From Rhyzopertha dominica (Eukaryota; Arthropoda; Insecta; Coleoptera; Bostrichidae): a DNA stretch of 64,000 bases. The translations under genes were made by a program, and so were the position numbers. The stretch covers positions 11,532,001 to 11,596,000 of the forward strand of contig QCXZ01000053.1 in the NCBI GenBank assembly GCA_025024175.1, read 5' to 3'. A model generated the notes under the pieces. It worked only from the letters and a program-made list of their open reading frames with translations. It did no database searches and had not been told where the DNA came from. Of this stretch, positions 1 through 64,000 are shown piece by piece. Position 1 is the stretch's first letter; each line of letters starts with the position of its first letter.

Positions 1-912
1 CACTATTTTTTATATAAATACTCGCGATTCAGGTAAACGAATGAATTCATTCTTCAGTCCACCACAAGCGCTGCGACAAGTCCTCTTGGTTTGGAAGCTG
101 GCCATATTATAATGTAAGTAATTATTTTCACTAGTTGTAATTGTTACCGCTTATCTGGTTAGTTTAATAAATGCAGGTTCACAAGATTTAAGTCGTATAG
201 TATCCATCCTTCCCCAGTCCCAAGACTGTTTCAGGTACATCTCCAGGACGTCGTAGTGGTGGACCTCTCACAGTCGGCATCAGCCGAGTGTGACAATATG
301 TCTAATCTAATCTAAGTAAAGTGAATTTTTATCAATATTAAGTTATGCAGGGTAATTGTACACGTTCNATTATTAAATAATGTACTCACAGCTTATGTTA
401 GAAAAACCATGGCGTGATCTGATCTAATACTTCACATTTAACAATATTACTTTTATTACTACACAAAAACAAATACAATAAAAAACATGTATTCGAAATA
501 CTGGTCGGATAATCCACGATCTGGTTAAGAGAGAATTGATCCATAAAGTCATTAAGGTAAATATATGCAGTACAAATATTATTATTACACATCACATCAT
601 ATTGGTAAGTATTTAGCTGTTCTTTTAATTGTAAGAAATGTGCACTAAGCAAACGTATATTCAAATTAACTAATAAAATAAAATGTTACAGTGCTCTATC
701 CTAAGATAAAATCCTTCTGCCATTCTAAATATTTTCAATTCATTATCAATGATTTTTAACATGCAATCTATCTCCTATGAAGCCATTTTAATTAGCTTTA
801 TGTGCCAAACGTAGCTTAGAAATTAATATGTCTTTGCTCGAAACAGTTCTGTGAAAAACCAAGTGCTTTTATTTTATTTAACTTTCAATAGGCTGTCAGT
901 TTAGTGATACAT
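1..912. other. Non-coding stretch, possible LTR remnant at its left end
   Basis: No coding region is recognised. Positions 15-22 read TATAAATA, followed about 30 bases later by a CATTCTTCAGTC stretch and a possible splice donor (GTAAGT) near 114. This could be the promoter end of an old LTR retrotransposon, but no partner repeat or coding sequence supports it. The rest is AT-rich and featureless by eye. Confidence 0.3.
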
Positions 913-914
913 TA

Positions 915-2234
915 TACGAGGCATGTTTTTTAAGTAAGTACCGTTTTGCGATTCCGCCGCCGCAGCGCTACGGTCGGCGTTCCGCGCATGCGCGCTGGTT
1001 ACCTACATCTCTTGTCTACGCACTGACGACATTACAGTTTGATTCTTCATTGTATACGTTGTTTACTGAGTGTTTAAGATGCCTCCGACAATCGTGAGTC
1101 CCGCCGATTGTGAAGTACGAGCTGCTATACGATTTCTTAGTGCTAAAGACGTAAAACCGATCGATATTCATCGTGAGATCTGTGAAGTTTACGGACAAAA
1201 CATTATGAGTGATGGAATGGTAAGGAAATGGGTGAGAGCATTTAAAGATGGCCGCACAAATGTGCATGATGAAGAACGGAGTGGGCGTCCTTCGGCCGTT
1301 AATGAAGATTTGGTGCAGAAAGTGAACGAAAAGGTGAGAGAAAACGGACGCTTTACAATTTCATCATTGTGCGACTGTTTTCCTCAATATTGTCGTAGTG
1401 TTTTGTATCGCATTGTGACCGAGAACTTGAATTACCGGAAATTGTGTTCACTTTGGGTTCCGAAAATGTTGACGGATTTGCACAAAACCCAACGTTTAGG
1501 CAGTGCATTGACTTTCCTTGAGCGGTACCACAATGAAGGTGAAGATTTTTTAGACCAAATTGTTACTGGTGACGAAACATGAGTGGCCTACGTCACACCA
1601 GAATCGAAACAACAATCCATGGAATGGCGACATTCATCATCACCCAAAAAAGTGAAGTTTAAGCAAACAATTTCTGCCCGGAAAATCATGTGCACAGTTT
1701 TTTGGGACAAAAAAGGAGTATTGCTAGTGGAGTTTCTGCCTAGTAATGAGACAATCAATGCAGCGTCTTATTGTAAGACATTGAACAAACTGCGTCGTGC
1801 AATCCAAAACAAAAGACGTGGCAAGTTGAGTAAGGGTATCGTTTTGCTGCATGACAATGCCCGTCCACATGTGGCTAATCGGACCAAAGATCTCATCAAA
1901 TCTTTTAAATGGGAAACTCTATATCATCCTCCATACAGACCTGATCTACCATTTGTTCCTGCACTTGAAGAAACACCTGGGTGGTCAGCGTCTTCAAGAC
2001 GATAACGAAGTCGAAACATTTGTGATAAGTGGTTAACAAGTCAGGCGGCAGAATTTTATGAGGAGGGTATTCAAAAACTGGTGCCTCGTTATGACAAGTG
2101 CCTCAATATTCACGGAAATTATGTAGAAAAGTAGATTAAGGTACAGGCTTTCATGTAAGATAAAATTATTGCGATATCTTTGCACGTCTTTTTTTAATTC
2201 CAAAGCGGTACTTACTTAAAAAACATGCCTCGTA
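915..2234 (+). mobile_element. mariner element with inverted repeats and TA duplication
   Basis: The ends match as inverted repeats of at least 32 bases: 915-946 begins TACGAGGCATG, and its reverse complement ends at 2234. Both ends sit next to TA (913-914 and 2235-2236), the mariner target duplication. The length of about 1.32 kb is the normal size for a mariner with one transposase gene. The inverted repeats are nearly identical and the protein is still easily read, so the insertion is relatively young. It cannot move by itself because the transposase is broken. Confidence 0.95.
1079..2134 (+). pseudogene. mariner transposase, broken
   Basis: This encodes a mariner transposase, a cut-and-paste DDD recombinase acting in the nucleus. 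The N-terminal helix-turn-helix region (EVRAAIRFLSAKDVKPIDIH, then MVRKWVRAFKDGR) is clear, followed by the WVPKMLTD region. The first catalytic aspartate is in TGDET (just before 1580) and the second in LLHDNARPH (about 1846-1872). Defects: the Trp codon after GDET has become TGA at 1580-1582. The segment after PPYRPDL (about 1945) has lost bases, so the frame shifts and the third catalytic aspartate motif (PSDYH-type) is missing. A stop in the shifted frame lies near 2034-2036, and the C-terminus (QAAEFYEEGIQKLVPRYDK) resumes up to TAG at 2132-2134. The start at 1079 (MPPTIV) fits the family; an in-frame ATG at 1070 is also possible. Confidence 0.93.
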
Positions 2235-2236
2235 TA

Positions 2237-4630
2237 ACCCACTACAATTACGTTCATCATCCATTTAACCATCTCTTTCCGAGTAGCTTTCCGTAAATTC
2301 GAACTTCGTACTGTACACAAAAAAAAACAGGGACTTCAAAATTATTTCGGCAATACACGTAAAACCGCTCTCGTCAGACACAGGTGTTCCACAGTATATA
2401 TCTGAGGACGCCCACAATTTCCGGGCAATTTTCCTGGTAATAGGATTCCAAAAAATCCGTATTACACCCTCCCTAAACCCACAGGCGGTAATAAAATTTT
2501 GGCTCGATTCGACCGCAACGTGAATCATCCGATACGAATTTTTTTCGACGAGAACAACTCATGACGGAATTCCTACCTATTTGCCAAATATCTGTGTGTT
2601 TAGCACCCATGTAGTAAAATAATATTGACTGGCGATGCTAAAAATAGGCAGAAGCAGAACGATTTTAGATTATAAAACAAATACGTGAACGGAATCGCGA
2701 GATTTTCCGCTATTATGAAAATGAGTGAGGTTCGGGATTCACGTTATTTTGGGGAATATTATTTTCTTTCGCGCTATTTTGAGATTATTTGTTGCCCCAA
2801 GTAAATTAAAAACATACTTCAAATATAATATGATTTATATTTTATTTATTTGACTAAATAACAAGCGCAGTAACAAGAAAAGTAGCATGTAGCAGTTTTT
2901 CCAGTAAAATACACAGTTCATCGTAATATAACAGTAATATCGAGTTCAATGAATTCAAGAAATCCAGAATTTATTTTTCAACCATTACTCCTTGTAGACC
3001 ATTGTGTGGCAGTCACGTCGGTATAAAGTAATAACCTACTCAGATATCTGCACATTGAATACAAAATAGGCTCGTTCAGTATTAAAAGAATAAGAAAGCA
3101 TGTAGTTCTTAGAGGAGGAGCACGTTTTCATTTTATGTACAAATTCGTTACTTGGAAGCATCTCACGTATAAGCGTATTACACAATAGGGTCAACTAGTG
3201 ATGCGTATGTTTGGTATGTTACAAGTACAAATGCTTAACGTCGTGTCCAGCATTTTCCAAAAGCGCATCAGGATTGTCAAAGAACGATAGTTTAGCTAAT
3301 ACCAAATTTATTTTTTAATTACCTAATACCCCTAACCAGAAAGCCTTTTAAATTTAATTCGTTTAAGTTTATTGGTTCAATTTCGATAAATATTTCTAAA
3401 TCATTTCTGTCTCGGTGAATTTACATTTCTTTCTCAACCGCAGGTAGGTTAGGATCCCAGTTAGTTCTGAATAAAAATACAATTCGACCATTAAACCTTT
3501 CTTGCGGATGTAGGTTTTCTTATAATTATTTTGTATTTAATGGTTTGAGCTAACCATTACCTAAAATAACTCGAAAACATAAACAGCTAGATATATCTGT
3601 TCCCAATTATTTTAAGGTACGTTTTTGTTGGAAAATGCAAATCAGTGAAAAATATAGAAATAAATAAATTAAATATGATGCAGTCAAATTAGTCTCGTAT
3701 ATATTAAAAAAATGATGAGTTTTATCTAATTAAAATTTATGTGGGCAATTTATTATAATTACTAAAAAATTGTTGAGGGCACACAAGAACTCCTTTGTGA
3801 TATATAATATACATTAGATGAGTTAACGTCAGACAAAACAATATTTTATACTATACAGTTAATTTAAAGACGCCTTTACACACATAATCTATACACACAG
3901 TTGCTTTCTAAGAAAGCTACAGCCCTTTAAAGGTGGCACCGAAAATTACATCAAACCTACTATTTTTTTATGATATATGCAATTTTTATCATCTTTTTTC
4001 ATGATGATCTACACAAAGTTTCTAAATATGAACTCAAAAATGCAAAAAAGTAAGTAATATATAAGTTTTGATAATATCCACTGTTTCAACTTGCGGTCCT
4101 AGGTGAAATATTACATCTTTCTTTATTAGACGTTTTATTTATTTGTAAAGTTTACGGCGAGAGATACTGTTGCAATTTTAAAATAATTGATAATGTAATT
4201 TTTGTCTATATAAGAATTAAAAAAGCTAACACAAACATTAAAAAAATGATCTTTCTACGAAACAGGTGATTATTACATCTTTAGTGGTTAGAGCTAAACA
4301 GCACCTCAAGCAACTTGAAAATATAAAAAAAACCTAAACGGTTAAGATAAATTCCTGATTATCCAACCACTCGATAAAAATAAGTAAATCTGTCATTTAA
4401 GGTGGTGATTATTCCAAACGAGGAATGTGTCTTACTCGAATATAAATGAAAATAGCAGGCAAATTTGGGCTAGGCAAAAAAAAGAAATGGGACAGTCGGA
4501 CACACGATGGTGTTAGAAGTAAGCACAAGTGTATAGCTCTGTACATGAATGTGTGTAATGATAGCGGTGTGTCCACGTGAGCAGTATGAATAAGTTGAAT
4601 TACTGTATACTGTTATTCCACCCGAGATTG
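2237..4630. other. Non-coding stretch, nothing recognised
   Basis: AT-rich DNA with only short chance reading frames. No transposase, reverse transcriptase, tRNA or conserved protein was recognised on either strand. Confidence 0.5.
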
Positions 4631-4759
4631 TAAGTGATCCAGTGGGTCCATAGATTCTGGAAATGTACTGAAGGCCTGGTCGAAAGAATGGGGCCTAGGA
4701 GTGGCAATCCTAGTTGCAGGCCTTGTGCGCTTCATCCGATTCCAGAGGGCAATCGTTAT

Positions 4760-5390
4760 AAGTTAGCTAACCCACACGGATCGCTACCTGCATGCAGATT
4801 GACACCACCGCCCCGCCCAAAAACAGGGAGTCATCAACACGCTGATACAGCGAGCGAAGCTAGTCAGCGAACCAGACCATCTAGAAGAGGAATTAGAACA
4901 TCTACGCAGAGCACTGCAGAAGAACGGATATCCTAAGGCACAGATTGAGAAGGCTATCAANAAGCAACCACGGANGAAGGAACCAGAAGAACACATCGCT
5001 GCAGCATACCTGCCCTACATCAATGGATGTACAGATAAGATCGGACGGCTGCTGAGAAGACATCATATAAACACCATCTTCACCGCCCCGGGAAAGATAG
5101 CTAACGCCTTTCCGAAATATCGTTCGACGACTGAGGAGCTACAAACACAAGGTGTGTATAGCATCCCATACAGCTGTGGGAAGGTTTACATCGGCCAAAC
5201 CGTAAGGCACATCAGCACGAAAATCAAGGAACACGTGAGGGACTCCAGAGACCGGCAAGGTGATAGGTCGGCTGTAGCAGAACATCGAATGGAGACTGGC
5301 CACATCACAAGTGCTGTCAAAGGAAGCGAGATTCTGGCCGAGGCTGTACAAGGAATCCATCGAAATCCAGAAGAATACGTACAATTATAA
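4760..5390 (+). pseudogene. Penelope-like element 1: RT C-terminus and GIY-YIG endonuclease
   Basis: This is the C-terminal part of a Penelope-like retroelement polyprotein. The stretch from about 4770 reads as the end of the reverse transcriptase and the linker typical of PLEs (THTDRYLH, then HLRRALQKNGYPKAQIEKAI). From about 5150 there is a GIY-YIG nuclease domain: GVYSIPYSCGKVYIGQT holds the GVY and YIG tyrosines, KIKEHVRD carries the expected Arg/Lys-rich helix, and VAEHRMETGH follows. The frame stops at TAA 5388-5390. Two unresolved bases (4961 and 4975) fall in the linker. The upstream RT catalytic core is missing or too decayed to read, so this is a 5'-truncated, dead copy. In PLEs this endonuclease nicks the target to prime reverse transcription. 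Confidence 0.85.
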
Positions 5391-5507
5391 CCGAGACCGA
5401 GGGATCGAACTACCTGGAATCTGGAAAACGGTCATGCTAACAACGCCCACGCGTCCGTGACCCGGACGAGTATAAATACCCGAGCAGGCTAGGACACTTC
5501 AGTTTCA

Positions 5508-5556
5508 GAGCTACTTCTGAGGAAGACACCGACATGCGTGTCGAAACGTCAAGGTC
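5508..5556 (+). ncRNA. Hammerhead ribozyme-like motif of PLE 1
   Basis: The conserved hammerhead core is present in order. CTGAGGA is at 5517-5523, then one unpaired A. Stem II pairs GACAC (5525-5529) with GTGTC (5538-5542), followed by GAAAC (5543-5547) and GTC (5548-5550). The ACGT after GAA is self-complementary with no loop, the minimal stem III seen in PLE hammerheads, which are thought to work as dimers. Stem I is weak (about 3 bp). It lies 120 bases after the GIY-YIG stop codon, and a TATAAATA box at about 5471-5478 precedes it, which fits a PLE pseudo-LTR. Confidence 0.65.
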
Positions 5557-5639
5557 AAATAACCAACGTGGGAACCATCCCGGAAAACAACATGTCAAGT
5601 TAGCTATCCATCTCACTAATGCGTTGTTTTTGTCTAATT

Positions 5640-6577
5640 AAACGTGCAAGTCCGCCACCCAGAGCTCGATTAGGGTAGTGGTAAGAAAGGGCGTGAATGT
5701 GATATAAGAATAATAAACAAATTATTTAGCACTAACATACAACCGCACATCTTTATTTTGGAAGCTACTACACATGTTTGTTTTAAAAATCACGATGCAA
5801 TTGGCAATGAAGCATTTTTAATGTTATGTTCAGAAGCAACTATTCACCTTATACATAACATTTTGAATCGTATGCAGTAGCGTCATCTTTTGAACTCATA
5901 ACATTATTTTTAATAGAACGGTAAAGTACAGAAGTACGGCATACCTGGATTTAGTTTAAGAGAACCACCTCAAATACTTCTGTACTATAATCGTTAAATG
6001 TTTAACTCTGATATGAAAATTTCCACCGCATTTAATCTGTGTATAATAAATAGTTCCATTCCACATCGACATAAATTCAGGGGCGCCTAATTTAAAAATT
6101 ACGCATTTTCCAAGCAAAACACAAACTTCGACGTCACGAAGTCCAATGGCACCATGCCACGACAAATCATCAATCCGCAATGGTTTTATAATCCGTCGCT
6201 TTGAAGATACCTCCACCCACTATTTCCGAAACGTCATAATCTGAAGATCAAAAACAATAAACCCGTCAACGACACGAAGCAGGTGGTAGGCGCCACGCCA
6301 GGCCGAACTGGGCACCGTTTTGGCCTCATCAGAGGTATTAAGAAATCGCAAGACAAAGGAGCATCTCGACACATACACACACACGAATAAATTACACGGC
6401 GGCATTGAGCGCGTCAGACCGTAGGAAACTCGGAAAATGCAGTTAAAAGTGGCGACGGTGCCACGTTCGCGCTGTATCTATGAAGCTATAAACAACGGAA
6501 ATAATATGGTTTCATTATTTTATTTCAGGCTTTAATATTATACGAGTATTACAGTCGCCAATTGTTTTTCAATCGTA
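5640..6577. other. Non-coding stretch, nothing recognised
   Basis: Two short minus-strand frames (5956-6216 and 6220-6405) show no recognisable family. A CTGATGAGGCC string on the minus strand near 6330 lacks the rest of a hammerhead core. Confidence 0.4.
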
Positions 6578-6905
6578 TCCAGGGCGCTTATGGAAATTAT
6601 CGATTAAATCAATTTGCCGCCTCTCGGAACAGTAACTTGTCATCTATCGAATTATTTTGTATATTTAAATATAAGAAAACGCCTGGGAGTGTGTATTTTC
6701 AACATATTCTGTAGTGTTTTGTGAGATAATTAACTTTAAGGTTGCAGAAAGCTCCCATTTCGGAGCTGTGGTGTGACATTGATCTGCAAACTTCACTACT
6801 ATCGCCGTGCACATTGTAGCATGGCAGCAGTTACAAAAAGGCGGCACAAAGAATTCAGAAATCAACGCCGCCCGCGTTGCATGAATCATTTGTAGATGCC
6901 CTGTA
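6578..6905 (-). repeat. MITE copy 1 (ACAGGGTTTC family), truncated
   Basis: This matches 17136-17511 in reverse orientation over most of its length. The end near 6885-6905 keeps the terminal sequence (GCATGAATCATT ... CCCTGTA), but the opposite inverted repeat is missing at 6578. A 74-codon frame (6665-6889, minus) is shared with the other copy but resembles no known protein and is probably incidental. Confidence 0.75.
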
Positions 6906-9480
6906 GAATCTTGACGACATTCTTCTTAGACACTGTAGAACACAAAATCCTAGAAAATCCGTATGTAAATAACTTGTCATAAAGAAAGGAAGTCCGGGTA
7001 AAGTGCATCTTGTTTATGAATGTACGAGGACAATCCTCAAAAAAAAAAACTATAAGCTAAAATATTATTAATTAGCTTTCCAGTAGATACTAAAGAGCTG
7101 AATGGAAATATGTGGTAAAAGTCTCATAGAAAAACTATATTCCGCGCTGAGACTGGCAAATAAATTTGTTAAAGTGCCTATTCTAGTGTGCACCATATTG
7201 TATAGTGTAACGGTATAAAAAGAGCGAAAGAAAAATTTTTGAAAAATACACCTATTTTCAACTAGCAAATAGAAAATTGTTTTACAGTATATAACACTGT
7301 AATATTGTTCCAACAATAGCTACTTCCACTTATAACGGTTTTAATTGTTACTCTGATTTTTCGTTAAAGTTCTGCAGTTATCACCTGTACAACAATTATA
7401 TCCTTATTTTATTATTTCGGACGGGTTGCCTTAGCGTGGAAGGCCTTTTTTAGGCTTAGTTTTCCTCGTATCTGCCTTTGCTTGGCACTCCCATATTTTT
7501 AGAGATCGAGAATTATAAAAAAAATTATAAACTTTGGGCGAAAAGTAAACACAGAAACCTTAAAATTACGCATTATACGAGCTAAATTCTAACTTAAACA
7601 GGGTAACAATCACAATTACCAAGCGAAGGGTTCACGCGTTCACAATGATCTGACCCTAACCATCCTGAAATGGCGAGGATATATGACATCTTCGATGGTT
7701 TAGAACAAAATTCACGAAAATAACAAAATGAGAAGTGAAAAACCTACTCTCATCAGTTTGCATAGGGGAGAATTAGATATCAAAAAATAAACAAGCAAGC
7801 AAACCCGAGGAATAGGCAGTTCATGCAAAAACATAATATTTCTCGCACTTATTCGGTCTATTTTAACGTGAGTGATGATGAACTCTTACCTGGCAGAAAG
7901 CACTCTGCAACTTTTGTAATTAAAGACACAGAATAACTGGACTTTTGATACTCTCACAAAATTCTGATAAACGGGCCAGTCCAATATTCGAAATATGTAA
8001 ACGTTAGAAAAAGAGCGACAAAGTCGCTTCCAGTTCTGGAGATGAAGCTCATCTCTGCGGAGGACATCNCAGCTCTCGTATTAGATCTCGTTGAAAACGT
8101 CTAACATGGCATTAACGCTGCGAAAGGTGTAGCCTGCTGAACCGTGTCATGGGCAGGCGTTGTCTGGCCAACTGGGATGTGGTAGTGGAACGAGTCGTTG
8201 CAGACGAACTAGATGTAAAATGTAAATGTACGTTTACGGTGTAGAAGGCCGCGACTGTTGCGGAGATAGACGGACGTCTGTGGGCTAAAATGGCGCCTAG
8301 CCCGTTGGCAAACAACGGTGTCAACTGTTCGGACCAAATAATTGTGGAGGCAATTAACACACTTTTAAGGCGTCGGACTTTTACACATGCTTCCAGGAGT
8401 TTCGAAACGTTACTTAATGAATCGGGCGATAATGACTGGCTCAGGCGTGTTTCCTTTCTGGAAAACACCTGTACGGATTTGTTCCGNGGTATCCTTGTCC
8501 ATTCTCCGAAGAGCAATTAGAGAGATTACTTCACAACATTTTGTAATCTTAAAGTTGATTAAACCCTGTGTAATCGAGAGCCTTGCAAAAATGCCTAAAA
8601 TTGATAAAGTTTCATCAATTAACAGATTTTCTAAAAGACTGTACCACTGTGTTAAAAAAAGACGGGACTATTGGTATTACACTTTACTAGTTGATGTAGA
8701 CCAGCTTCGTTCAGTCAGTTGGGATATTTAAAAGACCGCAGAACATTTTTTTATGTGGACGTTTGCATAAAATTATAGAAATTGTGGTAACTTTGAGATG
8801 ATCTTATCAAAATTTAGATTTTTAACATATCCATCTTGCGGCGGTTTCGCAATGTGCAACACTTTGGACCTCTTTCGCGTGGTGATAAATTTTCCAGAAT
8901 GTTGTATGATCTCAAAATGTCGATTTTTAACATCTGCTACACCTGCGGTAGTTTCCTATTCTTCTTCAAATTCTCTAGAGTGTTGTCTGGCATGTTGTCT
9001 GATCTAGAACACCGATTTTTGAGTTTAACACCGCGAAACAGTTTCGGCAAAATGCCACTGCAATGAGTTTAGCTTCAAGGAGAAATATTTGGTACATTTT
9101 GTATGCAAGTACCCGAGGAGATAGACCCCCTTCACAATCCGCCCCCCCAAAATCTCTTCCCTTTCAACTTTGGAAAACTTTTTGGAACGTTCTTTAAGTT
9201 CTTGGTACAATTTGTTACAATGACATCATCGATTGAGACAAATCAGCGCCCCTTCACAGTCGATTTCAATTATTTTGGCAAGAGGAAAAAATCTGCAGGA
9301 ACCACAATTGAAGAGCGGAGTAGCTCGCGGACCATCACCGTCTTCTTTTTGGCAAAAAATGCACTCACACGCAGAGAAGTTAAGCTATCGCGTTCGCGTG
9401 GTGAATCGTCCAACTCTGGTTCCGTCAATATCCAGACCGCATTCTCATCGCTGCGTGCCTTAATGTCTTCAAAACCTACA
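6906..9480. other. Non-coding stretch, nothing recognised
   Basis: No protein family or RNA gene is recognised. Short overlapping frames at 8112-8731 and 9025-9483 have no identifiable motifs, and several include ambiguous bases. 8100-8330 is more GC-rich than its surroundings. Confidence 0.4.
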
Positions 9481-9602
9481 TAAAATTCCTAGCTCACAGA
9501 GTTCCGTTTAGATGGTAGTGAGGGCATATGCTCTCATATTCTCATATTCATCAGTCCGTTCGTAGTGGTTAAAGACGACGGTCTGCTTTGGTCAATTTGC
9601 TC

Positions 9603-9652
9603 TCTACCCCTGCCTAATGAGCACCAACAAGGCGAAACTAGTCGTAGGGTGA
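9603..9652 (+). ncRNA. Hammerhead ribozyme-like fold, tandem copy 1
   Basis: Stem I pairs CCCTGC (9608-9613) with GTAGGG (9644-9649), including one G-U pair. The core is CTAATGA (9614-9620) instead of CTGANGA. Stem II (9621-9633) is weakened by mutation. GAAA is at 9634-9637. Stem III is A-U and C-G with loop TA (9637-9642), and the cleavage base C is at 9643. The core G-to-A change probably weakens or abolishes cleavage. Confidence 0.6.
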
Positions 9653-9854
9653 AAGTGAATTGACCAGGGCAGAAAATTTATTTACATAATCTTGTTTTCA
9701 ATCGGAACCTGCACTAGGTCGATGACTATAGTTTATGGGCCGCCTAACTCGCAGTTTTGTTTAGATGGCACTGAGGGCATCAGCCTTCATATTCTCGTAT
9801 TTATCAGTCCGTTCGTTGCGGCTAAAAAAGACTGTCTGTTTTGGTCAATTTGTT

Positions 9855-9905
9855 CTACCCCCCTACCTGATAAGCCCCAAGAGGGCGAAACTAGTAGTAG
9901 GGTGA
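9855..9905 (+). ncRNA. Hammerhead ribozyme-like fold, tandem copy 2
   Basis: Stem I pairs CCCTAC (9861-9866) perfectly with GTAGGG (9897-9902). The core is CTGATAA (9867-9873), one change from CTGATGA. Stem II pairs GCCC (9874-9877) with GGGC (9883-9886). GAAA is at 9887-9890, and stem III is AC/GT with a TA loop (9890-9895). The cleavage position is A at 9896, which is allowed but slower than C. Its core defect differs from that of copy 1, so the ancestor probably had an intact core. Confidence 0.68.
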
Positions 9906-9942
9906 GAGTGAATTGACCAGGGCAAATAATTTATTTACATAA

Positions 9943-12300
9943 AATTCCTTGTTGACTGCTCGTCCCCTTAGGACGAATTCGTAATGAATTATCCTTTCCC
10001 AATCGAGAAAGAAAAACACTTACTCCATCTTCACCTAGAACCGCGACATCTGAGCTCTCTTGGATCGGAGAGACTGTTTCCTTCCATAAGAAAACTGGAA
10101 CTTTGTGTCGCACAAACCCAGGTTTTATCCCCTGTGGTTATGGTCTTTAAGAAGTCGTTTGCACAATTAAGCAGTTCCAGGCTGATTTCAACTCATTATT
10201 TTCATTTCTTCAGTCAACACATGCAGAAAATTTTTGAGGCGGCAAGGCTCCGTAAAAATGGAGTGACACGAGCCAGCACTAATATACAGCTTTTAAGCTA
10301 GCTCCTTGACCATTACTGGACGATTTGCGTACACCAAATCAAGCACAGAGTTGATATAAAGGTTATCTGTTGAGGTGGATGGTAGCCCATACAAATGATC
10401 TCCGTCGAGTTCTTGCCATGACCCTCCATGCGCAATGTATGCTTTGGTTGCTACTATTGAGGTTTTAGGTTAGCCTGTAAGATCTGGTACTGCGCCAGTA
10501 GAACATATGTGACACCAGACATAAACGATTACCAAAATCAATTACGAATATGTGTTAAACCAACAGGTATAGGACCGCTTGACCACTTGAGAAAAACAGA
10601 AGCGCTAAGATGTGGAGTATAACATAGATTTGAGACAATCTATTAGTATATATACAAAAAAGACACGGTCAATTGTTTAATTGCCGGAATAATTTCGCTC
10701 ACTTTTTGTATGTTTTTTCTCTCATTTAGACTGCATTGAATACTAAAAGCAAACACTCCGTAAACTAATATTAATATTTCATGGCTTCCTTTTCCAAGTC
10801 CAAAATTTAATATTAACTCGTCGTTAGTTACTCAGTTTGTATGTCTTAAAAATTAATACTACTTGGGTGGATTTAAAACGTTGATTAATTGACCAAGCCT
10901 CGTATAATATGCTGCAAAAGTATCTCAAATATTACGAGCGTGGTATTTTTTTATTTTTATCTATAGTAGAATCTACATAAACTTTAATAAAGGGATCCAC
11001 CGTTATTAATGGGCAGTGGGATAATTCAGTTCCTCTTACATATTAATGTACTAAATACAAGTTAGCGTTCCACCCATTGTTAAAAATGACGTACGGCTTA
11101 CGCTGCAAAAATTCTCCTCGCACAGCATTACTTGCTTCGAGAGCTGGGTGTGTCCAGCAAGAAGACTAATGAAAGTTATGAAAGATAACAAGTGTTGATA
11201 CATTCCATCTAGACAACAAATGAATGCTTCGCGTGTACATTCGGCTCCATGCTTTTAATCATTTATGATATACAAAAATTTGATTATGATTAATAACGAA
11301 ATGAGCAGTGTGATGTTGAGCAGGGGTCAACTTGTCGTCCAAAATGAACATTAGCGGCTTATCATTTGAAGGATCCTTAAATTTGACTTGAAGGTGGTGT
11401 ACTGAAATAGATTGGTATCTGCTCTTAAATCAAACTGCTGTCCAATGGAGAAATAAAACACCTTTGGGAAATTTAGTTTTATGAAAAGGTAATATTATTA
11501 AAAACTCTAGGTGCTTGAGTGGTGGAAGAAGTTGATAAACGACTTAATTCTTGAAATACCACAAAGACAGTGAAAAGCATCCACTGGTTGGGTGCGCCCT
11601 GCAAACCTCCCCATTCCAATCCTCATTTTTCCATGGTATGAGACAATATCGGACCCGCTAGTAACAAGCGTGTCGCCCCTTCAACCTAGCCGGCCCAGTG
11701 GTACACCTCATTTCGAGGTAGAATATATTACAAATGTTTTTTTTACTTTTCCACCTTAAGCGATCACAGAATTATGTTACAGTAATTATTACTTACGGGA
11801 GAGCATCCATTAAGACATACAGTTCACTAGTACACTGGTAGGAAGTAGAACTCACCTGAAAACAAAAGACAGTATTGAATTATCATCAAATAGTAAATTT
11901 AGCATAAAAGTGAAAAGAATATAATATCTATCCGTTATATTTAATTATCCCTAACAACTTGATATTCATACATTACAAAAGGTCTTTGCCTTTAGCAATT
12001 TTCCACAAAGGATACTTTTCCCCAGCCGCTATCGTTCGACATTTTGCTATTTTTCTTCCCCAGGAATCTCATAAGTATTCAAATTGCGCCCGGGAGTTTT
12101 ACAACGGCATTTGGGCGTAATTGAGTTATTCACACTATCTGGCGTAAAAAAGAAATATCTCCTACGTCGCCGAGCCAATCGCGCAGGACTAAAGCGCGCC
12201 GCGGTTTTCCGACAAACAAAATTGGACGACTATTTGCGCGAAAGATCAAAAGGAGCGGGGAAAGATGTCTAGAACAGCTCAATGATACGTGAACGTACCG
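9943..12300. other. Non-coding stretch, possible regulatory block near 12060-12260
   Basis: No gene or transposon is recognised. Positions 12080-12260 are markedly more GC-rich than the surroundings (CCGAGCCAATC, GCGCGCCGCGG). This could be a conserved non-coding element, but I see no direct proof. Confidence 0.35.
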
Positions 12301-12310
12301 TGAAAGTTTA

Positions 12311-12360
12311 TATATTTTACAACTGACGTTTCGGATACATCTGTTCGAGCTGTAAAACGT
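12311..12360 (-). ncRNA. Degenerate PLE-type hammerhead remnant
   Basis: On the minus strand a 10-bp stem I is formed by TTTTACAGCT and AGTTGTAAAA (with one G-U pair). It encloses CGAACAGATGTATCC, then GAAACGTC. The GAAAC-GTC side and stem I match the PLE hammerhead pattern, but the CTGANGA box is not intact. I read this as an inactive end of a Penelope-like element. No GIY-YIG coding sequence was found next to it. Confidence 0.4.
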
Positions 12361-12562
12361 GTCTGACACAACGTTCAAACACTTCTTTACATAGGAAATG
12401 AACAAACCACTCAAGAAACATGACGTCATAGAAATAAAGTCGCCAACCGATGCATAAAAATAAGAGAACAGACAAATCTTCCTTAATATATTTGATAGCA
12501 TTTATAAGGTTATTAGCACTGATAGGGTTATAGGGAAAAAAAGTAACTACCTTCGCGACACG

Positions 12563-13035
12563 AACCCGAATCTACAGAACGGTACTCTGGTATGTTCCAT
12601 TGCACCACCGGAGCGAACTTTTTCATTTGAACTTAGCCTGCTTTCCAAACTCTATCCATTAAATCATAATACGTGTGAAAATACTATATTTGTATAATGG
12701 GGATTATGCGCACCCCGCCCATCAAGTCTGGTCGCCGTTGGGTGTTTCCTCAGAAACTCTAACACAGAGTAACAGGAAATCTCACCGACATATGGCTAGT
12801 TGGTGGTCGCTTAGTTGCATATATGTAAGTTACGTTGAATTCATATAATACTCGCTGGGTCTGAGCTTTAGCTCGAACGGTCCAATAATGTAATGAAACA
12901 TACCAGTGTACCGTTTCGGAGATTCGAGTTCGAGTCCAGACCGCGGCGAGTTTTTTTTTTATTTGAACTTGACCTGCTTTCCCGATAACCCTATACATTA
13001 CATCATAATACAGGCGAAATATAAAGTACTATAGT
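12563..13035. repeat. Two-copy rearranged repeat with an internal inversion
   Basis: An about 90-base direct repeat is present at 12608-12700 and 12945-13034 (shared strings such as ATTTGAACTT and CCTGCTTTCC). Next to it, 12563-12602 is the reverse complement of about 12893-12932 (GGTATGTTCC versus GAAACATACC, ending at the GATTCG/CGAATC strings). One copy therefore has its left part inverted relative to the other. The segment 12920-12930 (GAGTTCGAGTCC) resembles a tRNA B box, and TGGCTAGTTGG at 12793 resembles an A box. They are about 130 bases apart, too far for a tRNA gene, so a tRNA-derived SINE is possible but unproven. Confidence 0.55.
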
Positions 13036-16000
13036 TATGAACACTGAAAACACCTATAGTCGTATAACATGCAAATATTCAGTAATGATAGGAACCAAGT
13101 ATGTCTTCGTTAAGTTCAACTACAGTCAAATTTTAGTGTATAGTAATAAGTCGCTTAGATGTTTCATAGAAATATTTTTCAGTCTTTGAAAGTGGTCGTA
13201 AATGCACCTCACTTGATGTAATTACTTCAAAAATTAACTAATTTTCAAAACGGAAAAATACAACATGCCCCTGCGGTTGCATAGTCATGTGACATCATTT
13301 CGAATGTGTGTCATTTCCGACAATGGTGTTTTCAGGGCTATTCTACATCAATCCTAATAGTTTCAAAATTGAATGAACACCCAAAACATTGTAAACTAGA
13401 TGCGGATGTGAAGTAAGATTCGATAACTCAAAAAATTAGAAATTATGTATGTGGCACTAGTACTATGCTTATTTATACATATATGTATTGCTTTGCATAG
13501 TTTTGTTGTGCAGGTGATTTTGTGTTTATGACAAACTCATTGCCTCTATCACTTCCGTTTTCTGTATTAGAATATCGGAAGCTACAGATATGTAATGAGA
13601 AATTAAAATTGCGGTATAACGCAGTTTTCTTAAAATACGACATAAATAAACAAAAAAATCCTTGTTTGTTCCCAAAATATACGAAAACGATTTGGCATCA
13701 CCATATTTTCCACTATTCGTCTATAGGGGCATTTTATGGTATGGCAAGAATTAAATAAAACAGAAACCACCGTAAATAAAGCTTTAAGATCTACAAAACC
13801 ACACTTAATACCCGTATATAATTTAGAAGGCCACGGTTAGTTACAATGTACTAAAAATGAGTATGTTACATAAAATTCGTGCACATTAAAAGTAATGGAT
13901 CTCTTTGTTAGCAAGCGTTATGGTATATGCTTCGAACACTTTCATCTGTGATCTTAACCGACTGTTTAACATTATTACTCAGTAAAATACAAAATTCTTT
14001 AAAAGTACTGCCTCTAGTGACTAACACAGAAATATAAACCCGACAATAGCTGTTTTAGTTAATTAAGTTTTCGTGTTTGTTATCAAGACAAAATTTATCA
14101 ATTCTTACAGATGCAGTGTTTTTTGTTTTACTAATGGCTAGAACGCCATTTCTAAAAGCTTATTTAATTTGTCAGTAATGCCTACAGTGACAGTATTAGA
14201 AAAAGCTATAGGTCGGGATGTAAGGATGTAAAAATGATTTTGGTCGAAGGCCAGGCCATTTGTAACACTACGTAAGTGAAATGCTGTAGTGGTTGGCTTG
14301 TTAATAAGCGCACCAGTTGTATATGTAATTGTATTGGTTCCCTGGCGGGTTACTTATGTGTGACTGTTAAGTGGCGGCAAAGTTTACGGTTTAAATCGTT
14401 TTGCTAGGATGTTTTAACGTGCTTTAGAATACATTAATTTATTGAGTGGCAGTGAAGTGCCAATTTAGGCATAGACACCCAGCAACACCAATGAAACTGA
14501 ATTAAGTAGTTTATTCTTATAAAAAATATATATTTTTACAAAAAGTTGTGTACGTACAACTGAACTGAACTTTCTAGTGGGATTCCATAAAAGAATTAAA
14601 CTTCAAATAATGGTACTGTTTTATTTAAGTAATAATTTAATATGCAAGAGATGTAAAAGTATGTTGGATTGTATGGCAAATGCTATATTTGTTACGGTTA
14701 ACGGTTTTTTTTATTTTATTATATGTACTTAAGATCTTAATTTTTTGAACCGATTATTAAATATGATGATTTATTCTACTACATTATTATTATTAATATC
14801 AAACCACATCGAAAGCAAAATGGTGGAAAAGAACTAATATCGAATGAAACAAAGAATAAAATCGTTTTTGATTCAACAAAAAAAAACTTATTGACGAAGA
14901 TCGAGTACTATTATACTAGATAATATTAATTAAAATACTATTACTGCATATAAGTGAGACGTGTGAGCAATTATAAAACAAAGCCCAGAGTTCGATTCGC
15001 GCTAAATGCTTTTTTTCAAACACTCAGCACACACGACTAAATGAATGTTAATGCTGTTTCTAACGACAGGTGACTAAAAATAACCAACACACTCAATAAA
15101 CATGCCACGCTGTCTGTCTTTAACGACATTCTAGCAATTCAGCACTACACAAATACTGTACCCAACGTCTTCTGCGTAAAGCGCAAATAAATAACACAAA
15201 CCACTGCAATAAGCTAACGCCATTACGTAACCCAGATTTTTAGGTCAGGACTTAGTTCTAATCCACTGTGATGTACAGCGGTTACCATGCATACTGGATC
15301 AGCTGAGGATTTACTAAATTGGTTAGCACCCCGCATTTGTATCGCAGGCATTCGAAAATATCTCGATGCGTAGGGTAAACGGCCGCAAAGTGGACTATCA
15401 ATATTTTTTCTCGTGCACCAACATATCACAGACGCGTATTTTTGTACACTTGTCGTGGCAAGATAAGATTAGATAATTCGAATTACAGCACTGTCATGAC
15501 TTGTAAACAGAGGACTGTGAAAAAATTATGAATGAGTTTCGCTGATTTTAAACTGATAACCCGAAGGCGAAAGAACAACTGAGGAGGCAGTGTATAAAAG
15601 TAATATGTTTTTTTTTGTAACGTACGCGTTTTGAAGCTTTTTAGTAACGGATAATACAAAAAATAATTAGAGCATTTTCACAATTTATGCACGATGTGAC
15701 GTCATGGCATATTAGATGCAACTCGGTACTGCATGTTACTATGCAAAATTACGGTCGCTGTTATCATTACGTATAAAACATTGCAGTTGTTTACACGCGA
15801 CACATGTCTAAAAGTGTACTTTGCTCTGCTATGTTAATGACGTCCAAAAACAACTTCCTCCTGAGATTACGACGAAATTTGATAAAATTAATTGCAGACC
15901 CAGGAATTCCTCATACCTGTGAGTCCAGACGGTGCGTAGACGAAAATAAAACACTGAATGGAATTTCACCGCTGAATTAAATAAATTCTTTCGTCGAAGG

Positions 16001-16537
16001 CAAACAAACACGACGCCCAGGAAAAACGTTCGGGAGAATTGGCAAAAAACAGACGTATCAATAAATAAATGTAATATAACGAGGCAGCTAAGTCGTCTGG
16101 TGCCAGTATCTGTTATTTTTCAGTTTATAATGGGACGCGAACATAAACAGGGATTTCGCTGCATTGCCAGGCGTACCGAAAGAAAGCGTTTTCGGGGAAT
16201 ACAACTGAAGGGTTTTAAAACACTCTAATATTAGATTATATTAGTTTTAGTTTAAGCACTATTTTCCAGCAAAGTTTATTCTCCTCATTTTTGTTTAAGT
16301 AAGTTCTTTTTTCCTATCTGTCACAATTTTCGCAGGATTTTGAGTAATAGACACTACTTGACATCACGCGATGCAGTTCTAGGCGCGTTAAACCGTCGAA
16401 GGCAACGGCACAGCCAAAGACGACTCCAATTACGGTGGTATATTTGTCAATACAGCTATGAGTCCTGGACTCGCATTGTTAGTCTGCAGAAATTTGTCTG
16501 TTTTGTTTAATATACAGTGTAATTATACAAGAATACC
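13036..16537. other. Non-coding stretch, nothing recognised
   Basis: Largely AT-rich with no recognisable protein. AGAGTTCGATTCGCGC at 14992-15007 looks like a tRNA B box but lacks a tRNA body. 15500-16200 has several moderately GC-rich islands that could be regulatory. Confidence 0.4.
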
Positions 16538-16606
16538 AGGGCAGATGCCCTCAGTACCATCTAAGAGGAACCACGCGAACTAGGCGGTCTATAACTTATA
16601 GTCATT
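16538..16606 (-). repeat. Partial copy of the 253-bp unit
   Basis: The minus strand matches the stretch upstream of the second tandem copy (9723-9785): ATGACTATA, then CCGCCTA, then GATGG-ACTGAGGGCAT. The hammerhead half of the unit is absent. It shows that the family is dispersed and not confined to the tandem pair. Confidence 0.6.
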
Positions 16607-16877
16607 AGCCTATACTACATGTATAAGGCAATTAACAATTTTTAACCCGTCTGACGACCAGCTACGTGTACCTATTACGATCACCGCAAAAGCATTTACC
16701 TACTTTCCACTCTTATGACATAATCTAATTTTTTTATTTAAGTACCTAACGTACTTATTCTTATTTAAAATTATATTGTATGTGACGTATCAAGTAGTCG
16801 TTACTACAGCTGTACATGCGCGATGAATTAAAAACAGTTCTGTTTTAACCAATCNCAGTGATTCTACACGAGTACCT

Positions 16878-17640
16878 ACTGGGTTTTTTCGGGTTGGGCC
16901 CACTTGAAAAAAACCCAAACCCACTGGGTTTTTCAAAAATATGTAGGTTTTACAATATGACTGTAACGGAGATAAGTGCATACATAACTTAAAATTTGAA
17001 TTCAAAAACATACTGTAGGTACAGGCAACAAAACATAAACTGTGTAAGCAACAACATACATTGCACTCAAATATCAAACAGAATCAAAATAAATCGATTA
17101 AGAGTAAAATACATGAGAAAAAGCTAAAAGTTCCAATACAGGGTTTCTATAAATGATTCATGCAACCCGGGCGGCGTTGATTTCCGAATTCTTTGTGCCG
17201 ACTTTTTGTGACTGCTGCCAAGCTACAATATGCACGGCGATAGTAGTGAAGGTTGCAAGATCAATGTCACACCACAGCTCCGAAATATGAGCTTTTTGCA
17301 ACCTTAAAGTTAATTATCCCACAAAACACTACAGAATATGTTGAAAATACACACTCCCAGGCGTTTTTTCATATGAAAATATATCAAATAATTCAAAAAT
17401 CGACAGATGACAAGTATGCATCACTTTCCTCAGAGGCGACAAATTGATTTAATCGATAATTTCCATAAGCGCCCTGGATGCATGAATCATTTAGAGAAAC
17501 CCTGTATATGCAGCAAATATAATAGTTACCGACTGTGACTCAGAAAAATCCGAAAATCCCCGAAAAAACCGATTAAACCCTCATGGGCCCAAGCGGGTTG
17601 GGTTTTTTTTCAAAGAAACACGGGTTTTTTGGAATCCTGT
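16878..17640. repeat. Inverted-repeat element rich in GGGTTTTTT ends, with a nested MITE
   Basis: 16880-16935 contains GGGTTTTTTCGGGTTGGGCC and AAAAAAACCCAAACCC. 17580-17635 contains the same strings in the reverse sense (GGGCCCAAGCGGGTTGGG, then a T run and GGGTTTTTTGG). The two ends form an imperfect inverted pair about 750 bases apart, and the complete MITE at 17136-17511 lies between them. The best reading is an old terminal-inverted-repeat transposon interrupted by a younger MITE. No target duplication could be fixed by eye. Confidence 0.5.
17136..17511 (+). mobile_element. MITE copy 2 (ACAGGGTTTC family), complete
   Basis: The terminal inverted repeats of about 27 bases are ACAGGGTTTCT-TAAATGATT at the left and its reverse complement at 17480-17508. 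They are bordered by TA on both sides, as expected for a Tc1/mariner-type non-autonomous element. The inside is non-coding apart from a small shared frame. Copy 1 lies at 6578-6905 in the opposite orientation and has lost one end. Confidence 0.8.
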
Positions 17641-18060
17641 TTGGCGGAGAAGCGACACTGTTATAAACGTATGCTGAAATATTTTGATGATTGGAACATA
17701 AAAAAAGTCTGAACAACACTAGAATACAACGAAGAATAATCACCAAAATTTATGGAATAAACAGAAACAACTACTCTGTTCCTCTACATCATCATCATAA
17801 TGAGAACACATCGGTTGCAATTTCAAACCAGTTGTAAACTATGGTAAGTCCCTGTCGGTTGATATAAAAAACTCTAAAATGGAAAGTAATGCATTTGGAA
17901 CATAAAATATGATTTATACTTTTAACATTGCTTGTAAGCGTGAAAATACTAGTGAATTATCTCTGCTCTCGTGTACCTAAGTATGTGGACAATGTAGTGT
18001 AAAAGTACTGAATTTTATCATTCCAATATGACTATAGTTTTTAGTTAATCGCACATACTA
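17641..18060. other. Non-coding stretch, nothing recognised
   Basis: AT-rich DNA without a recognisable gene, repeat or RNA. Confidence 0.4.
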
Positions 18061-18370
18061 GATGAATTGTAATGAAATGGTGTTGCTTGCCAAGTGAAAC
18101 ATTAATATCGTCTTTCCCATGTTAGTTGGGAATCGCAACTGGAAAAAATCATTTGGGATGTTTTGTTCTCATCTAACTTGAGTTTATTTGCACTGAATCC
18201 AGTACAAAGAATCCTTAATTTGTCCAAAATCATCAGATGCAGCTACCAAAGTAGTGTCATCAACGAAGAGAAATCTAATTGTTTTGACTAGATGGGAAAT
18301 CGTTGATATAATATAAGACAAGGAGAAGTTCTAGGATGGAGCCCTGCAGGAGAAAGCGTAGTCTTCCAGC
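18060..18370 (-). pseudogene. LINE reverse transcriptase fragment
   Basis: Read on the minus strand, 18350 to 18100 gives the RT signature GSILE-LL--YYINDFPS, followed by a degraded catalytic box (RFLFVDDTTLVAA, where the usual form is YADDT) and a SDDFGQIKDSLYWIQCKLKLDENKT segment. This order (palm motif B loop, IND, then xxDD, then the thumb-side region) is that of non-LTR retrotransposon ORF2. Frameshifts break the frame, and neither end of the LINE is identifiable. Confidence 0.65.
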
Positions 18371-21300
18371 TGGAGACAATTCAATATTATTAAAATAAAT
18401 GACTTGTTTTCTGTTGCTTAAATAACTCGACGACAAAATCAAGGTTTTATCTATGAAGAATACTCATAACTGTGGTGTAGTGTTCCATTACCTCAAATAT
18501 TGCTACTTATAAATCTCTAAAAACGTCTCGATCAAATTAACTTTGCCTAAATAGATTATTACTTTTCGACCAAACACACTCATATGATGCATGTATTCGT
18601 TCTACCATGACGCACTCATGTGTTTTGATTAACTAGATAAACTAAAGTCAACTTAGTGTTATTATATTTTCTTGCATTCATGCTTAGGACTATTTCTGCA
18701 GGTGCTCGCAATGTTGTCAATTGTAGCAACACAGCTTGTAAGTTAAGCAAGCACACGACACAGATATCCACAATCGCCCTTGAGATTAGCGTAAGCAAAT
18801 ATGTCACTGAATCAAAACAATAATTTCAAGAAAACATTGACCATTTTTAATAAAAATAATAATCATTATTAATTCTTACTTGGACCCCAGCATTTTGCAT
18901 TAAATGTGTAGGTATAATAATCGGTGACAGAAGCTCGATAGTAGATATTTTTCAAACTGCCTAAAGGGTTGTTTGCTTAGGATGTTTCCTACTCGCTTTT
19001 AAAACGCCGTTTTTTTGTGGTTCCTCGTCCAAGTTATATGTTCGCCTATTCTCATTGGAAAACTTCAAATAAACTTTCTAGCTTACATTCAAAAAACTAT
19101 TTCGGCTCCTGCCTTTGAATCCATAAATGGATATCTATAATTTCGATCAATACTAATGCGTAATGATGCTTAATCATATCGGAAATTGGGCAATTTTTTT
19201 ATAATTATAACTGTTAAAAGTTTGTCCAGTGTTAGAGGTTCATTCTTCATAAAAAATGAATAGACGATGCGTAATATTAAGTCTTTGTTTTCGTTAACAA
19301 ATTTTCCAGAAGCGCCTGTTGTCAATGGTATTTCTGCGGTGGGTAAAAGTTATGATGGTCCTTATATTCTTTAAGAATATTATACAATACACAGTGGCTT
19401 CACTCACATCCGTAATCACATTATGCTGAACTTGTAGTATAAATACAATTGTTGTTTTTTGGTATCAAATTTTGACTTATTATTTTCGGGTTACTGTTGG
19501 ATTTTAAGCTTAAATATAACGTATTAAGAAGACTACAATTGGAACTTATACGAGTACCAACTAATATGAAAATTAATGCCACGCATGTAGAGGGAGTGCT
19601 AAAACCACTGTTGGAAGAAAGAATCCTAAAGCAGCCAGTGCTAACACCTCTGGACCAAACAAGTCAGCTGCAAATGTCACACCAAGGGCTGGTCCAGAGC
19701 TTTTGAGTGATTCCTATCAAATTTCTTGGTTCCATCAACTTTTTTTATTTCGGCTGATTTAAACAACGCGTATACTAGCATAGCATTAAAACGCTACGGT
19801 GTAGCAGGGTGTCAATATGAAGGTTTCCTTGTAATATAAAACTGCATTTTCATAATTGATTTATGTATGTAAACGGGGCTAAATAAACATGTCATTATCA
19901 TTATTATTGTTGTTGTTATTATTATTATTATTATTATTATAGTTCCTCCTCCAATGCATCTCACTTTCATAACTTCACTTAATCAAACGAGATTAAGGCT
20001 ATTTATAAACAAATGCATACCTATCTGTCATGAGATAAACGTTAAATTGCATTTGAATGCCTGAACATATACGTCTGTGTAACGGACGTAATTAGAATAA
20101 TAAACAGACGAGCTTGTCGATGGTCTGGTGCAGAATCTCACCAGACAATAAATCGAGAACTTCAAGACGATCCGAAATCAATTAGGGCGTGTGTTATAAA
20201 TCAAGGAAATCCTTTAGTGTTAAATGAAGCAAAGGATGTCGGCTCGATATCGTAAAATTATAAAGATACAGCGAAGCAATCCATTGTTTTGTCACATATT
20301 TCAATGTCAAAATGAAGTTTGCAATGTAGAAAATTTGTTCAAGCAACGAAGGAAAGGTTAGGTCAATCTGTATAAAGCTGTACTCTGACACCTCAATAAA
20401 ATTGCGAATTTATACTTCTGATTTCTGCAAAAAAAACCGCTAATTGAATAATAGAATGTCCAGTCATACACCGAAGCAATAAAAATGTTTAAACAGCGAT
20501 AATTTATACAGTGCGAAAGTCATGCGGTAGTTTTATATGTGTAATAAGACTACAAATACCACACGTGACAAAGCAAGCATCCAAACTAAAGGCTATATAA
20601 GAAAATGCTTGCAATTTAATTATATAACAGGGACAATCTATCATTAATCCTTGATAAAACGATAAAAAAATCTGAGCATATATGTATAAAACAGACCTCG
20701 AGTTTTCAGTCCGTATAATGTATGTAAAATCTCTGTTGGTTGTTGTAGAGTAAACGAATAAATAAAAAAGGAAATCTTTAAACCCTTAAACAGTAAAAAT
20801 GTTTGAAAGCTAGTTAAATTTGCACGCTACATCCAATTCTGACGACTTAGTTTACTATGATAAAAAAATGGATCGAATACCTCGTAAATAAACTTATGAC
20901 AAACTCCAACAGAGCGACACTATTTGTCACCACAGGAGACGCAGTACAGATAGAAGAAAGAAATACATTCATTTTTGACTGGCTTATTGTTGTTATTTCC
21001 CTATATGTACGATACTGAATCATGGGATTATTTTGTCTTCAGTGGTTGTTTACAGTGCGTTAAGAAACAGATACTACAAAATGTTTCTAATATTTTGTGT
21101 TTATTCCTGATAGGAATTTGTACTATAGGTGACGTCAAAAAGAACATGTGTTATGTGTTTAAGAAATTAAATATAGAGTAGTGATCTAAGCAGACGATAA
21201 TTGAGCAAAAACAAAATAATAAAATATGCACCGTATTTAAGGACAATGAAATCAAATATTTTGTGTTAAGTTACTGTAGAATACAGCAAAGAAAATAGTA

Positions 21301-21649
21301 GTAATAGTCAAAAGCATACAAATGTAAAGTAACAAACATGAACGTGTACCACAGACGTCCAAAAATGCTGGACATGATCAAACAAATTAACAACTATTTG
21401 GTATTAAATAACAAGAACTTTAAAAATATAATCCTTAAAAGATTTGTCCTAAACGGACACAATACACATTATCAAATAGGCATTAATTTTGATAATTCTA
21501 CTGTTTATAATGGGCAATAACTTTTGTCTCGTTGGTTGTTATTTATCCGTCTATTCTCTATTGTATCTTTAATCACCAATTTGAATATATCCCCAATTAA
21601 CAGTAACCAAACACTATCAATTCGAATTTAGATTAAATGCTTGCATATG
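18371..21649. other. Non-coding stretch with a short (TTA)n microsatellite
   Basis: Nothing coding is recognised. Positions 19900-19940 hold a TTA/TTG-rich microsatellite preceded by AATAAACATG, which resembles the 3' tail of an old LINE. A short hairpin (GTCTGGTG / CACCAGAC) lies near 20122-20146. A 69-codon frame at 19497-19706 has no recognisable motif. Confidence 0.4.
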
Positions 21650-21657
21650 AATCATAG

Positions 21658-22088
21658 CGGGGGCGGATCCACGGGGGGGGGGGGGGAACTGCGAAAGAGT
21701 TCCCCCCCAAAAGTTGTACGTTATACATTTTTTCCAATGAGACACCGAAAATCGTAAAAAATCAACAACTGAACATTTAACAATAAAATTATCGATAATG
21801 TTTTAATATATAAGTTACCGCATTTCCATCATAAATGACGCTCTGCGAAGAAAAGGACTTTGAGTTGCTAATCAATTTCATTTACCCTATAAGGATTCAT
21901 TTAAAAATAAGCGTATTTCCGCGTGGGCGCGTTCTCAACAAAAGAGATAGTGGTAGATTTGATACTATGAAATACATGTTGAAATATGTATCAAAAATAA
22001 ATCTATGGTTTACATTTGCACATTTCTTAAATAAAGTACAAAATTATGTAGTTCCCCCGCCCAAAATCCTACTCTGGATCCGCCCCTA
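21658..22088. mobile_element. hAT-like non-autonomous element with 8-bp target duplication
   Basis: The left end (21660-21673, GGGGCGGATCCAC) and right end (GGATCCGCCCCT at 22076-22087) are inverted repeats. The 8-base string AATCATAG occurs immediately outside both ends (21650-21657 and 22089-22096). An 8-bp duplication with GGGGCGGATC-type ends is typical of hAT elements. Length is 431 bp. A run of about 14 G follows the left repeat, with a matching C-rich tract nearby. No transposase is inside. Confidence 0.8.
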
Positions 22089-22096
22089 AATCATAG

Positions 22097-23364
22097 ATGG
22101 TTTTATTATTGGTTCTGAAATATTTCCCAACATATTAAATGTAAAAAAATATCAAATTTTGTTTACAAAATACTTTAGCGGATCATTTGGACGATTTACC
22201 ATTACCAGGGATATTTGACTGTATTAAGCATGGCAGAAAATGGGCGACTTATTGAGATGTATTATAAAATCGTTAAGTCATGATTTATATTTTCCTATAA
22301 CTTGTTTGTACATATTAAATTCAGTTGAATCCAGTTTTTTTTAATTTATATTAATCAACTAGTGATTAGTTTTTGTACAAATACTTATTTACAAAATTTT
22401 GTTGCTAAATATTTTTACAAGACATCCTACTTAGTCATATCAGCAAGTTTTAGATACTGTTACTTATTAGAGTTTTAAAAAACACATAAAGACACAAGTA
22501 GTAGTTGCTGACATTTCTTCCAATCTCCGCAGAACTCCTTAACGTCCTAACACCAAAAGCATACTCGTATTATCTGAAGTGTAGTCATTTATCGTAGATA
22601 ACGACTATCACTGAATGTTCTACTGAAAATTTATGTAACAATAAAATAATAATAAGCCACGAAACAAAACAAAAGCCATTGCTGATAACAAACAAGCAGG
22701 ATTTTTAAAATCAAATTAGTGATGTAATAAAAACCACTTAATGTCCAACAAAAATATTTTTTCCGACTAAACTATGGTAGACAACAAAATTTCTTAAAAG
22801 ACAAAATGTTTTATACAGGAACAGACTTTTTCATAAAAAATATTTCTAATTTCCCAAAGAGACAATTGAACAATCCTGCACGTTTTTAATTAGTCGAACG
22901 CCGCTAATCTCTAAAAAATAAGTAAAAATGAGCGTACTATTATATTACATATGGTACATGTCACAAATTGTAAAAATTGAAAACTTAAGATTTACCATCA
23001 TAGTAAATACAAGAAATTTGGAAGTGTTTATCACTGTAATGAATTTAAACGTTTACGCAGTGAACTAAAAAGTACAAATGTCACAGGCTTGCAATGATTA
23101 AATTAATAAAACGGATGGTGGCACTTTTTATTGTTCAAATGCTAGAACCAATGTGCTTGTTAACTCGTCTGTTTTTGTTATGTCGAATAACTTTAATAGG
23201 ATATCTGGACATTGTGACATTCATTGTGATAGTCTGAAAAAGCTGTTGTCGTTTGTGGTAACTGAGTAGTAGTATATTATATTATAGTGTGTGCTGTGTA
23301 TTTACTAAAAATGTTGATTTTCTATTTTATCCTGTATATGGAAATTTCTGTTGGGTAATAAACG

Positions 23365-23402
<38 letters not shown>

Positions 23403-23715
23403 TACAAAAATATCTACAACACTATCATATAATATTAAAGAAAAATTATTAATATCTGTAGGCTTTAACGCGTATAACTTGTTACGGAAGCATTTTTGAA
23501 CTAAGATAAATTTGGCTAGATAAGTTTTATTTTCGTGTAGACCTGTGGTAGAATGTCGTACACGTATTTCAGGAACACCTTATAAAACACCAAAGACAAT
23601 TTTTGAACAAATCCCTGTATAGGTCAAATTTAGAATGTTCTTGTAATTTACCTTATACTATGTGTTATGTATAATATATAGAAGATTATCAATAAAGGCT
23701 TCATGCATTAATCAA
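22097..23715. other. Non-coding stretch with (ATT)n tail
   Basis: No gene is recognised. A (TTA/ATT)n array at 23367-23400 directly follows GGGTAATAAACGC, again resembling a LINE 3' end, but no ORF2 sequence could be read upstream. Confidence 0.4.
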
Positions 23716-23717
23716 AT

Positions 23718-23905
23718 TAAAACTAGACGTCTTTGGAAACATTCGGGAACTTTCGATGGGGGGTATATGTAGTCCGACGAAAAGCGTGCTAGAAGCAAGC
23801 GAACCCGGTGTTTAAGTGTTAGCGAGTGCGGTATGGTGTTCTAAGTAGTGGTTTACTGAAATTGTAGTGCTATAATGGTAGCGTTTTGAATTAATTCTAA
23901 CAACA
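23718..23905 (+). repeat. Dispersed repeat copy 1
   Basis: This segment shares several strings in the same order with 31552-31765: GGGGGTATATGTAG versus GGAGGGTATGTAG, GAAGCAAGCGAAC versus GAAGCAAACCAAG, then GTGTT-TAAGTAGTGGTTTACTGAA, then ATAATGGTAGCGTTTT. It may be an LTR or the leader of a DNA transposon. Each copy lies beside transposase-like DNA. Confidence 0.55.
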
Positions 23906-24089
23906 TTAGTAATAAGAGAACTACACAGGTACTATTTGACAAACAGTTGATCATCAACGAACAGTTTGTATCCTGAGCAGCTTAAAATATTAGGTGGATC
24001 AAACAGCTATGTATGAATTGTTAGGTGGGGATGCCTAGAGTAGAAAAACCATCACGTGTGACATCTACCGTGTTTTGTGTACCCACCAT

Positions 24090-24400
24090 TACGATGCCTG
24101 TTGCGCAATGCATCATTGTAAAATTCCTTACCCCTGAAAGCGTATTACTAGCCAAAATTCATCGCAGGTTGCAGCACTAATTCGGCAAAGATTTGTTACG
24201 AGTTTAAGGAAGACCACGAGTGGGTCGAGAGTAAACATTTCCGCCGACCTCACACCTGTCTGTCAGACAAAAACTTTGCGCATGCTCGTGAACGTTTTTT
24301 GGGACTAAAAGAGGATCTTACGTCTAACCATTAACGCAATTTACAACTTTTGCACAGTTGATTTTGGGCGAGGACTTGAGTATCGTCGCAAAAGACGAGT
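24090..24400 (+). pseudogene. Possible mariner-type transposase N-terminal remnant
   Basis: The frame from the ATG near 24093 reads MPVAQCIIVKFLTPESV, then EIHRRLQ-like LAKIHRRLQH, followed by stops and frame changes. The order of hydrophobic and IHRRLQ residues resembles the first helix-turn-helix of some mariner transposases. No catalytic motif survives, so the assignment is weak. Confidence 0.3.
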
Positions 24401-27315
24401 TAGCCCCATCCGACAGGTACCTACTACTAATAAATATTTTTATAATAAAATAATAATAAAAAATATATTTTAATATAAATCGTCGCACTCTTTTAATCCG
24501 TGCTTTCTATTTCCGAATTCCGACAAGCCGTTGAGGACGGATGGCGCTATTCAGCACCCACGTTTCGCGGTCCGCATTCCACCGAATATCATAATTCACG
24601 TTTGACAACTTATTATGCGTCCAAAAATAATCGACCCGAATAGTGTTCATTAAAATTTCTTCGCGCGACGGGCGGGCGGTTTTTAGAAACGCGCCAGCTT
24701 TATTTTTCACGGGCCTACCTTCGAATTAGAACTAATTAATTCGTCGATTCGACAAAGGCCGCTAGATGCGTCCTTTCATTTCGAAACGGCACGCCGATGT
24801 TACGAAACAACGGAAGGTAATAGAGTTAATTGCTTTCTAGTTTCAATTATTGCTGCACATACACAGTCATATTTTCAATTATACTTGCAAGAGCCGAGTC
24901 ACCACCTATCGGGCGACGGCTAAGACAAACACAGGGCTTTTGCAATTTAAAACTAATCCAACCCTGAATTATTTTTACAGCGTCCACTATATTACAACTG
25001 AAGAGCATTTAAGAAGCCAGATTTTTCTTATTTTTCATGTAAAAAACAAGATTTTTTAAAAAGGTGATACCAAACTTTATATTAGCATATACACATCAAG
25101 TCGAAAATAAGACATTTTCCATGTTGGCAAGATTTGTTCACACAAAAAGAGTTTAGGCCTTTATTTATTTATTTTTATTAAAGATACCTTTATAATGATA
25201 AAGTTCAAAAAGGCGAATCCACAATTTTGGTCGTCAAAACCGAGGTCAAAACATAGCTATGCGAAAAGACAGGCTGTCATCACTCGCCTTAACACTTCCT
25301 ATTGTGTGGCTACATGGATTTAATTAATCAATGACTTGATGTAATCGCACATGCAAAAAAATTGCGGGGTTAAATCGGGGCATCCCACTAGGCAACTGAG
25401 AGGTGGTCCTACTCCTCCGATGCATTACCCAAGAAATTGTTGGTTTAAGTAATTCTGCACCTAGCAAGAAAAACATGCACATACAAGTTCGACACAAATT
25501 CACACCGCGACAAATTTACAATGCACTAGCGAACCTCCTCGACCTTCCAGTCCAGTCGTCACCTCCATTCGCTCCAAAAGTCTATTTATTATAGGAATAC
25601 GCATGTTTTATCGCTCGACTTATATAAAAACAATGGTCGGCAGCAGGGGGGCGCAGCTCGGCGCGGGGGTGATCTCATCAAGCGACTCCCGTCATCGGTA
25701 TGACAAACGCGATTGAATGTATTTTCGAGCGCGTTAATTTTTTGCGATAGCTTCTAAGATACCCATTTAAATTATATGTTGAAAAGATTATAATAATGTG
25801 CACGAAATGGTTAAGGTAACTATCGCATATAAGTTAATAATAATAATAATACTGTATCCGTCGAAATAGCTTTCCAGATACCGCATTGTACGTGACCATT
25901 TTTTTAGAAGATAGAATGGGTATAGTAAGCTATCCTTCCCAGGTGGCTTGACTTTTTCCGACAGTTCCAACAATTATCGTTATATCTCAACCAATTTACA
26001 CAAAATTTTGACAAATTCAATAGTTTTTGAGTTTATCGCGAACAATAAGACAGACAGACGCGGCGGAAGACTTTGTTTTATAATATCTAGTGATACCACG
26101 TGAAGATCGTGCGTAATAATAATTTAATTCCTTGAGAAAGAAAGAAAAGAAGCTACAATAGACATTACGCCAGTTTGTGTTGCGGANTAAATCTGCAATC
26201 AGTAAATGCTAGATTCACCTAGTTAAAATTCGAAATTCTTACAAGCACTTTTAAACAGTGAAGTAGTTTGAACTAGTCGAACCTGACAACCCAAAGTTAT
26301 AAAATACAAGAGTAAAAATGGCATCAATTCTTTTTCGCGTCCGTACTAGAGATTTAAATCAAAACTAGGTTCAACAAATTGCTTATTTGTTAAAACCAGT
26401 TGATTTTCAAAATGAGCTATCTACAGAGATCGTTATCCTTAGTGGAGTTATCCGTAGTCTGGTTTCAACAAGATGCACACTTGTAGAACCTCATTTGATA
26501 ACACTTTTTGTATCCATACAAAATATTGCAACTATAACTGCAAAAAATGTATGAATCAATAACATTATGCAATAAACCACCCTAATACCATGATTAGTGA
26601 TACCAAATGTTGTTTTNCTTGCGGTGTCATGGGAACATACTTCTATAAAATTAATAGTCTCCAAGTACCTTTTATTTGTTATTCCTTATTTACTTTTTAT
26701 TTATATACTTTATTTATTATATTAATTGCGCTACTTTCCAAAACAGTTCCATCATAGTTTGCGGCACTATTTTACCACCTTCCTTCTTGTTAATCTCTTT
26801 GTCACATACATAATTCAATATTTTCCATGTACTTATCGAATTACTTTTAGTTTCAAGAAGCATCTTCAAAGAATTTTTAAAGAACTGCAATAACCATAAA
26901 TGACCTTACCTTGGACCCTACTCAATCAATAAAGTACTTAATAATTCAACCACTTGAAGGTTACTGATCAACGTCGATGTGCAATGCAGATCTCCGCAAA
27001 TCGATGTTTCTAATAAAACGTTTGGCGGCCTTACTCGGAAACGGGGGCATTCGAACGATGCGATGAATACTTAGCGTAGAAAAATGGTCTGTGCTTCATT
27101 TGCCTTTAAAAATGGCCGTTTGCTGGCGTCAAACGCATAATTTTGTTTTCAGTGGTGAAGAAGACGGAGTGGCAAAGCAAGCGAACAAGTTTTATCACGT
27201 AGTACGGCATTTCGCTTTTGAAAATAGATCTTGACTGTGAAATTCATAAGGCAACATTTCACAACAATTTTACTACTTCGTCAGTTTTGCTAAATTCTCA
27301 TAACTATCAGGTTTT
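24401..27315. other. Non-coding stretch with two GC-richer islands
   Basis: Islands at 24480-24830 and 25590-25720 are clearly richer in GC and CpG than neighbouring AT-rich DNA. They are free of repeats I recognise and carry no convincing frame. They are candidates for conserved regulatory DNA of the nearby gene. No other feature is seen. Confidence 0.35.
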
Positions 27316-27319
27316 TTTA

Positions 27320-27765
27320 TTTTTGGCTAATCCATAATCCATACAATAAGTAAATGGACAATCGAATTCAAAATTATTATACCCCGTAGTGCTCGAAAAG
27401 GCAATTTACATGCGGCAGTTGAAAAATTACAGGAATAGCAATAAAGAACAATTTTTCCAAAAATAAATGGCTTTATCATTTTCAAAACATTCACCTTTAC
27501 ATCTATACTTAAAGTGTGAGATTGGAATGCATTACCTGAATATTCAGGGCCTGAAAGGCGATAGCCACGCGTGTTATTTTTGATTATAGGAAATGTAAAA
27601 TAATCACTTGGGGTCAAGTCGGGACTATGGGGTGGATAATTTGTTAATTTGATACCATTACTTTGCAAAAATTAATTGTGGCCCGAGCAGATGGTATGCG
27701 GTATCTATCTATATCATTATCACAATTATGAATGATTCCACGTTTAGAGTTAATATTTCGCCAAA
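27320..27765 (-). pseudogene. mariner-like transposase C-terminal fragment
   Basis: On the minus strand, 27765-27670 reads as a degraded second catalytic region (GII-H--DNDI with following SARATINF). Then 27668-27550 gives QSNGIKLTNYPPHSPDLTPS, followed by DYFTFPIIKNNTRGYRLSGPE, the third catalytic region of mariner transposases (PPYSPDLAPSDYF-type, third aspartate kept). The rest to 27330 is decayed C-terminal sequence. No inverted repeats were found around it. Confidence 0.7.
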
Positions 27766-27834
27766 ACTTAAAATTGTGCGCCATTCAGGTATCTGTATGT
27801 GACAATCAGTTAGCCTATCTAAGTTATTTTCTTC

Positions 27835-28270
27835 TAATGGAATAAATATTGCTTTTTCTACCGTAGGCAGTGTGTTTTCCCGTTTTGTCCGTAATAAAGA
27901 CCAAATTTAAGTTTTAAATAATTCAGGCGTTTATAGTTTTTCATGTAATGATTGCAATTCAGTTTATATTGGACAAACCGGAAGATCCTTTTTAACTAAA
28001 GGTAAAGAACATTTGAAAAAATTTGAAAAGTATAAAAATACAGATATTATTGCAACAAATTCTTCGTTAGCCAACCATTTATTAGTAAATAAACACACTG
28101 CCACGCTAGACAATCTAAATTCATTACATTTGTGCAGTAAATCATCTAAATTAAATTATTTGGAAATTTTAGAGATTTATAAAATTATTAACGAACAAAA
28201 TTTTACTATTATAAATGATTTTTGTAATTTCAATTGTCCTATTCTAAATTCTTTGTTTGATCTAAATTAA
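27835..28270 (+). pseudogene. Penelope-like element 2: linker and GIY-YIG endonuclease
   Basis: The frame from about 27836 reads NGINIAFSTVGSVFSRFVRN, then a premature TAA at 27908-27910. It then continues in frame as VLNNSGVYSFSCNDCNSVYIGQTGRSFLTKGKEHLKK and runs to the stop at 28268-28270. GVY and YIG carry the GIY-YIG tyrosines, and two cysteines (SCNDC) form the zinc-like CX2C seen in PLE endonucleases. LEILEIYKIIN matches the late EILE motif carrying the family's glutamate. The RT domain upstream is lost. It differs clearly from PLE 1 and PLE 3, so it is a separate lineage. Confidence 0.85.
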
Positions 28271-28370
28271 TGTTTCGTTTGAATTACTGGCATGCGGGTT
28301 GCATTTCAGTTTGTAGTCAAGTTTGCTTATTTCTGATTTTTTACTTTGTCAAACTGTTAGTTTCCTTTTA

Positions 28371-28420
28371 ATTTTTGTACTGACGATGGCTAACATGTAG
28401 CCGAAAGCGCTGTACAATTG
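28371..28420 (+). ncRNA. Hammerhead ribozyme-like motif of PLE 2
   Basis: Stem I pairs TTGTA (28375-28379) with TACAA (28413-28417). The core CTGACGA is at 28380-28386, followed by one unpaired T. Stem II pairs GGCTA (28388-28392) with TAGCC (28398-28402), then GAAA (28403-28406). The following AGCGCT is self-complementary, a loopless stem III. The base at the cleavage position is G, which is not favourable, so this copy is probably inactive. It lies 110 bases after the GIY-YIG stop codon. Confidence 0.65.
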
Positions 28421-28599
28421 TAAAAATAAAGTGGAAGTTCACTTTAAGAATATTTTCTTTAGAAGAATTAATTAATAACTCCACTTAGAGAAGATGGATC
28501 AGTTTTCAATTTTTAAAATCAAGATAGAGTTGCAAAGAGTAATAAGAAAATGAAAGACGAAGCAAGAAACATAAAATTGGAACAAAGTTAAGATAAAAT

Positions 28600-29345
28600 T
28601 TTAGAAGCTGTTCTAAAAAGGCAAATTTGAAGTTATTTTGATAAATATAAATTTGTTTAATAACGTTCAGTTCGGATTTAGAAATAAACACTCCACCACT
28701 ATGGCTATCAATAAATTAAATGATATAATTCTTGGAGCTTTTGAAAGGAAAGAATATGCATTTTTATTCCTTGACCTTACGAAGGTTTCTGACTCCGTGT
28801 CTCATGGGACTTTGGTCGATATATTGTTTCTCATTTATTTTAATGACTTGCCTCTGTCTACAATGACCTATTCTATCATTTTTTAGTCAGAGCAGTATGG
28901 TTGAATTACAGTCGCTCTCAAAGTCAAGTTAAGCAATAACTTTTCTCTTACAGATTATTTTTAAATGAAAATAAAACTCAATTAATGTATTTTTCTCTGC
29001 GAGAACTAGATGCTCATACAAATCCCGTTGCATTCTTAAGAATACTTAATAATAATAATTCTAGATAGTTAAATGACTTGGGAACCGCATGTTACCACCT
29101 TGCTAAAATTACTTCTCAAAGTATATTTGTTCTTAGAAGATTAAGGCCGTAAAAATGTATTTGTATTTTATGTAGACTTCGGTACTTTCGGTACGGACTT
29201 TCGCGTACTAGGGAAGCAGTGAGATACTTTTGTGTTGAGTTTTATGTTTTTCCAACTTCAATTAGAGACTTGAAGCCATCTATGTTTAGAAATAACATAA
29301 AATCTATATTGGTGGAAGGAGTATTTTTCTCACTCATTTAAAGAT
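28600..29345 (+). pseudogene. LINE reverse transcriptase fragment, internally deleted
   Basis: 28638-28800 encodes an RT finger/palm segment (QFGFRNKHSTTMAINKLNDI, then LFLDLTKVSDSVSH), which matches motif A with Asp-Leu-Thr-Lys. The frame then jumps directly to FLIYFNDLP (usual FLIYINDLP), so motif B and its surroundings are deleted. Downstream there are pieces of the region after the catalytic box (LFLNENKTQLMYFSLRELDA) and a C-terminal piece (RDLKPSMFRNNIKSIL). This is a jockey/CR1-like non-LTR element, dead through deletion and frameshift. Confidence 0.75.
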
Positions 29346-29429
29346 TTTTTTTAATTTTAAATTTAATTAATTAAAATTTCTCTTCATTGCCATTTATATT
29401 TATTATATTTTAACTTGTAAAAAACTGTA

Positions 29430-29705
29430 TTGTTCCTATTAGTAATATTAGAATCAAAAGCATTGGAAATAGAACAAGAGGGTAGAATTATGACAATAGA
29501 AGAAGTGAGTAACTTCATATATTTGGGAATTTTAACCAGTGTGCTGGAGGAAATAATCGGAAGGATAGTAAAATGTGATAAATGTGCAGCAAGTTTAAAA
29601 GGTTTTTTGAAATCAAACGTGGTTTCGCGGAAAACGAAATACATGTAAACAGAAAAGTAGTACGATCAACGGTGACTCCAAACAAAATAAGATTTTTACA
29701 ATCTG
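29430..29705 (+). pseudogene. Second LINE fragment (post-catalytic RT region)
   Basis: The frame 29430-29648 contains FIYLGILTS and RIVKCDKCAASLKGFLKS, then VVSRKTKYM. These correspond to the FKYLG, R-I--G and LSRKTK motifs that follow the catalytic box in RTE/jockey-type reverse transcriptases. Only this stretch is readable. It differs from the preceding LINE fragment and is probably a separate insertion. Confidence 0.5.
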
Positions 29706-31545
29706 ACATAATAAGAAACTTCTGACAAAAAAATTATTTTTTCGTGAAACAGGCACCAAGTGACGCTTTGGTTTATTTTAAAAATTTCTACAACCACTGC
29801 TAACTTTTCAGCTTCAAGAAATGCAAGGAATTTTTCCAAAAGAAAGATGAACTACCCAGACAAGACAAAAGAACCGCAACGACACAAGTGAAACACGACG
29901 TGGCGTACCAGATTTATCGTCCAGTTATCCTTGCACGCAGGAATGCACTCAACTTATGACAATTTACCTACTCGCGGTTTATTTTCGAAACAAAAGCAAA
30001 GGCGAAATAAATCGGTCGCCTGCGTTGCAGTTTTGGCAATAAAACCGCGGGATGGTCTGCCGACTGAGAACTTTTAAGACCGACGCGATGAATAATAATA
30101 AAGCCGTGATTCAGGCGTTTAATTTTACTCAAGAGGCCACTGAAAAGTCCTACATTTTATTGCTGTTTATTTAAATTTTTACTGCTGGCGCGATGCCACC
30201 GAGGTGCAATCGAAAACAATGTGCCACTGCAGATTTCGCATTTATTGCAAAGAAAGTTCGACTTTGTGCACTGGTCAATAGGTAAACAACTGGTCCCCAG
30301 ATGGATGTTTGAAAAGGTTATAAAAAGGTTAAAAACTGAAAAACTGTTCTTTTTATAATTTATGAAATGTTCAATATTTTAATCAATCTTATAGATAATA
30401 ATTTCAAACTGTACGAATACATTTCATTTACAAATATTTTATACAAGTAAGGAAAATATGAAGTATTACACATAATTGACAGAACGCCAAAAAATTGACT
30501 CAAGCAACAGACAATTAGCCAATGTATCCAAAGTTGTATTAACAATATTTTGCAAATCACTTGGAAACACAATAATGAATCCCAAGACGAAACAGAAAAG
30601 GTATTACAGGCAAGAACAAGCTAACAAAATCCTGATAAAAATGATAAAGAATATTAAAATATTCGTACACATAAACAGCTAGAAGAACTTCAAGATGTTA
30701 TGAAAAGCACAAACAACGAACTACGAATTGTACAAAAAAAGCAATGTGGTAGTTATCGTTACGTTGTAATTCTGGAAGCTAAGTTAGCATTGTAGATACA
30801 TGGGCGCAGCGTCCATTATGTATGTCAATCAAACGATACAAATAGACCCACCCCCCAACCGTACCCAAGCAGAAAGTATAGAACTGATAGTTATAATAAG
30901 CGATATAAGGTGGACATCGAAACATTTTCAGAAGAATTTAGAAAGAAGAATTACAAGGGAAAGAGAGTATCGGTTTAATAAGCCTATAGGCTCGCCTATA
31001 GGTAAATTACAATATTTATGCAAAATATGTCTTACTTTTGCTGTCTTTTGGACACTCCTAACTTAATTCTGGTTGCATTTAATATATTACATGGTATGTC
31101 CAGATACCAGTTGAAAATTGTTGCTTGGAAACACAGACTACATGTTATCATGTTAATATTTGTAAAACGAGACTATTGTTTTGTTTCTATTGTACTTTAT
31201 TCTTATCGCTCTTAGGAAAATTCCAATAAAAGAACATAAAAATACAATACAGCATATCAAGATACAGGTTTATTTCTAAAAGTTTGAACTTTACAGCAAA
31301 ATGTCCTTAAAAAAGTTTATGACTCAATATTTTTCATTTCTAAAAGACAAAACGCGTTACCAAAGCCGGTTATGTAACAATAAACAATCATGCTGATTTT
31401 GATTAATTTAATGATAATTTGAATACTCGTAATTCATTATTTACTTACTTTACATCAATCCATTACGATGTGGACCTGGCAACGCTTGCGGATTAGGCAA
31501 CCAGATCGAGTGGTTGCCTAATGTCATGTTATAACCTTCGAGCAT
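29706..31545. other. Non-coding stretch with a possible conserved element
   Basis: 29930-30250 is less AT-rich and contains several homeodomain-like or caudal-like sites (TTTATTGC, AATAAAAC, TTTATTTA) mixed with GC-rich blocks. This resembles insect enhancers but is not proven. The rest shows only short unidentified frames. Confidence 0.35.
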
Positions 31546-31547
31546 AT

Positions 31548-31780
31548 TCGATCGATCGAATGTTCGCGAAGCTTCGACAACGATAGATGTCTCTGGAATT
31601 TTCGACGGAGGGTATGTAGAGAAAGGAACACGAGGAAGTCTGATATGAAAGACAGTGAAAGGCAAGTGAATAGAAGCAAACCAAGTATTTTAAAGTGCTT
31701 AAAAAACTAGTGAGTTCATTACAGTGTTCGGAGTAGAGGTTTACTGAACTATAATAGTAGCGTTTTAGACGAGCTGTGCT
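31548..31780 (+). repeat. Dispersed repeat copy 2
   Basis: This is homologous to 23718-23905 (same order of GGGTATGTAG, AAGCAAACCAAG, GAGGTTTACTGAA and AATAGTAGCGTTTT). It begins beside a GATCGATCGAATGTTCGCGAAG stretch that contains nested inverted repeats (ATCGATCGAT, TTCGCGAA). Confidence 0.55.
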
Positions 31781-31939
31781 TGGATTTAGTTTATTTGGGT
31801 ACTGGTGTTTAAATACAATAAGTTAAGACATACACTTTCATCTTTACAAGCAGTACGACGTAACAAAACTAAATATTCAAACTGGAGACCTCCTACACCA
31901 TGACAATAAGAGATTGCACAATGAATTTTGCAGGCAGTT

Positions 31940-32463
31940 AGGCATTATTTCTTAAATTTCATCTCAGATTCTGGCTTCCAACTCTTCCCCAGAAAAAAAT
32001 CCACAGGAGTTAAATCAAGCGATAGATTGTTACATTCCCATTTATGAAATACGGACCTATTATAGCATGTTGCGTAATAATATCGGCCCACACACTTACG
32101 AGTACTTTCTCAGGATATTGTGTATGCCGTTCCATCACTCAGTCAGATTTTCCTCGGTATTTTCACTAGATGAACAGCGGCACTTGTTTACAAAATCATT
32201 CAAGAAAAAAGTGGTTTCATCGAAAAATAAACATTGATAATGACTAATTTGTCGAAATTAAGTTACGTGGTTAACGTAGATAAGTTATTTCAGTGGGATA
32301 CCTATATTTTGCAGTCGAGCTTCTTCATATTTCTTACATTGTGGATTTCTTTCCGAATGAACATTAATAAACAAATCACAAACTCTTGGTATGAATGTAG
32401 TTAATCCCTATAGCCAACCTTCATTAGGATTTCGATTCTTGTAGTTTCACTGAATTTCGCCAT
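31940..32463 (-). pseudogene. Tc1/mariner-superfamily transposase (DUF4817-type), degraded
   Basis: The minus-strand start at 32463 reads MAKFSETTRIEILMKVGY, the characteristic N-terminus of DUF4817-containing insect transposases. The helix-turn-helix region is largely lost. Around 32225 it resumes as FFDETTFFLNDFVNK (first catalytic Asp in a DE-TF context). Near 32085 there is a degraded W-G-I / GPYF-type segment, and near 32015 LDLTPVDFFLGKSWKPE (third catalytic Asp). Several stops and deletions separate these parts. It is the same family as the element at 61703-63724, so the window has two copies in opposite orientation. Confidence 0.65.
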
Positions 32464-32469
32464 GTTTTC

Positions 32470-34605
32470 AAATTAAAATGGTACTTCAAACGTGGATGAA
32501 AAAAGGAAAAACCAGCGGTCACTTTAACTTTTTTTAGAAACATCATAAAATGATTAAAAACAAGTACTAACGTCTGCAGAACCTGCTTTGTGTCGTTTAT
32601 TTGATAATAGATTTTTCACAAAAATTTTGTTAGGTTATCCCAAGGATAAAAAATAAAAAGCGCTGACATAGAAAAAGTAGACTAAGAAAGGAAAAATAAT
32701 TAGCAAAAAGACTTTTGTTGAGAACATTTTCCTTGTAAAGTTCATATTTGTGGAATAAATCGGTTTTTTATATTTCTTACAAACCCTGTCAATGTTTCAT
32801 AACAGTAATAACTTAAGTCCTAGGAAATGGTTGGAATATAATAATTTATATAAAGTTAAAAATACATAGAAAGCGAAAAAAGGATAATTGTATTTGCGCC
32901 GAATTAACATATATAGTGTCAGTCACTGATACAAGGTTACATCTTTATGCTGCATTTTCTGCTAAGTATTATTTTATTCCATTATTAGTCGTAATATTAC
33001 TATCATAACTGTAAAGTGATAATAACTGATAGCAAATTATAAAATAAAGATATGTCCATTATTCTAAAATACATATCATGTAAAAATGGAGTATGACACA
33101 AACAATAGATTTAGCTCTAATCTTTTCCTGCTTCTGAAATTCAAGCAGCTTCGATGTGGTCCTCTTACAATCTGAGACGACACAGTTTTCCACAAAATCG
33201 ACAAACAACTTATCACGACAACAACAAAGACGGAAACTGTTATCGTCCGCACTAAAAGAGAACGTTTGGAGATGTCAACATATTTGTGTCAACGCGCTGT
33301 GTGGGACCTAACAAAAGAGCATCCATCTTGTGGGTGTCCATTATTCGTCGAAACCTCAAAAGTGACCCAGATAACGGACACATTTTCTAACAGCTATTCG
33401 AAATATGCACCGCGTTATCACGTTGACAGACAAACAAAAATACCCGATAAAAAACGCGCGTAAATAGAGTGGCGCTTAGGAATCATGCACCCTTTTTATC
33501 AGTCTAAAGTCTGCCCGGTCGAAGAAAACAAACGTCAGCTTTTCATATCTTATCGTAAAATAATAGCTGCTTGTACAATGCCAACGAACGTTTTTTTTTA
33601 CATTGAATGACAAAAAATTGCATTGTAAAGGCGATAACAGTAACGGAGCAGGTTACAATGAGAATTTTTAGTGTTTTTCCAACCATGTCCTTTGCCAAAG
33701 TTTATACAATTACTTGCAACCGCAGGGAATAAATAGCACACTGTCAATGTCAAAGTGTATCCACACAGAGTTGACGTCAGCTGCAATAACCAACATCTGA
33801 GCAGCGTAGGTTTTCGCTATTTTTAGGTGAGATTATGCAAAACGCTGGTGCACGCCAGGCTGCAAAAATGAATGCAGGTTGTGACGTAGAATGTTGTTAG
33901 ACAAAGCGTGTTTGTGGTGTTTCACATAAGACAATATGCAGACATATAGACCCAAGTCCCCAAGTGTAGAAGTAATAATGAATTGCGTATTTTAGATTGT
34001 ATGATGCGACAAGAAAACAACCGTTTCTATTACAAAATACAATAAAAGAAACGTATTAGGCTCGTCAAAATAAGATAAGGACTCACAGATAACCTAATGA
34101 TTTTATTTACAACGTCAAGGATTTGCAGTGCCTCTTCACTCATGTTTCGTCTTAGAATACAATATATAACTCTGGGTGATGTGATGGAGACATTTTATGG
34201 CAATTCAGCCATTCAGTGTTTTAGCACTTTAAAGAAAATTCTGGACAGGATCTACACTACATTGTGACAATGATAAATTGTGTGGATAAAACGTTGCCTT
34301 GTTGAAACGGAGGAATATTGAAATACGCAAGCTAACACATTTGTTTCTGCAACTTCATGTGTTTGATTTAAGCGTCCTTCGGTTTACTCATTGCTGGAGC
34401 AGCCATAAATTCACAAATTATCATACCATCCCTTAAATGTAGGCAAGAAAGACTGGCGGCGATCAAAATTAACCTTCAAAATATTATTGTGCAGCTTGAA
34501 CAGCGTTTAAATTACAACGTATGTAACACTCGACAATATTCCGTTTTTTAAGTTGAAATGATTCACTAAAAAACTACTTTTCTAACTAAATGCTAAGTAT
34601 AAAGA
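32470..34605. other. Non-coding stretch with a GC-richer part
   Basis: 33170-33900 has less AT and more CpG than its surroundings and may be regulatory. No gene or known repeat was recognised. Confidence 0.35.
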
Positions 34606-35888
34606 ATTGGGTATTATCACTATTTTTTAAAATTACGTAAAATGAATCTTGAATTGCATATATATCGTACGCCATGCTAAGAAAAACAAAAAAAAATATT
34701 TGTAGGTAGAGAATTTCAGGTCTGAAATTCGAATCTTAGGAGTCACCGCCAAAACGCTTCTATCCAAGGTTATTCAACTCGTGACGTCAAGTGTCATGTA
34801 AACATTACTGAGGAGCGTGCTGTTTAATGCTGTAGTATCATTCTTGTATTGGAAAAGCTTTTGTGTGGTGTTTTTTGAAAGGACGGTGTAAGAGGTCGCA
34901 CCAAAAAGTGATTTGTGTAGTTTTACAAGCATCTATTATGTATGGAAGACAAAACAAGTATTGTTTTGTACATGGTTATAAAAGTACTTCTGTCAGTACA
35001 GCTAACAAAATTTTTGTAACCGTTCCTCGAGATTATCAACGTATGAAAAAGTTGTTTAAGGCCCCTAGACGTGATATGCCGAAATCGCAAAGTTTGTTTT
35101 TCTGTTGTGAAGATCATCTTAATTCTTACTGTAAGTTTTATTATTCTTTTTGGGGTTATAATCGTTTACCATTAATTTCCATTTTGTTATAGCTTGAAGA
35201 GGATATGAAAAATTATATGCGTTTTAAGTTGATAGAGAGAAATATTATAACAAAGAACGACGTTGTTCTCCATATATTCGACTGTTAGCCAGACCGGAAA
35301 CGAGCCAAAAGAACCCCGAAAATAAATGGCAATTTATATTTATTCTGTCCTCTAAAATAAATGGTAAGTTTAGGGTACCTTTTTATATTTACAAATAGTA
35401 TGTTTCCAACAACCCACTGTGATCAAATTATCAATGCTACGTTAATTTGATAAAAAGTACACTTATGCTGTTGCTTGTTGCTTTTACGTTCCTCATCTCC
35501 ACCGCGTTGAACCGCTCATCGCTGTACACAAATTCCATAACAATGAACATGCCTTCAGAAATCATAAGTATTTCACTTTTTCTTGGCGTATTTTAATTCG
35601 CTTGTCACAAAATGAACGCAAACAACAAACTAATAAATTGACGGGCTGAGGTTGACGCATGACGCGCTGACCCGATGTAAACAAGCGGCCATCTACAAGA
35701 CACCTGACGTCACGGTCAATATGTTCGCGTTCTGGCGGTCCCTTTAAATATTCACATTTTTAATATTAGAAATACACCTTACGATCAATTTTTTCGAATT
35801 TATAGGCTGTCACAGCTGTTTTGTGGATTAGATGCTACCTATTAATATGCAATTTAATAAAATATAGATACATGACAAATACCCAATT
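34605..35888 (+). mobile_element. THAP-type DNA transposon copy 1, apparently complete ends
   Basis: The left end AATTGGGTATT (34605-34615) is the inverse of the right end AATACCCAATT (35878-35888). The AATT at the tip is shared by every end seen in the three copies, so it is probably part of the inverted repeat or a constant target. The element is about 1.28 kb, has one THAP exon near its left side and no catalytic domain, so it is non-autonomous. THAP domains occur in P, Kolobok and ISL2EU transposons, and I cannot choose between these. Other copies are at 45612-46802 (plus, left end lost) and 55002-56212 (minus, left end lost). Confidence 0.75.
34938..35290 (+). pseudogene. THAP-domain exon remnant, copy 1
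   Basis: The frame from ATG 34938 encodes about 64 residues: CFVHGYKSTSV, ANKIFVTVPRDYQRMKKLFK, FFCCEDHLN. This is the THAP DNA-binding fold (C-x2-4-C ... C-x2-H), in which the second zinc-ligand cysteine is replaced by Tyr (GYKS instead of GCKS). A short intron-like gap follows (GTAAGT at 35131, TTATAG ending 35192). Then LEEDMKNYMRFKLIERNIITKNDVVLHIFDC appears, which is the usual continuation of this transposon family, ending at TAG. As written the splice gives an immediate stop, so the gene is dead. Confidence 0.75.
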
Positions 35889-36355
35889 GACGAATTGACA
35901 TTGAATTCATTAGCTTTCATTTATCCATATCCATCCATAACTTACATTTTAACTTTTACGTCGCTAGGAAGCTCAAAAATGGCTAATCTTTTGTAGTTAT
36001 AATTACAATGGTTTGTGTTTAAAGAAGGAGTTAACAAACATGTCGACAATCTGTCAGTAGGTAGTTACTGTCCAAAACATAATCTATGTGATTACCGCCT
36101 TTCTCCGGGTAAAAACCGTAGTTAACAAAATGTAAATATTTATAGAATGTTCTTTGTATTTGTTCTAATACTTTAATGTACAATACACTATATGCGCACC
36201 ATACAATCTAGAAATATTCAAGATTGCTTCTAACTAGACACCGAAATACTGCTATCAAACTGTCAATATCCCTAAAGTCGGTGGTGTTTTTTTTTTTTAG
36301 AAAGCCGAGTGTTCTCATGCAAAGTACTTAATATCGTATTAATATGTATTGTAAA
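35889..36355. other. Non-coding stretch, nothing recognised
   Basis: AT-rich DNA between a THAP element and a LINE fragment, with no features seen. Confidence 0.4.
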
Positions 36356-36357
36356 AA

Positions 36358-37165
36358 AACAGAGACGACTATACTTATTGAATATTGAAACTGAACCCAA
36401 TTCTTTGAGCGTGAAGATGACACTATATTACATTTCTTTATATTAATCTTAAGAAAGTTGCTGTGGCGACATTCAACAAATCTGTCAATATTTGATTGCA
36501 GATTTTACTGTCGTTAAAATGTGTATACAGTATTTGCAATTTTCAGGTTGTCAGCATATAAATAAAATTTGCAATCAAAACAATCACTTACGTCATTAAT
36601 ATAAATGTTAAACAACAAAGGGCCTAAATTAGAGCCTTGCATCACACCACAAGTAGAGTTACAGTCCGTTTGTGTTCAACATCTTCCCTCGAGCATAGAC
36701 TTAAGTAACGAACCACAACGAGTCACACACACCCAAATAACTCGATTTATTCAACAAAATTCGGTGGTTAACAAGATCAGACGCTTTAGTTAGACGTCTA
36801 CCTGATGACGCCTGTCCAATGTAGTAGACACAAATTGGGTACATTCGCATAAGTTACCATTAGTAGGACCTGCCTTCCATAAATCCATGCTGTTCGTTTA
36901 TAGCGTGTTGCAAAAAATATCTGTATATTTATATTACAGTATCTGCAATTGGGCGCTAATTTGCTTTGTTAGATCTATCACTGCTTTTGAAGACAGGACA
37001 TATTCTCCTGCCTTCTGGAAAAGTTGATGCTTTAAGGATTAAACTGTAAATGTAACTTGATGGTACGGAAATGCTACTAATACAGTCCTTAACTAAGAAG
37101 CTACGATTTTTCTAAGGACCCATGGCGTCATGTTTCCCTTTATTCTTGTCGCAGTCCCATCACAT
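36358..37165 (-). pseudogene. LINE ORF2 reverse transcriptase fragment
   Basis: On the minus strand from about 37140 the pieces run in the order expected for a jockey/CR1-like reverse transcriptase. There is a long region with FPEGRRICPVFKSSDRSNKA (usual form FP--WK-A-V-PVFKKGDR), then EQHGFMEGRST, then KASDLVNHRILLNK. The motif B loop follows as GVMQGSNLGPLLFNIYINDV, then FYLYADNLKI (catalytic box YADD changed to YADN), and a post-catalytic segment INIKKCNIVSSSRSKN. Several frame changes and stops, plus the altered catalytic aspartate, show that it is dead. Confidence 0.8.
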
Positions 37166-37535
37166 CCTCAGTTGATGTAGTCAATTTGTGTAGAGACGTA
37201 GTCAAGGTGTTAAGGCGAATGTTAAAGTCAAATCTCGAAAATTACAACTTATTTGAAAAATTTAATGACATAATCTGACTGGAGACGACATTATTTTCTA
37301 CAACTTTGGTAGTATCACTGTTTATGTAAAAAAGATATCGCCACAATCCAATGTTTTTATTTGTTTTAATATCTAATAAGCCACGAACTTTTTAAAAATG
37401 TCATAAGATGCATTAATTTAGGCTCACAAAGTTGTAAATCTTTCCCCTATTTTACCCTCTATTTTTGAAATCCTCATCAGATAAACACCAAGAAAACTCA
37501 CCCTGTATTAAGTGCAAACTTAACCTCACATTACA

Positions 37536-37885
37536 ATTTGACTTGCAACAAACCCCGGAGAAACAATTTCATCACGACAGCAGCGGCGCGGCACAAAAAC
37601 GCGTCTTGCTTCATTAATGCAAACACACCAAGGCCAAAACCACAATCAGCGTAAATCGCCTCACCTGTTTCCTTTTGAGGTTGTTCTCGACCGGCAACGG
37701 TGCGAACGGTATCTTCCCCTCGTACTGTACCTACATATAGTCCCGATACTTCTCGAGCTGGTCGCCACTGATCCAAAGATAGGCCCTCCAGTTGGCCGGG
37801 GGTGCACACCCCCTTCGACTAGGCACTTGTGGAACACACACAACCAGCAACTAGGAGCAGAACGTGGTTTTGACCACAAGGAAAT
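37536..37885 (-). pseudogene. Partial duplicate of the Ski exon 1 end with its intron
   Basis: This matches about 41930-42500 in the same orientation. It retains intron sequence (the AGAAACAATTTCATCA block), the CAG|GTGAGG splice donor (37662-37672 region), and exon pieces encoding NNL-RK-, the F-P-P-E segment and SDQW/WRAY. Compared with the true exon it lacks several internal blocks, including most of the zinc-binding SAND-like region, and carries an about 9-base insertion in the intron part. Because intron sequence is included, it arose by DNA-level duplication, not by retrotransposition. It lies 4-5 kb downstream of the parent exon, inside the presumed intron 1. Confidence 0.85.
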
Positions 37886-40545
37886 TCTTATAAAATTTCA
37901 TATAATTCTTTGGATTTAAATTGAAATTCCTATGAAATTTCACGCAATTCGTGGATTATATTCAATCCTTCCAGTAATTCTAGTACCACCTTCTAACAAC
38001 CAGACAATTCTTGGCCAATTTCGCTCCTCTTCTTTATTTTTTTATTGATTGACTCAACAAGCGTACGATAAGCTTTTCTGCTATTCCCCGATATACCGCT
38101 GAGCAGGCTACGTCTACGCTGGGTTGGAGGGGTGATACGCTTGTTGCGCCCTCATAGCGCATATTACAGGAATTTTGGGATTGGAACACCCCTTCAGGGT
38201 GCATCCAACTGGCGCATACTTTCTTTATACGCCTATGTGTAACTTAGTTCGGCTAAATTATTATTGTTCTTTTTTGAGAGCTGCTGCCCTGGATTGTATA
38301 CAGGTTTAGGACTTCCTTATTTATTGTTTTCTTGTCTTTTGCGATTTCTGAAAATCGTTCAATTATATTTGATCTTGCTATGATTCACTCAACAGTTCCT
38401 AATTTAATATAGTTGCCGTTCATTTTCCACCCTTTTTCAGTATATGTTCTTCTGCTCTCCTTTGAATATGTCTCCAATATTTCTATTCCTTTTGTGACTG
38501 CCCTTCCCTGTAGAAGTTCTGTTATCTGTCTATTTTTGGTTTCTTTGACAGCTTTGGCCAACTTTGTACCATATTTCTTTCTGAGTTTCTTAGCTTTAGT
38601 ATATTTCTGAAGATGCTCCATTACGGCTTTTGTTCTTCTACAAGTGGCACTATAGCTGATGCCACCCTATGGGCGATTGTTGTCCCATTCGCTAATTTCA
38701 TTGTCAAAATATTTCGCAATCTATATAATGTATTCAATGAAGGCAATATGTTTCATACATTAGCCTGTCACAAAAGTAAAAACTTTTTTAAGTTATAATA
38801 CTTTTCTATAATTATATAAATCATTCCATGTTTTTTGTAGCTGTNCTAATTAGTATTTCAAGAAATTTTTTTCTTGTTAGAAAACTTTTCCAAAATTTTC
38901 GAATTGAATTTGGCTCATGGTAGTGCCTAAGCCATCGGCAATATCTTGATGTCCATTTATTTCATGACAGTATTATTTTGGAAGATAGTTTGAAATCAGA
39001 GACTGGTTTCTCACAAGTTTTCTTTAATCCTTTCTGATCTGCTATATTTTAGTGAAGACCATTTAGTGATGAGCTCGATTGTGAGCTGCGAGGAACTTTG
39101 TTTTACACTTTCTTTGAATGATGAACTTGAAGTTGGAATAGCATTTTTCAGTGTAATTCATGGTAAGATATTAAGTTAATTTTCATTTTGGTTAGAGTCT
39201 GCGTGAAGGAAAAACTATACTCACGGATTTAATCCGCTGATGGCTAAAAGCATCGGTATCTTGGTCAGTATCGAGATCTGTTGAAGAAGTTTGCTTTCCT
39301 TGGTCACATTAGTAGGTGCACGTAAATGCTTTCGTATAAAAAATGAGTGTAAAATCTTGTTCTGCTTTCGATATTTTAACAGGAGTTCCAAAAAAGCACG
39401 TTACTATACAAGACATTCGTTCAATGTCTGATTCAGAAATCGAAATTTTATGTTATGCAAACTTTATGGATATGTTTGTTTTCGCTTATTAGACTAATAG
39501 TGAGCATTTTCAAGGTCCATTCTTGAGGGGGTATTTCTTCACGCTCGGTGAAGACTTCGCAGAAATGTTTCACTATCTTGCGAAGTGCTGATGTTCCCTT
39601 CCACAGTACCTTCGTATCCAACATTTTTAAAATGCATGTAAACAACTTCTTATCTGACTTTGTTTTGGTATCTTCTGCATCGGTTATTGTGTATGTATTT
39701 TATGGTGTAATGCGTTTGTTTTTGAAGTTATCCCTTACAAGCAACAGCATTGTTGATTGTAAAAATAATAGACATTTGTAGATGCAATTAAGTTTAATGT
39801 ATTTATTCCAGTACCGTCCCGGATGCATCTCATCTGATTATTAGGATCATTATTTATTATTTTCCGGACTTCCCTGGTAACCTGAGCAGGTAGGTAATTA
39901 AAATTAAGGTTTTTTTTTGTTTTTAGACTTTTCGTATTGGGCATTCTACCTGTGCTTTGAATAAAAAAACCTAATGAAACCCAGTGAAAAGCAATGGCGT
40001 ACTTTCCTCGTAATTCAATGTAAGTAATTTATAATTTCTGCCGCGTGTTCACAAAACTTCCTCAATGGTAAACCCTTAGGTTAATAAGTAGACTGGGGGT
40101 TGAAAAAGCAAGAAAATTAGTATGTATTTTCGTTCACGTATTATACAGAGGAGTAAAATTAAGTGATTTAATGTCTAGTCGCGAATCTAGCTAAGCAACA
40201 AACAACCTGGGGTTGTTTTGCAACTATTTTAAGTGGGTCGCACGTGAATGTCTGTCGTTTGATTTCCATTTTTGTGTGTATTTATACAGTGTATTCCAAG
40301 TAGGTATTGTTAATGAATTTATAGATAATTTCGTGAATTTTACAATGTAATTCTCTACAAAAAAAGCATATAAATATTCAATTTTAAATTTAACTGGAAT
40401 TATTTAGAATACTTCATTTCAAAATAGCAAAACAGGCGTAATGTACTTGCATTTTACTCAAAGTCACTTTAGATGTTAAATAATTACTACCCCTGTTAAG
40501 TATGCGTTGTTTTAAAGTACCTCTGATGATTTGCTGACAATGCTG
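37886..40545. other. Stretch with no recognised gene
   Basis: A 78-codon lysine-rich frame on the minus strand (38385-38621, MEHLQKYTKAKKLRKKYG) is not recognised. Its codons are contiguous and the neighbouring DNA to 38040 also reads openly in places, so it could be part of an unknown mobile element. The rest is AT-rich. Confidence 0.35.
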
Positions 40546-40559
40546 AAGTTTGCATAACT

Positions 40560-41470
40560 TACACTGTGAATCCTGCATCATTTTTTTTCTTTATGTCGCG
40601 CTGATTAAACATAAATTGAATATAATATTGGTAAACACTGTATTACCTTCTTTAAAGCTTCTAGACCCCGGTAAAATAATCTCAGACATCACATATATTT
40701 TGTTTTTTATTGATATGCTGGGCCAACTTAATTGCCAGTGTTGTGTTTATGCTGACGACTTGAAAATAGTCACTTGTATACCATACGTAGAAAAAGGTTG
40801 TCACTTGTTACAATACGATTTAAATAGGTTTAGTGATTGTGACTCAAAATAACTTCTAAAAAATGTAAAACGCTACGTTTTTCGAGAAAAATTACTAACA
40901 TAGAATACAAATATATAACAAAATACTGAAATCGACAAAGTTTATCAAATTAGGGACTTAGGTGTGATTGTGGTGTTAACTTTTGTGCCCCCCAAAAATC
41001 ATGATATTCGCTATGGAACGCATACAGCGCAAATCGTGGTTATTATCCTTAGAGGCAATACCCTACTAGTAATTTGTTGTATGAATTTAATATATGTCCT
41101 CTTAAGATACAGCGTCAGCTAGCTTGTATTGTGTTTCTATACAAATTAATTCACAATCATAGGTATATCGTGCGCTAGTTTGTTAAGTCAGTTACGTTTT
41201 CTTTCAATCACGTACCACCTATAATTTTTATTCCCCACTGAACAACATGTCTAGATATTACAACTTAGGTAATTTCATCTGATGTGTGATATATTCGAAC
41301 CTAATTTAAACATTTTTGTAAATCGATGCATAAATATCCTTAAAGGCACTTAGTAGCTATAATTTTGAGCTTACTTTTTATATGTTTGCATGTTTATAAC
41401 CTGTATCTCATGTATTTTCATCTTATTGTTATTGTAAAATATGAACACTATTATTATTATTATTATTACC
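40560..41470 (+). pseudogene. LINE ORF2 3' part with (ATT)n tail
   Basis: 40640-40760 contains LDPGKIISDITYILFFIDML (decayed palm region), then CQCCVYADDLKIVTCI with the catalytic YADD intact at 40748-40759, then LQYDLNRFSDC. Downstream, with frame changes, there are YQIRDLGVI and LTFVPPKNHDI (the DLGV motif), then a C-terminal part with CIVFLYKLIHN. The sequence ends in an ATT run at 41450-41467, the usual 3' tail of such elements. This is a jockey/CR1-like non-LTR retrotransposon, 5'-truncated and broken by stops. Confidence 0.75.
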
Positions 41471-41497
41471 ATTGCTTTGGTATATAAGCAAAACCAG

Positions 41498-41620
41498 TTC
41501 TATGCCGTGTTGTCTACACTAGACCTAAACTGCACTGATGAGCTGTAATGACAGCGAAATAGTACTATCTGCAGTTGGTTGAGGTGTAGACAGCACAGCA
41601 TAGACATGCATTTTAATTAT
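41498..41620 (+). ncRNA. Hammerhead ribozyme, type I, canonical core (copy A)
   Basis: Core CTGATGA is at 41535-41541. Stem II pairs GCTGT (41542-41546) with ACAGC (41551-41555) around AATG. GAAA is at 41556-41559. Stem III pairs ATAG (41559-41562) with CTAT (41565-41568) around TA. The cleavage base is C at 41569, in an ATC triplet. Stem I pairs AACTGCA (41528-41534) with TGCAGTT (41570-41576), and after a small interruption is extended by about 25 further bases on both sides (GTCTACAC / GTGTAGAC and beyond). All invariant hammerhead positions are met. It starts 30 bases after the LINE (ATT)n tail. Sister copies are at 52.5 and 56.3 kb. Confidence 0.85.
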
Positions 41621-42042
41621 TAAATTAAATTTAAATTTATATATTCAAATACATTGCTACTCGGCCGCGATATGACACTTTCTGCGACAAACTAACATTC
41701 AGCTGACTGGACGCCGATACGTTGATTTTAATTGCGAATAGTATACACTTGTTAGTTAGTATCTTGTTTTTGCAATTAATAATAGCTGAATAAGCTATTT
41801 ATTTTTCATTCAATAAATTGTGATCACAAAGCGGCCATTAAAAGTATATATCCAAATCTCAGATTTCTATACAAGGATTCGAAGTGCTTAGTTTTTAAAT
41901 AAAAGGCTATTTGACCTGCAATCGGTGCAACTTGGCACAAACCCGGGAGAAACAATTTCATCATGACAGCAGCGGCGCGGTACAAAAACGCGTCTTGCAA
42001 ACACACCAAGGCCAAAACCACAATCAGCGTAAATCGCCTCAC

Positions 42043-42903
42043 CTGTTTCCTTTTGAGGTTGTTCTCGACCGGCAACGGTGCGAACGGTATCTTCCCCTCG
42101 TACTGTTCCTGCATCTCGTCCAGATACTTCTCGAACTGCTCCTTCTCCAGCTGGTCGTCACTGATCCTCAGGTAGGCCCTCCAGTTGGCCGAATCGAAGC
42201 CCCAATGCACCGTTCTGTTCTCGCCCTCGCCGTCGGTGTGACACACGAAGTTCTGGGGCGAAAACCACCCGTGGCAGTCCGTGCACTCGATGCACGCGGC
42301 ACCCTTCGACGTGTACAGTTCGGGGGTGCACACCCCCCTCGCCTTGCCGAAGCACTTGTGGTACACACTAAAGCACAGCGCGTTCTTGTGCGGCCGCATC
42401 GCCATCGCGGCCTGCTGGTGCAGCATGGCGCTGCATAAGCGTTCAGCGTCCGTCTTCGTGATCAACCCGCAGCTGGGCGCGGACCGCGGGAGGATCCCGT
42501 GGTTCTTGAGCACGTTGAGCTGCTCGGGGGTGCAGCGCGAGCAGTAGATCTGCAGGCGGTCGCACTCGTGGTTGATCTGGATGAGGGAGAAGTCCTGAAG
42601 CACCGAGTTCAACACCTGGGGCAGGCACAGCCGTTTCTCCCCGCCGACCACAAAGCACGATATCCCTTCGCCCTCGAGGATGGTCTCGCTGCGTTCGCTG
42701 CAGCTCGTGTCCGGGGCGGCCAGTATCGGCAGCTGCTGGATGGGCAGCGGCGCTGGATGCAAGAACTCGCAGTCATCCTTGGGATCCGGCGANGCCGTCT
42801 CGCTCTTCGGGACGACCAGAGAAAGGCCGGGACCCTGCAGGCTCTTGGTCGCGCTGTGCTGGTAGTTCTTCAGTACGCATTTCAGGTGTGGAGTCACTTC
42901 CAT
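42043..42903 (-). CDS. Ski: Ski/Sno family corepressor, first coding exon
   Basis: This encodes 287 residues of a Ski/SnoN-type nuclear corepressor that binds SMAD complexes and represses TGF-beta/BMP target genes. Residues about 72-165 form the Ski/Sno/Dac (DHD) domain (ISCFVVGGEKRLCLPQVLNS, then RCTPEQLNVLKNHGILP). Residues about 178-250 form the SAND-like SMAD4-binding domain (FSVYHKCFGKARG, then CIECTDCHGWFSPQNFVCH, whose Cys/His are likely zinc ligands, then HWGFDSANWRAYLRI). Start: ATG 42903 has a strong context (GCCATGG) and begins MEVTPHLK; an upstream in-frame ATG at 42951 is weaker. The exon ends at 42043 with CAG|GTGAGG, phase 0. One ambiguous base (42793) gives one unknown residue. 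Later exons, including the coiled coil of Ski proteins, are not seen in the window. Confidence 0.93.
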
Positions 42904-43550
42904 GGCTGTCTCCTCAACGCGGCATCTCTCACACATTAAAACTTCACACACTTCACTTCCTGGTCGCTCGCGAAACCGACCGCGACCGACGTCTACCTAA
43001 ACATGTCTGCCGCGAAAGCCGACGATCGTCTAGTCTGCGCTGGCAGACTGGGCCATTGCGCAGACTCGCGTGCGGCACTCGCGAAACACCATTTTTCCGA
43101 CGGTTTTCTCGCAATAAAAACACCGGGATGGTCGACGTATTCCTACTGTTAGGGACAGAGTCGAATTTCCGTCACCCAGTGTGCAGATTTTACTGCGAAA
43201 AGTCGATTTCGCGAGGTGGCAATCGCCGTGCAGACGTTCGGCTGGAAAGTCTAGCCAGCTGTCTCGTCCCGCGCCCCGTCTAGGTGGGGGTCATGTGACC
43301 GACCTTCCCGTCAAAATAGCCGACATGCCAGCGCTCTAGAGAGGGACGAGCGGGAGGCGGATGAGTTTTCTCTGTCGGGGTCCGCACGTGCAATGCTCTC
43401 CGCGAAAGAGACTGCGGTTTCGTTGCGCTCTCGTCTACAATGTCCACGAAAAGACGTAAACAGTGCGAAGACACGGCCGGCGCAGCCTCCTGGAAATCGC
43501 AAGAATGGGGACCACTTCGAAATTCTAATGCAGCACTGAACCTTGAAAAG
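42904..43550 (-). promoter_or_regulatory. Probable Ski 5' UTR and CpG-rich promoter region
   Basis: The stretch upstream of the Ski start is far richer in GC and CpG than the rest of the window (CGCGACCGACG, TCGTCCCGCGCCCCGTC). It has open frames on both strands only because of its base composition. No TATA box is evident. Together with the exon it forms the main GC island of the window, as expected for a broadly used developmental promoter. The exact transcription start cannot be fixed by eye. Confidence 0.5.
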
Positions 43551-45610
43551 TGAACGAAGCCTCTCAAAAAAAGTGGTTCAGCTTAAATTGTAACGCGATT
43601 ATGTAATTAGCCCCCCAGATCAAGTTCAAATTAGATATATAATTAACTAACAAGAAACCAAATGAATTCATTATCGTGTGTTAGATATTTTAACGGCATC
43701 ATAATGCAATTATACATTAGCGATAACCTATAATCATAGTAGATTTGGAGGGCTAAACGCACAGCAACGGAATTAGCATTAGATCAATAGATGATGTCAA
43801 AGTCCATTAAATATTATTTAGGAACTAGGTGCTTGGTTATTTATTATAACAACTTGATATAAGAAGTATTTAAAAACAAAAGTAATACCTAATAGTGTTA
43901 ATAATAACCATTTGACACGAAATCGGTACCCATTTAATATAGCTGCCTATATGAGATTACTATATTATAGAACCTATTATACATACCTTGGGAAAGGATA
44001 GGACCGGTAATTTTAAGTAAACAAGTTTATGTAAACATATCCCCTTAAACGCTTGGTTTCAAAGGGTTGACGGAAAAATCACATTTTCAAAAGAAATCTC
44101 AGGAATTCATCAATCTATAAACTTCAGATTTGGCAAATCGTCTTATTAGTATTTAAGGGCGGTTATTTGACAGTTTTTGTCCAAAAGGGGTACATTGTAG
44201 CTACTTCTTTTTTTATCCATAACTTTTCGTTTTTTCCCATTTTACTAGTATATTTAAATTTACACGATCTTCTTCTAAAAAAAAGTTGACCAAAAGTACG
44301 AGCTGCTAGCGTCATCCGTTTTCGATATATTCAAAATTTTGTAGTTTGTAGTGAAAACATACTAAAAATAAAAATCTTACATGCTTATTCGGTAATAACG
44401 GACAAAAACACAACAAAAACATCAAAGTAAGAATGGAAATCCTTAATCGTTACAATACTAATTAACGTCTTTATTTATTTATTTATTAAATCAAGTTCTT
44501 TCCAGTATAACGCATTACACTTCTAAGTTCAAATGTACTTTAATTTCATTGCATTACGTTTCATTAACACAACTGGACGCGATTATGCAGAAAACAATCA
44601 ACCCACAAGAGCTTCAAATTGAAACCAAGCTCAGAAAATTGATCTAATAGTCATATATTTTTCATTGCAGTAGACTGCATTTGCCCTCTGAATATATTGA
44701 GGTAATGAGACAATGTCAAAGCAAATCCTTTTGTATTAACCGAAACAAAACCTCTATGATTTTTGAGCACCCTCATTAATTTTCAGTTATAATGTCACAA
44801 GAGAGTGAGAATAAATTGAAAATAATTCGACGGAACTTCGAGAACTGTTCGAGAATAAAAGTTCCGGAAAATAATTTTCTAATTTATTTTCACTCTCTTG
44901 TGGTATTAGATAGATTATTTTTGGACATAACAAGCAGAAACACTGTTTCAATATTATTCATCGAGTGAAGATGTATTAAATCTTGTTCCACTCATTTTTA
45001 GTAGAGTTTGATAACAGACGTCAAGCTAACAATTTTTGTTGCCATGGAAAACCTACCTTAAGTTATTCCAGCGAGAATTTGCTCTTGTGAAAATTCCCAC
45101 TATAATAGTGTTTTGATTCGTTAAAAAGGACATAATTGACCGAAATTGAATTTTTTGATTGGTTTTTAGAAAGGTCACAAAATAGTCAGAAAAAAAATCA
45201 TGGTTGTGGTGTGGTTGTTTTTTCAGATAAAACATATTTTAAAAGGTGCCCATATTTGCTACCTGTAATGTATTTTTGTGAATACCAGATTGATTAAAAA
45301 AACTAATAGTTCGAAATTAATAGTGCATATGAAATCCCACAATTAAGGATAAACAGTTCTTACAAATAAAAAATGGATTAATTCGCTACTAAAAAACGAT
45401 GCACAGCATATTTTCAGTCAAAACTATCTAATAGTAATATATTTTTAATTGCAAAAGACTGTATTTGCTCTCTGAATATATGGAGTCTTTTGTAATTTGT
45501 ACTGATGATGTTCTTAAAAAAAAAGATGAACCATTTCTGCTTAGTGTTTAACACAATTCCTCTAATGCATCTGAACAAAAGATTGACATTCAAACGATAG
45601 AAGAGAGGAA
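43551..45610. other. Upstream non-coding stretch with a hairpin and a direct repeat
   Basis: 44786-44902 folds into an about 30-base imperfect hairpin (arms starting CACAAGAGAGTGA and ending TCACTCTCTTGTG), possibly a small MITE. An about 60-base direct repeat occurs at 44643-44702 and 45427-45485 (TCTAATAGT-ATATATTTTT, then CTCTGAATATAT). No gene is recognised. Confidence 0.5.
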
Positions 45611-45611
45611 A

Positions 45612-46802
45612 AAATATTTGTAGGTAGAGAATTTCAGGTCTGAAATTCGAATCTTAGGAGTCACCGCCAAAACGCTTCTATCCAAGGTTATTCAACTCGT
45701 GACGTCAAGTGTCATGTAAACATTACCGAGGAGAGTGCTGTTTAATGGTGTAGTATCATTCTTGTATTGGAAAAGCTTTTGTGTGGTGTTTATTAAAAGG
45801 ATGGTTTAAGACGTCGCACCAAAAAGTGATTTGTTTAGTTTTACAAGCATCTATTATGTATGGAAAACAAAACAAGTGTTGTTTTGTACATGGTTATAAA
45901 AATACTTCAGTCAGTACAGCTAAAAAAATTTTTGTAGCCGTTCCTTGAGATTATCAACGTATGAAAAAGTTGTTTAAGGCCCCTAGACGTGATATGCCGA
46001 AATCGCAAAGTTTGCTTTTTCTTTGTGACGATCATCTTAATTCTTACTGTAAATTTTATTATTCTTTTTGGGGTTATAAATGTTTACCATTCAGTTTCCA
46101 TTTTGTTATAGCTTGAAGAGAATATAAAAAATTATATGCGTTTTAAGTTGATAGAGGGAAATGTTATAATAAAGAACGACGTTGTCCCCCATATATTCGA
46201 CTGTTAGCCAGACTGAAAATAAATGGAAATTTATATTTATTCTGACCTCTAAAGTAAATGTCAAGTTTGGGGTACATTTTTGATTCTTACATTTTTATAT
46301 TTACAAATAGTATGTTTCCAATAACCCACTGTGATCAAATTATCAATGCTACGTTAATTTGATAAAAAGTTCACTTATGCTGTTGCTTTTACGTTCCTCA
46401 TCTCCGTCACCTTGCACCGCTCGTCGCTGTACACAAATTCCATAACAATGAACATGCCTTCAGAAGTCATAACTCTTAAGTATTTCACTTTTTCTTGGCG
46501 TATTTTAATTCGCTTGTCACAAAATGAATGCATACAACAAACTGATAAATTGGCATGTTGAGGCTGACGGGTGACGCGCTGACCCCAGATGTAAACAAGC
46601 GGCCATTTACAAGACACCTGACGTCACGGTCAATATGTTCGTGTTTTGGCGGTTCCTTTAAATATTCACATTTTTAATATTAAAAATACACCTTGCGATC
46701 AATTTTTTCGAATTTATAAGCTGTCACAGCTGTTTTGTGGATTAGATGCTACCTATTAATATGTAATATAATAAAATATAAATACATGGCAACTACCCAA
46801 TT
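45612..46802 (+). mobile_element. THAP-type DNA transposon copy 2, left end lost
   Basis: This is collinear with 34690-35888 from the GTAGGTAGAG block to the right end (TACCCAATT at 46794-46802). The first about 80 bases, with the left inverted repeat, are missing. The THAP frame at 45858-46050 reads CFVHGYKNTS, ANKIF-type AKKIFVAVP, then a TGA, then QRMKKLFKAPRRDMPKSQS and CDDHLN. The second zinc cysteine is again Tyr. The opposite strand carries an 80-codon frame (46375-46617) that is also found in copy 3 and, shifted, in copy 1. Confidence 0.8.
46375..46617 (-). CDS. Small antisense frame shared by THAP elements, unknown
   Basis: The frame has no recognised family. Its C-terminal half (FCDKRIKIRQEKVKYL, then MTSEGMFIVMEFVYSDERCK, ending VKATA) is preserved at 55284-55429 on the plus strand in copy 3. 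It is disrupted by a small deletion near 35570 in copy 1. It runs opposite to the THAP exon, near the far end of the element. It may be a remnant of a second transposon-encoded product or of captured host sequence, or it may be open by chance. Its partial preservation in young copies does not prove coding. Confidence 0.3.
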   Translation of the reverse strand: MSCKWPLVYIWGQRVTRQPQHANLSVCCMHSFCDKRIKIRQEKVKYLRVMTSEGMFIVMEFVYSDERCKVTEMRNVKATA

Positions 46803-47315
46803 ATAATAGATGACATTTTTATTCTGACTGAGCTATAGCCCAATGGCAAGCCAGTCGCTCCCAAAAAACTCACAAATCCTAAGTGATGCATCTTATTCCT
46901 TTAGAATGTCAAGATTTCTAATAAATTTTACAAGTATATCATAAATTGAAGAAGATGCCAACATATAGATATAACATAACTGCTCTTGATTACAAAGTTG
47001 AAAATTTGTCATAAAGCTTTTTAAAAAACTTTTCACTATCGTTAATTTTGAAGAATACACAATGCAGAAAGCTATCAATCCCAACCCAACCCCTCTAAAT
47101 GCTATTTTTTCAAATTTTCAGAGTTTTAAAAACAATTTGTTTTACCAACTAAAAATTAATACTAACTGTAGATATTTAAGTGTAAAGAAACATTACTTAA
47201 ACCAGTTGCAAAATAATATAATGTTGAAATGTGAAAGGTAGTCGGACTGACTATTACGAATTAGGGCACTAGAAGGTTATGGGAATAGCAGTCACCAATA
47301 AAGAAAAAAACTCTT
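46803..47315. other. Non-coding stretch with a tRNA-like A box
   Basis: 46830-46865 (GAGCTATAGCCCAATGGCAAG) resembles the A-box region of tRNA-derived SINEs, but no B box follows at the proper spacing. Nothing else is recognised. Confidence 0.35.
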
Positions 47316-47317
47316 TT

Positions 47318-47372
47318 CAATTTAGCCAAGCTTTCGGAATGATTTTATTCCTTCTTCAGGGCGCTAAAAGAT
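47318..47372 (-). ncRNA. Hammerhead ribozyme-like motif of PLE 3
   Basis: On the minus strand: core CTGAAGA (47359-47353), one unpaired A, stem II GGAAT pairing with ATTCC around AAAATC, then GAAA (47335-47332). A loopless AGCT stem III follows, then U at the cleavage site. Stem I pairs GGCTAAA with TTTAGC(G)CC, seven pairs with one bulged G. It lies 3' of the GIY-YIG coding region of PLE 3 on the same strand, in the same relative place as in PLE 1 and PLE 2. Its core is intact. Confidence 0.7.
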
Positions 47373-47639
47373 TACACAACAAAAGGATACATCGTAGAAA
47401 CCTAACTTAAAAAAACACTGAGTCGAGGTGAATATTAAATAGATATCTTCACCCAAATACATGGTCCTTAAATAAATTGCAGCATATGAAAAATTCACAA
47501 CACGCTAAAAATTAATAGTTATAACAAAATGGTTCCATACATGTGTTCTTACAGAAGAACAAAGTGACAATTAATTGACAACGATCAAAAAAGTAACGCT
47601 GCCAAACCACATACAAAAAAATAATTGAAAATTATTTGA

Positions 47640-48456
47640 AAGTATGAATAAGGTAAGTATAAATTTTTTATAAACCCTCAATTTTATTAATACTATGNAT
47701 TTCTCTATTAATGACACTATTTCTAAAAACAATATTTTCATCAAATTCGGTTCAGTACAGATCATTTTGACACCNTTAAAATTAAAAGAATGACTGTTGC
47801 TCGTACAATGTTCGGTTAATACAGATTTATTAGATTTAAGACATATATCTCTCATATGTTCCTCCATCCTTTTTTCTAAATACCCACCAGTCTGTCCGAT
47901 ATAACATGCAGAACACGAGTTACAACCAATCTTATAAACAATATTAGATCTTAAATTACTAGGAATCTTATCATTGACCTTAGAAAACACGGATGCGACA
48001 CTAACCACGGTACTAAAAGAAAATTTGATGTTAGGAATATCATCAATAAGGTTGGTGATCCTGTCAGTTAGGTCCTCAATGTAAGGTAAGTTACATAATA
48101 GCATAGGTGTGGATCAGTTATTATTAGCAATATTATGATTTAAAGACATAGTTGAAGAGTGATCTGTATGTCTCCCGGCATCAAATGCATGTATACATTT
48201 ATTAATGAAAGACAAGGGGTATGAATTTTCCATTAAAATTAATTTAAGTTTATCAATATTATTTTTAATTAACGAAGGATGGTAAATACGTACTACTTTG
48301 TTATAAAGACATTGTACTAATTTAACCTTCATAGTCATTTTATGGTAGGAGTAAAAATTTAGATATCTACCAGATGCACAGGGTTTGATATACTAATCAA
48401 TTAAAATTTTATAGTCATTAGTTCTTATAAGTCGAGTTTCGAGGAAAGGTATACTC
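47640..48456 (-). pseudogene. Penelope-like element 3: RT C-terminus and GIY-YIG endonuclease
   Basis: From 48456 on the minus strand one frame reads PFLETRLIRTNDYKILID, an in-frame TAG where Trp is expected, then YIKPCASGRYLNFYSYH and the linker MKVKLVQCLYNKVVRIYHPS ... LMENSYPLSFINKCI. After an in-frame TGA (48116-48114) it continues with IPNIKFSFSTV, then NIVYKIGCNSCSACYIGQTG (GIY-YIG core with a CX2C pair), then RMEEHMRD, VLTEHCTSNSHSFNF, and MKILFLEIVSLIEK with the catalytic-type glutamate. Two ambiguous bases (47698 and 47775) lie here. This is the most complete PLE in the window, yet it is dead because of the stops and the missing RT core. Confidence 0.88.
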
Positions 48457-49688
48457 CTATGAAAAATACCTTCGTGCAGTGGAAAAAGAATACCGATCTA
48501 GACGGTCAAAACTCTTTATGCCTAATACGCCCAATCGACTCAACTTAAATATATTCTAAGATACACAAATTACTGAATACCATCTAAGTTTTTTTTACTT
48601 CTTATAAACTGCAAGTCCCAATATGAAAATTCCACTGCGTGATTCTTAACTATTGCGCTTTTTCTTATTTTCTGAGTCATGTTGAGATTGTCGATCAAAT
48701 ATAAATAAAATTTACGTGAATGCGATTTTTGTTCAGTGTTTTTGGTATTCTGCTTTGTTTCTTGGCATTATAGTTGTCTATTAAAACAATTCAACTTTAA
48801 CAAAACCTATACTTTTTCGCAATAACTTGCAACAGTTTTTTTGTCAGTTCTTAATCATTTACTTATATTGTGTCAAAATTTTGTTTTACAATTTTTTTTT
48901 AGTGTCAGCGCACAGGATTACGCGGATATTCTAGAGATCTGACGAAAAGACGGCGATAAAGAGAATCTAACTGAAACAAATCTTTTAAATATCGTTCAAT
49001 GAGGAGGAATTAGGAAGTACATTCCAGAGCATTTGGAAACAAATTCAACAGAAGCAGCAGAATCTAATTTAACTAATTTTGAATGTAAGTATTTCCAATA
49101 GCTCGACGGTTCTTTCATTTTTGAAAATATAGTTCAAGCTGAACATGATACGCCTATATCGAGCAAAACAATTGGAAATGGAAATTTTAGGAAATAATAT
49201 AAGTAGACAACAATGAGTGGTATGATGACTCATTTGTATTTGTTCTTTCATGTGTTCTCTGAAACCCGTTGGCGATCCAAATATAATACTTTGACAAAAT
49301 CAGTATCCTTTGTCTACCTTATTTTGTCGACCAATCAAATGAATATTTAAAAGTTATATATTTTTCATACGACTCACTTTCTACTTCTTACCATAATCAA
49401 TAGGACAATCGGAAAAAAAGTAAAATTAAATAAACTTCGTTACCTAAGTGCTTTATCTGTAAAGCCAATGCAAAAGCAATGAATTGCTTACAAAGTCATT
49501 AATTTTGAGTTGTTGTTTGAAATGCAATACAAGAAAGACTGCGTGAGAGTGTTTTCTTGTTGATATCCCTAAACTTCGTTTTTGAACTATTAGCCATTAG
49601 AATACGGAAGAACGATTTTTTTGAAATCCTAGGCTAGAGTAACTTATTATTACAGGTGTTAACGAAATGTTAATATTCCGCCTATTTA
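48457..49688. other. Non-coding stretch, nothing recognised
   Basis: 48900-49080 has a moderately open plus-strand stretch (ending near TTTGAATGTAAG) that I cannot assign. The rest is AT-rich without features. Confidence 0.35.
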
Positions 49689-49689
49689 T

Positions 49690-50576
49690 TAGGTGTACAA
49701 ATAAGTTTTGAGGGCATTACAAAAAATGGCGTAACTAATATTAAATCGCACCGAACCATCTTGTAACTATAATCATTTTAAAGAATCATCATTTTCCTTT
49801 AATAATCAGTATATGTCATTTCACTGAAGTGTAAACAACACGCATTCTTTGTGCTCCAACTATGCCAACTTTTGTGCCACCAAAACAACATTTGCGGGAA
49901 GCGCTGCTTTTTTGCTCTAACTTGAAGAAAAATGCAGCCAAATGACATTAATTGCTATGTGAAACATATGAGAAATATGCTCCAACAATAAAAACATGTT
50001 AGTATTGATTCCGGCGTTTTAAAAGTGGCGATTTCGACACCAGTGACAAAGAACGAGAAGCGAGGCCAGTAAAGACACTGAGTTGGAGGTATTATTGGAC
50101 AAAGATTCATGCCGAAATCAAGAAGAGCTCGCTGAAACCTTGGGAGTGACTCAACTACTACTCCAGCCTAACGAAACCAACAACAGTTGATGCAAGTGAG
50201 TCGAGCATTTAAGCTTAAACGCCCCCAATATGCTCAAAGATATGACGAAGTGATCTTTCAGCATGACAATGATCCGCCACAAGTTGCTAAAGCCATCAGG
50301 AAACTTTAGAGGCATTGCTCCTTCAGGCTACCATTTATCACAGTCAATGATGCATGGCCTGACCGAGCAGCACGTCATTTCGTAGGAAGATGCCAAAAAT
50401 TGGGTCAATTCTTGGATCCTCTCAAAAAGTGAGAAATTTTTTGAACGCGGTATCAGTATGCTGTTCAAAAGTAGTAGGGGACGATGGGCAATATTTTGAA
50501 TAATATAGACTGTAGCAATTTATCTCAATAAAACTTCAAAAGTAAAAAAAGCCCTCAAAACTTATTTGTACACCTG
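49690..50576 (+). mobile_element. mariner element with internal deletion, both ends kept
   Basis: The ends are inverted repeats of about 25 bases: AGGTGTACAAATAAG at 49691 and CTTATTTGTACACCT ending at 50575, each continuing with GAGGGC/GCCCTC inward. TA dinucleotides lie close outside each end (49688-49689 region and 50579-50580). Length is about 0.89 kb instead of the usual 1.3 kb. Because both ends are intact, such deleted copies can be moved by a transposase made elsewhere. Confidence 0.88.
49862..50503 (+). pseudogene. mariner transposase, centre deleted
   Basis: The frame from ATG 49862 reads MPTFVPPKQHLREALLFCSN, then LKKNAAK and a stop. Later pieces are FRRFKSGDFDT and, in another frame, LDKDSCRNQEELAETLGV, the helix-turn-helix half of mariner transposases. 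About 400 bases are then missing, including the first catalytic Asp (GDE-W region). Reading resumes at about 50236 with DEVIFQHDNDPPQVAKAIRK, which holds the second catalytic Asp in QHDN. Degraded AWPDRAARHF and a C-terminal GDDGQYFE stop (50501-50503) follow. It belongs to a different mariner subfamily from the element at 0.9 kb. Confidence 0.8.
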
Positions 50577-52475
50577 TGTATATTGATAACTGGTACTTTC
50601 TGCCACCAATGATGCACAAATATTGATACATGGAGCGGAAACGATTGAGTCGTTCATTGTTCCTATAGGAAAAGTGTCAGAAGAAGCCCATGAGGCAAGT
50701 ATAAAGATTTAAAACACCAAAGATTTTAATAACAATGGAAGATATAATGAACAAGGTTATGGGACCTCTGATCCAATACTTAGTAGTTTGTCTCATCGGC
50801 AGGTTGAAGAAGGTGAAGGCTATTAATGTACTCAAGTGTTCACATAAAAATAAAGAACCATGATGATGATGAAAGATGAAACCTCGTATGACGTATAGTT
50901 CTGATTTGGCTCTAACTTATGATGATCAGTTAAATATTCTTATTTTATGTCTATTTTCAGTACCAACATAAATGGCGATGGAATAAATTAATTACAGAAT
51001 AGGCAGCGCAAATGTTGCGATCGGAACAATCATGCTGAAAAATCAAACCTTCGTTTCAATCACTTTAGGACTTTTTTGCTCCGTGATTTTCCAATATTTT
51101 AGAACAAAGTGATTCAGCGTTTGTGCTTAGGTAATTGATCGACTCCTGGCTTGTTTGTATGTTAGTGGGTAGGTTTCCCATTTGCATATTACATTATGAA
51201 TGAATATTAATTTTCAGTTTGTGTACATCGCGGATTTATGATAGCAGCCATCACGGCCGATGTTATTTAATAACTGACTAAATGTAACTGGATGTTTTAT
51301 GCTTTTTAAACCTTCAAGTACCATTTAAAGAGCATAATTTACTCATACTGCAGCCAGGGCTGTACCGAAACCTATTACTCTAGGGGGGGGGGGGGGGTAG
51401 GAAGTGAAAAAAGCCAACTCAAAAACAAAAAGAAATAGTTACTTTAGACCACTAGAATACCGAATAGCGCACAGACATTCTAAAAAGGGAAAAATACTGA
51501 AAATACTATGTATTAAGTAGCTCAAAACAAATTTATTTTCTAGAATACATACAGGGTGTGTCACGACAAGTTCCAATTAGACGATGGGGAAGAATTATAA
51601 AATTCTGCCGTATCAAGTTTTCGAGTATGATCTTTTTAATGAAAATAATTCAAGTGCGGCTTTATGTAACACATTATATACTAAAATATTAAAATTTTCG
51701 AGATATAAGAGTTTATAAAAAAATTGGCAGCTAAGTTTCTCGCTATTAAAATTTTCGTCTGTTTATACAAAAATGTTAAAACTAATAAAAATTGTTAGTG
51801 TTTTGTTTTTGTAGGTGGTGTTGAAACTAAAACAAATGCTTTATTTGGTCTTGCTTTATTAGCCTTCGTCTTTGCATACAATTGGAAATGTGTAAAGTAA
51901 ATTGTCAAAATGACAACGTAAAATATCAAATTAAATAATCNTTTGTTTTTATTTCATGAATAATTATTAGACATTCCTTTCTTTCACTAGCAAATATTTT
52001 TATCTGATAACTGATGGTAACAATTAATTAGAATATCTCAGTGTGCGATACCGGCAGCATGTTGCAGACTAGATATGCACTTGTTTTAGCGTCTGTCAAA
52101 TTGCATCCAAATCACTCCTGAAGTTGCATAAAATGTAATTTCAACAGTTTTTCACACAAAATATCAAAAAATCTGTTACTTGTAGCCTCATAGTGTTTTA
52201 CACAAACCCCAACTAAAATTTCCCTAGAATCCAAAAGCGGCATGAAAAAGAGGAAGTGAAATATATATTGATGTTGACTCGCCATATCTATTTTCACAAC
52301 TAACACCAATGATCGACACAGATATAATAGTAAGACATCTGTAGATTTAAAATTAAATATTACATGTTACAAATTTCAAAAAAGGGAGTAAGTTCTATCG
52401 TCAAATTCTCATGTTTATTTAATTATACATATTTGTTCAATTACCTATAGTGTATGCATATAGCAGAATTCATAA
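50577..52475. other. Non-coding stretch with a poly-G run and a transposon-end-like string
   Basis: 51350-51400 (CAGGGCTGTACCG, then a run of about 15 G at 51384) resembles one end of a hAT-type element, but no partner end or duplication was found. TACAGGGTGTGTCACG at 51550-51565 resembles the tip of a Tc1/mariner-type repeat, also unpaired. No coding sequence is recognised. Confidence 0.35.
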
Positions 52476-52568
52476 GAAAATGCATGTTTATGCTATGCCG
52501 TCTGCAGAGCAACCAACTACAGATAGATCTATTTCGCTATCATTATAGCTCTTCAGTGTAGTACCCGT
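52476..52568 (-). ncRNA. Hammerhead ribozyme, type I, canonical core (copy B)
   Basis: On the minus strand: core CTGAAGA (52556-52550), stem II GCTAT pairing with ATAGC around AATG, GAAA (52535-52532), and stem III ATAG pairing with CTAT around AT. The cleavage base is C (rc of 52522) in an ATC triplet. Stem I is ACTACA pairing with TGTAGT, six pairs, then opens. Downstream (minus sense) it keeps the family tail GTTGGTTG, GGCATAGCAT, ACATGCATTTT. Compared with copies A and C several stem bases differ but the pairing is kept (GCTAT/ATAGC versus GCTGT/ACAGC). This compensatory change supports a selected RNA fold. Confidence 0.87.
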
Positions 52569-52634
52569 TAAGGCAGCTAGGTGGCTTTGTCATTGTGTCA
52601 ATTCTTTGCTCACAGATGGCACTGACATCTATTT
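52557..52634 (-). repeat. Module flanking hammerhead copy B
   Basis: About 75 bases (plus-strand reading GTAGTACCCGTTAAGGCAGC, TAGGTGGCTTTGTCAT, then ACAGATGGCA) are repeated at 56503-56575 beside hammerhead copy C. In copy B the module directly precedes the ribozyme on the minus strand and supplies its 5' stem I strand. In copy C it lies about 110 bases beyond the foldback. Confidence 0.75.
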
Positions 52635-52639
52635 TTCTG

Positions 52640-54535
52640 CTAAGAATTCGTCAGGATGCTTTTTTAATACTTGGCATTTTTACGTATGGTTATTAGCAAA
52701 TTTATTGAAGAAAATCGATAATATAATTCTTATTAATATATTTGCAGAATAAAACTGAGAATATAATAACAAAATCAAAGTAAACTTGTAAGCTTTTGTT
52801 TTATTTAAAAACATCACCCGGGCTTGGATCAGTAAGATTATTGACAAGAAAGCATTCCAATAGTACCCAAACATGGTTGACAATGATTCAAATTAATTAT
52901 AAATTATATTATAAAAAAATATGTGCGCGTACATCTAAACATTTGCAGCACGTTCACCTACCCGTACATTAGTGCTAAAAATAATCTTTCAGCACGATGC
53001 ACAATGGTGAAAATGACAGTGTAGGCGGTTAAAACTACTTGTAAATGGTATATTAAATAAAAGGTTATAGCTTTAGTTGTATTATATTAAAGAGCAGAAA
53101 AAGGTTTTCTAACGTTATCAGCCTCCGATGAACAGAAACAGTTACTAAAATAAATTAATGTAATATTCTAAATGTTTTAAATGAAGCAGGATCAAAAAGA
53201 CATTCTAAGCTCATTCTATATTATTATTATAGCATAATTAGTGACAGAATAAAGTAATGCAATCTAACTTGTGCAATGTTATCAATTTATCACAATGCGA
53301 GATCTGTTATTTTTATTTAGTTGTATGGCAGTACACAAATAAAAAGTGATGTCTTAGTAACGTTTCTTCTATTATTATCTAAATCTTAGACATACACTGA
53401 TTAATTTCAATTGTTTGTGTTAAAGTTTAATACCACCAACCGCATAACATTTGATCTGTAACATTTAGTAATTTTACAGTTATACATGTGCTATTAGAAT
53501 GATTCATGGAAATTTAATGATAAGAACTGCTAAGTTTCATGACTTTCTTGTTGTGTAGAGCTGTTGAAAAGAAAACAAACATAATATAATGAAGAAACTG
53601 AAATCAAAAGGAATGAAATGTACTAAAAGCACAATTATACTACAAAAGAAGCCTGTTCGTATTTGCAGGACTTTTTCGTAAACATAATTTCTGAAGATTA
53701 ACAGATCAAAGCCACTGGCGAAAACAAATGCGCGCAATTAGCAATAAACACACCGAATCCAAAGTGCGAATTAATAACATCTAAAATTGCGGCTTGTTTT
53801 GATCCCGCAGCATCTTAATCTCGACTAATTTTACCTACTTAATTAGAAGGAGGGGTAAATCGGGTCAAATTCCTTAGATCCTTTAAGCAATGATGTCACT
53901 GTTGAAATAAATCTGTCAATTTAAGAGCCATAGCGTTGAGTGGTGAAGAGTGGGTGTTATTTAAAGTAAAGCGGACGCTGCAGTGCATGAGAGCGGTTGT
54001 TTTAAGGCAGGTACCAATCGAAACAATTTTTTGCACTTTATCATGGATCCGTAAGTTTTATTTCGGGTTAACATGCAGCTGAAAGGTGACGATAAAGTAA
54101 AGGGTCCAAAATCCTGAGAACTGCTAATTTTTTCTTTATTTGCGCACCTTTCGTATAACACAATGTGAACAGATGACGCCTTTGGCGCGACCTTTTTTTA
54201 AATAGCAACCACAGATTCTTTATAAAACGTGACGTGGTTTTTACTTGTGAAGCGTGGTTTGGGACAAAAATGATCTCACATAAATAATATAATTCTTGTA
54301 CACTTATTAAATATTCTTATTTATTAAAAAATTCTGTAATTTTTATATTTATATTCAGATATCGTTAACATTATTCAATTGTCCTTTGTAAGAAGGGGTT
54401 AAAAATAGTAGATTATTTTATTCAGACATTCGAATTTAATTAAATCCAAAAACACTCCAACTATCGAATTGAAACGCTGACTGCCTATATGTTGAAGTTG
54501 GGAATCAAAAGGGAAATCACCGCATACTTTTTTTT
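52640..54535. other. Non-coding stretch with a possible conserved element
   Basis: 53740-54180 is less AT-rich, contains homeodomain-like TTAATTAG and TTTAATTC motifs, and has no recognised repeat. It could be an enhancer. Nothing coding was found. Confidence 0.35.
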
Positions 54536-54540
54536 TTTGT

Positions 54541-54865
54541 AAAATTACACTCACCGTCACAAAAATCGAGATAGTCGGAAAAATTGCAATTGCTTGCTGT
54601 AGGTAGAATATCTAGCTTAATGAGTAAAATTAAAGAATTTAAAAAAGGGTTATTTCTTTCCCAGGTTTTCCTTACTCCTTGTACTAGAACTGAAATGCTA
54701 AGGCATATACATACTTATTCTAAACTGAGGAACATAACTATAGCCCCACCTTGATTTACCTATCAGTTTTTCCGGACCAAATGCAAACGTAATATAATGT
54801 AACTTACAAGAGGGATAAAAGAAATAAAAATAATAGGAACTGGACTAATTAAAGTAATTTATTAA
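54541..54865 (-). repeat. Possible non-autonomous relative of the Tc3-like element
   Basis: The minus-strand stretch 54840-54785 (TTTCTTTTATCCCTCTTGT, AGTTACATTA, TACGTTTGC) matches 57468-57515, just after the Tc3-like pseudogene, in the same relative sense. The other end (ACACTCACCGTCACAAAAATC at 54547) resembles a transposon tip. The two may share terminal sequences, but no clear inverted pair was fixed. Confidence 0.4.
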
Positions 54866-55001
54866 TAATTTCCACAATTTTATAAAATAATTTCTAAAAT
54901 TTTGCCTCATGGGAGGTTTCTGAGCGACATGGAAAAAAGTAAAATCTTCGCTTTTTGGGATGAATGCTCAAACATTTAACCGGTCTCGTAAAGTTGTCGC
55001 C

Positions 55002-56212
55002 AATTGGGTATTTGCCATGTATTTATATTTTGTTAAATTGCATATTAATAGGTAGCTGCTAATCCACAAAACAGCTGTGACAGCTTCTAAATTCGAAAAA
55101 GTTGATCGCAAGGTGTATTTTCAATATTAAAAATGTGAATATTTAAAGGGACCGCCAAAACGCGAACATATGGGCCGTGACGTCAGGTGTCTTGTAAATG
55201 GCCGCTTGTTTACATCTAGGATCAACGCGTCACGCGTCAGCCTCAGCCCGTCAATTTATCAGTTTGTTGTTTGCGTTCATTCTGTGACAAGCGGATTAAA
55301 ATGCGCCAAGAAAAAGTGAAATACTTATGCGTTATGACTTCTGAATACATGTTCATTGTTATGGAATTTGTGTACAGCGACGAGCGGTTCAACGCGGCGG
55401 AGATGAGGAACGTAAAAGCAACAGCATAAGTGAACTTTTTATGAAATTAACGTAGCATTGATAATTTAATCACAGTGGGTTGTTGGAAACATACTATTTG
55501 TAAACATAAAAATGTAAGAATCAAAAATGTACCCTAAACTTGACATTTATTTTCGGGACTCTTGCGGCTCTGTCTTCGGTCTGGCTAACAATCGAATATA
55601 TCAACTTAAAACGCATATAATTTTTCATATCCTCTGCAAGCTATAACAAAATGGAAACTGAATGTTAAACACTTATAACCCCAAAAAGAAAATAAAACAT
55701 ACAGTTAGCATTAAGATGATCTTCACAAGAGAAAAACAAACTTTGCGATTTCGGCATATTACTTCTAGGGGCCTTAAACAACTTTTTCATACGTTGATAA
55801 TCTCGAAGAACGGTTACAAAAATTTTGTTAGCTGTCCTGACTGAAGTACTTTTATAAGCATGTACAAAACAACTTGTTTTGTTTTCCATACATAATAGAT
55901 GCTTGTAAAGCTACACAAATTACTTTTCGGTGCGATCTCTTACACCGTACTTTCAATAAACACCACACAAAAGCTCTTCCAAAACAAAAATGATACTATA
56001 CCATTAAACAGCACGCTCCTCGGTAATGTTTACATGACACTTGACGTCACGAGGTGAATAACCTTGGATAGATGCGTTTTGGCGGTGACTCCTAAGATTC
56101 GAATTTCAGACCTGAAATTCTCTACCTAAAAATATTTTTTTGTTTTTTTTTTAACATGGCGTACGATTTATATGCACTTCAAGATTCATTTTACGTAATT
56201 TTCAAAATAGTT
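55002..56212 (-). mobile_element. THAP-type DNA transposon copy 3
   Basis: This is the reverse complement of copies 1 and 2. Its right end is at 55002 (AATTGGGTA on the plus strand). The left side reaches about 56212, lacking only the outermost bases relative to copy 1, and the hammerhead foldback begins 50 bases further on. The CRE-like TGACGTCA-containing block (55178-55190 and 56042-56050) is present in all three copies near both ends. Confidence 0.8.
55665..55889 (-). pseudogene. THAP-domain exon remnant, copy 3
   Basis: The minus-strand frame reads CFVHAYKSTSVRTANKIFVT, then RDYQRMKKLFKAPRSNMPKS and FFSCEDHLN. The THAP pattern is clear. The second Cys is again Tyr, and one Cys of CCEDH is now Ser (SCEDH, keeping the likely ligand). 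No catalytic transposase sequence follows. Confidence 0.7.
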
Positions 56213-56263
56213 GCAAGAAGAACTATTGCTACAGCGAGTAACACTTTAAAAAGTCGAAATAGA

Positions 56264-56394
56264 ATTAAAATGCATGTCTATGCTGTGCTGTCTACACCTC
56301 AACCAACTGCACTGATGAGCTGTAATGACAGCGAAATAGTACTATCTGCAGTTGGTTGAGGTATAGACAGCACGGCATAGACATGCATTTTAAT
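56264..56394 (+). ncRNA. Hammerhead ribozyme in a 48-bp foldback (copy C)
   Basis: Core CTGATGA is at 56312-56318. Stem II pairs GCTGT with ACAGC around AATG (56319-56332). GAAA is at 56333-56336. Stem III pairs ATAG (56336-56339) with CTAT (56342-56345) around TA. The cleavage base is C at 56346. Stem I is exceptional: the 48 bases before the core (56264-56311) pair with the 48 bases after the cleavage site (56347-56394), with one G-U pair and one mismatch. Every invariant hammerhead position is present. Such a long stem I should slow release of the cleaved RNA. Its perfection suggests recent formation by inverted copying or a foldback element. Confidence 0.9.
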
Positions 56395-56502
56395 GTATGT
56401 TGGTTCTTGCCCGTTAGCAAAAAGTGCCGTTGGGACCTGCTGTCAAACTGAAGTATGCAGTTGCATGCCAATTTGTCAGGCTACAGGTCACTTCCTTTAG
56501 GA

Positions 56503-56575
56503 AGTAGTACCCGTTAAGGCAGCTAGGTGGCTTTGTCATCATGTCAGTGTAATGCTGACAGATGGCATTGCCATC
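56503..56575 (+). repeat. Module shared with hammerhead copy B
   Basis: This matches 52561-52634 over about 73 bases (TAGTACCCGTTAAGGCAGC, TAGGTGGCTTTGTCAT, ACAGATGGCA). It lies between the foldback hammerhead and the Tc3-like pseudogene. An AGTAGT-ending hairpin (CTTCCTTTAGGAAG) precedes it. Confidence 0.75.
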
Positions 56576-56581
56576 CTAAAT

Positions 56582-57365
56582 TCTTACTTTCGAAATAGAA
56601 TTGATCAAAAGTGCGGGCTTGATGTTTCAAAATGGACTATAGGGAGGGTTCTATAGAAAAGTGAACACATTGTACGTCGAAAACTAAGAAAATGTCCGAG
56701 ACTTCTTTCTCACCATAAAATAGCGCGTTTGGAATTTGCTCGTGAGAACATGAATCGAAATTGGGAAAATGTAAACCAAAACTTTACAATTAAACCACGT
56801 TATTTATCTATTATATCTATTCTAATGAAAAAAATTGATCTTGATGGTCTAGATGGTTTCAGTTGTTATTGGCGAGATTTGAGGAGAGAACCGCAATATT
56901 TTTCAAAACGAAACTTTGGAGGTGGTACGTTAGTGGTGTGGGGTGCCATTACAGAAGCAGGCGTTTTAACATTGGCTTTCCCATCAATATGAATGAACAG
57001 TCGAGAGTACATTCAAGTTCTTGAGACAAATTTAATGCCTTTTTTAAATAACAATTACGAACGAGATTTCATTTTCCTAATGCAATGATGCATGTCAGTA
57101 GAGAGTCGCTGGCTTGGTTTGCTAACCAAAATTTCGAATTGTTAGAGTGTCCCTTTTGTTCACCTGACATTGAAAACCTTTGGGGTATCTTAGTTCGGAG
57201 AGTATATGCAGATAACCGACAGTATGCCACCATAAATGAACACAAAAATTCGTTAGAAGAGGTTTAGGCCAATTTGGAACCAATGATACTAAATAATTTG
57301 GTTGGAAGCATGAATCTATAATTTTTGAGCTAACTAGGAAGCATGGAGGCCAAACCCATTATTAA
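56582..57365 (+). pseudogene. Tc3-like transposase, broken
   Basis: This is a Tc1/Tc3-type DDE transposase. Readable pieces in order: RNRIDQKCGLDVSKWTIGRV, an in-frame TAG, then SEHIVRRKLRKCPRLLSHHK, IARLEFARENMNRNW (DNA-binding half). Next is a frame-disturbed first catalytic region just before LDGLDGFSCYWRDLRREPQY, then FGGGTLVVWGAI, an in-frame TGA (56990-56992), and MNSREYIQVLETNLMPF. A frameshift near 57080 falls in the second Asp region (usual QQDNA), followed by HVSRESLAWFANQNFELLEC. In the third region the usual SPDLNPIENLWG has lost three codons, leaving SPDIENLWG with the catalytic Glu. GGQTHY and a stop end it at 57365. Confidence 0.85.
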
Positions 57366-58098
57366 TTTACCAATGTTTTGTTAGTTGTGCACCAATTTAA
57401 AAAATATATTTTATTAAAATACGGGAACTGTTAGTAAATGACTGAATAGTCTTATTCTTGTTATTCTGGTTTCTTTTATCCCTCTTGTTAGTTACATTAA
57501 TTTACGTTTGCGTTTGACGTGTATTACCACAGATTAATTAATTAATATGTGCTATTACTAATAAAACACATGGATCCAGCGTTGCCTATGCGACGAACGC
57601 CGCGTCGCTAGCTGTTGCCAGTATGGGCTTGGAGGGGACAGTCATAGCAAGAAACTATTAGGGCTTAGTGCTAAATAAATAAAATTAATAATAAAACTGG
57701 TACTTTATTTGTGAATTAGAAACATATATTACGACATATTATGTACTTATATGCTTATATACATATAAGAGGCCCGACGAAACCTTCAAAGAAGCGTTAT
57801 TACTTTAATGATGACCTTTGCTGTTCCATTACACATGCTTTCTTATGAACATCTCGTCCATAATTAAAACGCATATTAATGATATATTATATATTAGTTT
57901 TTGAATTCGTCAACCTTGAGTTGCACAGCGTTACTACTTAGATGTGATCTTACTGCTTCATCGACGAAAGTCAAGTTGGCAGTTGCCAAAAGTATGTCGA
58001 ATGGATTCAAAAGTGCATTCACTGTGAGACTTCTTGAATCAATTAGGTAGCTTGGAAACAAGCTGATTGAACGTACGTACTTTGTCTCACTTGGTTTA
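57366..58098. other. Non-coding stretch, nothing recognised
   Basis: Holds the 3' flank of the Tc3-like relic (57468-57515 is shared with 54785-54840) and AT-rich DNA. An 82-codon minus-strand frame at 57894-58142 begins inside the hammerhead-like motif and has no recognised family. Confidence 0.35.
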
Positions 58099-58152
58099 TC
58101 AGATAACTCTGACGATCGTTTCGACCATACGGCCATTGTCAAAGAGATATAA
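58098..58152 (-). ncRNA. Degenerate PLE-type hammerhead remnant
   Basis: On the minus strand: TTGACAA (58142-58136) stands where CTGANGA is expected (two changes). Then a T, stem II GGCC pairing with GGTC around GTAT, GAAA (58122-58119), and a self-complementary ACGATCGT stem III. C is at the cleavage site (58111). Stem I is AGAG pairing with CTCT, plus two more pairs after a mismatch. The architecture matches the PLE hammerheads in this window. The core changes predict inactivity. No GIY-YIG coding sequence was found nearby. Confidence 0.5.
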
Positions 58153-61100
58153 TATATACAATATAACGCTGTTATCTCTAAACTAAAACTAAAAGTACCT
58201 CTTTTTATACCTTTAATAGGTCAGTACAATCAGCTGAAATTTTTTTTCCTGTTGCGAGTGGTCAAATAAGTTAACCAAAAATTTGTTTTTCGTCATCTGT
58301 CTCGAATTTTCATTCCGTATATATTTCTGTTGTTCAGCTTTAGCACAGTTTTATTGAAAAATTTCTTAAAGCTTCGTTTTATCGGGCGAAGTATAAATCA
58401 TTTTCAGAGAAATCTCCAAATATGCTTTCTTCCACTGGACACAATGACACAAATAAATAACCTGTATCTTCTGAACTACACAATGGATTACAATAATGTT
58501 TGTAGGTACGGAACTAAGAAACAAACTAACAGCTGATTGCAATATTTGCTATTTATCACTGCTATTTTCTGAAATACATACAACTAATTTTAGTTACATC
58601 TCACTAACATTCTTCTTTCTCCTTTTCCTTTGCAGTAAATGCAAACACATTTTTTAAGTGTTTTAACTTTGGACCAAAAAACAAAAAGTATGCGCAGCAA
58701 ATTACCGCCGCTTCAGACTACTGACATTTATCTCTTTTCATGGCCTAGAACTATTTCTCTTTTAATGCCTTATCTTTAGAAAACCTATATTATTTAAGTT
58801 AACAAAAAGTAAATTTTCAAAACGCATATGTAAAAGTATAACTTAATTAGCAATAATAACAATAATATTTTTATACACCCTACCTGTGAAAGATTATCTT
58901 ACTTTTATTCGCAAGCTCGAATTCATAAATTTTATTTCTAACAGAAATTCGAAAAAAATATATGTAAAGAGCTATAGGTATGTATTCTAAGGGTGGCAAT
59001 TTGTCTTCTTGTCCGAGGCTGGACCTACCTCGAACAACGGTTAAGACTCCGTACCGGCCACGAAACAGATTCTTGGAGCCACCACTGAATTACCGTTTTT
59101 TTAAGCTAAAGATGTTTTCTGTCATTCGAGTCGTTTTCTAAAAAAATAATTTTAATAGAGTAAAATTACAGTAAACTAAAACAGAGTAAGTACTACTATT
59201 ACTGAGTTAGATTACTTAATTCTGTTGCCTTTTGCCTTGTTGCCTCTAGTTTTCTGATTTTTTTTTTCAACCGAAATGGAACATATTTGATAAAGATACT
59301 TGTGTTCAAGACGCAAACGCTTCGATGGTTTTTGCAATGTTTGCATCAGTTCTCCGGGTATTTGGTAAGACCCAGGAAACATCTTTTATCGGTTTGAATT
59401 TTAACGTGTTTAAACCATAGCAAGCATTCGCCGTATTCAAGTAATAAAAACTAGCTTAAGTGAAGACTTTAATAATTTTTAACCGGCAACAGGCACTGGA
59501 CCTTTGAAAGACGATGATATAATTTTCTTTTAGGAAATACAGGGACGCATTCAAGCAAATATTGTTTTGAGTACAAATACCAAATATAATTGACTAAATA
59601 TAACAATGAGTTTATATGCGTTCCATAATATATTTCTTGGTTTGAATCTTCAACGCATTAAAAAGACCTTTTCATTTCAAATGAAAATGTATATTCAAAT
59701 GAAACACACGCAGACTCGCTTTAATGAAATACACATAAATATTCCAATATATCATTTCAAGAAACATTTTAAAGTATGCATGTATTGAGATCAAATACAT
59801 GTTCTCGAAGGTATCAAATTTATGCTAATGTATTTCTTTAGCATGTGTGAAGAACGACCTTAGCCGTCCACGCTAGGCGACATTTCTAACGGTGTTGCGT
59901 AAAAATAATAGTTTATAATAAAAAGTCTCGTCTAGTGTCTGCCGTTAGAATGGCGCGTCGCGGTCAGCTCGATCCGAAATTTGCATCTCAGGTTGTGAAA
60001 TCGAGGAAAAACGCCGCGATTTATAAATATTCAACGTGATCAGGTTTAAATTTATTATTTCGGCGGGACCTGCCAGCGGCGGCAACGCACATCGAAAGCA
60101 AAGGGTATAATAAAAACAACTCGGCTCATAATGTTAAAAATGTGTGAAATACCAAAATATATAAATAAAATGTTTAAAACTAAAAAGTATATACAGGTAA
60201 AGGGTCGTTAAAATGACAAAATGAGGAAAGTAGTTCAGAATTTAATGCACAATAATAATGTCATTTTGAAGTTATTAAAAAGGAACTGCAAATTGCCGTT
60301 TTCAAAATTTGACTCTAGTTTCTTTATTTTTAACTTTATCCAAATGAATATAGATATCGCATGGTATTATATTAAATTTTAACCATTCAACCGTTTTTCT
60401 AATGATTTTTCTTCATATTTCTGATTAATAATTTGATATGTACTTGCTATATCCTAATATAAATTTTCTAGAAAGTTCTTCGATATTGTAGCTGTAAAAA
60501 AGCATATTTGACAGGCTTTTTTTATTTGTATATTACCTTCAGTCGTCATTCGGAATGGCCGAAAAGTCCTAGGTTCGTGAAAAGTACGATATTTTTTGTT
60601 CAGTGTTTCGAAAGAACAGATACTTTCATGAAGGCGAATTGCGGAGTGGAAACAGGATTTTTTTAGGGAATTATAAGTACCGTCTGAATGTATACAACAT
60701 CAGTCGGAGACTTGTTCGTAATGATCATAGGAATATATGTATATATATTCGGATCCCTTCTACCATTCTGGTGTAGGGTTTTCTTCTGTATTTTCTTCTA
60801 TTCTTCCATAATGTTTTTCCACTTCTTTTTATCTACACATAGCTTTTGCGCTTCATGCCATGTTGTATTTTTCCTCTGCGATGTTTTTACGATTACGTTG
60901 TTCCAGGTGTCTCTTTTTTAGCCCAAAATAATCCTAATTTGGCTATTGAGAAAAATCAACATCAAATGTATGATCTAATTTTTAATAATCCAATCATTAG
61001 CTCCATTTTATACGATCTCAATTTTTATTAATGAAATAGAATACGCCTTAGATGAATTACCTATAATCTTAATACAGAGACATGGTTTTTTACCCCTTTA

Positions 61101-61695
61101 GATCATCGGATCTAACTTCCTTAGATTTCTTTCTCAGGGATTACTTAAAAAAATAAGATGAACGGCGTAGCTAACTACAACAATAAGAAGGAATTATAAA
61201 TAGCTCTAATATATGCAATCAATAACATTGACAAAAGTAATTAAAAGAGTAAATCAGAAACGCTAAAAATAGAAAATATGAGCATTATTTGTAATAATTT
61301 AAATATGTTCTGACCAATTTCAATAGTTTAATATTTTATTACTGTAAATATTAACGTCTCTTACTATCAACTAATCTAAAAAATTAAAATAACACCTTTC
61401 GAAAAAATAAAAATAAAGAAGCTAGAGCAAAATTTTGAAAATGACAATTTTTGGGTTTATCAAAATAACTATTAGGCAAGCGAGACGATTATTTTTTTTC
61501 AAAACGCCTCATTATTGCACATTAAATTCTGCACTACTTTGCTTCATTTAATCGACTCGGGCTGAATAAACATGATATTAAAAAGCTTACGATTGTTATA
61601 ATATAATTTTAGATCATTAAAAAAGCACCACCTTGTAAAATGTGAAAAATAACTTATTGTAATACTAACAATACCAATTTATTAGTTCAATAGAC
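58153..61695. other. Non-coding stretch with a GC-richer island
   Basis: 59930-60120 is notably GC-rich against AT-rich flanks (TGGCGCGTCGCGGTCAGCTC, GGCGGGACCTGCCAGCGGCGG) and could be a regulatory element or a short unidentified exon. 58990-59110 has a B-box-like string on the minus strand without a tRNA body. The remainder shows no features. Confidence 0.35.
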
Positions 61696-62023
61696 CAAAA
61701 TATACAGAGTCGCTGCAAAGTATGGAACCAGCAGGATACATCAGGTTCTGTTCGACCGACTTTTCTGAAATAGTGCATGGGCCTATGAGTAATTAAAATG
61801 CATTTTCTGGAATTTTTTCAATTTCATTGAATACACATCAGTGTATTACACTTGTACAATTTATTGCTTTATTGAGAAAAGCGTGATAACAAACTTGAGT
61901 CTTGCAAAAAACTTCGGGATAAAAACAATATTCGTTATCCCTAAGTAAGAACAAAAACTCCAGGTGTCTTCATTTTCCTCGTGACTGGTGATAATTTCAT
62001 TCACTTTGTTATTTGCAATCGCA

Positions 62024-63250
<1,227 letters not shown>

Positions 63251-63726
63251 TCTGTCATGTAAATCTGGAAAAATACTGCATTTTTCACGGAATCATGTTT
63301 TTCATTTTTACTTTTAGGATACCCGATTCTCAATAAACTGATGAAACTAGACGGAAATTATTATAAGTCCAGGAAAAATAGTAATACCTGGCTTTTTGGT
63401 CCATTTTAGCGATAAAGAAAATTGTTTTCATTCTTTGTCAGGCTGAATTATTGTATTTACACTTTTCCCAACTCAGAAGCAATAAATTGTACAAGTGTAA
63501 TACATTTTTGAAATCACGAAAAAATATCCTTTTCAATGATGTGATTTTTGACCCCCCTTCCCATTAAAAAATGCAACTTGCGCCCATTATCTCGGAAACG
63601 AGAGATGAAACGGAGTTGAAAAATTCCAGAAAATGCATTCATTTACCCATGCACTATTTCAGAAAAATCGGTCAAACAGAACCTGATATATCCTGTTGGT
63701 TCCATACTTTGTAGCGACTCTGTATA

Positions 63727-64000
63727 GTGGATATCGTATACGATCCAAGTGAAATTTATTATTAGCTAAATAAATATTAATATAAATTAAACAACCCTAA
63801 AAGTGAAACCTAGAAGCAAAATAGAAAACAGAACACAGAATTCCGTCTAACTATAATGATTGAAGTAGATATTTACCAAATCTGGCTTCCTCAGAATCGA
63901 ATTCAGCACGGTCTTTTATTTTACTTTATTTTACAACAACTTTGACAGATGCACCAGGTTGCTACAACAAGTCTGCTCCAGTCTCCAATCAACTTAACTA
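63727..64000. other. Non-coding end of window
   Basis: AT-rich flank of the transposon with no recognisable feature. Confidence 0.4.

Follow-up and report, generated by a model that had tools for sequence, protein, structure and literature searches.

A hammerhead hairpin in Rhyzopertha dominica as part of an inverted retrozyme insertion

A hairpin inside a retrozyme insertion

The window (the whole stretch of 64,000 nucleotides analysed here) contains a long hairpin at 56264–56394. A mechanical inverted-repeat search delimited its arms (56264–56311 and 56347–56394), which are 48 nt each, 96% complementary and separated by a 35-nt spacer. Only two positions of the arms deviate from Watson–Crick pairing, one C·A mismatch and one G·U pair, and both come from substitutions in the right arm (56363 and 56374). 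Folding of 56254–56404 gave −90.5 kcal/mol in comparison with a mean of −35.5 for shuffled sequences (z −15.3), with 0 of 200 shuffles being as good.

The initial annotation of this DNA had reported a hammerhead with all its invariant positions, flanked on each side by 48 paired bases with one mismatch and one G-U pair. This was borne out, the core being of type I and complete, and the coordinates proved exact. The core, including stems II and III, spans 56312–56346 on the forward strand and is identical to the consensus of the repeat family described below. Stem II is formed by GCTGT/ACAGC, and stem III consists of 3 bp with a palindromic loop. This consensus identity marks the catalytic core of the window copy as intact, and cleavage would be expected between 56346 and 56347. 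In an Rfam covariance search, which the annotation had also proposed, no model reached its gathering threshold; the best hammerhead match of the hairpin was HH9, with an E-value of 2.6e-6 and 31.4 bits where 52 would be the cut-off. Minimum-energy folds recovered stems I and II and missed stem III. A microRNA precursor was considered and rejected, as the several Rfam models of this kind that match the hairpin do so below their cut-offs (e.g. MIR6140, 51 against 140 bits) and in a way that we read as typical of any long hairpin.

The hairpin is part of a 323–326-bp insertion (56264/56267–56589) of a 350-bp retrozyme of the metazoan type, with a 13-bp target duplication. We numbered the monomer from 1 to 350, so that the core begins at 268 and cleavage falls after 302. 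The left copy of the target-site duplication, TCGAAATAGAATT, lies at 56254–56266; its last 3 bases are common to the element start, and by sequence comparison it is identical to the right copy, TCGAAATAGAATT, at 56590–56602. Between them stands a short antisense arm of 48 nt (56264–56311, reverse strand), which runs from family position 350 to 303 and is the exact reverse complement of these positions, with 0 mismatches to the consensus. At its inner end a 7-nt microhomology, AACTGCA (56305–56311), fits both arms and forms the inverted junction. The core is followed on the forward strand by the right strand of stem I (56347–56394; family 303–350), in which comparison with the consensus located the two substitutions, and then by the retrozyme body (56395–56589; family 1 to 193), which in the segment analysis terminates at the second of two fixed start sites. 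As the left arm is exact and both changes lie in the right arm, the arms are most simply taken to have been perfectly complementary at the time of insertion. The 131-base hairpin is not in itself the mobile unit, since the element extends on to 56589.

Two further retrozyme copies are found in the window. One, at 41467–41618 on the forward strand, is a single arm (~200–350; the segment path extends 2 bases further) and retains the ordinary imperfect stem I of the family, in which an internal loop separates 5 proximal base pairs from ~20 distal ones. The other, older copy (52477–52635) has inverted arms of 347→267 and 108→186 in the segment analysis. Other features surround these copies. A repeat of ~1.2 kb is present three times (34619–35893, 45609–46802 and 54997–56211; 86–90% identity), its third copy stopping ~50 bp short of the retrozyme insertion, and the sequence to the right of the insertion, 56603–57350, resembles by eye a decayed Tc1/mariner transposase. 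A mariner transposon of the Mos1 type, with inverted ends of ~40 bp and a transposase split over two ORFs, occupies 912–2237. The GC-rich stretch at 41824–42951 carries a Ski/Sno domain and a c-SKI SMAD4-binding domain and is probably an exon of a Ski-like host gene.

Family, start sites and target of the retrozyme

The initial annotation had suggested a genome search for copy number and boundaries. It returned 2661 copies of the exact 25-base core in the 479-Mb genome (1352 forward and 1309 reverse) and 0 for the reversed control, so the hammerhead core is not a chance occurrence; the exact window junction is present in three copies. The exact core had 0 matches in viral contigs. In a separate DNA search with the 151-base hairpin region, 40 of 1482 candidates were scored. 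Relatives include tandem arrays with a monomer of 350–352 bp, present in 2.3–2.9 copies at three loci, and further arrays at other loci. The monomer has a GC content of 43.7% and no long ORF, the longest ATG ORF across the tandem being 87 aa. Stem III comes in two variants, ATAGTACTAT in 72 laps and ATAGATCTAT in 33 laps, each followed by the cleavage-site C, and the two adjacent sites that differ co-vary so that the palindrome is kept. Such a co-change would be expected if two ribozymes pair as a dimer, and a single ancestral change could also account for it.

Judged by its hammerhead, array size, GC content, lack of a long ORF and weak stem III with a palindromic tetraloop, the family is of a known kind, the metazoan non-LTR retrozyme. 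Its monomer length lies within the ~150–450 bp, and its GC content below the ~45%, that characterise these non-coding elements. The available part of the account by Cervera and de la Peña (2020; PMC7229834) describes these elements as small tandem arrays with a type I hammerhead, a weak stem III and a palindromic tetraloop. It shares with the present family monomers of ~350 bp, low GC, no long ORF, thousands of copies and the presence of Penelope-like elements in the genome. The satellite hammerhead repeats of amphibians (newt and axolotl), as covered there, are likewise tandem repeats of 330–350 bp with a type I hammerhead and a weak stem III. In comparison, stem III here has 3 bp and a GUAC or GAUC loop, and two-arm inverted insertions are not described for the amphibian repeats in that part of the paper.

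Insertions were analysed in three sets of loci: 1) the 20 best hairpin-like matches (L009–L028, the window copy being L028); 2) 15 further tandem or longer matches (L029–L043); and 3) 40 successive loci of contig C1 from the list of exact cores (L044–L083, the positional set), which requires the exact core and not the hairpin shape. Three clusters in the positional stretch of C1 were passed over as they were already in the set as L041–L043. Each locus was decomposed into sense and antisense monomer stretches, and the best-scoring copy was classified where a second one was present (L049, L053, L054, L059, L061 and L083).

We found two arms in inverted orientation, with starts at ~350 and ~193 and a variable junction, in 22 of the 40 positional loci (L044, L045, L046, L049, L050, L052, L053, L055, L059–L063, L065, L067–L069, L073–L076 and L078). 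A further 12 are in a single orientation with at least one end at ~350 or ~193 (L047, L048, L051, L064, L066, L070–L072, L077, L079, L080 and L083). The remaining 6 gave no clean fit: L054, L056, L057 and L082 lack both ends, the inverted L058 ends at 210 and 192, and L081 is complex with one end at 348. By local alignment, the arm starts fall at 346–350 and 189–201. The same start site was used twice in none of the 22 two-arm loci, for which an independent 50:50 choice gives a p of 2.4e-7.

The two-arm loci also possess target duplications. A duplication of at least 8 bp was found in 17 of the 22, including L049, where one chance extension was trimmed (16 are counted without trimming), and one of at least 11 bp in 13; the other 5 have none of at least 8 bp. 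Among 462 control pairs of flanks from different insertions, the corresponding numbers were 8 and 0. For the target motif we pooled 44 duplications, 16 from positional loci and 28 from the 35 other loci, leaving out L012, L021, L025, L029, L033, L037 and L042 (bounds unclear or only 4–10 bp), so that a pooled rate of 44/50 is not a fair frequency. Lengths in the pool center on 13 bp (19 cases) and 14 bp (11 cases), and the duplications are 83% A+T. The duplication is followed by G in 23, T in 31 and T in 31 of the 44 cases (p 1.8e-6 for the T's) and preceded, reading toward it, by A in 26, A in 31 and then C or A in 15 each. On either side the first flanking base is biased by the way the duplication is delimited, and the second and third are unbiased. 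The resulting consensus, aAC(N13)GTT, is two-fold symmetric, and GTT follows the duplication in 8 of the 16 positional cases. Both target strands appear to be cut at ↓GTT, and a symmetric target cut in this manner would fit a dimeric endonuclease.

These features bear on the possibility that the retrozyme is moved by a LINE-type element through ordinary target priming, with the inversions arising as in L1 twin priming. In twin priming, too, both strands of a single target are primed and the resulting insertion is inverted, and the length of the duplication and the inversion of 5' parts fit it in a general way. In L1 twin priming, however, the inverted piece starts at variable internal sites, whereas both start positions on the retrozyme RNA are fixed. 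The pairing of one start site with the other in every one of the 22 two-arm loci and the two-fold symmetry of the target motif are likewise at odds with such a mover, which we consider unlikely.

Origin of the arms and of the 48-bp stem

We next compared the arms of single insertions at variable positions. Among 75 loci analysed, position 296 was concordant between the arms of one insertion in 22 cases, discordant in 1 and mixed in 1 (57% concordance expected at random). The corresponding numbers were 15 concordant and 1 discordant at position 243 (56% expected), and 17 concordant and 0 discordant at position 249 (79% expected). In the 29 loci with enough overlap, mean divergence between the arms was 3.2%, against 4.6% between insertions, and lay below all 2000 random pairings. 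As the arms of an insertion share haplotypes, both come from one RNA source. The arms of L038 are ~930 and ~790 nt long, more than 2 monomers each, and their overlapping laps of at least 80 nt are free of substitutions (insertions uncounted). A template that was a single circle, copied over several rounds, would account for this, as might a homogeneous tandem transcript or gene conversion acting between the arms.

Junctions between arms show short microhomology, with a mean of 2.14 nt in the 22 two-arm loci (2.24 nt when L058, L071 and L081 are added) against 0.69 nt for random joins. Of the 25 junctions of the positional set, 17 share 0–2 nt. The window junction shares 7 nt, since the antisense strand has two complementary stretches owing to stem I. 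Among the loci chosen by hairpin similarity, the same junction is present in L012, L017 and L023, and its mirror form in L009. Since arm lengths and orientations differ among these four loci, the junction arose repeatedly. This foldback is rare, the exact 22-base window junction being present 3 times in the genome (window copy included) and in none of the 40 positional loci. Two other retrozyme insertions, L022 and L024, have a hairpin that is a near-perfect palindrome through stem II.

The recurrence of a junction within so easily self-annealing a stem (in L012, L017 and L023, and mirrored in L009) is what would favour self-priming, in which the second strand is primed by one cDNA or antisense transcript that has folded back on itself via the ribozyme stem, only one target strand being primed. 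Self-priming has been invoked for head-to-head inverted repeats with junction palindromes of rotifer Penelope elements, according to the accessible portion of PMC3846280. It predicts no fixed start for the second arm, however, and the inverted arm has a constant outer end at ~350, the other end lying at ~193; nor does it agree with the 0–2 nt of microhomology at most of the positional junctions. We therefore regard self-priming as quite unlikely.

The idea that foldback copies form a mobile subfamily of their own, amplified as foldback RNA or DNA in the manner of a foldback transposon or MITE, draws on the twenty fetched places that match the hairpin at 88% or more, some with a common junction, but is highly improbable given that at least 5 of these 20 (L015, L019, L020, L026 and L027) retain the imperfect stem I of the family, that copies vary in junction, arm length and core orientation with only three exact window junctions, and that duplications vary by site and positional loci carry many different junctions. 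A foldback or MITE-type DNA transposon in the strict sense was rejected, as the ends of the insertion are family positions 350 and ~193 and not inverted repeats of each other. The initial annotation had offered a foldback transposon with a ribozyme loop as one reading, and what holds of it is that the hammerhead resides in a mobile, folded-back element; the arms are not terminal inverted repeats, and the two ends differ in sequence.

Its other reading, a 48-bp stem I that serves to keep a cleaved RNA paired, gives way to a by-product of two inverted cDNA arms joined inside the ribozyme. The long-stem hairpin is a rare product of the junction. In the window copy the new arm took the place of the left strand of stem I together with its natural internal loop. 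Tertiary contacts between helices I and II are required for efficient hammerhead cleavage, as stated in the consulted part of PMC7229834. With the loop of stem I lost, the window copy would probably be a slow ribozyme with weakened cleavage.

The short arm of the window copy (350→303) stops at the cleavage site, within the 7-nt ambiguity of the junction, and run-off of the reverse transcriptase on cut RNA is possible in this copy. As a general explanation, such run-off was rejected, since by eye the arm ends of the positional sample, in which an intact core is required, show no peak at 303. Two regions of the family sequence, ~32–50 and ~107–128, seem by eye to collect the arm ends in L044–L083, and RNA hairpins may halt the reverse transcriptase there.

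A proposed insertion mechanism and a candidate mover

We consider it probable that the window feature is a single insertion of a non-LTR retrozyme that is ~350 bp long, is non-autonomous and carries a type I hammerhead, made in the following way. Tandem copies of the retrozyme would be transcribed, their hammerheads would cut the RNA, and the RNA would be circularised. A Penelope-like reverse transcriptase/endonuclease would nick each strand of the target at ↓GTT, with 13–14 bp between the nicks. Both target 3' ends would then prime on the same retrozyme RNA, one at ~350 (48 nt past the hammerhead cleavage site) and the second at ~193. The resulting antisense cDNAs, lying on opposite strands, would be joined via short microhomology to give an inverted insertion. 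In the window copy, the cDNA started at base 350 would have grown to just 48 nt, stopping at or just before the cleavage site, and would have joined the other cDNA in stem I, the pairing of the ribozyme supplying the match, with the 48-bp foldback as the outcome. The fixed ends, inverted arms, duplication with its motif, junction microhomology and shared haplotypes are observed in the DNA; the circular template, the Penelope-like enzyme, the ribozyme activity and the order of events we infer.

A more general form of this mechanism is put forward tentatively, our belief in it falling a little short of an even balance. Integration would be a concerted two-strand process in which a single circular RNA, bound at its two dedicated start sites by a dimeric enzyme, is copied into one cDNA per target strand, always one per site. 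Ribozyme stems could supply the joining microhomology, inverted insertions would be the normal product, and the two sites would be the only ends of the element.

A Penelope-like enzyme is the likely mover of the retrozyme, because this genome contains a Penelope-like element whose arrangement is likewise inverted and two-start. The ORF of this element (L084/L064; C1:5607619–5609262) matches RVT_1 with 31.9 bits, above the cut-off of 29.6. Its GIY-YIG match of 18.6 bits is under the cut-off of 22.6 and is missing at the default threshold. It has 48 homologues, including ladybird beetle proteins of 43–44% identity, with PF00078 and PF26215, the latter of which we take to be a Penelope-associated domain; some homologues carry PF01541. 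By eye, the insertion has one plain end at GAAGAATTAA and another that is inverted, tailed and ~42–46 bp further on, and a target duplication of 10–12 bp, ATGGAAGTTT, which is the single readable one and is without the GTT motif. The 3' region holds a hammerhead-like motif, CTGACGA…GAAA, recognised by its pattern and by visual inspection of the pairing, in which the base of stem II has a mismatch; an Rfam search of this region reported no hammerhead, and a structure scan did not list the motif either.

The window itself carries the 3' part of a Penelope-like element at 27806–28517 on the forward strand, with the end of the ORF and, by eye, a hammerhead-like motif near 28380 and a 'tail' after 28471. 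Its stretch 27806–28471 is 96% identical to the L064 element, and the window fragment has the longer end. Comparison of the retrozyme start sites with the Penelope-like 3' end, in the one family with readable ends, gave no convincing similarity.

Known Penelope-like elements share several of these features. As reported in the portion of PMC11167929 that we could draw on, the purified protein of PAc, a Penelope-like element of the green anole, cleaves both strands, extends each of them and begins synthesis at two internal sites; in vitro, its start sites are alike on both strands and hammerhead cleavage is not required. The corresponding part of PMC3846280 describes Penelope elements of the rotifer Adineta vaga with inverted pLTRs, optional tails and duplications. 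The retrozyme insertions resemble both accounts in the cutting and extension of both strands, two internal starts of reverse transcription, AT-rich targets, head-to-head inverted termini and short duplications, and the pattern of two internal start sites with priming on both strands seen in Penelope-like mobilisation is that of 22 of the 40 positional loci. They differ in that Penelope start sites are 30–40 bp apart (the 'tail') in an element that encodes its enzyme, whereas the retrozyme sites are 157 or 193 nt apart on the circle and the element encodes nothing. In addition, two-arm retrozyme insertions use one of each site, whereas the excerpted in vitro data for PAc show no difference between strands.

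Both retrozymes and the Penelope hypothesis are already known. Shared hammerheads, tandem arrangement and co-occurrence make Penelope-like elements strong candidate movers of animal retrozymes in the accessible sections of PMC7229834 and of a later review (PMC7761336), and a figure legend in the latter, on plant and animal retrozymes, lists target site duplications. The words 'inverted' and 'target site' are absent from the main text of PMC7229834, and what the present data add to the portion of that account available is a resolved insertion anatomy, with two fixed starts, inverted arms, a 13–14 bp duplication and a symmetric target. Within the partly accessible open-licence literature on retrozymes, hammerheads and Penelope, we found no description of two-start inverted retrozyme insertions. 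The insertions provide in-genome evidence for two-start, two-strand priming, which earlier work had observed in vitro with one Penelope-like protein. The 2661 exact cores, together with the fixed ends, the target motif and the target duplications, make the hypothesis of a Penelope mover directly testable.

Other Penelope-like sequences were noted at these loci. In L048:1–1257, a Penelope-like copy has head-to-head inverted parts that meet near 486 and resembles the retrozyme insertions. Within the window, 4770–5303 (26% identity) and 47790–48029 (38% identity) are pieces of further Penelope-like families that have diverged.
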